Source of the DNA: Diplolepis rosae | Lineage: Eukaryota; Arthropoda; Insecta; Hymenoptera; Diplolepididae | Assembly: GCA_030998225.1 (NCBI GenBank) | Contig: JAPYXD010000713.1 | Location: 1,178,001 to 1,242,000 of the forward strand | Length of the DNA: 64,000 nucleotides | Reading direction: 5' to 3' | Shown here: piece after piece, positions 1 through 64,000 of the stretch | Layout of the letters: every line of letters starts with the position of its first letter | Position numbering within the stretch: the stretch's first letter is position 1 | Position numbers and translations under genes: made by a program | The notes under the pieces: model-generated | What the model saw: only the letters and a program-made list of their open reading frames with translations | What the model was told of the DNA's origin: nothing | Databases searched by the model: none

Positions 1-499
1 ATAGGCCTAGGACAATGTACTATGGATAATTGATAATAATTCCATATATTTTATTTCTGATGCGGCATCAATCTCACCATGAAAATCGTTTTGGAGCATT
101 TCTTGGATTATCTAAGGCTGATTTCCTTTTATTTCAGACACCCTCCTTTTTTCGTATAAAATACGTCAGATTTGTTATTTAATTTTCAATTAAATTCATA
201 AGTTTTTAATCATTTAACAATCACAATTTAACATCATAAAAACTAGTATGCTATAGTAAAAATATACAAAACGCTTATATTATACTTTTATCACCGTGAT
301 GCATATGCATACAACTATTAAAACTTATACTTATTATATTTATTATTATTATACTTATACTCATACTTAACGATGACTTATCACTCTTTAACTCTTATAT
401 ATATAACAGCTTCAGGTTGTATTACTTTTGTCATGTGGACAAACGTTATATCATTTGCCATATCGTTGAACAGTTTCCAGCGCATCCCTTTTATATTGC
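1..499. other. AT-rich DNA, no gene seen
   Basis: AT-rich sequence with only short chance reading frames. I see no motif, terminal repeat or coding signal here. It runs into the duplicated block that starts near 500. Confidence 0.5.
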
Positions 500-560
500 A
501 GAATGCCATATCATTATTCTATGCATACAGAGCTACAGTATATCATTTAATGTTATTAAT

Positions 561-679
561 TAGGGATCGTTTACACGCTTTTTGGAAAATGTATCGTCTT
601 TTCATTAAACCACTTGAATATTCAAGTGGTAGAGTGAGAAGAAGATACATTTTCCAAAAAGCGTATAAACGATCCCTTA
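561..679. repeat. 119-bp hairpin MITE, copy 1
   Basis: This is a near-perfect inverted repeat with arms of about 55 bp. It starts TAGGGATCGTTTACACGC and ends with the reverse complement, GCGTATAAACGATCCCTTA. The tip pairs ACCACTTGAATATT with AATATTCAAGTGGT. Length and symmetry fit a very small MITE; the transcript would form a long hairpin. The superfamily cannot be assigned. Confidence 0.8.
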
Positions 680-1080
680 CAATAGTAATTTGTATTCAGA
701 TTCGACTCAATGATTGATAAAAAGATCTAAAATCATCAGGCAATGAAGCTAACTAGGTTTACATATATTCTAATGGAGTAAAATGAACTAATGTTTTGCA
801 TACTTATTAATATACGCATTATACTCAAATAGCTGAGTGAAAGTGTTTCTCACGGCATTGAAAATTATTAATAAAAAGTGTACAAAACCTTCTGTAAGTA
901 ATTATAGTACCAAATAGCTTCTCTAGTGAGTCAGTTTATTTTGGATTTAAATTTCCCGCTAAGTCTAAGAGAGTGCAGGTTGGTGCAGGGATGTCTGTTA
1001 TACAAAAATGATATTTCCACATCATTCTCTCTCATTATTCTATGCATACAGAGCTACAGTATATCATTTAAAGTTATTAA

Positions 1081-1200
1081 TAAGGGATCGCTTACACGCT
1101 TTTTGGAAAATGTATCGTCTTTTCACTCTACCACTTGAATATTTTAGTAGTAGAGCGAGAAGAAGATATATTTTCCTAAAAGCGTGTAAACGATCCCTTA
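1081..1200. repeat. 120-bp hairpin MITE, copy 2
   Basis: Second copy of the hairpin at 561-679, starting TAAGGGATCGCTTACACGC and ending GTAAACGATCCCTTA. Its two arms have diverged slightly at the tip (AATATTTTAGTAGTAG). It lies inside the duplicated block, so the two hairpins most likely arose by the local duplication, not by separate insertions. Confidence 0.8.
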
Positions 1201-1420
1201 CAATAGTAATTAGTATTCAGATTCGACTCAATGATTGATAAAAAGATGTAAAATCTTCAGCCGATGAAGCTAAGTAGGTTTACATATATTCTAATGCAGT
1301 AAAAGGAACTAATGTTAGTAATTGTAGTACCAAATAACTTCTCTAGTGAGAGTCAGTTTATTTTGGATTTAAATTTCCCGCTAAGTCTAAGAGAGTGCAG
1401 GGTGGTGCAGGGACGTCTGT

Positions 1421-1987
1421 TGTGCGCGTGGAGCAATTACTTCACAACAATATATTTTCTCTTGCGCAGACACGAGCGAGAGATGGTCGCTCGTCACAAA
1501 TTTACCGGTAAAATATGATTTTTACCATTCTTTACCAAATTTGGTAAAGACAGTGCTACCAATACACAAATTCTGACTATGAATTCAAATTCGAAAAATC
1601 AATTGCAAATCATTTAACGCACAGACTGATAGTACGAGTGTCTATGAAGACGTAAAGAGTTTATAAATATTATTTATTAATTAAAAAAAAAAATTACAGA
1701 GGTTATCGAATATGTAAATATCCAGCTCTGCCAGAGAACTACTATATAATGCTTACATAAGTTATAAGATGCTTGAACTTTTACAATGTCAATATCAAAA
1801 TATCCATTACAATTTTACTTAATATAGCACTTATTGTCGCGCAAATATTTGTTAGCATAAATTATCCTTTTTTTACTTACATTTAGTAGTTTTTAGTCGT
1901 TTGGTAGTCTTTGCTTATACCTTATATGATATATATTGCTCTTTCTTAAGAACTGGTGCAATCGAAGTAATTCAAATAATACTAAAA
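1421..1987. other. AT-rich spacer
   Basis: No gene, tandem repeat or terminal inverted repeat was recognised. It includes an A-run near 1681-1693. Confidence 0.4.
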
Positions 1988-2115
1988 ATTTTAAAGAATT
2001 TTGAAAATCTTTCTGTGGAAAAGCAGTCGACTGGCAATCGAAAGACCTGGGCTCAAATTCCAGCGCAGTCGATAGCGTCTTTTTTTACACAGAAAGATTT
2101 TCAAAATTCTTTAAT
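1988..2115 (+). repeat. tRNA-like sequence within a small foldback, decayed copy
   Basis: An inverted repeat (ATTTTAAAGAATTTTGAAAA on the left, TTTTCAAAATTCTTTAA on the right) brackets a segment matching the 3' two thirds of the tRNA-like sequence at 62276-62347: the anticodon-arm region GGCAATCGAAAGACC and the T arm. The T-loop region is degraded here (CTCAAATTCC against CTCGAATCCC in the other copy), and the D arm is missing. I read it as a short tRNA-derived repeat, not a working tRNA gene. Confidence 0.6.
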
Positions 2116-2149
2116 ATTTGAAATCATTGGCATATTATTTGTGATATAA

Positions 2150-2252
2150 GAGTTTGAAATTGTCTACGAGGACACCTGTCTGCAACGTATCCTATCTGAT
2201 ACGCGACTAGTTATTCTCCGATAATGTAGGCAGTGGCAGAAATTTCAAACTC
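2150..2252. repeat. 103-bp MITE, copy 1
   Basis: Terminal repeats GAGTTTGAAATT and AATTTCAAACTC enclose a conserved core (ACACCTGTC, AACGTATCCTATCTGATACG, CTCCGATAATGTAGGCAGTG). The same unit occurs at 38846-38943 (interrupted by Gypsy-B) and 62084-62186. At 62 kb it again neighbours the tRNA-like sequence, so the two modules seem to travel together. Confidence 0.8.
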
Positions 2253-4265
2253 AACTAATTAATTTGAAATACTAAAAATACTCCTGATTCACATCCCGAC
2301 CCATCTGGTAACCCTATGCAAATGTATCGAATGTATTGTATCTGATTGTATGGTCGTATGCATTAACTGTCAAATATTTATGCACATATAAAATACGATA
2401 AATAAAATTACCGAAGCTGTGAAAACGTTTAAAAAAGAAATAAAAAACAGTGAACACGTTGAATCTACTGTTTCTTCAGAACTTTTAAACTAAAGGAATA
2501 TATAATTAAAATTTAATACATTTCAAAAAACTCAATTTTTTCATAATGAAAATAATTCATAATTCATGAAATTTAAATATTTAATTTTGAGAATGAAATA
2601 TGCTTGAAATCGTGTCTTCTAAATCAATATAAAGTTATATTCATTGCAGATAAACTTTGAACTAAAATTTATGTCACATAAAACATTTTATTTTATAAAA
2701 AAAAAAACAATTCAAAATGATTGAGATTGATTTAAAAATGATTAAGAATGATTGATTATAATTATGAATCTAAACAGTAAAGATTACAAAACGTGTTAGT
2801 TACCAATTTGTTTTATTATCAATTTTGCTCGTTACAAATATACAACATGTAAACTCCTGCAAGTTCATAAGACTCGCTAAATTTGACCGGAAATATCCTA
2901 GGATGTTTTTTTCTCGTTGTATTTCTATTTACATAAAAACACTCATTCCATCTTACAACGCATAGCAACGGCATATTGCGTTAGATAAAGCACATTTCAT
3001 AAAAGAATACTATTCACAATATCCTCACTCATTTCACACGCACACTCTGATCTATTAGATAAAAAAAAAAAACAAGAATAAGGACTATTTTGCAGGCACT
3101 TATTACATTATTAAGTCGTTGCTTCACATTAAATGTAAGGTAGTTAAATATAATTTGAAAAATAGTCTCTATAAAACCCGCGATGAAATACTACATTTAT
3201 ATTGATCTAATCACAGAGTGTAATGTAGAATGCAACATAAAAAGTTTCATACCCTAACAAAATCACTTAGGAGAACCTCACATAGAATACAACCTGTAGT
3301 CGATCAGGGTAAAGGTTCAAATTCTCTAAATGTTATTCTCCGTTTTACTAGGTCAGTCGCATAATATCGCTCTCCGCATTCTTTATTAAACAAAGCACCG
3401 CTAGTCTCGCAGATATCAACAATCTACAACTAAGACGATTACAAAATTACTTTTCCAGGTAGCTATTGATTAAAACCGAACACTATAAATCACTATCTTC
3501 ACCTCAATTTATTTGTTTTCGATATCCTATATTATTTACAACGTTAAGAAATGAGGCGATTACATCAATGGAATTTAATGTGCCCTCACTATCAAGTTTG
3601 CACACAGTTCAGGTCTAACACTCATCAAATATTATTTTAACTAAAAGCATTTTATAGGTATACTGATTTTTATGGAAAATCATGCAAAAATTAACAGGAT
3701 CTTTTAAATTTACGAAAATGGAAAAAAATCATGATCATTACTTGAAAAGATTCTTAGATGCGAAAGTATATATTTTTAACTGCAAAAATACTTTTACTTG
3801 AAGAAGTAGTTTCAATTCCTTTGACAATATTTTCTAAATCTACATTTAACTAATAAAAGTTCTTATAAATGAACCATACTCTCCGTTTCAATAATCAATT
3901 TCTAAAAATATCAAAAGCTAGACTTCAATGAACCCTCTGTAAAAATATTTTAGTGATAAAATTGTACAGAAATAAAAAAAAAATTATTAAAAAATGACAC
4001 TACAGTTGGATCCTGGTTAAATTTATTAGATATATTCCGCGCGAATCTCGTTACCAGAAAATTGTTAGAGAAATTGCCACCAAGCGATAGGTTAAGATAA
4101 GAAAGTCTAGATTCAATGTTAATACAATTAACCAAAATGTTGAAATCTAAAAGAAAAATTACAGTTATCCTACATTATGATTGTTTATATAAACATTGTT
4201 TTTACTTAACTTTCTTGATACCCTGGGCAATATAATAGAAAGCACTAAAATGTCTATTGCAAGCC
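2253..4265. other. downstream region and probable 3' UTR of cyclin E
   Basis: This is low-copy-looking AT-rich sequence downstream of the minus-strand cyclin E stop. Minus-strand AATAAA-type signals occur as TTTATT on the plus strand in several places, for example in the 3380s, but I cannot tell which is used. No other gene is supported. The minus-strand frame at 3950-4135 has no recognisable domain and is probably chance. Confidence 0.4.
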
Positions 4266-5012
4266 TTATGTATAAGGAAGTATTTGTGTGGGATGACGTG
4301 GTGGAGTGGGTGAATTTTTTTGACTACTGGACGGTGGAGTTAACATTCCATTCTGATTGTCAGGGCTATTGCTAGAATCAAGGTTGATCTCTGTTTCAAG
4401 ACAATCCAACGAGAGAACGTCTTGTGCTAATCGTCGCTGGGCATTTTCGAGCATAGTAAGATCCACTACATGAGTTTGGATACGATGGGATTCATCCATC
4501 ACTATGTTAGGAACGGAAGCCCTAAGTCCAGATCCAGCATGACACTCGATAGGAGGTGCGCTTGACCTGAGAAGCAGTTGAGAACCTTCCTCAGCGACGA
4601 TATTTGCGAAAGAGGTCAACCAATGAACACAGGGTTTGAGTTGTTCCCAGGTGAGACAAGACGCTCTGAGAGCGGACTCCCTGCTTTTTGTGTGATAGAG
4701 TGCAGCGGCTGCTAAGTGGCTGTACGAAAATTTCAAGCTGCCCTCATCCAAAGTAGCGAGGTCCAGAAGTTGGGCTGCTTGAGAATACTGCAGACCTCCA
4801 TACTGGGGGTAAATAAAAGTGTTTGGTCTCGACCAATCTCCAGATTCCACCTGCATGTAAACATTCAGCCAACCTGGTGGAGTTATTGGAGACAAGTTCC
4901 ATCCAAGACCTTTTAAAACAACCAGCTCTTTGCCTAGGATCTCTTCCTCGGTACATGCTCCATCAGTGACGTAGGCGAATTCTGCGATTTTCGGGGGATA
5001 AATTTCTTCGAC
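4266..5012 (-). CDS. CycE: cyclin E, C-terminal exon
   Basis: Last coding exon of cyclin E, the regulatory subunit that activates Cdk2 for S-phase entry in the nucleus. The exon opens after an acceptor (TTAATTACAG at 5013) with VEEIYPPK, the end of the first cyclin fold. It continues through AFAYVTDGACTEEEIL-like and GWLNVYMQ motifs into the second cyclin fold (SHLAAAALYH). The stop is at 4266-4268. The tail is rich in Ser, Thr and Pro. It holds LTPPSSSQ, with the Thr codon at 4338-4340, matching the Fbw7/Archipelago phosphodegron of animal cyclin E (TPP with Ser at +4). A phase-0 join to the exon ending at 7919 restores IASK-VEEIYPP exactly. There is no break in the frame. Confidence 0.93.
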   Translation of the reverse strand, partial: VEEIYPPKIAEFAYVTDGACTEEEILGKELVVLKGLGWNLSPITPPGWLNVYMQVESGDWSRPNTFIYPQYGGLQYSQAAQLLDLATLDEGSLKFSYSHLAAAALYHTKSRESALRASCLTWEQLKPCVHWLTSFANIVAEEGSQLLLRSSAPPIECHAGSGLRASVPNIVMDESHRIQTHVVDLTMLENAQRRLAQDVLSLDCLETEINLDSSNSPDNQNGMLTPPSSSQKNSPTPPRHPTQILPYT

Positions 5013-5197
5013 CTGTAATTAAAAGATTATTTACACATAGGTCATAGCAATAAGATCAATAAAATTTTAAAAAAGCAAACATTGATATAGTTTTTCTCAT
5101 ATGGGTTGAGCTGAGAAATTTTCTTTGATTTCAATTATATTTGAATATCTTTAAAATTACATGATAAAATTAGAAAATCATGATAATGAACAATAAA

Positions 5198-5840
5198 AAA
5201 TCTGCCCGCTTCGCGGGGATATTCTCATCGCGCGCTTCGCGCGCAAGTTTGAGCGCGCATAGGGCGCGCGATTCGATCGTCGCGCTTCGCGCTCCGTTCT
5301 TTCTGCACCTCGCGCTTCGCGCTCGGTCTTGTGCTCTTCGCATACATTTAAGTTTATTTCTTATAATTTGATACTGAAGCTCAAAACAATTTTATAATAA
5401 TATTACAGATGATGTGGATTACACATTTTCTCAAAGTCACTCTATTTCTTTTTGAATTTAAGTGAAACAGGAAATTCAATTTACTTAAGGCTCTATCAGC
5501 CTTAAGGAACACATTCTCATCATGACGCTCGCGCTTCGCGCTCGATTTTCTGTATACATTTCAGTAACTTTTTAATAAATTACATGATTAAAATAATTTA
5601 TTTTCTTCCAAATCTCTCAAAAAAGACAAACGATTTTACAGAACAACGCTTATTTCGTATCTCATATTTTGGTGAAAAAAATCGTATTTTTTGAATATTA
5701 AAAATCAAAACATAAAATATACCTCCTGTCCCGAAATGTCTTAATGAGAATTTGTATACCTCATTTAGGCAAACAATTTTCCATCTAAACTTTTTTTTTG
5801 TAACTCACATATTTTGTCTAAAAAATGGAATTTTTGAATT
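5198..5840 (-). repeat. 0.65-kb interspersed repeat with nested GCGC palindromes, left inverted copy
   Basis: One end (5201-5345) is GC-rich against an AT-rich background and built of nested palindromes such as CGCGCTTCGCGC and CGCGCTTCGCGCTC. The rest is AT-rich (landmarks CCTCCTGTCCCGAAATG, TTTAGGCAAACAATTTTCC). The same unit lies in the opposite orientation at 11004-11672, and a fragment at 62609-62720. The family type is unknown to me: there is no coding capacity and no clear target duplication. Confidence 0.85.
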
Positions 5841-7332
5841 TTAAACGTATTTTTTGGAATTAAAACGAAAAATATGTTTTACCAGAAACTGCCTCAGACA
5901 AAATTTGTAGATCTTTTTGAAACGAACAACTTTGTATTCTTACGTTTTTTTCGTATTTTACATATTATTGTTAAAAAATTGAATTTTGGATTTTCAATAG
6001 TTTTTTTTTTAATTAAAAAGAAAAATATGCATCTTATGAAAAAATGTTACAATTCAAATTTGTAGGTCTTTATGTAAAAAATAATATTGTATCATAACGT
6101 TTTTTCGTATCTCGTATAATTTAACTGGAAAATGGAATTTTGATATTGACTTTTTTCGAATTTGAATATGCTGTAACATTTCTAATTTTGATTTAATCAA
6201 AAAATGTTATGAGGATAATTTGTAGAGATTTATGAGCACTATCAAAAACCAGCATTGAAATTTTTGATTTTTTCAAAAAATTATTTTCAAAAACACAAAA
6301 GTAGTGCTCAATCCCTCAATTTTGATTGGATGTGGCTGGTTAACGAACTTGACCTTACTTTTTCGGCTCCGATAAAGTGTACCAAAGCTCAATTCAATCT
6401 GATAATTCTATCGAGAGTTATGCCGCACACGACCTACTACAGACAGACAGACAGACACTTTCGTAAAAACCATTTTTTCTGACTCAGGGGGTCTCAAAAC
6501 GTAAAGATTTGATGAAAATTTCGAAAGTCATTTTTCACATAAAACCAATACCTTCTCATCCATGATGAGAATGAAAAAAAATGATGAAACTCTGGACTTT
6601 AAGGATATGTTATACTAAGAACATATAAACAATGAAACATTAATGATCATAGCATTCAAATTTTTTTGGTTTAAAATCATTTTTGAGAAGATGAAAATCA
6701 GAAAATTAATATTTTGTACAAAAATTTAGTAAAGAAAATTTTATCTCATTCATGTTTAAAAAAGTAAGATTTAATAATTTTCAAAATTTAATTTAAAATT
6801 AATAGTAGTTGTTTTTAATTGTGCTTCAGGGCCACTACTAATATTATTGAGGATCGATATAAGCCAGCTACTTATGATTAATTAAAAATATTGTGAAGGG
6901 TTGATTATTCAAAGTTTTAGCATATATTAAATTACAAGATCACAAGATTTCAAATAATCTGAAAGCATTTCTTATGATTTTGCGAAAGATTTTATAAGTT
7001 TTCAAGATATCAGATGTTAATTAAAACTTCAAGTGATGTTATGAGATTAAATTTTTTCTTTATAATTTCAATAAATTTCTGAAGATTCTAACAAATTCAA
7101 ATAAATTTGTACATATGAACTTGACTTTTAAATTAAACAGAGCACATTATGTTTGCTTAAGTTTGTATGCACCAAAAATGTGAATTATAACAAATATGCA
7201 TGAAACAAATATAAATAATACAACAAATTTATCAAATTAAATAATTTTCAGTAATCCCTTAAAAAGAAGGGTCTATGAATTTTTAGACAGTTTCCTAAAA
7301 CCAGGTGGAGATTATTAATTTCAAAAATTTCA

Positions 7333-7659
7333 AGAGTATGTGATACTTGAGAAAAAATGCAAGTTCATATGAACAACTTGGTCTAGTTTCTACATGTTTG
7401 TTTTAAAAATTTGGGAAACAATAGAAAAAACGAATGTAGGTGGTATGCTTTTAGTTTAAAAAATGAAAAAATCATTTCCGATAGATTTTGCTAAACTTGA
7501 ACTTTTTTATTTTTCGAACCTAAAGTTGTCTATCTACGTCCTTTTTCATCTTCTCTATCATTTCCCAAATTTTAAATACAAAATATTATGTATTCTGAAC
7601 ACAAACGTATAGTAACCTAAAATCAATAAAATTAGCTGATTTTCCAACTATCACATGCG
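7333..7659. repeat. TTAA-associated palindromic MITE, copy 1
   Basis: The left end GTATGTGATACTTGAG and right end CTATCACATGC are inverted relatives of one another. TTAA follows the right end at 7660-7663. The body is itself palindromic (AACTTTTTTATTTTTC, TCTATCTACGTCC and their inverted partners). The relatives at 14634-14830 and 18780-19087 show cleaner ends (TTAA-GGGCATGTGAT). TTAA targets suggest mobilisation by a piggyBac-type transposase; that is inference only. Confidence 0.65.
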
Positions 7660-7918
7660 TTAAGAAATGTAGGTATTCAAACTTTGAAATCATTTAATTT
7701 CAAATGTACATAAATTTTTTATAAAATTGAAACCTGTGGTATTAAATATCATTTCATTTTTAATCAATCATTAAACATGATCCTAGATTAGTTGGTGCTT
7801 GCAATAAATTTATAGTTTTTGTCGGACGAGGAAAAGTCTCAATTCCCATAGAAGAAATTAATAAATAATTTACTGATTCTATTTTAAAACGACCATTATT
7901 TTAAATTTTTTAAATTAC

Positions 7919-8525
7919 CTTAGAAGCTATGAATAAACAAGTAATTCCAATGAGTTGCAACTGGCTTTTTGGAACATTTTGATGAGTGGAGAGATACCTA
8001 TCAATATAATCCATAGCCAGATAATATGTTTCTCGATGAAGTTTATAAACTTCACATACTTCTATTAACCAGTCTAATAAAATCGCTCTCATTCTTGGCT
8101 GTAATGTGGGATGCCTTTGAAACATTTCTGGGTCCCTTTGAGATAAAGTCTTTTGATCTCCAAGGTTCATGATAGACCAAACTTGCGAACCGTCGGCCCA
8201 TGGTAAGGACGGTAGTGGATTTGATTTGGCAGACCCACTTCCTGAAGCGGATGGTGTTAGAAAACATGTGGAACTTCTCAAATCTGACCAACTGACAGGC
8301 TCTTGTTGCTCCTTCAGGGGGGACGACTGTTGATGAGCCAGGTACGAGCCATCTGTAACGCTGGTGGCTATGCACGACTCTGTATATGCTACTGGAGATA
8401 AAGCTGGAACTTTATTAGGTGGATATATATTTTCTGAATCTTCTGATAATTCGGTTGTTCGTCTTTTTCGCTTCAATGTTTGTGATGATCCTTTTGCATA
8501 AGTCTTCTGCTGCTTTTCCTGCAAA
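7919..8525 (-). CDS. CycE: cyclin E, N-terminal and cyclin-box exon
   Basis: This exon encodes about 202 residues. A basic [20 protein letters not shown] stretch (probable nuclear-localisation region) comes first. Then comes a Ser-rich linker and the start of the cyclin box. The box includes [10 protein letters not shown] and [20 protein letters not shown], the diagnostic Cdk2-contacting block of cyclin E, and ends [28 protein letters not shown]. The donor is at 7918. The acceptor region has two usable AGs seven bases apart (TTTTCAG, then TTTGCAG). I chose the first, which gives the phase needed by the ATG at 17016. There are no internal stops. Confidence 0.93.
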
Positions 8526-9343
8526 CTGAAAACAAGAAGATGGAAATTTATAATTTTTGTTTAAATTAGTCTTTTTTTCATTTAATTTATAACTTAGGAC
8601 AAGCGATGAAAGAATATTTAAAACCTTCTGAAGCATGTACTTACAGTTTTAACGTTCATTGAACGATGAGAAATATTTTTTTTGCAAACTAAATGATTGG
8701 TTTCTTTCTCATTAAATTGAAAAATAGCGAATATTTAATAACAGATTGTATATTTGAAAGGCTCTGAATATAGACATAATAACTAATTTTGTTTTGAAAG
8801 AAAATTTTTTACTATCGTTCAATGAACATTCAAAACTGCAAGTACATATGAAGCTTATCCTGATACGTGAAATTCATTTCAAGAAATCTGCACACATTCT
8901 CATCATAAAACTCGCACTCGATATGAATTTCAGTCTCTTTTGTTTCGAAAATTCATTAAAAAATATTTTTCTCAATGTTTCAGTAAAAAATAATATTTTT
9001 CTTAGTTTATGCAGTGATTATATAAAAAAAAAAATTTCATATTTTTTAAAGTACTGCGAAAATATTAAAACTGCGAGAAATCAGTTTTATAAATCATATC
9101 ATAAGGAATAATTTGACCCTGATTACATATTTTCGTATCCCCCTTTAGTTTTGCAATAACTTAATTGTAATCTATTTTTTAAATTTTTTTGAAAATATTA
9201 ATAATTGTGATTCATGCATTCAGAAAAAAAATTTTGTCATTGAATAAAATCGTTTTGTTGAGTTAATAAATTTTTTGGTTGAATCTAATAAAAATTTCAA
9301 ATTTAATTAAGGTAACGAATTTCGTTGAATCAATAAAATAATT

Positions 9344-9939
9344 GAAGGCCTCGCTGCAATAAGGGCCTTGGCGCTCGAAACAGCTCAAACGTGACGTTTA
9401 AAACGCTGGATCTCAGTCAGTTTCCATCAAATCGATCTGAAACTTTGCCAAAAACTTCTTTAATTCTTAAGGAACAAATGTCTCGTTGACAGTTTTTCGT
9501 AGCTTAAAGTTCCCACACACTTTTTTTCTCGGAAGTTACGTAAACCGGAAAGTCGTGCGCCTATGATTTGCAATTAAGTAATTGATTGCGATTATGAAAA
9601 AATGAACTTCTGATACTTTTATCGTCAGCACTAAGATATTTTACGCCTGTAAAAAAATTTTCATAAAGTTTCGACGTAACGTTTCGCTGTAACGACGTTA
9701 CAGCGATATATATTTGAAGAAATTATTGAAAATGCGATTAAAAAATATCACGTTTCTATTTTTTATCTCTGGAAATAAAAAATGTACGTAAAAACAATAC
9801 ATACAACAAAGTTTTTGTTTCTTGTAAAGAATGCGATGGTATTTTTTAAAAATCATTTCCTGTATTTGTTCATTTCGTAATCGGGACATCACGTTTGAGC
9901 TGTTTCGAGCGCTAAGGCCCTTATTGCATCGAGGCCTTC
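9344..9939. repeat. 596-bp non-autonomous DNA transposon with about 50-bp terminal repeats
   Basis: The terminal inverted repeats start GAAGGCCTCGCTGCAATAAG and pair with CTTATTGCATCGAGGCCTTC at the other end, extending inward to AACAGCTCAAACGTGA with two or three mismatches. The interior (9411-9888) has no coding frame of note. No convincing target-site duplication is visible. Confidence 0.75.
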
Positions 9940-9964
9940 AGTTGTATTTTCTGTATAAAAACAA

Positions 9965-10605
9965 AATATTATTAGGCATTTACAGTTCCATAGAGAGCCA
10001 ACTTCACTTCACTGGGAGGTATAACTCCCATTAAAAATGTATGGGAATAAAGGGATCTGATTTTAAAATTTCTGCAATGAAGAATCATTTATCGACAAAA
10101 AATTATTTGACTAAATACTTTTCATTGTGCAAAATAAATTAAATTATAAAATTATTAAAATAGAAAAAACAGTCAAATTTATTGCTTCGTTTGATTTCTG
10201 TTGCATAATAAGACGTATTTTCATGAATAATTTTTTTTTGACAAATGCTTCTTTATTCACTGAAAGAAATGGTTAGTAAAACCAACTACTTCGGTTTGTA
10301 AAATATGCCTCAGCTATTTTATTAGTTAGCGCAACAATTTGTTTTGTTGGTGTTACTACCCAAGTTCTTGTGATAACAATTGAGATAGTAAAACCAACAA
10401 AAAAAATTGCTGTGATAACTAATAAAATATCTGAGGCATATTTTACAAACCGAAGTAGTTGGTTTTACTAACCATTTTTTTCAGTGTTGCAGAAATTGTA
10501 AAATAAGATCCCTTTCCATACATTTTTAAAGAGAGCAATACCTTCAGGGTTTGACGAAGTAAAGTTAGCTGTTTGTAAAGTTAAAATGCCTAATAATCAA
10601 GCCAA
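9965..10605. repeat. foldback element carrying a younger MITE in its loop
   Basis: The left arm (9965-10080: ATTATTAGGCATTTACAG to AAGGGATCTG) pairs with the right arm (10490-10605: AGATCCCTTTCC to ATGCCTAATAAT), with several mismatches. The central loop is occupied by the MITE at 10258-10486. So this is a nested insertion in which the outer element is the older one. Confidence 0.65.
10258..10486. repeat. 229-bp MITE with CACTGAAA ends
   Basis: Near-perfect inverted arms run from CACTGAAAGAAATGGTTAGT to ACTAACCATTTTTTTCAGTG. The internal partners ATATGCCTCAG and CTGAGGCATAT are also inverted. It has no coding capacity. The CACTG ends resemble those at 15525-16034, but the bodies are unrelated. 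Confidence 0.8.
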
Positions 10606-11003
10606 CATAATTTTAGTTGATATATCAAAATATTTTTCTGATTATACTTTAAAAGCGTTTTTACTTCAAAATGTAGACAGCAAATGGTTTCGTTTTTCAA
10701 AATGCATTCCAAAACAAGTATTTTGAGACTTTTAAAACTTTAATTAGTCAATTAAAACAGACGTTATAACTCAGTTCAGAAAAAAAGGTTGCGACCTTTT
10801 TTTTAAATCAAGCATACTTACAATTTTTCATAACATTTATATTTTCTTTATTAATAAGATAAATGCATGTGTGACCACGGTGTGATGTTGGCTTTAAAAC
10901 GTTGATCATGATGACGTATTGTAGTTTCTGTCAGCTGCTTTTTACTTTAAAAAGTTTCGGCCCTGATCAGAGCCGAAATGTTTGATTATGGGTATGTGAT
11001 ATT

Positions 11004-11672
11004 TCAAAAATTCCATTTTTTAGACAAAATATGTGAGTTACAAAAAAAAAGTTTAGATGGAAAATTGTTTGCCTAAATGAGGTATACAAATTCTCATCAA
11101 GACATTTCGGGACAGGAGGTATATTTTATGTTTTGATTTTTAATATTAAAAAAATTCGATTTTTTTCACCAAAATATGTGAGATACGAAATAAGCGTTGT
11201 TCTGCAAAATCGTTTCCTTAAATAAAGTCTACGACTGTTTTTTCTTTTTGAGAGATTTGAAAGAAAATAAATTATATTAATCATGTAATTTATTAAAAAG
11301 TTACTGAAATACATACAGAAAATCGAGCGCGAAGCGCGAGCGCCGTGATGAGAATGTGTTCCTTAAGGCTGATAGAGCCGTAAGTAAATTGAATTTCCTG
11401 TTTCACTTAAATTCAAAAAGAAATTGAGTGACTTTGAGAAAATGTGTAATTCACATCATCTGTAATATTATTATAAAATTGGTTTGAGCTTCAGTATCAA
11501 ATTATAATAAATAAACTTGAATATATGTGAAGAGCACAAGAACGAGCGCGAAGCGCGAGGTCCAGAAAGAACGGAGCGCGAAGCGCGACGATCAAATCGC
11601 GCGCCCTAGGCGCGCTCAAACTTGCGAGCGAAGCGCGCGATGAGAATGTGCCCGCAAAGCGGGCAGATTTTT
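11004..11672 (+). repeat. 0.65-kb interspersed repeat with nested GCGC palindromes, right inverted copy
   Basis: This is the reverse complement of 5198-5840. It has the same order of landmarks (ATTCCATTTTTTAGAC, CATTTCGGGACAGGAGG, GAGCGCGAAGCGCGAG, CCCGCAAAGCGGGCAGA). The two copies are close enough to pair along their whole length, and the cyclin-box exon of cyclin E lies between them. Confidence 0.85.
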
Positions 11673-11834
11673 TTTATTAAGACACGAAATAAATATCCTA
11701 AACTCTAGCAGACCACTTGCTAACGTTCAGTGGAGCGCTTTCTCGACATTAGTAAGTCATCTTCTAAAATTAAGAACAAATGTTATGACCTGTTTTAGAA
11801 CATGTCTGCTATTGTATTGATCCATAATTCACAG

Positions 11835-12890
11835 AATTTTTATTCATTTTGTTGTTTTGGCATAGGGTCAGACTGTTTTTATTTTCACATTAAAAATTGT
11901 TATCAATGGCAGATATAAAAAAAACGTAAAAATTTAAGGCAAACGTTCCGGCCATATATGGGGGCCCTTTTCAGTGCCATAAATTCAAAAATGGCACTTG
12001 AAATACTTTCAGTATATACGCGGATTTTTTCAAGGTTCTGAATATTTTTAGAACTAATGAAATTTCAACATCTAAGAATAAATTTAAAATTTTGAAATTA
12101 TATAAACGTTCGTTCTTTTTTCATTACTAAAATTACTCAAATAATATTGAGTAAATTAAAATATATAGATATAATTATAATTTATATTTCTGTAAAGCAT
12201 TGCTTGCAAATTCAATCTAAAATAGGTTGTCGTCCGTAAAGCCGATATACCAAAAATTTTCATTAAAAAATACACACTTCCCTCCACTCGTAAAGATTAC
12301 CATAACCGTCTCGAATTTCTTAACTAGGTATAGGACAATTGTCTTCTTCAAAGAGAAAAAGAACCTCTCAGGATAGCATTTTAAAAAAATGTCATCCAGC
12401 AAAGCCACATATCCCGAGTCGGTTTTTAAAACAGTTCAACTCGATCGTCGAAATTGATAAGTGTTGAAGTTGTCAAGATTTATCAATTTCACATTTTATA
12501 TGAATAAAAAAAAAATTTTTTCCCCGGCCGATTCGTTTTGCAAAATTCTAAGTTTTGTTCGTTCTATTGGGTTGTTTATATACAGTGAATTTTTATATAT
12601 GTTTTCAATACGTGTTGTGCATATCAGACTGCTTCATTTTGAATTGCAAGCTATGAAATAAGTTTTTGATTTTTATGCCTTTCCTCATTTTAATAATCTT
12701 ATATATTTTGATCTTTTAATGAAATTTTAAACTGATTTTATAATTTATGGCACTGAAGAGGGCCCCCATATGTGGCCGAAACATTTGCCTTAATTTTTAC
12801 GTTTTTTTATATCTGCTATTGATGACAATTTCTAATGTGAAAATAAAAAGAGCCTGACCCTATGCCAAAATAACAAAATGAATAAAAATT
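11835..12890. repeat. about 1.05-kb foldback element with 150-bp arms
   Basis: Left arm AATTTTTATTCATTTTGTTG, TTGGCATAGGGTCAG, AAACGTTCCGGCCATATATG. The right arm is its reverse complement (CATATGTGGCCGAAACATTT, CTGACCCTATGCCAA, CAAAATGAATAAAAATT). A 14-15 base direct repeat AAATTAAGAACAAA occurs at about 11767-11780 and 12886-12899 and may mark the insertion. The interior has only short frames (minus-strand 12217-12408) with no recognisable domain. Confidence 0.7.
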
Positions 12891-13421
12891 AAGAACAAAA
12901 TTCTAAATCTCAGAGCGCGACATTCCGAAATCCGGAAAGTCTACGGCTACAATTCAGCAAGTCAAGATATAATTTTCAAACGAAAATATCTAATTTGTAG
13001 AATATAACTTGCGGGGATTTAGAACGCACTCTACATTATATTAGTCCACAATATGCTAAAATTCAGCAAATCCACCACGAAGCCACGAATCAGCAAGCGA
13101 CTTGCTAAAATTCAATCAGATATCTTCTGATTTTCAGAAATTCCTTTTTTGCGTGTATCATATAATTTTCAAATTATTATAATTGATTATTAAACAAGAA
13201 ATAAAACAGAATTTTTTATTATCTAATGCAGTTAAATTTGAATTATTTTTTATTTACCTCAAAAAAGGTTTATATACATACAAAGTGGCCACGAATATGT
13301 TTCAGAATAGATATTATATTATACAAAAGAGTTTAGCATGAAATACTAGTTTCACAGTCGGTAAAACAGTTTATGCTATGTTTATTTCTTATCTATTAAT
13401 TTCAATGAAAAACACACTTAA

Positions 13422-13760
13422 GGCCATGGAACAACCAGACAATATTATCGATAAGGTGATTATATTGTCTGTAAACTTTTGTTCATGCATAATAAGATAT
13501 AAAGTAAAAAATTTGTGAGATCAAAGAAAAGGCACTAAGGAAGGTCTGTCAACTCTCAGATTTTATAAATAAAAAAAAAAATATATTTTTTTTTAAATAC
13601 ATTTTTTTAATAATTATGAAAAGTCAAGAGTTGACAGACCTTCTTTAGTAATTTTCTTTGATCTCACAAATTTTCGAATTGGTATCTTATTTGGTATGGA
13701 CAAAAGTTTGCTGAGAAAATAATCACCCTATCGATCATATGGTCTGGTTGTTCCATGGCT
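13422..13760. repeat. 339-bp MITE with TTAA target duplication
   Basis: TTAA at 13418-13421 and 13761-13764 flanks inverted ends AGGCCATGGAACAACCAGAC and GTCTGGTTGTTCCATGGCT. The arms continue inward (TTTGTGAGATCAAAG with CTTTGATCTCACAAA; AAGGTCTGTCAACTC with GAGTTGACAGACCTT), so nearly the whole element folds back. TTAA targeting suggests a piggyBac-type transposase in trans. Confidence 0.85.
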
Positions 13761-13941
13761 TTAAATAAAAAATATAATTAACTTTCTAAAACTGTTTACC
13801 TCTTATCAGCTAACATTTTTAAGGGTACGTATCAAGTGGACTACGTGACGTTGCTAATTGCATTTACAGATAAGTAAGATTGTCTAAAAAATAATAACTT
13901 GAATAAATTGTCAAATATACCAAAGACAAATCTAATCTCTA

Positions 13942-14602
13942 CACGGATAGAAATTTGATGGTTAAAAATACCATTTTTGACGGTAAACCAGAACCATTAG
14001 GAATTTCTGCCAGTTAGTCCCAAAAATCAAAGATGTGTATGCATATTTTTCGCGTTTACATTATAAGACATTCTATAGGTTGAAATATTACTGTCACGCA
14101 TTTACGGAATATTATAATCTTAACGTTCGAAAAAATTTTCATCAGAGTTCAAACGTTGGAATCGTATATGGTACTGCTTTACCTTCTTAAAAATGCGTCG
14201 TACAATCAGCGAACAGCAGACTTCTAATAAAAGTTCAAAAATTTCGATCCGCAATTGCGAGAGTAGTCTAGTGCGTTAGTTGTAGGACGTAGATGCATGA
14301 AAAAAAAATGAAGGGATTCGACAAGGAGCAATGAAGATCAACAGTGGCACTAAGAAATGATGCAATAAAAAAAAAAATTTCTTCAACTTGGAATCATTAC
14401 CATCGGAGATGGTAAAATCCACTTTTATTGATTCTTGATTGACTCAAATTTCAGGTAGGCAGCGAGTAATTATTGAAATAATAAACTTTACCATTATGAT
14501 GGAACTTTTTCACAACTATTTCCAATACTTCTGGTTTACTCTCTAAAATGGTACTACTTCTCACGAAACTTAATACATTTAGCCATCAAATTTCTTTCCG
14601 TG
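13942..14602. repeat. 661-bp non-autonomous transposon with TA duplication
   Basis: Terminal repeats CACGGATAGAAATTTGATGG and CCATCAAATTTCTTTCCGTG are flanked by TA on both sides (13940-13941, 14603-14604). The interior is AT-rich and non-coding. The TA target is compatible with the Tc1/mariner group, but the terminal sequence is not one I can place. Confidence 0.75.
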
Positions 14603-14633
14603 TAAGGCAGAATTTCATCACTCATTCGTTTAA

Positions 14634-14830
14634 GGGCATGTGATACTTGAGAAAAGTAGCAAGTTCATGTGAACAATTCGGTCCAGTTTCTACATGTTTG
14701 TGCCTAAAATATATAAAACTTTGTTTTCAAAATCTGGAAATTGGTAGAGAAGATTAAAACGGACGTAGATAGACTTTTTGTTTTGACGAAGAAAATAAAT
14801 TTGCACTGATGATAAGCAGTGTACGTGCCC
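14634..14830. repeat. TTAA-associated MITE, copy 2 (internally deleted)
   Basis: TTAA (14630-14633) precedes GGGCATGTGATACTTGAG. The right end is GTACGTGCCC followed by TTGA, a one-base change from TTAA. The left half matches 7333 onward, but the right arm is much shortened. Confidence 0.75.
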
Positions 14831-15524
14831 TTGATCTAATAGAAGTATTTAATAAATATTCAGTAAAAGATTTTAAATTTATTTTTTAAAAATATGTAAC
14901 TTCAAATTTTCGAATAGTTAATCCTGATTTCTAGCGACACTTGCAGTAAAGACGGTAAGCCTCGATTCGAATCGCGCGAAAAATCAAACGTTATTATACT
15001 TTTCGCCATGAAGAAAAGATAGGTTATGTTGATGCGTCTATCGTATCTATTTATAATTACACTTACTACCAGTTTCGAAACGCTGAAAATATTTCCTACA
15101 ATCATTTCTTTGAAATTAATATTTGATAGTAAATGAGAACACAAAGGTACTCAAAATAAAAATAGTTCCCACCCCTATTCCACTAAATAAATCGAAAATA
15201 TACCACTTTTTGAAAGAAACATTAAGAAAAGTGAATAAGGTTTATCAATTAATAGTCGAATTTGAGAGATTTATATTAAACTAATTGTAATTTCATTGTT
15301 TACTCAAAAAATAAACACTCATTTTGTCTCCGAGGAAAAGTATTTTGTAGCTTTTTAAAATACAAATAAATAAATCATTTTTTTTTCTCAAATTTTAAAT
15401 CTAAACCGTAAAATGACCCACAATCAAATGGAAAAATACAATAAAATAAAATCTTATTTTAGGATGAAATTCGTTGGTACATCTGGTTGCATTTTAATTT
15501 ATGTAACCATCGATTCTTCTTTCA

Positions 15525-16034
15525 CACTGTAAAAAAAAAATTCGGTAGAATTACAAAAGCAGTTGTAAATGTATAAAGCGACTGTAAAAGTACTACGTTG
15601 CACGTTATAAAATTATTTATATTTTGTGAAATTACAGTTGAATAGTAATTATGCTACCTGACACGTTGTTTTTTTACAAGACGAAATGTAATAATGCAAC
15701 GTTATACGTCGTAGAATTAAATATCATTGGCAAAATTACAATAGGATTGTAAAATTACTACGTGTCACGTGAAGCGATTTATTTCCAACGTGATACGTAG
15801 TAATTTTACAATCCTATTGTAATTTTGCCAATGATATTTAATTCTACGACGTATAACGTTGCATTATTACATTTCATCTTGTAAAAAAACAACGTGTCAC
15901 GTAGCATAATTACTATTCAACTGTAATTTCATAAAATATAAATTATTTTATAACGTGCAACGTAGTACTTTTACAATCGCTTTATACATTTACAACTGCT
16001 TTTGTAATTCTACCGAATTATTTTTTTTACAGTG
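15525..16034. repeat. 510-bp near-perfect palindromic element
   Basis: The two arms of about 250 bp are almost exact reverse complements. They start CACTGTAAAAAAAA and end TTTTTTTTACAGTG. Internal partners include AGCAGTTGTAAATGTATAAA with TTTATACATTTACAACTGCT, and GTCGTAGAATTAAATATCAT with its complement. The spacer at the centre (about 15770-15790, ACGTGAAGCGATTTATTTCC) is only some 20 bases. No coding capacity is seen. In minus-strand cyclin E pre-mRNA this would be a very long hairpin. Confidence 0.9.
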
Positions 16035-17002
16035 CACTCTATCATTCAAATAAAAATATTTTCTCATTACAAAATAGAATTATTCACTACTGAAATAACA
16101 GGTTTCCAAAATTTACTTTATTTGTAAATGTAGTCTTAAAAATTGCTTTGAAGATTATTTGAAGACAAAAGAAATTTATGGCGAAATACTAAATTAAATT
16201 CAAATAAAATAAAAACTCTTAGATCAAATTTAATTTCGATAATCTGACCTGCTCTGTCGATTAAAATTGCATTTGAAGAATATTTATACGTTCCCGAAAA
16301 GATACAATTAAATTGTCATAAAAAGAAATGTAAAAATCAGTTCAAACGTCTGAACAATATTTTCATAATAATACTGTCACTCACATAAATTCTCACTTCT
16401 GGAAAAATAATCATTAAAAACAAATGAAACTAAAAAACAGGTTGCTAATTTTTTTGAGGTTGTCTAAACAATAAAGATATACTTATTAGGTATAAAAATA
16501 ACTTTTAAGCAATGCCGATCTTTTTGTGGTCTCTTATGAGGTAGGATACTTATTGAGTGAAGATTTGAGGTCGAAAAAAGATCTGAGCTTATAAAAAATG
16601 AATTAAATATCGTATTCGACGTGAGAGTGAAAAACGTGGACGTTGTAGACCTCGCATATGAGTTCATTTAATTGCAGAGGAAAAGCAATGCACTCTCATA
16701 TTTTTTTAATTTCAACGAAAATGTACAGAAAAATATGTTTGATCAACAAAAATATGGATTTCCCGACCATTTTGTTGAATTTGGTATTCGCATGCACCTC
16801 CTACCATATTTTATGATCTCTCAGAAAAACGTGTGACTTGCAACAGGTTACAATCTCACACTAACTTTCGTCTAAAAATCAAAAAAATTTAGAAGGGTTT
16901 TTGAAAATCTGATAGCCCCAAAAGTGCATTCAGTGGCCAGCCGGTTTCCTTTTTTCAAAAGAATAAAATAATTTCACTTCAGAAAGAATGACGGTCACTC
17001 AC

Positions 17003-17016
17003 CTGGTCTGTGGCAT
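17003..17016 (-). CDS. CycE: putative cyclin E start exon
   Basis: The minus strand reads ATG CCA CAG ACC AG, then the consensus donor GTGAGT. Adding the first base of the exon at 8525 gives MPQTS followed by LQEKQQ in the cyclin frame. The context before the ATG (CACCAAG) has A at -3, as favoured in insects. The total would be 455 residues. Against this, a second reading frame across the same DNA (17003-17185) is open and coiled-coil-like, and could also join the next exon if the other acceptor AG were used. The start is therefore inferred rather than proven. Confidence 0.5.
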
Positions 17017-17185
17017 CTTGGTGTTGATTTTCCAACCTGTGAAGATCGGAAAGCAGAGTTTCCAGCAAGTTTAATTTTTTCTCTATGTCTTCTTGATTTT
17101 TTTCACGTCTTGTGAAACACTCGCCTTTAATTCCGGGTAAAATTTTTAGGATTAAAAGCCAAAAAAGTGAAGAATCTCTAGGAGA
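17003..17185 (-). other. alternative open frame over the start exon (coiled-coil-like)
   Basis: In the frame ending with CAG immediately before the GTGAGT donor, the minus strand is open from a TAA near 17186 down to 17003. It reads a heptad-like stretch with EKKLNLLETLLSDLHRLENQ. It has no ATG, so it would need an upstream exon. Its phase 0 would fit the acceptor at 8519 (TTTGCAG). It could be a second cyclin E N-terminus, a separate gene's exon, or chance. I do not recognise the sequence. Confidence 0.3.
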
Positions 17186-17392
17186 TTACGTGCGCTCGAT
17201 CGCCATAATGCACGATCATGGGCTCGGCTTTGACTCACTATTTCATGTCTCGAATTTAATTTTTTCAACTTTTCGAACTTGGACCAACTTTCCTCAATTT
17301 TCGGTAAATGCCTAGCACGTTAAAATTCAGCCAAACTAAGTAATTTTCCTAAAAATATCGAGGTATTAACTAGCAAAGCGCGGGAGTCCAGC

Positions 17393-17400
17393 GCGCGAAA
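17393..17400 (-). promoter_or_regulatory. E2F-type site
   Basis: GCGCGAAA on the plus strand is TTTCGCGC on the minus strand, an exact match to the TTTSSCGC E2F/DP consensus. Confidence 0.55.
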
Positions 17401-17961
17401 TGACGACCAACCCCTGCTTGCAGTTTCGAACGGTCACGCCCTCTATTCACATAACCTCGAAAAAAAAGTCTGACTGTTTCAAAAATCTTAAAAATTTCTT
17501 CACAGAGGTTTCTCGAGCTTTTCCCACACACAACTTGATCTTTCGCTGGGAAGAAAGAGCGAATCTTAGAGCTTATTCGCGCTCCAAATTTCAGCAGCAT
17601 CCCCAGGAAGACGCACTGTGATTTTTGCAGTTTTTCTCAATTAAGTCTCACTAAATTCGCTTCAAACACTGTAAATCACCCAAAAGAGATAAAACGACAT
17701 AAAACATTAGTTATCATTTGTTTTCCAGAGTTTCGGTTTATCACTAGGAAATGCATAAATCCAGGAAAACACTCAAGGCAAGCATTGACAACATTCGTGT
17801 TTGTTGCTTCGAAATCCGACTTCGTGAAAGTGGGAGATTGAAAAAAAAGCGTCCGAGACTTAAAAACACTCGGCACTACACGAAAACAATCACTGGCTCA
17901 CGATGAATTGGTATTTTGTGCTGAATTTTTCTTAAGAAACAAGGAGCAATTTTCGATGGCG

Positions 17962-17972
17962 TTTCGCGGGAA
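17962..17972. promoter_or_regulatory. E2F-type site, near-palindromic
   Basis: TTTCGCGGGAA reads as an E2F-like half-site on both strands (TTTCGCGG and TTCCCGCG). Confidence 0.55.
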
Positions 17973-18025
17973 CTTGGACCGGCTGTAAATCCAGGGCGGT
18001 GAGGTAAATGCGTAGCGTCAATGCG

Positions 18026-18035
18026 ATTGGCCAAT
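18026..18035. promoter_or_regulatory. double CCAAT box
   Basis: ATTGGCCAAT is a perfect palindrome with CCAAT on each strand, a typical NF-Y target in cell-cycle promoters. Confidence 0.5.
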
Positions 18036-18132
18036 GCTCCTGGCACAGCTGGTTCTCAGCTGATCCGGTGTACACACCGTTGATAAACACAGCTGAATGT
18101 ACGTGTGTATGTCTGTAGACCAGGACGACCAC

Positions 18133-18140
18133 GCGGGAAA
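18133..18140 (+). promoter_or_regulatory. E2F-type site
   Basis: GCGGGAAA is the reverse complement of TTTCCCGC, an exact E2F consensus. It lies about 1.1 kb upstream of the putative start codon. Confidence 0.55.
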
Positions 18141-18284
18141 CGTACGCGCGTAAATCGCCCCCCAGCCCGCCAACCATCTGTTATCGTCTGTAATGTCAAG
18201 AGACCGACTGCCACGTATAGTTTCTATACCGCGCTCTTTAATAAGATGCATTTTTCAAACATTTTAACCAAAAATAAATCCAAC

Positions 18285-18286
<2 letters not shown>

Positions 18287-18318
<32 letters not shown>
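18287..18318. repeat. AAT/TAA microsatellite
   Basis: About ten uninterrupted AAT units. Confidence 0.95.
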
Positions 18319-18779
18319 TTCTTTCTTATAAACAAATGTTCAAAAACTGTGTTTAAAATTGTACAATACCTACAAGTAAGGGTCACTTTTTTGGTTACCC
18401 TCATAACGGGTCGATAACGGACTTTCTGCTACCCTAGTGTCTTTAGTTTAACTTTGAATTAATTATGCTTTACATTTTTTAACACTTTAATGAATTTTAA
18501 ATAAAGTTCTATTGACATAATTTAATATATTTTTAGTGCATATGCCATTTTTTTACGAGGAAAAAAATTTGAATTTTCAAATATTCGCGCTAAAATAATG
18601 CACTGACCGTGAATGTTTTTGACCAATAAAATATCCATGTTTGTCAGTGCCCCCTGCAAGTAAAAATATAAAAATTTATATAAATCGCATATAAGGCTTG
18701 AAATCTATATTTCTTTTTTTGTACGCATTTACATCCTACTGTATTTTTTCTATTATTTTCTTCCTTGTAAACATTTTGC

Positions 18780-19087
18780 TTCACTTTCTACATGTTTGTG
18801 TCCAAAATACGTAAAATTTTGTTTGCGAAATCTGAGAAATAATATAAAAGATAAAACCGGACATAAATAGACGACTTTTGGTTTTGATAATGAAAAAAAT
18901 GTGCCGATATATTTTGCTAAAATTGAACTTTTTTCAGTTTCAAAACCAAAAGCAGTCTATCTACACCCGTTTTTATCTTCTCTAACATTTCCAAAATTTT
19001 GGAAATAAAATTTTATGTACTTTGGGCACAAACATGTAGAAACCTAAAATCAATAAAATTTGCTAATCTCCTAAGCATCACATGCCC
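18780..19087. repeat. TTAA-associated palindromic MITE, copy 3
   Basis: The right end AGCATCACATGCCC is followed by TTAA (19088-19091). The body folds back (ACGACTTTTGGTTTTGA with TCAAAACCAAAAGCAGT). The left terminal repeat has decayed or been lost. Same family as 7333-7659 and 14634-14830. Confidence 0.7.
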
Positions 19088-19916
19088 TTAATTACCATTT
19101 TGAGTTTATTATCAATAAAAAAGAAACTTTTAAAAGCTTTCACGCTACAAACTTATTTGATAGGTTTTCACAGCCTTTTGACGAAAAAATTGCAAGACGT
19201 ATCGACAATTACTGTATATATTGTGCATTAATTCGTTCATGTAAATAAAGTTGACAGACGTTCTTCATAGTCTTCTGTTATATTTTCAAAATTTTCAGGA
19301 AGATGTTTTGTAAAATAAAAAAGTTATCTTACATGAACTTTTACGGAAATTTGGTCACTTGGTCTGGTTAATCCAGGAAGAAGAAAAATCACGTACAAAC
19401 CTGTAATGGTTTCTTCAACATTCCCTGCCTGAATTACGCGTATGTAACACTTGTATAAGTTTTTATACTAAGATTCACGGTAAGAATAAGGAAACAAAGT
19501 ACCCTGTTTGTGAAGAATTATCAATAATTTCTAATAATATAAATCATTTATAAGAAATCACTACCGATCGGCAGCATACTGTACTCGATTGATGCGTTTA
19601 CTTTTGCTTAGAAAATCTAAATTTTTAGTTGTACGATCCTGAATCCCTGCATAAAATAAACAACACATCTAAAGAGTAGAAAGTTTGTACACACTGCACG
19701 AAACTTTCAAACATTTTATTTACAAAATCCAGAAGAACTTTTTGAAAAATCGGGTTCTGCAAAATGATATTGTTGTTCCTTTTCACAATTTCGAATAATA
19801 TAAGTAATAATAGAATAATCATTTTATCTCATCCAAATGAAAAACTTAATACTCAAAAAATGTAATTATGTTCAAAAATTTTTAAATAGACAAAAAAGGC
19901 CATGTCTTACTTATCC

Positions 19917-20116
19917 GATCCCTACCTTATCAACACTTTTTTTCCGTCCTTTGCATTTCCACGTTAATTAAGATATCGAGTTAAAACTTTGCGTAATTAC
20001 GTAAAAAGCAATAAGGAACGTTCATCTAGTCAAAAATTTGTATCATCATGAAAATGTTATATCCCAATCAACGTGGAAATGCGAAGGACAAAAAAAGTGT
20101 CAGTAAGGTAGCGATC
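19917..20116. repeat. 200-bp MITE
   Basis: Inverted ends GATCCCTACCTTATCAACAC and GTGTCAGTAAGGTAGCGATC. The arms continue with TCCTTTGCATTTCCACGTT pairing with AACGTGGAAATGCGAAGGA. Confidence 0.75.
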
Positions 20117-21100
20117 GAAACAGTCATACATTGTCATACATGGTGCTAAGGCCGTATGGTAGTGTCTGTCTAACGCAGCCCCCTGTATCTTAGAGTTGAA
20201 AATTAGAGTTCTGAGTCGGTTATATTACTTTGAGAACGGTAAGGAAAATGAGAATATTACCAAGAATATAACCGGCAGATAAATTCTTTTAGATTTTTTG
20301 AGAATTTTGTTATTTTGGCTTGTTAAACGTGTTAAAAATTAAAAATGAATTAACACTGCAATATGAAATTATCTCTTAAGCTTTGCATGTGATGCATTTC
20401 ATTTGTGCGGAAGAAAGTGAAAAACGAGAACTAAAAGGGTACAATATTATAAGTTATGTTCCAGACATTCAGTTTAAAGTATTATTGCGAGAATTATTGT
20501 ATGGAAATCTTACATTTTTGTACTAAAATTGGAATTACTTCACATCAGAGGGAGTTCATAAAGGAATTTATTTGGTTAAATATAATTATATATAATATAA
20601 ATTCTGTGACCTGCAGCGACCCCGGAAAATAGGCAAAAAATAGAAAATGATTTTTTCTTTAAAACTTTGAATTTTGATAAATTAATATATGATTTAATAT
20701 AATTATTATATCTGTATTATATATATTTTATTATATAATAAAGGATTTTACATGTAGTCAATAATTATAGAGATAATATAAACTGAAGTATAATATTAAT
20801 TTAAGATTTTTAGTATTCAATGTATTAAATTCAAAATAAACCTATCCTCAGATTTCAACAGTATATAATTTTAATATATTAACAGTAAAACTATTCTTAG
20901 GTTCTTCTTTATTTTTAAATATATTTATATAAGTAAGCGCCTCTTATGTAACTATAAAGGTACTATAAATATTGATAAATAATTATTTAAACCATAAATT
21001 CTTGAAATTCCCTTTACATTCTCTTATATTCTTTAAATTCTGTAATATTCTCGGTTATATTACTTGAACTTTAATTCTGGAGAATTTAAGAACTCTATTG

Positions 21101-21772
21101 TGTAACGGTGTGGCCGTTTTCGGTACTAAACATGAGGGGCTCTAGAACCCCTATCGTAATAACACGTTTTCTAGATGAGGAAGGAAACTGCATAACCGAT
21201 TGATAGCTCGTAGGAAATAATGGGAATCCACATTACCGATAGTATACGCGCTAGAATTTGAACGTAATGACTCATAGCCTTGACGGAAAGACTCCTCTGT
21301 GTCTCATTAGCAAGCTTACACGTGTAGGAATTTGAGGAATGCGAAAGCACGCAATAACCTTGTGGCAAATATATACTCATAAATCAGATTTCGCCGCTTT
21401 TATCAGAGTCCGAAACGTAACTTTGAGAACCATAAAATATTCTGAGACGTTGGACTTAGAATTATTTCTCACAAATCGTACTTGTGAAATTGTCGGTAAG
21501 TCAGGCGAGCAAGACTTGACAATCTAAGTGTAAACTAGAGTATATAATTAAACTATATTTAATTATGTTTATAATTAAAAACCATTTCAGATAATAAACT
21601 GTGGAGTTATACAGTGAACAAGTGTTTAATTAATTTAATAAAATAAAACCTCTCCCTTTTTCGCGGGTGTTCGTTTCAACGGACCAACGACAGCAAACGG
21701 ATCCAGCAGCCCATCCAATCAACAACCAGCATCATTGGAAGTTGTCTACCGTAGCGACGCTGGGTCGTAACA
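21101..21772 (+). repeat. Gypsy-A left LTR (solo-like, internally deleted)
   Basis: It starts TGTAACGGTGTGGCCG and ends GGTCGTAACA. Relative to the right LTR it lacks about 290 bases after ACTCATAAATC. It is followed directly by the ATTG flank, not by a primer site, so it is not the LTR that belongs to the internal region next to it. Confidence 0.9.
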
Positions 21773-22566
21773 ATTGAAAATGTACTAAATGTTGACGGTG
21801 GCCTTGTGGCGGCGCCACCTATGCAGTTGGCCTACAATCATTGCAATTGCATGCAAAGTGTTGGAAAATTAATACTTTAAAGCATGAAAGTAATTAAAAT
21901 AATGAAGGTTTACTTATTGAAATCCGCAGAGTTGAAATTTAAAAAAATGGTGAAGTGCTTTTTTATTGGTTGTAAATCGAGGTATAAAAAGTAATTTTGA
22001 GCAAGACAAACTCAACAAAATTCAATTTTTCAAAGTGCCAAATGATCAGAATATTTTATTTTTGTTTATGAAGCTTTCCTTTTTAAAAAAAGTATTATTA
22101 TATTATTAATATAAAATATGAATTATGAGCATTATTAATATAATCCAAAACAACATCTTTGTATTTAGATTATAAAAAAATTATATCTTAATGTATTTTC
22201 AAATTAAAAAAATGATATAAAATTATTCGTTGTAAACAAGCCTAATTAATTTTAATGAATTCATTTATAAATTTGGTTTTCAGTTTAATTATTTCAATGA
22301 AATTTAGCGTAAGGGTTAAGGTGGCTTAGTCGTTTTTGAAAAAAATTATCGTAAATTTATCGTAAAGTAGCATTATAACTCATGAATGAGGCAAAATAAA
22401 CATTCAAAATATTTTTATCCTTATTCTACGTTGAAAATAACGTTAGCTGGTAATTGAGATATGCAATAATTTTATTTGTTTACGCTAAAAATTAAAAAAA
22501 TATAATACCTGTCATTGAAGGCAGTACAGTGGTTCATCACTTTCCATGTCTTCACCGTCAGGATTG
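21773..22566 (+). repeat. duplicated right flank with THAP relic
   Basis: It matches 33099-33966 almost base for base: ATTGAAAATGTACTAAATG, the GTGGCGGCGCCACC palindrome, a THAP-like coding relic and part of the CCCTAGCG foldback MITE. It lacks about 75 bases around the MITE's left tip. It ends at a GACT microhomology joined to LTR sequence. Confidence 0.85.
21947..22065 (+). pseudogene. THAP-domain relic, copy 1
   Basis: The ATG at 21947 opens MVKCFFIGCKSRYK, the C2CH zinc-finger start typical of THAP domains. A different frame then gives FFKVPNDQ, the block that normally follows. A stop (TAA) and a frameshift separate the two. The copy at 33274 keeps a longer first segment. THAP domains occur in P-element-type transposases and in host genes derived from them. 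Confidence 0.55.
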
Positions 22567-22885
22567 ACTTAGAATTATTTCTCACAAATCGTACTTGTGA
22601 AATTGTCGGTAAGTCAGGCGAGCAAGACTTGACAATCTAAGTGTAAACTAGAGTATATAATTAAACTATATTTAATTATGTTTATAATTAAAAACAATTT
22701 CAGATAATAAACTGTGGAGTTATACAGTGAACAAGTGTTTAATTAATTTTATAAAATAAAACCTCTCCCTTTTTCGCGGGTGTTCGTTTCAACGGACCAA
22801 CGACAGCAAACGGATCCAGCAGCCCATCCAATCAACAACCAGCATCATCGGAAGTTGTCTACCGTAGCGACGCTGTGTCGTAACA
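22566..22885 (+). repeat. Gypsy-A truncated 5' LTR
   Basis: Only the last 320 bases of the LTR are present (GACTTAGAATTATTTCTCAC to TGTCGTAACA). This is the LTR attached to the primer site and internal region. Its promoter part is missing, which would prevent normal transcription of this copy. Confidence 0.9.
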
Positions 22886-22889
22886 AATT

Positions 22890-22907
22890 TGGTGGCAGCG
22901 GTGGGAT
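22890..22907 (+). other. Gypsy-A primer-binding site (tRNA-Leu type)
   Basis: TGGTGGCAGCGGTGGGAT lies four bases after the LTR end. Its complement ends CCCACCGCTGCCACCA, the 3' end of a eukaryotic tRNA-Leu as I recall it. Confidence 0.7.
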
Positions 22908-23701
22908 CTGCTGTACCGCATTGGGAGGATTGTTTTACCACATCGACAATAATACTTGTATATACTGTGTTGCATAGGAAGGAAGTTTCCTTACCGAGGA
23001 AGCATAGACAATCATCGTGGGAACTAGGTCAGGAGACCAAACAATTCAGGTTCAAGGTCACTTGTCTGACTAAACGACATTTGACTACTTGATAAAGTAA
23101 GTCCGAAAATACATCTCAACTGTGAAATTAAGGCGGGAGTGTCGCTCGTGATCGAATTTAATTTAAAATTTCCAAGGGGTGAACTGAGTAGTTTCTTGGA
23201 GTTTTAAATGAGTGGATAACCGGAGGGTGAACTGAGTAGCTTTCCGGCCCACCAGGTTCAATCTCGAGCAGACGAGTAGCCTGAAGGAGGAAGAAAAGCC
23301 ACGACCTTCCTCCAGGGTTTTTGCCGTGGTTTTTACACCCGGAGGCGAAGGGTGCAGATAAGCACCGAGGTCGTAAGGTTGTTTGATCGGACCACGGAAA
23401 TAACCCCCTCAACAATCAAGGCTATAATAGAAATATCAGGATAAGCAGCCAGCTCGTGAAGAGTCACGGCAACGAGGGACCTCAGAGGACAGCAGAAGGA
23501 CATCCAGGACCAATCTTCAAGAATTCCAGGACAAAGAAGACTCAAGGTCAGGATACGCAGCTGAAGAAGTGTGGTGAAAAACTGTGAAAAAATTTGTAAT
23601 TGTTTAAGTGTACGCCAATTGGATTATTGTGCAACAAAAGAGTAAGTCCTAGTAAATAAGATAATTTTGTTAATTAAATATAATTTATTTTAAAAGACAA
23701 A
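22908..23701 (+). other. Gypsy-A untranslated leader
   Basis: A leader of about 0.8 kb sits between the primer site and the gag ATG. It is richer in G and C than the flanks and has a repeated GGTGAACTGAGTAG phrase (23175 and 23227). No conserved frame is seen. Confidence 0.6.
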
Positions 23702-25000
23702 ATGCCGAAAGCACGACGGCAAACAAGGGCTGCTAGGCTTAGAAATAAAAGCCAACCTTTAGCGAGTGAAAATTTACAAAATATAGGTAACGAAGGCGTT
23801 GTGAGAGTGACGAGAGGAATGAACCGTATCAGTTTAGGGACTCCGAGTACTAGTAGTGTTAACACCGAGGTTAGAAACATAGCTCCCAATATAGTCACTA
23901 ATAACAATGATATTGATACTGTTCAAAATAATTGGAGTGAGCTACGCAGACATGAGACGCCCGTGCAAATGCTACAAAATCAAGTAAGTGAGCTATCTTT
24001 AGGGGAAACGCGAAATCCTGAAAAGATTTCAAAGGTCGTACGCGATCTAATTCCGGAATTTAATGGTAGGAATATGTCTGTGAGAATGTTCGTTCGTCAT
24101 TGCAGGGCAGCTGTTTCAATGGTATTACCCCAAGAAATACCGTATTTAACGATGCTTATAGTTACTAAAATAACCGGTGAAGCACGAAAACTGATTCAAG
24201 ATAGTCCGGATATTAATTTAAATGAAACTTTGAAAATATTAGAACAAGTGTATTCTCAGCAGGAAGATCTGAGCCAACTAATGCAGCAGTTGGCTACGGT
24301 AAAGGGAAGTAATTTAGAAACGGTACCAGAGTATGGAGCACGCGTAAACCAGATTTTGAATAAACTAATTAATCGTGTGTTAGAAAATACACCTGGTGAA
24401 AGAGGTTTCGTTCGGTGCGAAGCTTTCAAGGAAACTGCAATCGGTAATTTTTTGCGTGGCCTAGAACGTGAAATTTTTGTACAAATTTCAGAAAAGGGAT
24501 TGAATACCCTTGAACAAGCCATCGCGCTAGCTACAGAGGCGGAATTGCGTTTGAAAAGTTGGGAATGGGTGCACAACAAAAATCAACCCCCTAAGTTCGA
24601 ATCTGAGAGAAATTATGAGGGAAAGAGTGAAAATAAATTCGTGTCTCGTAGACGTGTGGCTCACCTCCAAACAGATTTTATAAAAAATGATAAAGTAGAG
24701 CGTCCTAAAGAAAGAATACAGTGTTTCAATTGTAAAGAGTTCGGATATATTAGGCGGGAATGTCAGAACTCTAAAAAACGTAAGTGTGCGGGAGACAGGG
24801 AGGAGCGGGGCTGTCATTATTGTTATAAGGACAATCATAAATTCGAAAATTGTCGTATGAAACGGAAACACGATCAGGAACGTGCAAATTCGAAAAGGCT
24901 TAAGATTACGTCTTTAAACTACAAAAAGGGCCGTTTGAACGAGAGCACGACGGCCGACAAACCAAGTCTCTCCCAGAGTGTAGAATTATCCTCAAGTTAG
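23702..25000 (+). CDS. Gypsy-A Gag
   Basis: Intact 432-residue frame beginning MPKARRQTRAARLR, a basic N-terminus. The central part (about residues 105-300) has the helical, Trp-poor look of Ty3/Gypsy Gag (LIPEFNGRNMSVRMFVRHCR, then LATEAELRLKSWEW). Near the C-terminus are two zinc-knuckle positions. The first, CFNCKEFGYIRREC, has Tyr in place of the invariant His. The second, CHYCYKDNHKFENC, is complete. A basic tail follows. The pol frame lies in -1 and stays open back into gag for over 60 bases (CAAAAAG at 24922 is a possible but non-canonical slip site). Gag would form particles and package RNA in the cytoplasm. Confidence 0.9.
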   Translation: MPKARRQTRAARLRNKSQPLASENLQNIGNEGVVRVTRGMNRISLGTPSTSSVNTEVRNIAPNIVTNNNDIDTVQNNWSELRRHETPVQMLQNQVSELSLGETRNPEKISKVVRDLIPEFNGRNMSVRMFVRHCRAAVSMVLPQEIPYLTMLIVTKITGEARKLIQDSPDINLNETLKILEQVYSQQEDLSQLMQQLATVKGSNLETVPEYGARVNQILNKLINRVLENTPGERGFVRCEAFKETAIGNFLRGLEREIFVQISEKGLNTLEQAIALATEAELRLKSWEWVHNKNQPPKFESERNYEGKSENKFVSRRRVAHLQTDFIKNDKVERPKERIQCFNCKEFGYIRRECQNSKKRKCAGDREERGCHYCYKDNHKFENCRMKRKHDQERANSKRLKITSLNYKKGRLNESTTADKPSLSQSVELSSS

Positions 25001-28000
25001 ATGAATTAAAAAATTTGGGACCAGCCCCTCTGGTAAAATTGGAAAATGTGATTTTTTCTCAGAGAGAGGCCACCTTTCTTGTTGACACAGGATCAAGTGT
25101 TAACATAATTAAGGAGTCTTCTCTAAAATCATTTATTCTAATAAACAGGAAACGAGTCTTAAAATTAGTGGGGATCGGTTCAAATACTGTCTCCACTTTG
25201 GGTGAAATCAAGGTTCTGATTCACGGCATGGAGTCCACATTCCATGTTGTTTCTGAATCTTTTCCAATTGTTCAAGATGGCATTCTTGGAATAGATTTTC
25301 TAAAAAATCATCAAGCGACTTTGGATTTCGATGATGACTGTCTTCTTTTGGGAAAAGAAAAATATCCTCTTTTCGGGTATACGAATATCCATGTACCTGC
25401 AAGGACCAAAAAACAAATTCAATTAAAATTGAAGAATACTAATCTAAGTGAAGGTTATATAAGAAAAATACTCTGCGGTCCAGGGATTTTTCTTGGCGAA
25501 TATTTGGTTCGCAATCAGAATAATGTGGCGAGGGTTTTTATCATTAATTCCACAGCAAAGGAGGTAGATTTAACAATACCCCCAGTTGAACTCGAAGAAT
25601 GCAAAGTAGTTCCATCCTTAGTCCGTTCCTTCAAGGGTGTTGAAAACCTAGAAAAACAGAAACAATTAGGTTTGAGATCGGAAAGACTCTTAGAAATTTT
25701 AAAATTAACTGAACTGGGCGAAGAAGAAAGAGAAAGTCTTATCCCTATTATTATCAATTTTTCGCATCAATTTTACTTACCTGGTGACAAATTGGTAGGA
25801 ACTAATATCTTAACACATAAAATAATAACTGTTGATAAACAACCTATATTTACCAAACAATATCGTTTTCCCCCTATTCATCGAGATGAAATCAGGAAGC
25901 AGACAGACCAATTAATTAATTCAGGTATCGTGCAACCCTCGACTTCACCCTATAATTCTCCCTTATTAATAATCCCTAAAAAATCAGATTCGTCAGGTAA
26001 TAAAAGGTAGAGAATGGTAATAGATTATAGGGCGTTGAATGAAAAAACAGTAGGTGACGCATATCCGCTCCCAAATATAACGGAAATTTTGGATCAATTA
26101 GGAGGATCTAAATATTTTTCTATAATGGACTGAGCTTCTGGTTTCCATCAGATCCCTATGGATCCAGAATCGAAAGAAAAAACTGCCTTTTCAACTCCTT
26201 ACGGACATTTGGAATTTAACCGAATGCCGTTTGGATTGAAAAACGCACCTGCTACTTTTCAGAGAGTAATGGACCAAGTTCTTACTGGTCTTCAAGGTAT
26301 TGAACTCTTCGTTTACATGGATGACATAGTCATCTATGCGACTTCTTTGGAGGAACATTCTCGAAAATTAAAATCGTTGTTAGGACGTTTGAAAACTGCT
26401 GGGTTAGCACTTCAACCAGAGAAATGTTATTTCCTGAAACGAGAAATAGCTTATTTAGGGCATGTTATTACACAGGAAGGAGTTAAACCTGATCCAAAGA
26501 AAATAGAGGCTGTTGAAAAATTTTCTATTCCGAAAAATAAGAGGAATATTAAACAATTTTTAGGTCTCATTGGTTATTATAGGAAATTTATTCCCGATTT
26601 TGCAAAGCTAGCTAAACCTCTGACAGTCATTTTAAAGGATAAGGTACCCTTTAAATGGACTGAGATTGAAAGACAGGCCTTTCAAATTCTGCAGAATAAA
26701 ATTATTTCAAGACCATTATTGCAGTATCCGGATTTTGCAAAACCATTCATAGTTACAACAGATGCTTCAGATTATGCTCTAGGTGGAGTTTTAATTCAGG
26801 GTCAAATTTGTCAAGATTTACCAATTGCTTTCGCTTCACGCACTCTTCAAGGTGCGGAATTAAATTATTCAACAATTGAAAAGGAATTGTTGGCTATAGT
26901 GTTTTGTGTGAAACACTTTAGACCTTATTTATATGGTCGCAAATTTACTTTGGTGACAGACCATCGTCCTCTGGTCTGGCTTCATGGATTGAAGGATCCT
27001 GCTTCAAGGTTGGCTCGGTGGCGGATTAAGTTAAGCGAGTACGAATATGATATCGCCTATAAGCCTGGAAGGGTCAATTCAAATGCAGATGCATTATCAC
27101 GGAATCCTTGTGATAATGGTGGAATTAATATTGATTCACTTTATGTGGAAGAGAGTCAGAAGTTAGTTCTGGCAGAGCGCGGGGAAACAAGCAAGGCTTG
27201 TAGCGCTGGAAATTCTGAGACTGGTTGTGATCCTGAGGAGATGGTTGAGAGTAGGTTCTTCGGAACTGAAGACGAATGTGGGCCCACGGTAAATATAAAT
27301 GGGAATGAGAGGGTTCCCATGAAAAATGGTATCCTTGATGCCGTCACTCAGGGTAAAAAGGAGTGTTCTCAAATATTGGAGTATTTGATGAATGGTTCTG
27401 AGTGTAGTAGTACAACACTTTCAGCTTGTGACAAAAATCACAGGGAGTCAGGAGTTTTTACTCCCAGGGAAGATGGCCATCGAGTCTCTCCTGGCGAGGG
27501 GTCTGATGTTCCGATTAGACCCTTGTCGTTGACTCCAGGGAGGTCACAGGCATTCGGTGTTGGTGTGGTTTCTGCGCAGAGCTCAGGCAGAAATGGTACG
27601 AAAGACTCTTCATGTGAGAGAGCAGTAAAAGTGAGCGGCGGATCTCCTGTTGGATGTATATCAGTATCGTTAGTAACAGAAACATGTATTGCATATAGTA
27701 AAGATAAAGTTTTTATGGGCAAAGGACATCTGGTACATTTCGTAGATGCGCACTGCGAAATGAACTCAGAAGTCAATAAAAACCTGATAGAAAAAAACTT
27801 GTTGAATATAGAGGATTTGAGAAAGGAAAACTCAAAGCCCGGTGAAGTACTTACGTTCATTCGTAATGGTCGATATGTCTTCAGTCTTGTTGTAAAAAAT
27901 AAACAAGATGACAAAATCAATTTAAATATCGTTTCAGAAGTCGTTCAAGCACTAAAAAACACTATGTTGACTTTGGACGTGAAAAGTGTTAAGGTTTCCA

Positions 28001-29179
28001 GTGTTGGAAATGATCTCGAAAATCTTTCTTGGTCTACAGTCGAACAAATATTTAAAGAGAATTTTTCAAATTCAGGGCTCTCCATAATCGTTTGCTCTGG
28101 TGAGATAATAATTCCTCCTGCAAATCAAAGAGAAGAAATTATTAAAGAATTTCATGAATCCGTGGTAGGTGGTCATAAAGGTGCATCAAAAACTTATTGG
28201 AAAGTAAGGTCAAACTATTTTTGGGAAAATATGAAATCAGATGTACAAAGAATTGTTAAAAGTTGTAAAAATTGTCAGAGAAATAAGCTCGTTAGACAAG
28301 GAACTCGTCAGCCAATGCTTATTACTGACACCCCTAAACAACCATTTGAAAAAATTCAAATTGATATGGTGGGACCGTTACCAGTCACACCAAAAGGAAA
28401 TGCTCACATTCCAACAATTCAATGTGTTTTTTTCGAAATATTCTGATGCCTATCCACTTCAGAATACAGATTCTGTAACAATAGCACAAGTTTTAGCAGA
28501 GCAATTCATCGCTCGTTACGGCTGTGCACAGGTTATTCATACAGATCAAGGTTCTAATTTTATGAGTCAAGTATTTAAAACCTTTTGCCGAATTTTTAAA
28601 ATAAAGAAAATCCAATCTACCGCTTATCATCCTCAAAGTTTAGGTTCTCTCGAACGCAGTCATCAGACTTTGATAGAATATCTTCGCCAGTTCCAAAATA
28701 ATCAAAATTGGGATGAATGGCTTCGATTCGCTGTTTTCTCGTATAACACCAGTGTTCATGAGACTACAGGTTTTGCTCCTTATACCTTGGTATTCGCAAA
28801 AGAAGCTAATATTCCTAGTAGTTTTGCGACGAATCTACCAGACAACACTTATTGTAGTTATTTGAAGGATCTTTTCCTGAAATTAGATAATGTTCATTCA
28901 ATGGCTCATGAGAGAATTTTAAAAGCAAAAGAGAAATCAAAAAAATTTTATGATAGAAAAACGAACCCAACATTATTTCGTGAGGGTAATGAAGTGTATT
29001 TAAGGGTAAATCCCAGAAAAGATAAATTCAGTCCTTACTATTCGGGACCGTATATCCTGGAGAGGCTGCTTGGAGAACGGAACGCATTAATCCGAATTGG
29101 TCCAAATAAAACGAAAATTGTGCATGTGGATCGTTTAAAACTATCCGCTCGTCCTTGTGAGGATGAACGGAACGATTGA
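24922..29179 (+). pseudogene. Gypsy-A Pol (protease, RT, RNase H, macro-like domain, integrase), disrupted
   Basis: The domains read in order. Protease has DTGSSVNIIK near 25087. RT has VYMDD near 26315 and RMPFGLKNAPATFQR. RNase H has TTDASDYALGG near 26758. A long linker follows, then a macro-like domain (about 27655-28110), the integrase HHCC zinc region (about 28160-28280) and the integrase core with HTDQGSNF near 28540 and a C-terminal domain to 29179. Breaks are TAG at 26008-26010, TGA at 26131-26133 inside the RT core, and a one-base frameshift in the T-run near 28430. The lesions are few, so the element decayed recently. Confidence 0.9.
27655..28110 (+). other. macro-like domain inside Gypsy-A Pol
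   Basis: About 150 residues between RNase H and integrase resemble the OARD1/TARG1 type of macro domain (ADP-ribose binding or removal). FVDAHCEMNSEV stands where that family has an HCIS-type opening. PGEVLTFIRNGRYVFSLVVK matches the central strand block, and SVGNDLENLSWSTVEQIF matches the GCGLDRLxW block. The Gly-rich loop that contacts ADP-ribose is replaced, and the usual catalytic-loop Asp is Glu here. I infer a diverged macro fold whose enzymatic activity is doubtful. Confidence 0.7.
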
Positions 29180-30770
29180 AACAACACACGTATGTAGAAG
29201 TAAACATACATCAGTAAATTGGGACAAGGGTTAAACAGAACTCCTTCAAAATACTGAACATAGACTAAAGATTAACTAGTCAATCAAAAGTAATGTGATT
29301 GACTACAGAAGAATATTTGACTGATTTGCCAAATGCTCTTCTGAATAAGAAAATAAGTTAAGAATATATCTCTATACAAAAGGTAATAAAAAAAAATAAT
29401 AATATTCAAATGGAAGAAATATGAATTAGATTTAACCATAACATTAAGTACTAATAAAAGAAAAATTTAATTACTTACGAAATATTAGATGCAAGACATT
29501 GCTATATTTACTTTCGAACATTATAAAGATTTGGTTATGTAGATTCAGCCAATCATCAATATATTGATTGACTGCAGAATAATAGTCGACCAATCTTGTC
29601 GAATGTTTTTCTGTAAGGTTAGTTCCAAAATTTCTTCTTAAACTGACATCCTGGATTGAAAATCAGGAAAACCTGAAACAAAAGGAAAGAGAAATTTTAC
29701 ACAAAGCAATCGTTCTTACTACAAGAATATATAATAATAAATTTAAAAAAAAGGGGAGAACTTATCTGATATGCAAGATAGACGAGACCATTCTAGGCAG
29801 GTTTTCTCCGGAAGGCAGGTTTCTCCTGAGAACAAGTTGAATAGTTTAAGCCTGCAGCTTAAATTGACGTATCTGTATGAATATAAAATACAATTATAAA
29901 GAATCCGTTAACGATTCCAACCTACGGGTTATAACACTAAATGTAACAGATTAATTGAGACAAAATGCATCGCTTAAATTCAAACTAATATAAAGAAAAA
30001 CAATTTTATTTGATTTTAAATTATTTGACAAATATTATGATATTAAACGGTGTTCTTTTTCCTCCTGGGTGGACACCCTGTACCATGGAACACTAATAAT
30101 CTTTATTATATATGTATAGCATTTCAAAATAAATTAAATTTAATTGTAAAAGCTCAGAACTATATGCCATGATTTTGGAGGGGAAAGCATCGGTTCCTGA
30201 GCATTATAAAAGGTTATCAAGTATATATATATAAAAAAAAAATTTTATTTTATGTATGAATAGATTGATTAGTTTGGCTTAATTTCCCTGTTGCATTTAT
30301 AAACAAAGAAAAAAGAGGTCTATGAGCAAATTAGGCATTGGTAGATCAGAGCAAGAAAAAGTTAATCAAATGTCTAAGACGATGAAAACATAACCCTGTA
30401 TGGAAAAAGAATCGAGCTGTAAAATTTAAATCTCCTACCTTTCGCGCGCTCTAAATCTAACCTATTTAGAAATTACGAATAGGAACCTTAGAATTAGAAA
30501 CTCGGAACAAGAACTAAGTATGAATGTAAACAAAACATATCCACGTGCTTTTCCCTTTCAAATTCAAAAAAGTGAATCAAAACAACAATAATTAAATATA
30601 AATATAACTATATATTTATAAAAATTCGAAACCTAGAATAAAATGAAACAAGCATATCTTAAATATTATCGAAAAGAAAAGGGCAGGGAAGGTTCATTTT
30701 AATTGCAAGAATAGACGATTCGGAATAAATTCTCTGTGAAAAATTCGTAGTTTCAAAATAAAAAAAAAAA
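29180..30770 (+). other. Gypsy-A 3' non-coding stretch before the extra frame
   Basis: This 1.6-kb AT-rich stretch lies between the end of integrase and the extra ORF. No env-like frame, furin site or other domain is visible. It may hold splice sites for a subgenomic RNA, but I cannot pick them reliably. Confidence 0.5.
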
Positions 30771-31472
30771 ATGATCGAAGCAATTATCTTAACCCTTCTT
30801 TTGTTAATTTTATGGAAAATATATATATTACTTAAGGACAATTTAAATCATGAAGAAATTAGGAGTATCGCGCACTTACGAGTAAATGAGGAGGATACCT
30901 TGCATTTCCTCCAGAAACCGTTCACCACGGTGAGGCATCTGTATGCAAAAATATATACAAAAACGGAGAACAACGAGTGGAGTTGGAGATGCGAGAGGTG
31001 TATAAACCCGGAAGTCGCGTTGAGACTCGGATGGCAATGTGAAGAACTACATTTAGTGGCCTTATCAATTGTGACAACGCAAAAACAGTGCCCGGGATGT
31101 GACAATTGTGTTTTCGAAAACACACCTGCCGGATTCTGCTGGATGTGTCTAGTAATAATAAAAAATTCAAGGTGGCATGAGAGAGGATGGCAAACCTATC
31201 GGGCCATAAAAATAAATACTCATATGCCACCAGACCTACAAATACGAAACCAATTAGAATGGGAAAGTGTGAATCATCTTACCACTCCACCTTACAGACT
31301 ATTCTTCTTTGTAAACATCATTCAAACTCCAGACGGACGTGTTCATATTATACCAGACGAAGAGGAAAACAGTACAAATTCCAGTGATGAAAGTTCCGAC
31401 GAAGCCGATTCCGATGACCAAGCAGATGATTTCGAGGAAACCAGTGAAGATGACGGGTACTTTGAAGATTAG
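30771..31472 (+). CDS. Gypsy-A extra ORF: membrane-anchored, Cys-rich, acidic-tailed protein
   Basis: Intact 233-residue frame in the position where env would lie. Residues 1-23 form a hydrophobic anchor (MIEAIILTLLLLILWKIYIL). The middle has CXXC-type pairs (WRCERC, CPGCDNC, CWMC) plus further Cys residues that could make a zinc-binding module. The last 40 residues are mostly Asp, Glu and Ser. I do not recognise the family, and it does not look like a fusion glycoprotein: no furin-type site and no second transmembrane segment are visible. It is uninterrupted while pol carries three breaks, which may mean selection, recent loss of pol, or chance. The ATG follows an A-run at 30760-30770. Confidence 0.7.
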   Translation: MIEAIILTLLLLILWKIYILLKDNLNHEEIRSIAHLRVNEEDTLHFLQKPFTTVRHLYAKIYTKTENNEWSWRCERCINPEVALRLGWQCEELHLVALSIVTTQKQCPGCDNCVFENTPAGFCWMCLVIIKNSRWHERGWQTYRAIKINTHMPPDLQIRNQLEWESVNHLTTPPYRLFFFVNIIQTPDGRVHIIPDEEENSTNSSDESSDEADSDDQADDFEETSEDDGYFED

Positions 31473-32126
31473 ATGCTAAGGAAGACAAAACATAATGAAA
31501 CAAACAAACCAAGACACTGAGTGAAAAAAAGTGATACAAATAATTATGAAAAAAAAGGGATTTAATACGGATGAGAGACTTTAGAATGTTATTAAAAGAG
31601 ATAGAAAATAATTGTGATAAGTTAACAGTAATTATTAGTATTAGTTGAAAAAAAAAAGGGGGAATGTTTGAGACTTAAAATACGAAAAGTAAGTAAGGTC
31701 AATTTTATAGGAATCCTTACTGCGGTATTTTAGAATTTAAAAGACTTAAATTAACATGATCTCAAATTAAATGTTCAAAACTAATAAATGATAACTATTA
31801 TTGTTAGAATAGGTAATTTTTCAATTTATAAAACTATAAAAAAAAAAAAAATTTCTTCTAATATTGTTCTTAATAAAAGGCAATACTTACCCAAGAAATG
31901 AAATTTTCGAATATTCCTATTACACCTCGTCTATTAAGTAAACAAACACTTGAACGAATAGCACTCATAGAAGAAATTTAATCCCTCTCTGTTATGGCCA
32001 AACTTAAACAGACCGATTTCTTTCACAGCTAATAAATCAGATTACTTTAACAAGCCGACCATTAACGCACCAAAACACATTAAAAAGTCGTAAAAAGCTG
32101 TTTCACCACGAAACACCTTTTTAAAT
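31473..32126 (+). other. Gypsy-A 3' non-coding tail
   Basis: AT-rich stretch from the extra ORF to the polypurine tract. It contains AAAAAAAAGGGGGAATG at about 31650, a second purine-rich run. No gene is seen. Confidence 0.5.
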
Positions 32127-32137
32127 AAGGGGGGAGG
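32127..32137 (+). other. Gypsy-A polypurine tract
   Basis: AAGGGGGGAGG lies immediately 5' of the right LTR and is the expected primer for plus-strand synthesis. Confidence 0.85.
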
Positions 32138-33098
32138 TGTAACGGTGTGGCCGTTTTCGGTACTAAACATGAGGGGCTCTAGAACCCCTATCGTAATAAC
32201 ACGTTTTCTAGATGAGGAAGGAAACTGCATAACCGATTGGTAGCTCGTAGGAAATAATGGGAATCCACATTACCGATAGTATACGCGCTAGGATTTGAAC
32301 GTAATGACTCATAGCCTTGACGGAAAGACTCCTCTGTGTCTCATTAGCAAGCTTACACGTGTAGGAATTTGAGGAATGCGAAAGCACGCAATAACCTTGT
32401 GGCAAATATATACTCATAAATCTGTTTTAATTACCGAAGCGTGCCTTAAGTCTAAAAGGAACCGGATGCTATGTTTATAAACATTATTAAGAATTTCGAC
32501 CTCTCAACTTTGACTGTTTATAATGTCACCTTTTATCTATACAATAATTTGAATTATTGGCAATAGGCGGTCCTGCCTGGCCTGGCATTCTATTTGTCAA
32601 AGTACCATAAAATTCGCTGACGTAAGCAATTTGATTGGCAAAGGACTCAGAGAAAGGGTTAAACCCCACTCAAAACCGACCTTACAAATATACCACGGAG
32701 CGTCGAAAACTCAGATTTCGCCGCTTTTATCAGAGTCCGAAACGTAACTTCGAGAACCATAAAATATTCTGAGACGTTGGATTAGAATTATTTCTCACAA
32801 ATCGTACTTGTGGAATTGTCGGTAAGTCAGGCGAGCAAGGCTTGACAATCTAAGTGTAAACTAGAGTATATAATTAAACTATATTTAATTATGTTTATAA
32901 TTAAAAACAATTTCAGATAATAAACTGTGGAGTTATACAGTGAACAAGTGTTTAATTAATTTTATAAAATAAAACCTCTCCCTTTTTCGCGGGTGTTCGT
33001 TTCAACGGACCAACGACAGCAAACGGATCCAGCAGCCCATCCAATCAACAACCAGCATCATCGGAAGTTGTCTACCGTAGCGACGCTGGGTCGTAACA
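32138..33098 (+). repeat. Gypsy-A right LTR (full length)
   Basis: 961 bases from TGTAACGGTGTGGCCG to GGTCGTAACA, the longest copy present, followed by the ATTG duplication. It contains about 290 bases (roughly 32420-32709) that are absent from the left LTR. Confidence 0.92.
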
Positions 33099-33701
33099 AT
33101 TGAAAATGTACTAAATGTTGACGGTGGCCTTGTGGCGGCGCCACCTATGCAGCTGGCCTACAATCATTGCAATTGCATGCAAAGTGTTGGAAAATTAATA
33201 CTTTAAAGCATGAAAATAATTAAAATAATGAAGGTTTACTTATTGAAATCCGCAGAGTTGAAATTTAAAAAAAATGGTGAAGTGCGTTTTTATTGGTTGT
33301 AAATCGAGGTATAAAAAGTCATTTGGAGCAGGACAAACTCAACAAAATTCAATTTTTCAAAGTGCCAAATGATCAGAATATTTTCTTTTTGCTTATGAAG
33401 CTTTTCTTTTTAAAAAAAGTATTATTATATTATTAATATAAAATATGAATTATGAGCATTATTAATATAATCCAAAACAACATCTTTGTACTTAGTTTAT
33501 AAAAAAATTATATCTTAATATATTTTCAAATTAAAAAAATGATATAAAATTATTCGTTGTAAACAAACCTAATTAATTTTAATGAATTCATTTATAAATT
33601 TGGTTTTGAGTTTAATTATTTCAATGAAATTTAGCTTAAGGGTTAAGGTGGCTTAGGCGTTTTTGAAAAAAATTACAGATTGCTCTGAAACTTAGAGATT
33701 A
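33099..33701 (+). repeat. Gypsy-A right flank with THAP relic
   Basis: This is the target region into which Gypsy-A inserted. It carries the subterminal palindrome GGTGGCCTTGTGGCGGCGCC, a THAP relic at 33274 and AT-rich DNA, and ends at the CCCTAGCG MITE. A reverse-complement relative of the palindromic segment sits at 56543-56583. Confidence 0.7.
33274..33390 (+). pseudogene. THAP-domain relic, copy 2
   Basis: The ATG at 33274 opens MVKCVFIGCKSRYKKSFGAG, a good match to the start of a THAP zinc finger (C-x4-C spacing and SRYKK). FFKVPNDQ follows in another frame, indicating a small deletion or frameshift. The downstream transposase part is not present here, so this is a 5' fragment of a P-element-type transposon or a host THAP gene. 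Confidence 0.6.
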
Positions 33702-34286
33702 CCCTAGCGAACTGGCTGAACGATAGCTTTACGCTGTAGCGTAACATTATCGTAAATTTATCGTAAAGTAGCATTATAACTCATGAATGAGGCAAAATAA
33801 ACATTCAAAATGTTTTTATCCTTATTCTACGTTGAAAATAACGTTAGCTGGTAATTGAGATATGCAATAATTTTATTTGTTTACGCTAAAAATTAAAAAA
33901 ATATAATACCTGTCATTGAAGGCAGTACAGTGGTTCATCACTTTCCATGTCTTCACCGTCAGGATTGACTATTTGTTAGAGTGAGATGAAAGTATAGTTG
34001 CGTCTCACTCCAACCAGTGGTCAACTTTAACGGAGAAGTTCCACAAAAGGTGAACCATTGCACTGCCTTCAATGACAGGTATTATATTTTTTTAATTTTT
34101 AGCGTAAATAAATAAAATTATTGCATATTTCAATTACCAATTAACGTTATTTTTAACGTAGAATAAGGATAAAAACATTTTGAATATTTATTTTGCCTCA
34201 TTCATGAGTTATAATGCTACTTTACGATAACTTTACGATAATGTTACGCTACAGCGTAAAGCTATCGTTCAGCTAGTTCGCTAGGG
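33702..34286. repeat. 585-bp foldback MITE with CCCTAGCGAACTGGCTGAAC ends, copy 1
   Basis: Arms of about 260 bp: CCCTAGCGAACTGGCTGAAC at the left, GTTCAGCTAGTTCGCTAGGG at the right. Internal partners include CATTATAACTCATGAATGAG with CTCATTCATGAGTTATAATG. The centre lies near 33980-34000. A second copy is at 55050-56202, and a left-arm fragment lies in 22355-22566. Confidence 0.9.
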
Positions 34287-36320
34287 TATCTTAATAAAAT
34301 ATGCTAGATGCATTTGGAAAAAAGAAATACCGTGGTTGACGATATCATTGCCGGAAATATCGCTACCGAAAAAATGTCAGTTTAACACGTAGTCTTATGA
34401 GTGCTTATGGGATTCCCACGAAGTAGTATAAGGAGACCCCACTCGCGGAAAATTTGAACGCGTGGATTCGGATTTAGTTAATTTGCATCGCTTGTAGCGC
34501 CTCTTACAGGGAAATGTCAAACTCTTGAATTTTCACAATATGGCTGTCGTGTTGTCTATTGCACGAAAACAGATGAACAAAAACAGTGGCACCGTTATAG
34601 TTAAAATTATTTTAAAAGTACACTGCAGTTCTTTTATATGAAATATAATATAATATACAATATAGATGTGTTTACTAAGTAAAGTATAGTTTATGTTATT
34701 TACATTTTGCCCTTTTCTGAATTTTGTAGATTATGTCACCTGTCAACGCGAAGATGGAAAGCAAACCCTTTTGTTTCTTCAAGTATCTACATTAAAGTTA
34801 CTTGCATTAAAGAGTTTGAAAATCTTCTAAGAGAGGTTGATGAGTATTCCAGGCCTACCCGACTCTGTATAGTAGAAATGGCCGATGATTGAGCTTAGGG
34901 AGGGCAGAGAGGGCGGTATATTAGTTATAAAAGTGGTGGTAGGTGGCGCCAGATCTTTGCCGGTGAGGGACGAAGAGAGGAAAGGGTATTGCTCTGTCAC
35001 ATTAGCACGCATAAGTGTGGTTATGCTTTAGTTGTGCTTGCATGTTACTTGTCTCTGATTATTATATTTGCAAATAAGTAACAAAATGTATTTATGCTAA
35101 CGTTTGTATACATTGATGGTTTAAATGTGTGGAATGAAATTTTAAATTGAATATAAATTAAATAATTAATGCAAAATCTAGTCAATATTAAATAGAAAAT
35201 ACGTAAAAATTATTACAGATATTTTTTCATATTTTCTGTGTGATTTTTCCAGAATCTCGCATCAATTTTTCAATTTATTGTCGATTAAAAATTTTATTCA
35301 CATTTTCAAAAAGCAACTTATAAAAAAGGTACCCATATATGAAATTTAGAAACTATGTATATAGGAGTCTTTTATATAAGTTGCTTTTTGAGAATGTGAA
35401 TAAAATTTGTAATCGACAATAAATTGAAAAATTGATGCGAGGTCCTGGAAATATCACACAGAAAATATTAAAAATATCTGTAACAATTTTCACGTTTTTT
35501 CTATTTTATATTGCCTAGATTTTGCATTACTTCTTTAATTTATATTAAATTGAAAATTTTATTTCACACATTTAAACCATCAATGTATATATGCATGCGA
35601 ACTAATGCATGTGCACAAAGTCTTAGTTGCAAAAGTGGTAGTAGGTGGCGTGGAATTCCGCCATTTCTATTACACACAGTCGGGTAGGCCTAGAGTATCC
35701 GTAATTTTTGTTGCAGCTATAGATTATTCGGAAATATTATAATAAGAAATGCAATCATATAATAACTGCAAAAAAAAATTGGAAATCAAATTTTTTTTTA
35801 AATTAACAAATACCAGAGAAAATTTATTTGTAGAAAAAAATATTGATATTGATTTTTCGTGTAATTGCATGAAGTCACATTAAATTAAATTAAACAAACG
35901 AATTATACGAGTAATTTAGCGGCCATAATAGTCGTTGTTTCTGGAGTGAAATGCGGCCGGCAGGATCGTACTTTCGGCTAGGAGATCAAGAAAAAATAGT
36001 TGCAATAGCACAAAAATTAAATACAGATCAATGTACTTCACATTATAGACTTATAAAATAATTAAACATACTGACCCTGCTAGGGCAAAAAAAGTGACGT
36101 TTCTCCAGTCTGTCTTCTTTTTTCTTCTTTCCAACATAGCGCGTGGATGCGCAACCATCAATAAAATAATAGACCATATTATCTTGCACACACTTTTTTA
36201 TTAATATATTTAAAACTTCTCGCACGTGTATTGCATAGGAGTGGGGTCTCCTTATACTACTTCGTGGGGATTCCTCATCAAAATCGGCGAAACTCCGGAA
36301 CAAAATCACAAGTCCCCATA
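34287..36320. other. inverted-repeat region around a foldback element
   Basis: ACGAAGTAGTATAAGGAGAC (34421-34440 area) recurs in inverse orientation at about 36245-36272 (GTCTCCTTATACTACTTCGT). It seems that a larger palindromic repeat was split by the foldback at 34850-35693. No gene is supported; the minus-strand frame 36043-36309 runs through the repeat. Confidence 0.5.
34850..35693. repeat. about 0.85-kb foldback element
   Basis: The ends AGGCCTACCCGACTCTG and CAGTCGGGTAGGCCT are inverted. The arms continue for some 400 bp (TTTTTCAATTTATTGTCGAT with ATCGACAATAAATTGAAAAA near the tip). The loop is about 35330-35370. It is an extended hairpin with no coding capacity. Confidence 0.8.
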
Positions 36321-38845
36321 AATCAAATATATAATAGTACTTTCGATTTCGAGGAATCTATTAGTATTATAAAAACAAAGGGTTGACGACTTCAATCAAG
36401 AGAAAATTGCGAGAAAAGTACAGAATATAAAAAACCGCCTCGCGGTGAAACTAATAAATTTTTACTATCGCTTTTTTCTGGGGACATTTCCGCAATATCT
36501 TACCCTTCTACTCAGATGTAACTATAATACATATGATTATTAAAAAAATAAGTAGCAATGAACATTCATGTAACACGTAGTCGCCACGGTGCCCCTCACT
36601 TCTTACGACACCAAATGCCGAAGCCACCTTAAGACAAAACGAGAATTTTCATTAGACTTGTTTTTAAATTAAACATGAACTACAGTTATTTCAAGCTGAA
36701 AATAAACGTACTTAAAAATGATTTATAAAATTGAGGAGAATATTCTATTGTCAATTGTAACTAATTTTATAAAAGAACTCGAGGTGATCTTTGTTACGGG
36801 CGGTCCAAAGTGTGCAATATTTTTTTGGAAAAAGTTTTTATTAGTATACAAAATCTAATTTATGAAATATCAATTGCTTTAAAAGTGAATGAACTGCACA
36901 CTTTTGAACGTTCGTAACCTGATTGCATTCCAGTGGCTAATGCAATTCAGCATTTTTGGTCATGCGAGCTGGCCTTGAGACGTAGAGTAATTCATATTCT
37001 AGTTATTTAAATACATTTAAATTAAACTTTTAAAAGTTTGAATAAAACTCTTAAAAGTTTGAATAAATCTTTTAAAAATAAGACTATTTCCCCCTTTTGT
37101 TTTTCAGATGCATTATTGTTTTATAAACTAGATTAATTGATAGCGAGAGTGCATAGGCACTCAATCGCTATGATCTAAAAAAGTATGAAATAAGAGAAAA
37201 GCGAAGAATGAGTGTAAAGTGAGAGCGATAATATAAAAACTAGGATGAGCGGAGAAAGAATAGAATAGGAAAAAGAATGAGCAATATCAGACTCGCGATA
37301 GAATGAACGAATAGAAGAGGAAAAAGAGAACGAAGGGGAGAGAGAGAGATATCCAGCACACGTACACCCATGTACTTTTTGTCGCCACAGCTTTCTGCCG
37401 TTTGTCAATTCCTCCTTTCGTTCGCCTATGCACATGCCTAATATACTGGTCGCTTTTAGAAAATCTTGATGCGCTCTGCTGTGCACTGCGAGGCTAGCAT
37501 TCATCTCATAATTGCATCTCCTCCTCATACACCTATCCTTGCTCAAATGCTTTAGCCAGCTGATCTCCCGCCACAAAAGCCACCTGCTTTTTGTAACTAA
37601 AACATTTCCTTTCTCACGATAGATGTAGAAAGAGGGGAAAAATAATTGCATTCTAAAAATCAGCAAATGGCGCAATAACCACATCAGCATTTGTGCAAAT
37701 TCCTAAATCCTCCCTGCCATTATTACCTCTGTCCAATCATTAATTCCTTAATCATCAAAAAACCCTACCATGCTCACCTCGCGATGAACTAGTAAAACGG
37801 ATCAAGGCAAAATCAAATTTGCAGTCTTCTAAGTGTCTTGACCGGGTTCAGACCTCAGAATAGTAAAGAAATATAATTTTCTTTCATCGTGCCCGTCCAC
37901 GGTTCGGAACAATCGCGTCTTATCACCTGACCAGTTGATTTAATTCGTAAAATATCTGGGTTAGGGCTTCAAATTGGGGATCTCGTTTGGGCGGACGTAA
38001 AAGATAGAAGTCTTCATCTGAACGGAAGCAGTAGAACAAAATAATAAACTATATTTTTAACATAGTTTATTAATCTTCGGCGGGCTAATTTAAAGCCCAA
38101 AATTTATTGGAAAGAACGGCAAAAAGAAAGTGGCGAAACGGTATTTTTGTGCGCGTGTTGTGCGCGACCGACCAATAAGACTCAAGTTGTGTTTTGAGCA
38201 ACAATAGGAAACCTCTCCGACCAGTCTAGGACGAATAAGGAGCCCAGGGGTAAACCTCTCTCTCTCTCCCTCCTAGTACTGGTAGAATTAAGTAAAACTG
38301 AATGTAAGGTATCGTTCCAATTATATATGTATTTATGTACCCCATTTTACTTACACCTGTGTGGAAAAATAAAATATAGGATTGGGAATTTTTGAGCTTA
38401 TCCTTTCATTCAGTTTTATTTTCAACAAAAAAGGTTTTCTTGTGCAAAGGGTATAGCCTCCTCAGTCAGAGGAGAGGGTAAATACGATCCCAGATTAAAA
38501 ACAAATTTTGGTTTATTTAATTTATAATTTCTTAAATTGAAATTTGGCAGTTTGGAGCCTCAAGCGGACGTGTAATCGAATTTAATATTTTTATTATAAT
38601 AAATTTAATTATTCGTACGTAACAATCTTTCGAAATAAATATTTCACAATTTTCATTGTTTATTTAACAATTGTTTTTAGCGTTTAATGTTTTTCTCTTT
38701 CTCTTTAAGTAAAAGTTGCAACTATAATTTAATCCTAATGCTGTAGGACTTATTTTATTCTTTAAAGGATTTCCTGCAAATTTGTATGATTATTAATTTA
38801 TACAGAGGAAAAGATTTATTTAAAATGACTTCAAATTAATTAGTT
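36321..38845. other. unassigned DNA
   Basis: No gene was recognised. It includes a purine-rich GA-type stretch (about 37180-37350) that creates a spurious minus-strand frame. A segment at about 37850-38640 begins TGTCTTGACC and ends CGTACGTAACA; it could be an old LTR fragment, but I find no target duplication to prove it. Confidence 0.4.
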
Positions 38846-38943
38846 GAGTTTGAAATTTTTGTCACTGCCTACATTATCGGACATTCACTAGTCGTGTATC
38901 AGATAGGATACGTTGTCGACAGGTGTCCTCGTAGACAATTTCA
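38846..38943. repeat. 103-bp MITE, copy 2, left part (split by Gypsy-B)
   Basis: Reverse-orientation copy of 2150-2252. It is cut four bases before its end, at GACAATTTCA. The missing terminal bases (TTCAAACTC) reappear at 54633-54641, directly after the Gypsy-B 3' LTR. TTCA is present on both sides and is the Gypsy-B target duplication. Confidence 0.9.
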
Positions 38944-38957
38944 TGTAGGGTTCTGCT
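38944..38957 (+). repeat. Gypsy-B 5' LTR, first 14 bases
   Basis: TGTAGGGTTCTGCT matches the start of the 3' LTR at 54326. Homology stops here and resumes at 42467, so the LTR is interrupted and roughly 125 of its bases are missing. Confidence 0.75.
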
Positions 38958-39103
38958 CACGGGAGTGAAGCCTCCATGTTAACATGTGGAAACAAAACCC
39001 TCCCCCTCCGTAAATCCCGCGCTCAGAGGTGGCCTCTGTCAACAACTGGCGGAGCAAGAAAACAATAGGGCGGGCTTTTTGAATTTAATTAAATTCGTAA
39101 TAG

Positions 39104-39333
39104 AGCAATTCCATGTTGAGAGATTTGAAGAATTTCCACTATTGTCGCCACTTTTGATAAAAAGTACTCGTATCTGTGTTTTAGATGTTGAAAAAAAATA
39201 TTATATAATCATTTTTTAATTTATTAGGAATTATTGTAAGGCACTTCTTTTAACACCTAAAAGTAAACAAGAACTTTTATCATAAGTGGTGAAAATATAT
39301 AAAATTCTTTGGATCTCTTAACATGGAATTGCT
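39104..39333. repeat. 230-bp MITE
   Basis: Inverted ends AGCAATTCCATGTTGAGAGA and TCTCTTAACATGGAATTGCT, plus partners CACTTTTGATAAAAAGT and ACTTTTATCATAAGTG further in. No coding capacity. Confidence 0.75.
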
Positions 39334-39559
39334 TAATATTAAAGTAATTATAAGCAAGAAAATTATTATGAACGAAAAAAAAAGCAATACACATTTTTCT
39401 TTAATTTTGAGTGTAACTTTTTATTGCAAATATATGTATATATAACATGAATGAATAAAAAGGTAATAATTATAATGTAAAGAAAAAGTACTTTTTTCTG
39501 AACTGAAAACTATTACTTCAAATTGGAGAACAATAATATTATTTAACAAATTTAAAAAC

Positions 39560-40110
39560 ATACTTAAAATTCAATTTGAATTTGTAACATTGAAGAACGC
39601 GAAGTTTATAAAATCGATATATTAGAGAACAATTGTGACGGACGATGCAAACTGCATCCCAACTTTTAAATTTCTTTAAAGACGACTTTTTTAAAAACAA
39701 CATATGCTGTCTTCTTATCAATCTTATAATCAGTCTTACAATTAGTTTTTGGTCGAACACCTGAGAACATATTTAAAGATTCAATTCAATTGAAATTAAA
39801 ATTTATATTGGAGAACAATACTTATGGACGATGCAAACTTACATCCCAAGTTTTAAAGACTACTTTTTTAGAAACAACATTTGCAGTCTTACAATCAATC
39901 TTATAATCAGTCTTACAATTAGTTTTTGGTCGAACACCTAAGAACATATTTAAAGATTCAATTCAATTGAAATTCGTAACACTAAAGAACGCGAAATGTA
40001 TAAAATTTATATTGGAGAACAATACTTATGGACGATGCAAACTTACATCCCAAGTTTTAAAGACTACTTTTTAGAAACAACATTTGCAGTCTTACAATCA
40101 GTTTTTCGTC
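39560..40110. repeat. tandem repeat, unit about 180-200 bp, about three copies
   Basis: Landmarks recur in order: GGACGATGCAAACT(T)(A)CATCCCAA, then AAACAACAT(T/A)TGC(A/T)GTCTT, then CAGTCTTACAATTAGTTTTT. The last appears at 39728 and 39907, giving a 179-base period there. The first copy is the most diverged. Confidence 0.8.
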
Positions 40111-40859
40111 GAACAAATTCGACACTTCACTCAGTTTTAATTATTATAATTTCACTTAAAAAATAAGCATTGACGGTTCAGAAAAGTTTGAATCTTTGCT
40201 TTTTTAATATTTGTCTCTCTCTTTTCAAGCAATAAAAATTATTTATACACTCTCAAGCACTGAAAATTATTTATTCAAAAGAAATGAAAATTTCCGAATC
40301 AAAGTTCAACAAAATAACAAAAACATTAGAAGAAAGAATGTTTTTTTGTAGCTTTTATACTACAGCTGAATTATATACTGTTGAATTTTGGAAGCGGCAC
40401 ACGTGAAGGTGACTATGTCCTCTCTTTGGATTTGCTACTATAGACTTTCGAGGACATTGTACAGAAAATTTATCAAAATTGATAATTAAAACTGTTTTTC
40501 AATTTGAGGTTATGCCTATTAGGGCTCGAATCTCCAAAATAAACAAAAATTCGCGGTTCTCACCATAAACTATGCTCTATATAATTAGAAAAGTAACTAA
40601 TTAATTTTTAACTAAAAAACTAAATTTTTAAAAACACTTACCAGCACTATTTGACTTTGATCCAATGGATACAATCCATAATCTTTTTATGGACGAGGAA
40701 CATGTAGGAGGTTCTACTTCAAACTCACTGCGCTCACCGCGCTCACTGCTACCATACTAGCGGCTATAATATTACCAGTAATCTCAAACTCGACGGACCT
40801 AAATTCTCTAGAAAGGTCCCTAGGCACTTGCCTCCAGGTCCAGAGCGCTGAGGACCGAT

Positions 40860-41078
40860 GTGGTGACTGACGTGGACTCGGCCGAGCTCAGGGAGCTCAG
40901 GGATGACCTGGCTCGCGCAGATGTCCCGCCGGTGGACATCCCTCTGGAAGAGGTCGCGATGGTGGATGATCCACTGGATGAGCCGTTCTCCCGAAGTGAA
41001 TTTGATTCTGCATTGTGGGCATGCCGGGTCAAGTCTGCACCTGGTCTTGATGGAATCTCATACGAGATTCTAGACTGA
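40860..41078 (+). pseudogene. RT N-terminal fragment of the non-LTR element
   Basis: The frame contains SEFDSALWACRVKSAPGLDG-ISYEIL, the conserved block just upstream of RT motif 1 in non-LTR elements (APGxDGI). A stop follows, and the fingers/palm region with FADD is absent, so the RT is non-functional by internal deletion. Confidence 0.7.
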
Positions 41079-41089
41079 ACGGTTCGTCA

Positions 41090-42004
41090 TTGGTCTGCGC
41101 CTTTCGGGGGTTGGGAGGTCTCTTGGATACGACTGCCCGGTCTGTAAGGCCGAGTTACTTTGATTGGCCCTGGAGGTCCGTTGCTGTGTCCATCTCGGTG
41201 GACCCTGTGTCCGGCCATGACTTTAGGGGCTCGGATGATCCGGACCGGGAGTGCATGGGGTATCTGGCAAGGCAATGTCCGGGATTTGACGTCATCTTCA
41301 CGGATGGTGCGGTGGATGAGGCTGGTGGCCGTGTGGGGTGTGGCTTCTATGTATAGGGTGATAACTTCAGATATGGCCTATCATTACAGCCATTCACATC
41401 GGCACTGTCTGCGGAGCTTTATGCCATATTCAGGGCGGTCCATTATGCCGGACGATCGGCTATGAGTAGCCTGGTGATTCTGACGGACTCGCTGAGGGCG
41501 CTCACCCTCCTTAGGGACTGTATGGCTGCATCGGTCAAGAATTACCTTGTGTTTAAAATCGCCCACCTTGTAGCGGGCTTGTTGGATCTGGGCAGGGCCG
41601 TGAGATTTGTGTGGGTGCCGGGTCACGTTGGAATTATCGAGAATGAGGTGGCAGATGGGGTCGCGAGGGCCGCTGGGGGCTTACCCTATTGTATTCAGTA
41701 TAGTCTGCCCTATTGCGACCTCCTAGACCCCATTGGTCGAGACTTTGAGGCGTGGGCGAGACTGCTGTGGCCTTATGTCAGGACTGGGTTTTCCTGTGGG
41801 GCTCCTTTGCGGGACCTGTCTTATGTCCTGCACGACTGCCCCCAACTGGAAGAGTTCAGGCCTGGCTACTATGCATTTCTGTCGGGGCGCTTCCCCGATC
41901 GCAAGCCGGAGGGGATTCCCATAGAGGATTTGGTGTTTGACCCCGGGCCTGGGGTTGTGGGAGCGCTGGCTGGACATCTGGGGCGCTGTGACCGCGTGCT
42001 GTAG
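41090..42004 (+). pseudogene. RNase H domain and C-terminus of the non-LTR element
   Basis: Four acidic RNase H positions are visible: D in VIFTDGAVDEAGG, E in LSAELYAIF, D in ILTDSLRAL and D in WVPGHVGIIENEVADGVA. The frame is the same before and after a single TAG at 41354-41356. After RNase H comes SYVLHDCPQLEEFRPGY, the short C-terminal module that often follows RNase H in these elements. The frame ends at 42004. About 460 bases of 3' UTR follow (GAACTGAACTGAACTGAAC near 42298). Confidence 0.8.
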
Positions 42005-42466
42005 CTGTGGGGACGCGGTTCTCTCGGCGCGATCCTGGCATTCATTCCTTCTCGCCTGTTTTCCTGGAGGACTGGAGATTACTGCTTCGGGTCGTGCTGG
42101 AGAATGGATGGACACTGACTGATTCGCTGATACATTGGGATGTGCGTGTCTGTTCTAGCCTGACCTTGCATCGCTGCATGGGACGAGACGACCTGCCTGG
42201 ACCTACCTGGAAGAAGATCTTACCAAGCGGGACCTGCACTTAACTGTGCAGTGCTCAGTGGATTGGAAGTGGCCGAGTCGTCACACGGATGGCTGAACTG
42301 AACTGAACTGAACTTGGACTACGAAATGTTGAAATCGGATACAAAGTACTTTAATTAATTGATTGTTCGCAATTGGAGAGTAAATTTGAGCCGATAAGGC
42401 TCCACGTGTTTGTTCTGGCCATTTGTTCTCTGAACAAGAAGCCAATAAGAGAAGAAGAAGAAGAAG

Positions 42467-42657
42467 TAACGGTCTGAGAAAAAGTAAGCATCCTTCTCAA
42501 GTACTGAGTACAAGCAATGTACTCATTTAAATAAAGATCTGTTTTTATAAGTTACTCAATGGAATGTATTGATTTTTATTAACCATGATAGTCTGAGCGA
42601 GTGTCGTAGGTCACTCAATATTTTGGAGTCACTATCCATCTATCAAATGTACCTACA
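42467..42657 (+). repeat. Gypsy-B 5' LTR, remaining 3' part
   Basis: 191 bases from TAACGGTCTGAG to ATGTACCTACA, nearly identical to the last part of the 3' LTR. Confidence 0.9.
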
Positions 42658-42659
42658 AT

Positions 42660-42677
42660 TGGTGACCCCGACGTGAT
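42660..42677 (+). other. Gypsy-B primer-binding site (tRNA-Trp)
   Basis: TGGTGACCCCGACGTGAT begins two bases after the LTR. Its complement ends CACGTCGGGGTCACCA, the 3' end of animal tRNA-Trp. Confidence 0.85.
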
Positions 42678-43911
42678 ACAGTCGGTTTTGTGGCATGATG
42701 GCTTTTTAATCTGAGGTTTATTGAACCTCTATCATCAAAATTTCATCGTTTGAAGGATGTTCCTGAGACCAACTGGCTTTTCTTATCCTTTGTGGCCATT
42801 ACTTATCGCCCTAGGATGAATGATTTTTTTTGGAGCAGAAAATGAAAAGACGCTGTCAACTGTTTTTGGCGGGAAATGCCTGAACAAAGTTATGCTAACC
42901 AGCAGCCTGCAATGATCCAGCGGTTCTTCACCACAATCTTTTCTGGAATTTTTTCTTAAATATACAAACTGTAAGTTTTTACTCCAAAAATATTTCTACA
43001 AATTAAAAATTTCCTCTTCTCCTGAAATGTTTTATACTACGAACTTCTATTATATTCATGTAAAATTCATTATGTGTATTCTTTTTGTTTTTCTTCTGAA
43101 ATGTAATTTTCTAAATTTTGTTTGTTTGATTATGCGAAATTGAATTTTAATATGTAAATTTTATTTAAATTTATTCCGTTGGGTGTTGTAGCGTTTTTCA
43201 AATTTCTATATTCGGTGATTTGTTTATATGACATTTCCGCGTCTCTATTGTCGTGCAATGTTTAGATCATTTGTTATGAATCCTTCTCGAGTGCAACGTC
43301 TTGTTTCGTTTACATATTAACTATTCTTGCGGCGAAATTAGTAAGATTTTAAAATAACCTCGAAATTAAAACTGAATGTTATGTGCGTGATTTTAGGAGA
43401 GTCGTATCTCTGTATTTCGCTTTATTTTACGGGAGCTGCGTCTTTTCTCTTTTTGCGAATAGTCAATAACTATACTGGCTAATAATTTAAATTTTATTAA
43501 GTTCAATTTCAAACTACTCTAAAAATTTCCGCTAACAATTTGTTTTTAAGCTGCTCGCTTGATTTTAAAGCAACTTTTATATTACAATTTCAATGCTTAA
43601 GCATTATATATATGATTTTAATTGTTTACACGCATTAGTTTTAATGTATTCGTAATTACAGTTCATTGCCTTATATGAATTTGATTTATAATATTTTCAG
43701 AATTCGCCGTTTTCCATGTGTATGAAAATTTTTACATTTTATAATTTTAAATTTTTTCAATGATTGTTGATCATGAGGTTTGTCGATGTCTTGGCGAGGA
43801 TTGCAGCTAGGTTTCGTGTAGGTTTCTTGGTTTGGTGTGCGAGTGCTTGATAGCTATTTTTCGGGAAACTAATAATTTTTCGTTTTATACAATTTATGCT
43901 TTTTACATTGC
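42678..43911 (+). other. Gypsy-B leader
   Basis: AT-rich untranslated region of about 1.2 kb before the gag fragment. No domain is recognised. Confidence 0.5.
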
Positions 43912-44160
43912 TTGCTCTCGGAATCGCATTTTGGATATTTTATAATTATTATCGATATCTTTCAGACTCTGATCGTGCAAGATAATAGTGACCAGGTGGA
44001 TCGTGGGCAGGCGGAACTTCCCGGAATTCTTGAGCGGCTCGCCGGTCACGTGGATTCTTACCGTGTCCCAAAGATTCCTAAGTTTTTCCGTGAAGACCCG
44101 CAATGTTGGTTTTTCCAGGTTGAAGCTTCTTTTGCGGATGCTCCAGCCCTGTCCGACTAA
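43912..44160 (+). pseudogene. Gypsy-B Gag, N-terminal fragment
   Basis: The last 50 residues include VPKIPKFFREDPQCWFFQVE and ASFADA, the conserved opening of Gag in this Gypsy group (pattern P-x-F-x-x-x-DP-x-x-WF-x-QVE). The frame ends at 44160, where unrelated sequence begins. The true start is uncertain, because no ATG immediately before the conserved block stands out. Confidence 0.7.
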
Positions 44161-45955
44161 AAACAAAATGGCGGTTCCTTAGTGATTATAGTTTGTATGT
44201 GCGAAGTTTTCTCACCAGAGCGGCGCTGCACGCGGCACGCTCTACAAAAGCATTATACTAATAGACAAATATTTAAAAAATTTTAAATAATTAAGTTTCT
44301 GAACAATATGAAATGAAAAAATGTTCCTAAAATGATTCTAGGACATAAAATACACATTTTCCATAAATCAATTAATACCAAATAAGAAAAAGAATACACT
44401 AAACTTCGTAAAATATATACTGTGGATACGCATGAAGAATTCTTGAGACCCTGAACAAAATTTTTTTTTTTATTCCCATATAATTTAAAATATATTTAAA
44501 AATAAATAAAAAGCTTAAGCTTATAAATAGAAGTATTTTCCATTTTTATTTTCCAGCTTCAAACGAATGAAATGAAAAATAAATATTTTGTTAAGCCCTG
44601 TGTTCAACATAAAAAACCATGCTTTTTACTCAATTAAAAATTTGTAAATGTAACAACAAATATTCATTACTATAAAATTTGCTAGTACATATTTGTAACA
44701 TATTTTAAATTTTTATTATGTACAGATCGATGATGACTAGTTAAGTGTCGCAAAGCTTGGCTGCTTTTTTTTCAAAAGACGCTAAATTTTTAAATTTCAG
44801 CCATTTCCTGTCTTACGAATTGTCTCATTCTTATTTAAAATAAAATTAAATCACATATGCTAACATCTCTACAGCTTCATTGGCATGTTCTTTGCATTGA
44901 AAACTAAATTTCGTTTCAAATGAAATTAAATCGTCTAGAATTAGATCAAAAGAATTGCTAGACCGGCAATGTTTGTTAAATAGATATTCGACAACTGTGA
45001 TAAGCTTGTATAACTTAACATTTGGATGTATGAAATCTTTATTTATTTTTGCAAATCTACTCAAACTTTCAGGTAACTGATCACAAGAAAAAGATATCGT
45101 ATCTGCATGAATTTCAGAAGTAGTCAAGAATGCATTTAAGCATGTCGAACACTGAGTGTGCTGTTTAATGTAAGCAGTTATACGACCAGTTGTGTAAAAA
45201 ATCAAACAATCTCTAACAGCTGGTAAAAAGCATAATCGTGCGCTACTGCATCTACAAAATCACAATCGATTATTGCTTTTAACTTTTCTCAAATTTCTTG
45301 AATTGAGCTTTTACTATTCGACTGATGTAATTCTTTCAATTTTGAAATTGTTATTAAGGGCTTTGGATTTGCAATTTGCAAGCTTTGGAGTTTTTCAAAT
45401 GCTAAAGGCAGCTAATATCTTGTATATTTGCAAGAAGGTTGGTGTACAAGGATGATCATTTGTTTCTCCAGCTAATCTGATAGTGCCAAAAAATCTAAAC
45501 AAAAGGAAAGGAACAAAAAATTAGTGAAACTTTTATACAGTATTGATAATATCCCATTCGAAATCTCATACTGAATAAAATATTTTTATCTTGTTCAGTT
45601 AAATTTTCTGAAATTAAGGAAGCTAAAGAAATACTAAATGGATTTTGAATGCAACATCAATACATACAAATCCATTTTTTTAAAAAATATATAAGTGTTT
45701 TCCTCGATATTTATATTTCACTGGAAGAATTCGGATAAATGCAATGGATTGAAGGGATATAAAGATAAATTCTGGAGTTAAATAAGTACCCTGATGATTA
45801 ATATGAACGTATCTGGAAATAAAATATTAGAACAGATTTTATATAAAGATATTTTATTATACGCGTAAAAAATACCAAGTATAAAGTAATTAAAATAAAT
45901 ATTTTAATATTATTATTATAAACGGTAATTTATCTTTCCTGCAAAACACGTCATA
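44161..45955 (-). mobile_element. P/THAP-type DNA transposon relic inserted in gag
   Basis: This sequence interrupts Gypsy-B gag. On the minus strand it encodes pieces of a transposase C-terminus (see 44846-45480). Terminal repeats and an 8-base target duplication were sought, but I could not identify them with confidence. The limits are set by where Gag homology stops and resumes, and part of gag itself appears deleted. Confidence 0.55.
44846..45480 (-). pseudogene. P-element/THAP9-like transposase, C-terminal fragments
   Basis: The frame 45205 to 44846 holds FYTTGRITAYIKQHTQCSTC-LNAFL, resembling the YIAGY-x-C-x-x-C segment near the end of P-element-like transposases. Upstream on the same strand (about 45480-45390), broken frames read RLAGETNDHPCTPTFLQIYK, resembling the NDHP block of the same family. 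Frameshifts separate the two. It may be linked to the THAP relics at 21947 and 33274, but they are not contiguous. Confidence 0.5.
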
Positions 45956-46282
45956 TTAAAATGAATACCGTTCTCGCAGCAGAGATCCTAACCTCTCCTT
46001 TTATCATAAAAGATTTGGCACTAAAGCCGTCAAATGTGTTCAGCCGTGTTCTTGGGGTGCTTTTGATGCCTCGGAAAACTAAATCAGCCTGCTCGTGTGG
46101 AGACTATCGGTTCAGGCATTCAATCTTCTAAACGTCTCCATGTTCGTGATCGTGAGTCCGGATTAGTGTTTTTGATCGACACAGGTTCCGATATTTCCTT
46201 GTTACCTGCTGATAAAAGGACTATAAATAACCGACCTAACGACTTAATCCTTTTCGCCGCCAATGACAGGACTCTCCTAGGA
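45956..46282 (+). pseudogene. Gypsy-B Gag C-terminus and protease N-terminus
   Basis: Gag resumes with RSRSRDPNLSFYHKRFGTKA and KCVQPCSW. This is the His/Cys arrangement (CHCC-like, here with the first Cys changed to Phe) that replaces the CCHC knuckle in CsRn1-type Gag. After a frame change the protease starts: HVRDRESGLVFLIDTGSDIS. The frame is cut near 46283 by the R1-clade insertion. Confidence 0.75.
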
Positions 46283-46325
46283 CGGGTCTAGGCATACCTG
46301 TTAAAACCAAAAAACCCCCTCTCTC

Positions 46326-46386
46326 GAACCAATACACCACCCGCGGAACCGCCTTTCGGCTTTAAACTTCACGGGTGGTTGGTTCC
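46326..46386 (-). other. stem-loop in the 3' UTR of the R1-like element
   Basis: GAACCAATACACCACCC (46326-46342) can pair with GGGTGGTTGGTTC (46373-46385), leaving CGGAACCGCC in the loop. 3' UTR structures guide target-primed reverse transcription in related elements; that role is inferred. Confidence 0.4.
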
Positions 46387-46574
46387 ATTAAAGTCGCGTA
46401 CGACTCTTCCGTCATCCGTTCGCTCGGAACTTCCACCCGCGGTCACACGCCCACCAGGATAACCGACTAGCTGCGCCACCCAGGGGAGAAACAAACAGAT
46501 TCCTCCCCCGAACGACGCGGACAGTCAAGTCTACCCGAGACGCAGGAGCGCGGGTGCCGGCCCCGATGCGATTT

Positions 46575-48470
46575 CTACTGGCCCTCCCCATTGTTTCGCT
46601 CTCGACGCCCATCAAGTTCTCTCGTCTTCATCACAAGTGTGACGAATGACTCGATGAGCGTCCAGAACCGTTCGGACTGGAGCATGAGGGGGACCATCGT
46701 GTCAGGAGTAAGTTCGCAACCCACCGCCTGACCGAGGACCCGCCTAGCCACACCCCATTTTGCGCAGACGAAGAGTGCGTGCTCTGCGTTATCCACCGGG
46801 GAATCGCAGTAGCAACACGTCTCCTCGTCTCTCTTCTTAAAGCGCCTCAGGTACGCGTTAAAACAGCCATGGCCCGAGAGCGCTTGTGCCAAGTAAAAGC
46901 CGACTTCCCCGTGCTTTCTGTTCAGCCAGGTGGCGAGCTCCGGGATCAGGCGGTAGGTCCATCTCCCTGTCTGCTCACCATGCCATCTCATCTGCCATTT
47001 CTCGACGAGTCTGCGCCTTCCATCCTTGCGGATGGCCTCCTTCGCGCGAGCGATTTCCTGCAGGTCGGCGCAGGTAAGCTCCTTGCGAAGCTGAAAGGTC
47101 TCTTTCCTTTCCTCCGCCAATAAATCTATTGGCGGGACGCTCGCCAGGACCAGCACAGCGCTCGTCGAGATAGTTCTATATGCCGAAACTATTCTCAGCG
47201 CGACAAGTCTCTGCGCCGAGAACAGCTTCTTCTGGATAGCATGGTTTTGCAAGGCATTGGCCCAGACCGGAGCTGCATAAAGCAGCTTCGAATGGACCAC
47301 GCTCGCCACCAATCTTCTTTTCGCTTCCCTAGGTCCACCAATGTTTGGCATAAGCCGGGCCAAGTTTGCTCCACATTGGATGGCTTTGGCGGCTGCGATC
47401 TTTAGGTGTTCGCCAAAGCTAAGCCTACGATCCAGCTGCACCCCCAGGTACTTAATGCTTGTTTTCCACTCGACTTCATGCTCTCCGAGAACGATCCTCG
47501 GGTATTGGAAGGATCTCCTGTCCGTAACGAGCAAAGCCTCGGTTTTCTCAGGGGCCATTTTAAGACCTCTGCCATCCAACCAGCGCTTCGCTCGCCACAG
47601 ACTTTCATTGATCCTCAGCTCTAGGATTCCGACGTCGTCAGCGGCGCACACGACAAGTGCGTCATCCGCGAAGCCGACGATGCTCGTTCCAGCAGGAAGG
47701 TCCATGCGCAGGAAATCGTCGTACATGACGTTCCAAACGAGTGGACCCACCCGCGACCCTTGAGGGGCGCCACATGTCATCTCCTCCTTGAGAGACCATT
47801 TGTCGCCCTCATATATCACCCACCTGTCGCTCAGATAGTCATCTATCATTCGCAACAGGTAGTCTGGAACCTTTTTCCGCACCATCGCCTCGATGCAGAT
47901 GTTCCATCTCGCGGTATTGAACGCATTGCGTATGTCAATGCTAATCAACGCACAGAATCCCTTACGCTTACCAGTTCCTTTTCTTGCATTTGTGGCGATG
48001 TTAACCACAGCTTGGATAGCGTCCACAGTGGACCTGCCTTTCCTGAATCTGAACTGGTTTTCCACGAGACCGTTCTCCCCGACCAAGAGAGCCTGAAGCC
48101 GTTGTAGAATCAACTCCTCCAGAAGCTTCCCCATCGTATCCAATAAGCATATTGGTCTATACGACGAGGCAACCCCTAGAGGTTTGTTGCCCTTCCTCAG
48201 CAGGACCAACCTCTGCTTCTTCCAATCTGCGAAGAACCTACCCTCCCGCAGACAGGAGTTAAAGGCTTCTAGGAGGATCTCTGGGTACGCCCCGATCACC
48301 TCTTTGAGGATCTCGTTCGGCACCCCGTCGATACCCGGCGCTGTATTTGCCTTAAGCCTTCCACCCGCTCTCTTTAGTTCTTCGAGAGTGAAGAGTTCTT
48401 CGCGCCGGACCACGCAGGAACTTCGGTCCTGTCTTTGGAACGGCTCCACGTGTGGAAACAAGCTACGCAC
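46575..48470 (-). pseudogene. R1-like ORF2, reverse transcriptase and C-terminal part
   Basis: A 631-residue frame contains all main RT blocks: NTAPGIDGVPNEIL, SSYRPICLLDTMGKLLEE, ALISIDIRNAFNTARW, CGAPQGSRVGPLVWN and the catalytic GFADDALVV. The thumb-like region follows, then a C-terminal CCYCDSPVDNAEHALFVC (Cys-Cys-His-Cys) as in R1 elements. It is open on its own, but separated from the endonuclease half by a frameshift near 48515 and a stop at 48557-48559. I treat the two halves as one broken ORF2. Confidence 0.9.
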
Positions 48471-48556
48471 AATGTACTGGACTCGATCGGGATTATCCAG
48501 GCCCGGGGTCTTCTTCTAGCCACCAATCTCTTGGTGACTATTTTGAAGGCGAGACC

Positions 48557-49714
48557 CTATGGGTTCTTCTCGACCTCACCGATCAAGTCTTTCCAGCATT
48601 GAAGTCGGCTTTTCTTTATGCCTCGCCTCAAAGCTGTTTTTGCCCCTTTCCATGCCTCGTGCAGCGTAGCATCCCCCTTTGAACGGGTGAATTTTCGCCG
48701 CGCTGCGAGGCATTCTCGACGTAGGGCTGCCAACTGGTCGTTCCACCAGTACATCGAACCCTTGGCTTGCCTGCGCTCACGGCGAGGCATCGAGTAGTCG
48801 CAAGCCGCGACCACCTTCTGCCTCACCGAGCGCACAGCAGCGTCAAACGACCCAGCAGGGCAGACCCAACCATGCTCATCGATGAGCCTGGTTTCTTCGA
48901 GGTGTTGGCGAAGTCTTTCCCTGCTGAGTCGTCTCGTGTTCCAGGAGGGGCTCCTTCCTTCGCCGCTCCTACCCTTATCTACCGCCTGACACCGTTGTTC
49001 TAGTGTGAATTCGATGCACCGGTGGTCACTCAAGGTTATTAACTCGAGGACCGACCAGTCGCTTATCCTTGAAGCGAGGCGAGGTGCGGCAATTGTGAGA
49101 TCAATTATTGACCCCCACGCTCCTCGTCTGAACGTAAATTCCCCGCCCTGATTCCAGACGATCAGTTCGTTCCTAGCGACCATCTCGCCAACCAAGATTC
49201 CCCTCCTATCTAGGCGGGCTTCACCCCACTCGGGCGACTTACTGTTGAAGTCACCCCCTATGAGGGATCGCCCGATAGCCTCACGTAGGCTTTCCTCAAG
49301 GAGGAGGATCTGGGTCTCAAAGACATCGAAGGGATCGCAGAGGGAGAAGTAGCAGCTGTACACACGCACAACCGCCTCCTCCACCCAGACGAACCCCGCG
49401 TCGGTCTCCAGGAAGTCCCCGACGCCCAAATCAGGGTTACAAACAAGGATGCCGGCCCACCTTGATGCATCCTGATACCAAGCAGAGTTGTCGGACCACT
49501 TGTACTGCTCACTAATGAGCAGCACATCAGCCCCCCTCTCCCTGGCAGTCTGCATCAGGAGGTCCTGGGCATCCTTCCCCCTTCCGAGTTTGAGCTGCAG
49601 GAACTTCAATTCCTGCCTCTCAACCTCCGAAGCTCTTCCCGTAAGACCGGGCAGGAGCCGCTCCCCGACACATGGGCGACATCTTTGTCGCCCCTGTCTT
49701 CGCATGACAGGCAC
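48557..49714 (-). pseudogene. R1-like ORF2, endonuclease part
   Basis: APE-type endonuclease landmarks are present: LKFLQLKLGRGKDAQDLL at the start, LLISEQY (catalytic Glu), GGDFNSKSPEWGE and LTLSDHRCIEF-like ITLSDHRCIEF (Asp-His). A linker rich in Arg and Trp follows. The frame stops at TAG 48557-48559, where TGG is likely in the intact family. Its start overlaps the end of ORF1 by about 100 bases in another frame, as is common in R1. Confidence 0.9.
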
Positions 49715-50599
49715 CTTGGTGGCGCATTACAGGTCCTGGCCAAGTGTACCGTGGCGCCGCATCTCCAACAGTCGTTTTTCCTGTCGGGGTTGCTGCAGCC
49801 CCGGGACCCGTGACCGTACCCAAGGCACCTGAAGCAGCGGGCGACTTCCACGTGCCCGCGAATGCGGCCCTCAACCCACCCGATCCTCAACTTGCCTAGC
49901 TGAAGCAGACGCGCGGCGTCTGCCTCAGCTAGCCAGATCACTGCAGTCTTCACCCCACCAAAGCGGGTGAAGAGCCTGCAGGACCCCTCAAAAGCCGGTC
50001 TGCCCAATGCCAAGCACAGGGCAGACACAACCTCTTCTTTTTCAACGGTCTCGTCGAGGTCCCTAATTTCGAGTGACCTCGTCGAGACCAGGGCTGAAAT
50101 TTGCGCCCTTTCCCCGACCGCCAGGTCGAGCTCCTTTCGGATGGCCGAAACGTCTCCCCCCTTTTTGAGGACCAAAAGGACTTCTTCCTTCCTGGTCCTC
50201 CGGATAGACAGGACCTCAAGTCCTGCCTTCCGGGGGTCGACCTTCGCCTTCATTTCCCTCAAGATGTCGGCGTCGGACTGGCCGTCCTTCGCCGACACCT
50301 TGATGGCGTCGCCATTCTCCTTCTTTTTTTCTTTTTTCTTTTTTTTTTCTTTTTTTTGTGACCACATGCCAGTCCCCTTCTTTATTTGGGGGCTGGCTCG
50401 TAGCCACCCCGGCATAAGAGGGCGAAGAGCCACCCTCCCCCCTCTTGGGAGTTTTTTCCAGAGGGGGAGAGGGCGCAGATCTTTTTTCGCCCTTCGCCTG
50501 ATTTTTTAGGGTATCTCCCAGAGACGCTGAACGTGGTCTCTGGAAGATCCCCAATTTCTTCATAGCGGGGTGAGATTCCATTTTCTTCTGGAATTTCAC
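49606..50599 (-). pseudogene. R1-like ORF1 (Gag-like), one frameshift
   Basis: The ATG at 50599 opens MKFQKKMESHPAMKK and a Ser/Pro-rich, basic N-terminus. The frame shifts within a purine run (plus-strand T-run at about 50323-50357) that encodes a Lys/Glu-rich tract. It continues to 49606 through a Gag-like region and three zinc knuckles: CFRCLGYGHGSRGC, CWRCGATVHLARTC and CLSCEDRGDKDVAH. The shift in a homopolymer tract could be polymerase slippage, or even a sequencing error. Confidence 0.85.
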
Positions 50600-50880
50600 C
50601 CCGCTCTCCAGGAGGCACCATCACTAGGGAAAAGCCCGTCTATAGGGCTCCCTTGGCAGCCATCCTGACGACAACAGCCCTACTGCTGGCAGAGTCCTTG
50701 CGGCTACTACCGTTGGTGGGCTGCAGGACGCGTCTGCTCCGTGCTTGGACTCATGCGTTCACCTCGGCGAGACCCTGCCCGCCCACAGAACGCTCTCTTG
50801 GTTGTTAGGTGTGTTGTGTTTAGTGTCGCTGTAATGTGTTGTGTCATGTTGCTGTCTGTGTGCCCCCTCCTCCTTTCTCA

Positions 50881-52584
50881 TCCGGGCTTGGGACCGGCAA
50901 TGGCAATTTAAATTTGCGCCGAAAATTTTCATGGAACTTCTGTGTAGCCGCAGTTCCAAACCCTATCATTGGGGCTGATCTGTTGGCTCATTACCATCTT
51001 GTGCCTTATCTTCATGAGTCACGATTGGTTGACACGACCACTGGTCTTGGTGTCGTTGGATTCATAAAATCTGTAGCTGTTTTCAGCGTCAGCTCAGTAG
51101 ATCATTCAGCAGCTTATTCAGAGATTTTATCGGAATTTCCGGAGATTACCGGCATTTCTCAGATCTCAAAAATAAAGGTTTGTGATGTTCAACATCATAT
51201 CATCACCAAGGGACCTCCAGTGTTCGAAAGAGCCCGACGTTTCTCCCCTGAAAAACTACTGGTTGCTAAACAGATGTTTCGGCAGATGCTGGACGACGGT
51301 GTTTGTCGTCCATCCAGCAGCCCTTGGGCTTCTCCTATTCATATGACTCGCAAGAAAAACGGAGAATGGCGGATATGCGGTGATTTCCGTCGCCTTAATG
51401 CTGGTACCGAACCTGACAAATACCCTGTACCTCATTTACACGATTTTACAGCTAACCTTCGCGGGAAGGTGATATTCTCCAAGCTCGATCTCCATATGGC
51501 TTACAATCAGATCCCTATAGCCCCTGAGGATGGACCAAAAACAGCGGTTATTACTCCCTTCGGACTCTTTGAATATAACATGATGACTTTTGGGTTGTGC
51601 AATGCAGGTCAATCTTTCCAGCGTTATATTCATCGTGCTTTAGGGGATTTCAATTTTGTTTTCTGTTATATCGATGACATTCTCATTGCCTCTTCGAATT
51701 CCGAAGAACATGAGAATGATCTTAGGGCCGTTTTTAAACGTCTGAAAAAATATGCCCTACGTATAAACGTCAACAAATGCCAGTTTGGCCAATCGAAGCT
51801 TGAATTTCTTGGTCATTTAATCGACCGCGATGGTCTTAAACCAACTCCTGAAAACGTTCGTGCAATTACTCAGTTTCCGAAGCCTCAAACTATTGTGGAG
51901 CTTTGTAGATTTCTCGGTTTGGTTAATTTTTATCGTTGCAGTCTTCCTCATGCGGCCGAGTCACAGGTTCCTTTGCACCAGTATCTGCATGAATCTCGTA
52001 GAAATGATAAACGTAGAGTCGTTTGGACCAAAGACGCTGAAGAGGCGTTTGATCAGATTAAAAAGAATCTGGCTAATGCAACTCTTCTTCCTCATCCCGC
52101 CGTGGGTCTCGAAATGCGTCTAGTCACCGATGCCTCGGACTTTGGCATGGGAGCCTCCTTAGAACAATTCATCGATGATTTGTGGAAGCCGCTTGCCTTC
52201 TTTTCAAAAAAATTTTCATCATCAAAGCTAAATTACAGTGCATATGATCGCGAACTAACGGCTGTTTATGAAGCTATTCGGTACTTCAAACATTTTCTTG
52301 AAGGCCAAATCTTCAAAGTCGTTACCGATCACAAACCACTTATTTACGCTTTTATTCGACGTTCGGAGAAGGCTTCTCCTAGACAGCAGCGGCAATTGTC
52401 GTTCATCTCACAATTTACCACAAAAATCGAATTTCAGCCTGGTCCAGACAATGTTGTTGCGGATTCTTTATCAAGGATTGAATCGGTTTCTTCGCCTACT
52501 TTGTTCAGTCTTTATGATATTGCTGAGGCGCAGGAAAATGATGACGAACTTAGGTGCATTATCGCGGATCCTAAATGCTCGTAA
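50881..52584 (+). CDS. Gypsy-B Pol: protease end, RT and RNase H
   Basis: An open frame follows the R1 insertion. Protease C-terminus: SWNFCVAAVPNPIIGADLLA. RT: SPWASPIHMTRKKNGEWRIC, FSKLDLHMAYNQIPI, MMTFGLCNAGQSFQRYI and the catalytic FCYIDDILIASS. RNase H: LVTDASDFGMGASL, ELTAVYEAIRYF and VTDHKPLIYAF. The frame ends with TAA at 52582-52584, at the start of the integrase region. The first bases after 50836 derive from the R1 element, so the start given is where Gypsy-B homology begins. The protein is headless because of the insertion. Confidence 0.9.
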   Translation, partial: SGLGTGNGNLNLRRKFSWNFCVAAVPNPIIGADLLAHYHLVPYLHESRLVDTTTGLGVVGFIKSVAVFSVSSVDHSAAYSEILSEFPEITGISQISKIKVCDVQHHIITKGPPVFERARRFSPEKLLVAKQMFRQMLDDGVCRPSSSPWASPIHMTRKKNGEWRICGDFRRLNAGTEPDKYPVPHLHDFTANLRGKVIFSKLDLHMAYNQIPIAPEDGPKTAVITPFGLFEYNMMTFGLCNAGQSFQRYIHRALGDFNFVFCYIDDILIASSNSEEHENDLRAVFKRLKKYALRINVNKCQFGQSKLEFLGHLIDRDGLKPTPENVRAITQFPKPQTIVELCRFLGLVNFYRCSLPHAAESQVPLHQYLHESRRNDKRRVVWTKDAEEAFDQIKKNLANATLLPHPAVGLEMRLVTDASDFGMGASLEQFIDDLWKPLAFFSKKFSSSKLNYSAYDRELTAVYEAIRYFKHFLEGQIFKVVTDHKPLIYAFIRRSEKASPRQQRQLSFISQFTTKIEFQPGPDNVVADSLSRIESVSSPTLFSLYDIAEAQENDDELRCIIADPKCS

Positions 52585-52587
52585 AGC

Positions 52588-53728
52588 TTGAGAAAGCTCC
52601 TGTGGGATTCTGGGCGTTCTGCCATTTATTGTGATCTCTCGGGAGAGACTCTTCGCCCGTATATTCCGTCAGCTTTGCGTCAACGCATTTTTCATCCTTT
52701 TCATGACCACGCTCATCCTAGTGCGAGGGTTTCTGATCGCGTTATTCGCAAACACTATGTTAGGCCAGCGATGCATCGCGATATTTCTGCATGGTGTAAA
52801 GCTTGTCTTGATTGCCAGCAGTCTAAAATCTCGCGTCATAACCATCTTGCTCCTGCTCAATTCGTGGTGCCTGATGATAGATTCAAGCATATACAGGTAT
52901 TGTCTTACGATGATAGACCGTTTCTCTCGCTGGCCGGAGGCGGTTCCGCTTAAAAATATTGAGGCGATCACAGTTTTTCGTGCATTTTCTGCCACCTGAA
53001 TCTCGCGTTATGGTGCTCCTGAGAAGTTAACTACAGATCAGGGCAGTCAGTTCGAGTCCCAGCTTTTTGCGGCGTTGATGCAACTTATTGCTTGCCATAG
53101 GGTTCATACAACTCCCTATCATCCAGCTGCCAATGGAATGATTGAGCGTTGGCATCGATCTCTTAAGGCTGCAATCATGTGCCATAATGATCGCGCTTGG
53201 TCTCGCTCTTTGTCAACAGTCATGTTAGGTTTACGATCGAACGTTTTGGACACTGGTTCATCGCCTGCCGAGTATCTCTACGGCATAACTCTTAGGATTC
53301 CCGAGGAGTTCATCCTGCCTGAGGACTTCTCACCTGATCCGCAGATGTTTCTTGAAGAATTTCGAGAGCATATGTGAAAGGTCAAACCTATTCCGGTAGC
53401 TCAAAAATATAAAAGAGAAACATTTGTATTTAAAAATTTAGAATCTAGTACGCATGTTTTCTTACTTTTTACTCCTTCTCAGAAGTCTCTCGAGCGCCCG
53501 TACACTGGACCTCATAAGATTCTAAATCGTATCTCCGACAGAGTGTTTGAGATAGATGTAAATGGTTCTTCTCGTCGAGTTTCAGTGGCGAACATGAAAC
53601 CGGCTTACTTTGTCCGCCAGGACATCGACAATATCTCACAACCAGGTTCGAAATCACCTGTTGATGGGAAGGTCATCCCACCGTTAAAAACTTATAGCCG
53701 CAAGAAGAAGGTTACGTTCAATGTATAG
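52588..53728 (+). pseudogene. Gypsy-B integrase, multiply disrupted
   Basis: The HHCC zinc region (HPFHDHAHPSARVSDRVI and CKACLDCQQSK) is followed by a small deletion that removes the first catalytic Asp region near 52895. The core then continues in another frame (LTMIDRFSRWPEAVPL). A TGA lies after FRAFSAT near 52999. TDQGSQFESQLFAALMQLIA and TPYHPAANGMIERWHRSL (catalytic Asp and Glu) follow, and a TGA near 53377 precedes the C-terminal region ending at 53728. The reading frame is broken at least four times. Confidence 0.88.
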
Positions 53729-54310
53729 ATTATACTTATTTTGTACTTCGACATAATTTTTTGATTTTGTTGAAACTTTATTTCTTTTCGCACGTCGCTT
53801 AGTATTTTTGTAAAATGCGATTTAAATTTTTAAGAACAAAAAGGAGATCTCCTACCAGACTAAATGTTTATTCTCACTAGTTTAGGCATTTAATTTGTAC
53901 TCGTTTATTGTACTTCGAATCATAAGAAAAGCGTATTTATCTGTTAATTTATTTTTTTAGGTTAGGTCCCGACCTTAGTTTTTAAAGAAAAAATTAGTTT
54001 TTTATTAGATTTAATTATTGCTTTATAAGATTTCTACACTTTGTTTAGAACAAATATTACGTAATGCTATTTATATATTATAACAGCTGTAAAAGACTGA
54101 TTATTAATTTTTATTTTATTTTAAATTGACTAGCTTTTTCTATATCATTGTATTAGATATAATTTTGTTAAACTGGAAATCGCTTTAATAATCTTACGTT
54201 TGTCTAGTCTGATTAACATTATTTATCTTGTTGAGTTTTATTAAAAATGTGTGAATCTACGACTGATTAGTTTTAATAATAAATTTGTAAGTTTTATATC
54301 GTTAATACTC
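53729..54310 (+). other. Gypsy-B 3' non-coding region
   Basis: AT-rich stretch between pol and the polypurine tract. No third frame is seen. Confidence 0.6.
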
Positions 54311-54325
54311 GGGGGGGGGGGAGTA
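54311..54325 (+). other. Gypsy-B polypurine tract
   Basis: An uninterrupted run of eleven G followed by AGTA sits directly 5' of the 3' LTR. Confidence 0.8.
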
Positions 54326-54632
54326 TGTAGGGTTCTGCTTTATCACCCTATCACTCTGCGAAGCGGGGGTTCGCGCAATAGAAGCAGCGAGTAGCCCGTC
54401 TAGGTATTGACACCGCGCTTCGAGACAACACAGTTAGTCAGTAACGGTCTGAGAAAAAGTAAGCATCCTTCTCAAGTACTGAGTACAAGCAATGTACTCA
54501 TTTAAATAAAAATCTGTTTTTATAAGTTACTCAATGGAGTGTATTGATTTTTATTAACCATGATAGTCTGAGCGAGTGTCGTAGGTCACTCAATATTTTG
54601 GAGTCACTATCCATCTATCAAATGTACCTACA
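54326..54632 (+). repeat. Gypsy-B 3' LTR
   Basis: 307 bases from TGTAGGGTTCTGCTTTATC to ATGTACCTACA, followed by TTCA. It includes AAATAAAAATCTG (polyadenylation-like) near 54503. Confidence 0.92.
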
Positions 54633-54641
54633 TTCAAACTC
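54633..54641. repeat. 103-bp MITE, copy 2, right remnant
   Basis: TTCAAACTC completes the MITE interrupted at 38943. The flank beyond it (TTATATCGCAAATAATGC) also matches the flank of the other copies. Confidence 0.85.
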
Positions 54642-55049
54642 TTATATCGCAAATAATGCAATTGAATTCAAATATTTAAAGATTTTCAAATTTTTTAAAT
54701 ATTTATTTAAAATATTGAATAAAATTTGTTAAAATATTTAATATTTTATATACTAAATACAAATTATTTAAAAAGAAAAGACTTATATACAAATAATACT
54801 AAGTGGCATAAAAATGTTATAAAAACAATTGTTATTAGTTTGTTGTCGCGGTGAAAGCATGCATGTATAATACTTCACTTTCATTAAAAACTTCTATATC
54901 AACAAAATGTTTCATTCTTTAACTTAGGTATTATTTTATTAATTTCACCTATCCCGTTTTTAAGGAGTTGATTAAAACACACCATTTGTTTATTAAAATA
55001 TCTAAAAATAATCTAAAAATAAATCTTTATAGAGTAAGCAAAGTACTCA
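54642..55049. other. AT-rich spacer
   Basis: Nothing recognised. Confidence 0.5.
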
Positions 55050-56202
55050 CCCTAGCGAACTGGCTGAACGGTAGCTTTACGCTGTACCGTAAAGCTATTG
55101 TAAAGCTATCGTAAAGTAGCATTATAACTCATGAATGAGGCAAAATAAACATTCAAAATGTTTTTATCCTTATTCTGCGTTGAAAATAACGTTAACTGGT
55201 AATTGAAATATGCAGTAATTTTATTTATTTACGCTAAAAATTGAAAAAAACATAATACCTCTCATTCAAAGCAGTGCAGTGGTTCATCACTTCCCAAGTC
55301 TTCACCGTCAGGATTGAATATTTGTTAGAGTGAGATAATAGTATATTATATGCCTAGGCACACAATGAGGGTGATTGCGTGACGAGCGACAATGTTCGCA
55401 GGAGATCGAAGCCAAGGCGTAGTCGAGACAAAGCCGAGACGAATCCGAGGCGCGATCAGTCCTGCGAGCATTGTCGCGAGTCTCGCAATGTCCCGAATTG
55501 TGTGCATTGGCACATATTCCATTTTATGTGACTGTGGTCCGGATACCAGTTTTTATGCATACATTGGAATTTAATCTAGTACTTATTGTAGTTTTTTGCT
55601 GCGCTAGTTGTACGAAGCGGGCGCAAATTGGCGACTAGTCCCGGCCATTTTGATTTTATCGGTCTTGTGTAGTAGTCAGCGCTAACGCTGTACGAAGAAG
55701 AAGTGAGAAGAAGAAGAATAAGAAACAGATTGCGTTCCGCTGTACGAAGAAGAAGTGAGCAGAAGAAGAATAAGAAATAGATTGCGTTCCGCTGTAAGAC
55801 TATAATGCACATGCGCAGTTCAATTTCTACATTGTATTCCCCTGTAACGGAATATACAACATTGCTTTACTCTCAGCTGTAACGGAAAAACGAGTTTCCG
55901 CGGCTGAGGCACATAAAAGTATAGTTGTGTCTCAGTCCAACCAATGGTTAACTTTAACGGAGAAGTTCCACAAAAGGTGAACCACTGCACTGCCTTTAAT
56001 GACAGGTATTATGTTTTTTTAATTTTTAGCGTAAATAAATAAAATTATTGCATATTTTAATTACCATTTAGCGTTATTTTTAACGTAGAATAAGGATAAA
56101 AACATTTTTAATGTTTATTTTGCCTCATTCATGAGTTATAATGCTACTTTACTATAGCTTTACGCTACAGCGTAAAGCTACCGTTCAGCCAGTTCGCTAG
56201 GG
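55050..56202. repeat. CCCTAGCG foldback MITE, copy 2, with internal insertion
   Basis: Ends CCCTAGCGAACTGGCTGAAC and GTTCAGCCAGTTCGCTAGGG, with the same arms as 33702-34286. It is twice as long because about 565 bases (55350-55915) sit at its centre. Confidence 0.88.
55350..55915. repeat. insert within the foldback MITE
   Basis: This segment is absent from copy 1. It begins near ATTATATGCCTAGGCACAC and ends near GCGGCTGAGGCACATAAAA. It contains a tandem pair of about 52 bases (GTACGAAGAAGAAGTGAG to ATTGCGTTCCGCT, at 55689 and 55742) and a GC-rich part with CGAGACAAAGCCGAGACG. No coding frame is recognised. Confidence 0.6.
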
Positions 56203-56684
56203 CATGTAATGAGCACCTTATAAACGTATTGTAGATACAACTGGAAAACACGCGAGGTGAAATTCATAGCTAGTTTCATAATTGAATGAAAGTAACTAAA
56301 CTTTATTAACTATTACATTTATTATAGAGATTCTTCTGGTAATTTAAATTAATAAACTTTCTGGTGAGTAGGAATTGGGATTTACGTTTAAAAGCAGTGA
56401 ATTTTCCCAAGTTTTTTTTTTAATTGAAAAGATTTAAAAAATCATAAATATCACTATCTTTTACCCAGAAATGTCATAAAATTATCTTCATATAACAAAA
56501 ACATTATTTTTTTAATTTTCGTCTTGCTTTATTTGAATTCTAGGCCAACTGCATAGCTGGCGCCGCCACACGGCGACCGTCAACTCTCATGAAAAATATT
56601 TTCCACAGACTTCCAAAGGACTATCATGGGGCTAGTCTAGCGCCACCAATTGCATACAATCATTTTATTAATAAACCAGTTTAC
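56203..56684. other. AT-rich DNA with a fragment of the THAP-flank repeat
   Basis: 56543-56583 is the reverse complement of the palindromic segment at about 21795-21835 and 33113-33150 (GCCAACTGCATAGCTGGCGC). The rest is unremarkable. Confidence 0.55.
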
Positions 56685-57044
56685 CTAGGGGCCGTTCACA
56701 TAATACGTCACGTGATTTTTAGCTATTTTTTACCCCCCACCCCCCCCGTCCCCCATGTCACACATGGTCGCAAACCTCAGCCCCCCCCCTCGATGTCACG
56801 TCACACCTCTTAATTTTATAAAACATTTTTCGTTAACGCGTAGAAAATACAGTAAAAAAAGAAGCAATTAATTATTATTGTAGATAATCTTTTCAGAACT
56901 TTTTTTTCAAATTTCGTGGGTACACATTAAATGTGTGGCGTAACGCAGAGGGCAGACCCCCTCCCAACATGTCACACTACGTCACAATTTGCAGGACCCC
57001 CCCCCCCATAAACTGTGTGACGTATTATGTGAACGGCCCCCTAG
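56685..57044. repeat. 360-bp MITE with GGGGCCGTTCACATAATACG ends
   Basis: CTAG (56685-56688) and CTAG (57041-57044) bracket inverted ends GGGCCGTTCACATAATACGT and ACGTATTATGTGAACGGCCC. The interior has C-runs on both sides. Elements with ends of this kind are widespread in arthropods; I do not assign a superfamily. Confidence 0.85.
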
Positions 57045-58220
57045 AGTTCTGAGTCGGTTATGTTACTCAGTGATCCAAGAACGTGGCAGCTGGCGGCCTC
57101 CACCACGCTCCCATGTGGGAGCACACACAATCAAGCGCTCCGTGTCGATGTGTCCACACTTCCTCGCTTCGATTCACGGTAATATAGACAGGTCTGGCAA
57201 CTCCCGTGGTGGGGAATGTTCCCTTCTTGTAGTCAGAATGTTTCATATTTTTGCCACGGATAGCGCTAGTATCTAGTAGTGGCCCGAATGACCACACATG
57301 CTGTAGAGTACTAAATTTCCCGGACATTGAAAATCCGGTCACGTTCTCGTGACTGTGACCGTCATTTTAAGACAACTTGAGAATTTACAGAGAATTTAAG
57401 GGAATTTTACCATACCTTCACCAATATTTTCTTTATCATTAAACCTTATAATATTGTAAATTTATTTCCAAACACTATGAATTGCAATAGTGAAGGTTTC
57501 ATAAAAATAAACTACGAACAATGTCAAGTTTTATCGGAATTCAATATCAAAAAAAAATTTTTTATAGCCATTATATTAAATTGAAACATATAGAACAAGT
57601 AATTCAACTTTTCTTCGCACGAATTCCGCTTTGATTTAAATAATTGTTTGACAGTTTCGGGATAGTTTATGCACTTTTTTAAGTGCTCTATTTGTCGAGT
57701 GGCATGCTTTCTGTACATCTGATCACAGTATTTGCACTTAAAAGAAGCTTTATTTTGTTTATCAATAATTTTTTTTTAAATTCCAAACTATATTCTTTTT
57801 TTTAATTTTTATTGCTAACTTTACACTAACTTCCAGAAAAAAGCATTTATCAAAAACAATTGAAAGCTTGAACCGTTACGGAAAAATATTTTTTAAATTC
57901 TCATAAATTCTCGAAGAGCACATTCATCAGGGAAATTCTCAGTCATATTCCCGTGCTACCAGACATATTCTCGGTCACATAAACTCTTTTAAAACTTTAT
58001 ATAGCATGTATGTATATAGATATACCCAGAACGTAGTCAGCTGTGAAAGCTGTCTGTAAACCCTGTAAACCACGGGTATTCCTTTAAGTACTCGGGAGTT
58101 GCCAGACCTGTCTATACTACCGTGTTTCGATTTCACGCACGAAGGAATAATAAGGAGACCTATCTCCATGTAAGCGACTTGGCAGGAGCGACTCTTTACA
58201 AGCCGCAATAAATGTTGCTA
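57045..58220. other. repeat-derived DNA without a gene
   Basis: ATAGACAGGTCTGGCAACTC (about 57185) recurs inverted at about 58090-58115 (GAGTTGCCAGACCTGTCTAT), 0.9 kb away. A segment near 57117-57180 (CACACAATCAAGCG, GTGTCCACACTTCCTCGCTTC) recurs in direct orientation near 63155-63215. The frames here follow these repeats and are not credible genes. Confidence 0.55.
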
Positions 58221-58222
58221 TC

Positions 58223-58456
58223 GTGATAGAAGCCGAAATCGAATGTCTCTCGAGCTTACGTTCCCAACAAAAATCTGACCCTTCACCGCGCTTTCATCCT
58301 TATATTAAAGATAATACGCGGAATAAGTCCGACTATCGATATGTCCGCAAGATCGAAGAACATAAGGCACGAGAAAATAATCCACGAAGCTCCAAGGTCC
58401 CTTATATTTGCTTCACGTGTGGACAGCCCGGACATTTAAAAAAAGAATACTATTAA
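58223..58456 (+). pseudogene. Gypsy-C Gag C-terminal fragment
   Basis: EAEIECLSSLRSQQKSD corresponds to the EAELRLKSWEW part of Gypsy-A Gag. A basic linker leads to a knuckle CFTCGQPGHLKKEY, whose final Cys is Tyr, followed by a stop. The 5' part of gag is missing. Confidence 0.75.
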
Positions 58457-58489
58457 GAACAATATAACAATCAAAAGAAACTGCGTGTA

Positions 58490-59537
58490 TAATTTGATAG
58501 GAATCGGGAAAGGAGTTACCAAAACCTTAGGAGAAATTGAAGTTATTGTAAAAGAGAAAATAATTAAGTTCCAAGTAGTTGCTGAGACATTTCAAATAAA
58601 GCAAAAGGGAATTCTGGGAGTAGAATTTTTAAAATCATAGGAAGCCATTCTTAAATTCAAAAAAGACACAAGCGGAGAATCGATCGTGGGAGGGGTGACA
58701 GTCCCATTTGAAACTCATACCACTATCAAATTACCCGCTCGCCATAAGGTTTTGGTTACTCTCCCAGTAAAAAGAAACGAATTATTATCAGGATATGTGC
58801 AAAAAATCAAGGCTGGGCCAGGACTCTTCCTGGGTGAAGCATTAGTCACTCCCCAAAACGGAAAAATAAAAATCTTCGCCATGAATGCCACCTCTGAGGA
58901 CATTGAACTGACCCTCCCACCCATTGAATTAGAAGACTTTGATATCTTAAATCAAGAAAAATTAACATCAAGCGACAGTCATTCCGAAGAGAAAGCAATC
59001 CGTATTAAAAGAATGTGTGATGTTGTTCGACATTTAGACCTAAATGGTTTGAATGAGGAAGAAAAGAGAAGTTTACTACTAACTCTCTATAAATTCCCTT
59101 ATCAATTTCATCTGCCAAATGACAAGCTCGGAAGTACAAACGTGACTACTCACAAAATTAATACTACCGACAACAAAGTTATAAATGTCAGACAATATCG
59201 TCAAACACAATTCCACAAGGAAGAAGCTCGAAAGCATGTAACAGAGCTGTTAAAAAATGATATTAAACATTCCAATTCACCCTATAACTTCCCTTTGTTA
59301 ATTGTCCCGAAAAAGCCCGATTCTCAAGGACAAATCAAAACGAGAATGGTTATTGATTATAGGGCCTTGAATGAAAAGACTATCAGCGATGCTTACCCTC
59401 TACCTAATATTTGTGACATTTTAGATCAGTTGGGTGGAGCAAAGTATTTTTCAACATTAGATCTAGTCTCGGGATTTTATCAGATTCCCATAGATCCAGA
59501 TTCTCAACAAAAAACTGCATTCTCAAGTGCATACTGA
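58490..59537 (+). pseudogene. Gypsy-C protease remnant and RT N-terminus
   Basis: Protease residues after the active site are readable (LIGIGKGVTKTLGEIEVIVK, then GILGVEFLKS), but the DTG segment is deleted. TAG at 58638-58640 interrupts. The open frame from 58686 runs through a linker to RT motifs [14 protein letters not shown] and FSTLDLVSGFYQIPI and stops at TGA 59535-59537, just before KRMPFGLKNAP. Confidence 0.85.
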
Positions 59538-59555
59538 CATTATGAGTACAAACGA

Positions 59556-61097
59556 ATGCCATTTGGACTTAAGAATGCTCCGTCCACTTTCCAAAGGTTA
59601 ATGGATCAAGTTTTATCAGGTTTGCAGGGCTTGGAACTCTTCGTGTATATGGATGATATTGTCATTTATGCTAGCTCTATGGAAGAACATTCCCATAAAT
59701 TAAAAAGGCTCCTTGGCAGACTCAAAACAGCCGGACTCACGTTACAACCTGACAAATGTTATTTCCTAAAAAAAGAGATTGCTTATCTTGGCCACATAAT
59801 AACACGAGACGGAGTAAAACCTGACCCACGTAAAATTGAGGCAGTCCGGGAATTTCCTCGTCCTAAAACGCGAAAAAACATTAAACAATTCCTCGGCTTA
59901 ATTGAGTACTATCGGCGATTCATACCTGAACTTGCCAAAATCGCGAAACCTCTTACTCTTCTTACTAAATTAGGCATAAAATATCATTGGGATAAACCTC
60001 AACAGGAAGCCTTTGAAAAATTGCGAGATCTTATAACTACTCAACCTATACTTCAGTATCCCGATTTTAAAAAGCCTTTTATCGTTACTACTGACGCGTC
60101 TAATTATGCAATCGGGGCCGTACTTAGTCAAAGAAAAATCGGAGAAGATCTGCCAATAGCATATGCCTCTAGAACTTTGAACGATGCAGAAACACGGTAT
60201 GCGACAATTGAAAAGGAACTCCTCGCAATTTCTTTTGGAGTTGAGAATTTTAGACCCTACTTATACGGAAAAATTTTTACACTTGTTACAGATCATAGAC
60301 CTTTAGTGTGGCTGCACAATGTTAAAAATCCTGGGTCTAGGTTAGTTAGGTGGAGCTTGAGACTGAAAGAATATGATTACATAATAGTATACAAGCCCGG
60401 GAAAATAAATTCTAACGCCGATGCCTTGTCACGTAATCCAGTAATTAAAGAGAAAACCTGTAAAGCAGAACACACCCTGACAAGGTCATCAAACCAGTCG
60501 ACGACTGACAAATTAAATTTAAATTCACACGATTTCGACACTGACACGACGTTTGCTATTAGAGACGTGGAGCAAATACCTGCTATTGGCGGCACTGTAT
60601 CGGCTCCAAGGCTCGACTCCAAGGCGATATTACCAGACGAAGATTTCTATCCCTCTGATCAGCTAGTAAATAACGCATTTAAATTATTTTCTATTGAAGC
60701 TGATTATGATATTAATGACGCGATTAAAAATGACGATGTTCCTTCTACCTGCCTACAAGCACTGCCGATAGAAATATCCGTAAGTCTCGCAGGGGAGGAA
60801 GCAAATAAAGAAAGTTTTGAAAATGGAAGTGAGGGTTACGAGATGACTGAAAAAAAAAGCGCAGGGGTTCCGGATGAATGTGAACCAGGAGACGCTAAGG
60901 ACCTCGTCAAGGGTCAGGTGATGACAGATGTTCATCTGTCACCTGGTCACGAGGAGAGGCATCTTCATCCGGTATTGTGTTCACAGAACTGTGTTCCGGA
61001 ATTAGATTCGTGTATAGTCGAATCCAGAAATGTTCTCACCCTGAATAAGGGGCGGAAGATAGTATATGTTAATATGCCTTCCCTTGCCCTAGGTTGA
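59556..61097 (+). pseudogene. Gypsy-C RT palm, RNase H and linker
   Basis: The 513-residue frame starts at MPFGLKNAPSTFQRLMDQ. It has the VYMDD catalytic motif, a complete RNase H (IVTTDASNYAIGAVL, TIEKELLAISFGVENF, LVTDHRPLVWLHN, NSNADALSRNP) and then an acidic, low-complexity linker as in Gypsy-A. It ends at 61097; the following domain lies in another frame. Confidence 0.88.
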
Positions 61098-61888
61098 GGG
61101 ATGAAGTGCCGGAGATAAGTCAAGGTAACCTCACAGAAAGCAGAGATTATTCAACAGAATTTAAGAGAAGGAAAATTCAATCGGAGAACGGCAACCCAAG
61201 TTCTTCCAATCATGTCCCTGTCATGGTGTTAAATGCCTCATGTGTTCGATATAAAAAAGATCCTTTCATAAGTAAAGACTTTTATCTTGTTTATTTTATC
61301 TCGGAGGACTGCAAATTCACAACCCAGGTTAGCAAGGACTTAGAAAACGAAGGGCTAGTGAATTTTGAGGCTCTTCTGACTACTCAGCCTAAAAAGGGGC
61401 ACGTTGTAGTCTTTGAGCAAGATGAAAGATACATTTTCCACTTAGTCGCAAGGTCCACCTATGACGAAAGACCCTCATTAGAAATTTTCAAAGAGTGCCT
61501 CATCGGACTCAAAAAGGCCATGGAAGATCTGAATGTCGAGTCTTGTAACTTTTCCAGAAAAAGAAATGGACTCGATCGATTGCCATGATCTGGAGTCGAA
61601 GAAGCATTAAGAAACACTTTCGGCGCAAGTAATATTACTATTAACATTTGTACTAACGAGTTATTAGTACCCGATTTTGGAGATAGGCAAAAGATTATAG
61701 AAGAATGTCACTCGTCTGCAGCAGGGGGACATTTGGGAATAGCAAAAACATACGCGAGACTAAGACAGAGATTTTACTGGGAGGGCTCGAAATTTGACGT
61801 ACAAGAGTTCATGAAAACATGCCCAGACTGTCAAAGGGCCAAGCTTGTCCGACAAAAGAAAAAAGAACCCATGAAAATTCCTGCCCAA
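61094..61888 (+). pseudogene. Gypsy-C macro-like domain and integrase N-terminus
   Basis: The macro-like part runs about 61210-61660. LVYFISEDCKFTTQVSKDL aligns with the HCISED opening of the OARD1/TARG1 type. HVVVFEQDERYIFHLVARST is the central block, and RNGLDRLP followed by TGA (61586-61588) in place of Trp matches GLDRLxW, keeping the Asp that Gypsy-A has lost. It continues in the same frame to NITINICTNELLVP, then the integrase zinc region (HSSAAGGHLGIAKTYARLRQ; CPDCQRAK) and breaks off near 61888. Confidence 0.75.
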
Positions 61889-62083
61889 AAAACTACCCTT
61901 ATACGAAAATGACCAAAAATCGGCCATTTCATATCGAGGGCGTAAATAATAAATTTTTTTTAAAGTCTTAAAAATAAGCTTAGCCAAAAACAAGACGATT
62001 GACATTTTTTTTAGGAGTCGGAAAAGATTGGGTAACCTACCCTTATACGAAAATATATTTTATTTGCATTATTTGCGATATAA

Positions 62084-62186
62084 GTGTTTGAAATTGTCTA
62101 CGAGAACACCTGTCGACAACGTATCCTATCTGACACGCGACTAGTGATCCTCCGATAATGTAGGCAGTGACAAAAATTTCAAACTC
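62084..62186. repeat. 103-bp MITE, copy 3
   Basis: GTGTTTGAAATTGTC to AATTTCAAACTC, same core as 2150-2252. Confidence 0.85.
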
Positions 62187-62275
62187 AACTAATTAATTTG
62201 AAATCATTTACAGCCGCAAGGCTGAGCCACTAGGCGATATAAGGAGATCTTCCTGTGGAGAAGGAGATGTCGGGC

Positions 62276-62347
62276 GCCTGTGTAGCTCAGTGGTCAGAGC
62301 AGTCGACCGGCAATCGAAAGACCTGGGCTCGAATCCCAGCGCAGTCG
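62276..62347 (+). tRNA. tRNA-like sequence, probably SINE-type or pseudogene
   Basis: The 72 bases fold as a cloverleaf. Acceptor GCCTGTG/CGCAGTC has one C-U mismatch. The D arm is GCTC/GAGC with box A TAGCTCAGTGG. The anticodon arm is GTCGA/TCGAA with four of five pairs, loop CCGGCAA. The T arm is CTGGG/CCCAG with loop CTCGAAT. Box B GGCTCGAATCC is nearly consensus. The anticodon would be GGC (Ala), and position 33 is C instead of the near-universal U. A partner copy at 1988-2115 and a fixed link with the 103-bp MITE argue for a tRNA-derived repeat, not a working gene. Confidence 0.45.
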
Positions 62348-62608
62348 AAAGCGTCATTTTTTCCACAGAAAGATTTTCAAATTCTTTAAAATAGTAAATA
62401 ATAAATTTGATTTAAAGTCTTAAAAAGAAGCTTAGGCAAATACAAGAAGATTAGCGTCTTTTAAAAAAGTCGAAAAAAGTGGGTAACCTACCCCTATACG
62501 AAAATCACCTAAAATCGGCCATTTCGTATCGAGGGCGTAAAAAATAAATTTTTTTTAGGCTTGTATAATTTCGTATAAAACGTATATATTTCGTTCGAAT
62601 TTCAAAAA

Positions 62609-62720
62609 CTCGAGTGCGAAGCGCGAGTATTGCGATGAGAATGTGTTTCTTTAGGTCGATAGTGCTTTAGGTAAATTAAATTTTTCCACTTGAAATTGAA
62701 TCAATGATAGGTACATGATG
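62609..62720 (+). repeat. fragment of the GCGC-palindrome repeat
   Basis: GAGTGCGAAGCGCGAG, GCGATGAGAATGTGTT and the following AT-rich part match the interior of 11004-11672 in the same orientation. Confidence 0.75.
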
Positions 62721-62854
62721 TATTCCTAGTTTTTATCGCTGAAAAATAAGTTAATTGTATTTATTGCTTCACCTTCTAATCCAAATTTCGCCACAGAATC
62801 ATAATTGCAAAGCTTTTAATGTCTTTTCTACCGATCTTAGCCGTCATAATGCGA

Positions 62855-62914
62855 GGTCATAGAACGGTCATAGAACAGTCAGAGAACGGTCAGAGTATTC
62901 TATGACCGTTCTCT
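62855..62914. repeat. four 11-bp repeats plus an inverted partner
   Basis: GGTCATAGAAC (twice), AGTCAGAGAAC and GGTCAGAGTAT occur in tandem from 62855 to 62898. They are followed by CTATGACCGTTCTC, the inverse of the unit. A stable hairpin with several alternative registers is possible. Confidence 0.85.
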
Positions 62915-64000
62915 CACACGGGTCCGCTAGGGAAGTCAGTTTTATAATATTGTAAATATCAATTTGAATCTCTCTCAGTTTTCATATAATCGTAACAATT
63001 TATTACATTTATTGTACAGATTTTATGTCTTGATTTATTCTCAGTTGAAATTTTAAGCATTTCAGCTTTTTACAGCGTTGTGACATCTCGTTATTTCCTT
63101 ACAATGAACGAGTGTACAATGCTACGTTGCCACATAACCACTGTCCTGTTTACAGCCTCACACAATCAAACGTGGCGTGTCGGTGTGCCACCACTTCCTT
63201 GCTTCAAATCCACGCGGTCGGCTGTTGTGCTAAGATTGAGAAATATGTTTCTTTCGACTCCCTGCGAAAGTGGCGCGAAAAGGCGGCAAATTCAATATTA
63301 CAAAACACATCCTTTCATCAAATTACACTTCTTTATTATATATTTTTAAAAAGATTAACTCAAAGTAAATGTTTGAAAGATTCTGTAAAATTTGTAGTAT
63401 AGTTTTAACACATAAAGAATCATTTTTCAGTGAAATTAAAAGTCAATTAATGTTTGAAATATTGAAACAAAATATCAATTTCAATATTTTCGTAAATTCA
63501 CTGATTTAGTTAGAAAATTATGTGGAGAATATTTTATATAAAGATTTGATTAAATATGAGATTCAAGTTTTAAAAATACAGGGTTTGAATATTTAAAAAA
63601 TACATAAATGATATCTAAATTTACACATGGAATTAAGCAGTAGGATTTCTCTGATTTAAGGAAACCTCGAAAAACATTTCATCCGAATGAAATACTTTCA
63701 AACGTTTTTGAAATGCGTAACATTTTTTACAAGTAAATGTCGATTTGTCAGTGCAAATAAAAGGTTTGAATATATGATTTTTTCATATATTCAAAAAAAA
63801 ATCTCAATTTGCAGACGAAATTACAACTTGAGATTTCTTTGATATGAGAAAAATTTGAAAAATACTTCTTTCGAATAAAATACTTTCAAAAAATGTCTTA
63901 ATATACGTAATATCTTTCACATGATAATTTCAATAAATCAATGTAAATTAGGAGTTTCATTTATTTGATGTTTTATGAAGTCAAATTAAATTTTTTTTTA
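62915..64000. other. AT-rich DNA, no gene seen
   Basis: A segment near 63150-63220 is a diverged copy of 57117-57180. Elsewhere I see only short chance frames. Confidence 0.45.

Follow-up and report, generated by a model that had tools for sequence, protein, structure and literature searches.

Introduction

Macrodomains let RNA viruses such as alphaviruses and coronaviruses undo host ADP-ribosylation. Among cellular macrodomain proteins, TARG1-class enzymes are described in the available part of PMC7050489 as removing ADP-ribose from acidic residues and nucleic-acid ends. TARG1 catalysis involves Lys84 with residue 125, which is given as Glu125 in that text and as Asp125 in the accessible text of PMC9411070. 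The latter also reports, as far as its accessible text goes, that SCO6735 and DarG act on DNA. Among retroelements, fish epsilon-like endogenous retroviruses were reported to contain an ORF for a macro domain (Basta et al. 2009, as cited in the accessible portion of PMC4977317). In the literature searched, the coverage of which mostly left out subscription papers, no report of a macrodomain inside a Gypsy element was found.

Here, we describe such a domain in a Gypsy element of Diplolepis rosae, located in a 64,000-nucleotide stretch of DNA that was analyzed as a whole (the window). Human TARG1 (OARD1, C6orf130; PDB 4j5q, 4j5r, and 4j5s) shares its fold with this domain over 142 residues at 1.9 Å, and the two are also alike in a basic residue at the Lys84 place, a G-x-x-L-(D/E) phosphate loop, and Trp after the loop in 25 of 27 copies. 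On the other hand, their identity is 22–26%, the Gly-rich loop 1 is replaced in the element domain, and Glu occupies the Asp125 place in the window's family. In addition, TARG1 is a free protein, whereas the element macrodomain is part of the Pol polyprotein. The DarG macrodomain and SCO6735, both bacterial ALC1-like hydrolases, are more remote in sequence (2.9e-4 for DarG) and occur in a toxin-antitoxin or stand-alone setting. The fish retroviruses, compared by description only and from the accessible portion of the source, likewise combine a retroelement with a macrodomain and are the nearest precedent found; in them, the macrodomain is an additional open reading frame, whereas in the Gypsy element it lies in frame in pol, beside the integrase. 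Macrodomain-like proteins of insect-associated RNA viruses in BFVD showed 18–21% identity to the query, and the predicted folds of those named, from thrips flavi-, virga-, and negev-like viruses and VP8 of Kadipiro virus, had TM scores of 0.77–0.86 to it.

Results and discussion

Organization of the element and identity of the domain

The window's element is a Ty3/Gypsy LTR element with protease, RT, RNase H, and integrase (H2C2 and rve) between LTRs. The following features were assigned in the window.

21101..33100, + strand: Gypsy-type element, approximate extent with LTR copies, gag, pol, and an extra 3′ ORF (self-comparison, boundaries by eye)
22566..22893, + strand: 3′ part of an LTR copy, adjoining the internal region, 99.1% identical to the 3′ LTR over 318 bases (self-comparison, end by eye)
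23684..25000, + strand: gag frame with a CCHC knuckle and a second, degenerate knuckle, by eye (Pfam PNMA/Ty3_capsid weak, under the cut-off)
24904..26010, + strand: protease and start of RT, stop-delimited (Pfam RVP)
26134..28446, + strand: open frame with the remaining, C-terminal part of RT, RNase H, spacer, macrodomain, and H2C2 (Pfam)
26731..27042, + strand: RNase H PF17917, residues 200–303 of P0002 (Pfam, E 5.6e-39)
27112..27684, + strand: spacer from RNase H to macrodomain (frame reading), of variable length and fast-evolving in related families
27685..28101, + strand: TARG1/ALC1-like macrodomain, residues 11–149 of P0001 (phmmer, profile, and predicted fold)
27760..27777, + strand: loop 1, residues 36–41, with a polar motif instead of the TARG1 Gly-rich loop (alignment of copies)
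27895..27897, + strand: Lys81 of P0001 at the TARG1 Lys84 place (alignment; role of Lys84 from the available parts of PMC7050489 and PMC9411070)
28006..28020, + strand: phosphate-binding loop GNDLE, with Glu at the TARG1 Asp125 place (alignment with TARG1)
28114..28287, + strand: integrase H2C2 zinc domain PF17921 (Pfam, E 5.3e-22)
28235..29179, + strand: integrase core and C-terminus, in a different frame in the window's copy (Pfam rve)
32138..33100, + strand: 3′ LTR, preceded by the purine run AAGGGGGGAGG (self-comparison; run and end by eye)
61220..61663, + strand: second macrodomain, in a related Gypsy element with matches from 58362 on, TARG1-like GLDRL, stop-interrupted (comparison; end past the stop by eye)

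The frames end at 26010 and 28446, so that stops and a change of frame break up the window's copy. Uninterrupted copies are present elsewhere in the genome, with long open frames around the domain (e.g., 1279, 1417, and 1505 residues).

The sequence-only reading had proposed that a stretch of about 150 residues, in frame inside pol and between RNase H and integrase, contains two ordered blocks matching the OARD1/TARG1 branch of macro domains. The + strand at 27655–28110 was found to be free of stops over its full length and to encode 152 residues (P0001), and the other two + frames and one − frame of the same region contained many stops. P0001 is contained in the 770-residue open frame 26134–28446 (P0002), past RT/RNase H and directly before H2C2, and the two blocks were located at its residues 62–81 (PGEVLTFIRNGRYVFSLVVK) and 116–133 (SVGNDLENLSWSTVEQIF). 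A phmmer search of PDB sequences with P0001 matched human TARG1 with an E value of 8.9e-11, and a profile of 28 copies matched TARG1 with an E value of 7e-23. The predicted fold was that of a macro alpha/beta domain, with TARG1 nearest among solved structures. Profile search and predicted fold were the tests named for the proposal, and both upheld it. The sequence relation was significant to TARG1 rather than to other macro classes in the phmmer and profile searches, and two divergent copies, L074 and L078, each matched TARG1 independently.

Pfam-A gave no Macro (PF01661) match for P0001, and Pfam Macro matched 2 of the 28 aligned copies at E values up to 0.1, the best being 0.033, below the cut-off. 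This weakness would suit a chance likeness or an unrelated alpha/beta fold taken for a macrodomain, an explanation of negligible probability that is refuted for practical purposes; chance similarity or a misread frame was ruled out by the open frame and the two E values for TARG1. Pfam as the sole judge would thus have misled, and the domain may be overlooked in other genomes. We conclude that the domain before the integrase is almost certainly a TARG1-type (ALC1-like) macrodomain.

Distribution in the genome

Searching the genome (757.7 Mb in 428 contigs) with P0001 gave at least 151 matches (150 scored of 2339 first-look candidates), and a stop was present in 29 of the roughly 150 listed, as counted by eye. 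Forty of the listed loci were retrieved with their flanks. At 27 of them, the macrodomain shared one open frame with both the end motif of RNase H and the H2C2 pattern; at the other 13, one or both of the RNase H end and H2C2 patterns were missing from that frame. The order of RNase H, spacer, macrodomain, H2C2, and integrase was common to many families, down to 21% identity, including the divergent lineages L074 (26% identity to P0001) and L077/L078 (21–22%). An earlier suggestion of capture by a single element does not agree with the sharing of the domain by many divergent families. The window also contains a different kind of Gypsy element (frame 50824–52584 onward), which has no space for a macrodomain: the match to the P0002 RNase H stops at 52476, and that to the H2C2 region begins at 52606.

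A protein profile search retrieved 14 proteins of 79–242 residues, six of which contained PF17921. One of them, P0012, was 99% identical to a copy in the genome; another, P0009, had a best identity of 84% among 150 scored of 6037 candidates and so may come from a related species. When used as queries, both revealed additional families with long frames in the genome. A protein search with residues 460–680 of P0002 confirmed none of 2507 candidates (very short and very long proteins excluded), and none of 42 pattern matches in a viral contig collection was confirmed.

Spacing between the macrodomain and the integrase

In all 32 copies with the pattern, 15 residues separated the first His of the zinc motif from the end of the macrodomain profile match. 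The stretch between the end motif of RNase H and the macrodomain, by contrast, ranged from 173 to 323 residues across 32 copies with the motif; some copies in each set were close relatives. With a constant gap on one side and a variable spacer on the other, the macrodomain is locked to the integrase, and its connection to RNase H is loose. The best reading is that, in many related Gypsy (Ty3-type) elements, it is the N-terminal module of the integrase. Because its distance to the zinc motif is fixed and its link to RNase H evolves fast, it would most likely remain with the integrase after Pol processing.

Selection and co-inheritance

The dN/dS ratios were calculated by segment by the Nei-Gojobori method for distinct copies as they stand; the 25 loci with all four segments, some present twice, gave 17 distinct copies, and 7 of 136 pairs passed the filter of 0.05 ≤ dS ≤ 1.5. 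In four pairs, three of which represent one trio of related families, the ratios were 0.21, 0.30, 0.28, and 0.10 for the macrodomain, 0.18, 0.25, 0.23, and 0.05 for the integrase, and 0.11, 0.25, 0.17, and saturated for RT-RNase H, respectively. Those of the upstream spacer in the same pairs were 0.76, 0.75, 0.89, and 0.58. The three other pairs (macrodomain identity 0.43–0.45, dS 1.3–1.4) showed macrodomain ratios of 0.39–0.45, with integrase and RT-RNase H saturated or nearly so. The macrodomain is thus under purifying selection in the measurable pairs.

Trees were compared for 15 of the 17 copies, two near-duplicates having been removed by hand. The macrodomain tree agreed with the integrase tree with a Mantel r of 0.93 and 9 of 12 splits shared, and with the RT-RNase H tree with an r of 0.83 and 7 of 12 splits; the corresponding values between integrase and RT-RNase H were 0.84 and 7 of 12. 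The macrodomain tree thus follows the other two about as closely as they follow each other. Together with the low dN/dS, this agreement indicates that the macrodomain has been passed on as part of pol and is itself under constraint. Many broken copies also carry the domain, and hitch-hiking of domains is possible, as would be expected of a fragment picked up once and carried without use. Such a passenger is nevertheless very improbable, given that, across the four pairs, the ratios are 0.10–0.30 for the macrodomain but 0.58–0.89 for the spacer next to it and that the domain persists in copies down to 21% identity. The macrodomain very probably has a conserved function for the element.

Residues at the TARG1 active-site positions

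Removal of 4 matches shorter than 125 residues from 79 domain matches left 75, some loci being present twice, from which 27 nonredundant copies below 85% identity were compared with TARG1, whose chain in the profile match has Asp at residue 125. The Lys84 column contained Lys in 23 copies and Arg in 4, and the Gly121 column of the phosphate loop contained Gly in all 27. At the Asp125 column, Asp was found in 18 copies, Glu in 3, Asn in 3, His in 2, and Gly in 1. In a ranking of the 148 columns by entropy, Lys84 and Asp125 were 15th and 53rd, respectively, and Gly121 was among seven invariant columns. The TARG1 substrate loop Gly41-Ala42-Gly43 was absent from all 27 copies; the middle place of loop 1 was Ser, Thr, or Asn in every copy, indicating that the loop has changed and not randomly decayed. 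The window's family has the combination Lys/Glu. An earlier view that the ligand residues are altered therefore holds for the Gly-rich loop and, in the window's family, for the replacement of Asp by Glu, but the loss of Asp is limited to some families, and Lys or Arg is kept in all copies.

Some retroviral integrases have N-terminal extension domains. The main rival explanation is that the macrodomain is a structural extension of this kind, its fold kept for assembly or DNA contact and its ligand binding lost, which we regard as possible but not probable. The loss of the Gly-rich loop throughout, the nonretention of Asp125 in 9 of 27 copies, the resemblance of several invariant columns to core or turn positions, and the constant 15-residue distance to the zinc motif all agree with it. 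However, a scaffold alone need not keep the basic residue at Lys84 and the phosphate-loop Gly in every copy. Furthermore, SCO6735 is active without either dyad residue, according to the available text of PMC9411070, so that residue loss is no proof of activity loss.

A domain that only reads ADP-ribose, binding it at chromatin or DNA breaks so as to steer integration there without hydrolysis, appears rather unlikely. It would be in line with the fixed position beside the integrase, the replacement of Asp in some families, and the statement, in the accessible part of PMC7050489, that ALC1-like macrodomains comprise both readers and erasers. Nevertheless, Asp and a basic partner are both retained in at least 17 of the 27 copies, and the change in the loop may weaken binding.

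Proposed function

We consider the best explanation, with reasonable though incomplete confidence, to be a derived TARG1-type domain that serves as the N-terminal module of the integrase and as a putative reader or eraser of ADP-ribose. The retention of the domain under selection in related elements suggests that they may read or erase this host mark, and we slightly favor actual binding or hydrolysis of ADP-ribose by the element macrodomain. The absence of Gly41 and Gly43, the modest rank of the Asp125 column, and Glu in the window's family count against such a role, as do the dN/dS data, in that three of the four informative pairs come from one trio and the near-saturated pairs give higher macrodomain ratios.

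The domain would act on host ADP-ribosylation encountered at cDNA synthesis or integration, using the TARG1 lysine, which in most families would be paired with Asp or Glu, and the loss of the Gly-rich loop argues for an altered substrate. It might strip ADP-ribose off the element's RNA, cDNA ends, or proteins, or alternatively bind PARP-marked chromatin where integration has broken the DNA; any particular target among these is doubtful. If the reading is true, this abundant group of LTR retrotransposons, bearing an in-frame TARG1-type domain that is under selection and locked to the integrase, would allow a test of whether ADP-ribosylation defends against retrotransposition or guides it.

One divergent macrodomain-bearing lineage has, upstream of the macrodomain, an additional RNase H1 of the cellular type. 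At L087 (G000:C182:6271900-6273169), it matched human RNASEH1 with an E value of 5.1e-24 and Pfam RNase_H with 8.2e-18; at L084 (G000:C55:761900-762999), the second RNase H1 was similar by eye, and a Ty3-type RNase H was found further upstream in L086. We tentatively suggest, as an idea that may well prove wrong, that an entire Gypsy branch uses the integrase-borne TARG1-type domain to erase or exploit host ADP-ribosylation during reverse transcription or integration and that cellular nucleic-acid enzymes, such as the macrodomain and the second RNase H1, can generally dock in the space separating RNase H from the integrase.

Origin of the domain

Searching the genome with human TARG1 gave a best score of 62 bits and no identity above 33% among the 150 matches listed (793 first-look candidates, 150 scored). 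All 28 of the matching loci that were examined (L054-L063 and L064-L081; 26 places) fit the family profile, and no host TARG1 exon was recognized among them, although a short or divergent exon could escape. PF01661 gave three short matches in the genome at two places. In a protein search with human TARG1, in which 120 of 764 matches were listed, those with a species name were from vertebrates. With no TARG1 gene recognized among the genome loci examined, the proposed capture of a host domain gained no support. Similar predicted folds in thrips-associated RNA viruses leave a virus-to-virus route as open as a host gene.

Other features of the window

An LTR copy and about 800 bases downstream of it occur at each end of the element (21101–22569 and 32138–33970). 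These repeats are 96–99% identical by block, with a spacing of about 11.3 kb for most blocks, and look as they would after tandem duplication or unequal exchange. A stop codon at 61586–61588 interrupts the window's second macrodomain where the phosphate loop ends. Between pol and the 3′ LTR, a 236-residue ORF (30762–31472, + strand), which had no Pfam match above the cut-off, has a hydrophobic N-terminus, a Cys-rich middle, and an acidic tail; it had 47 matches in the genome, several of them 3–4 kb downstream of macrodomain copies.
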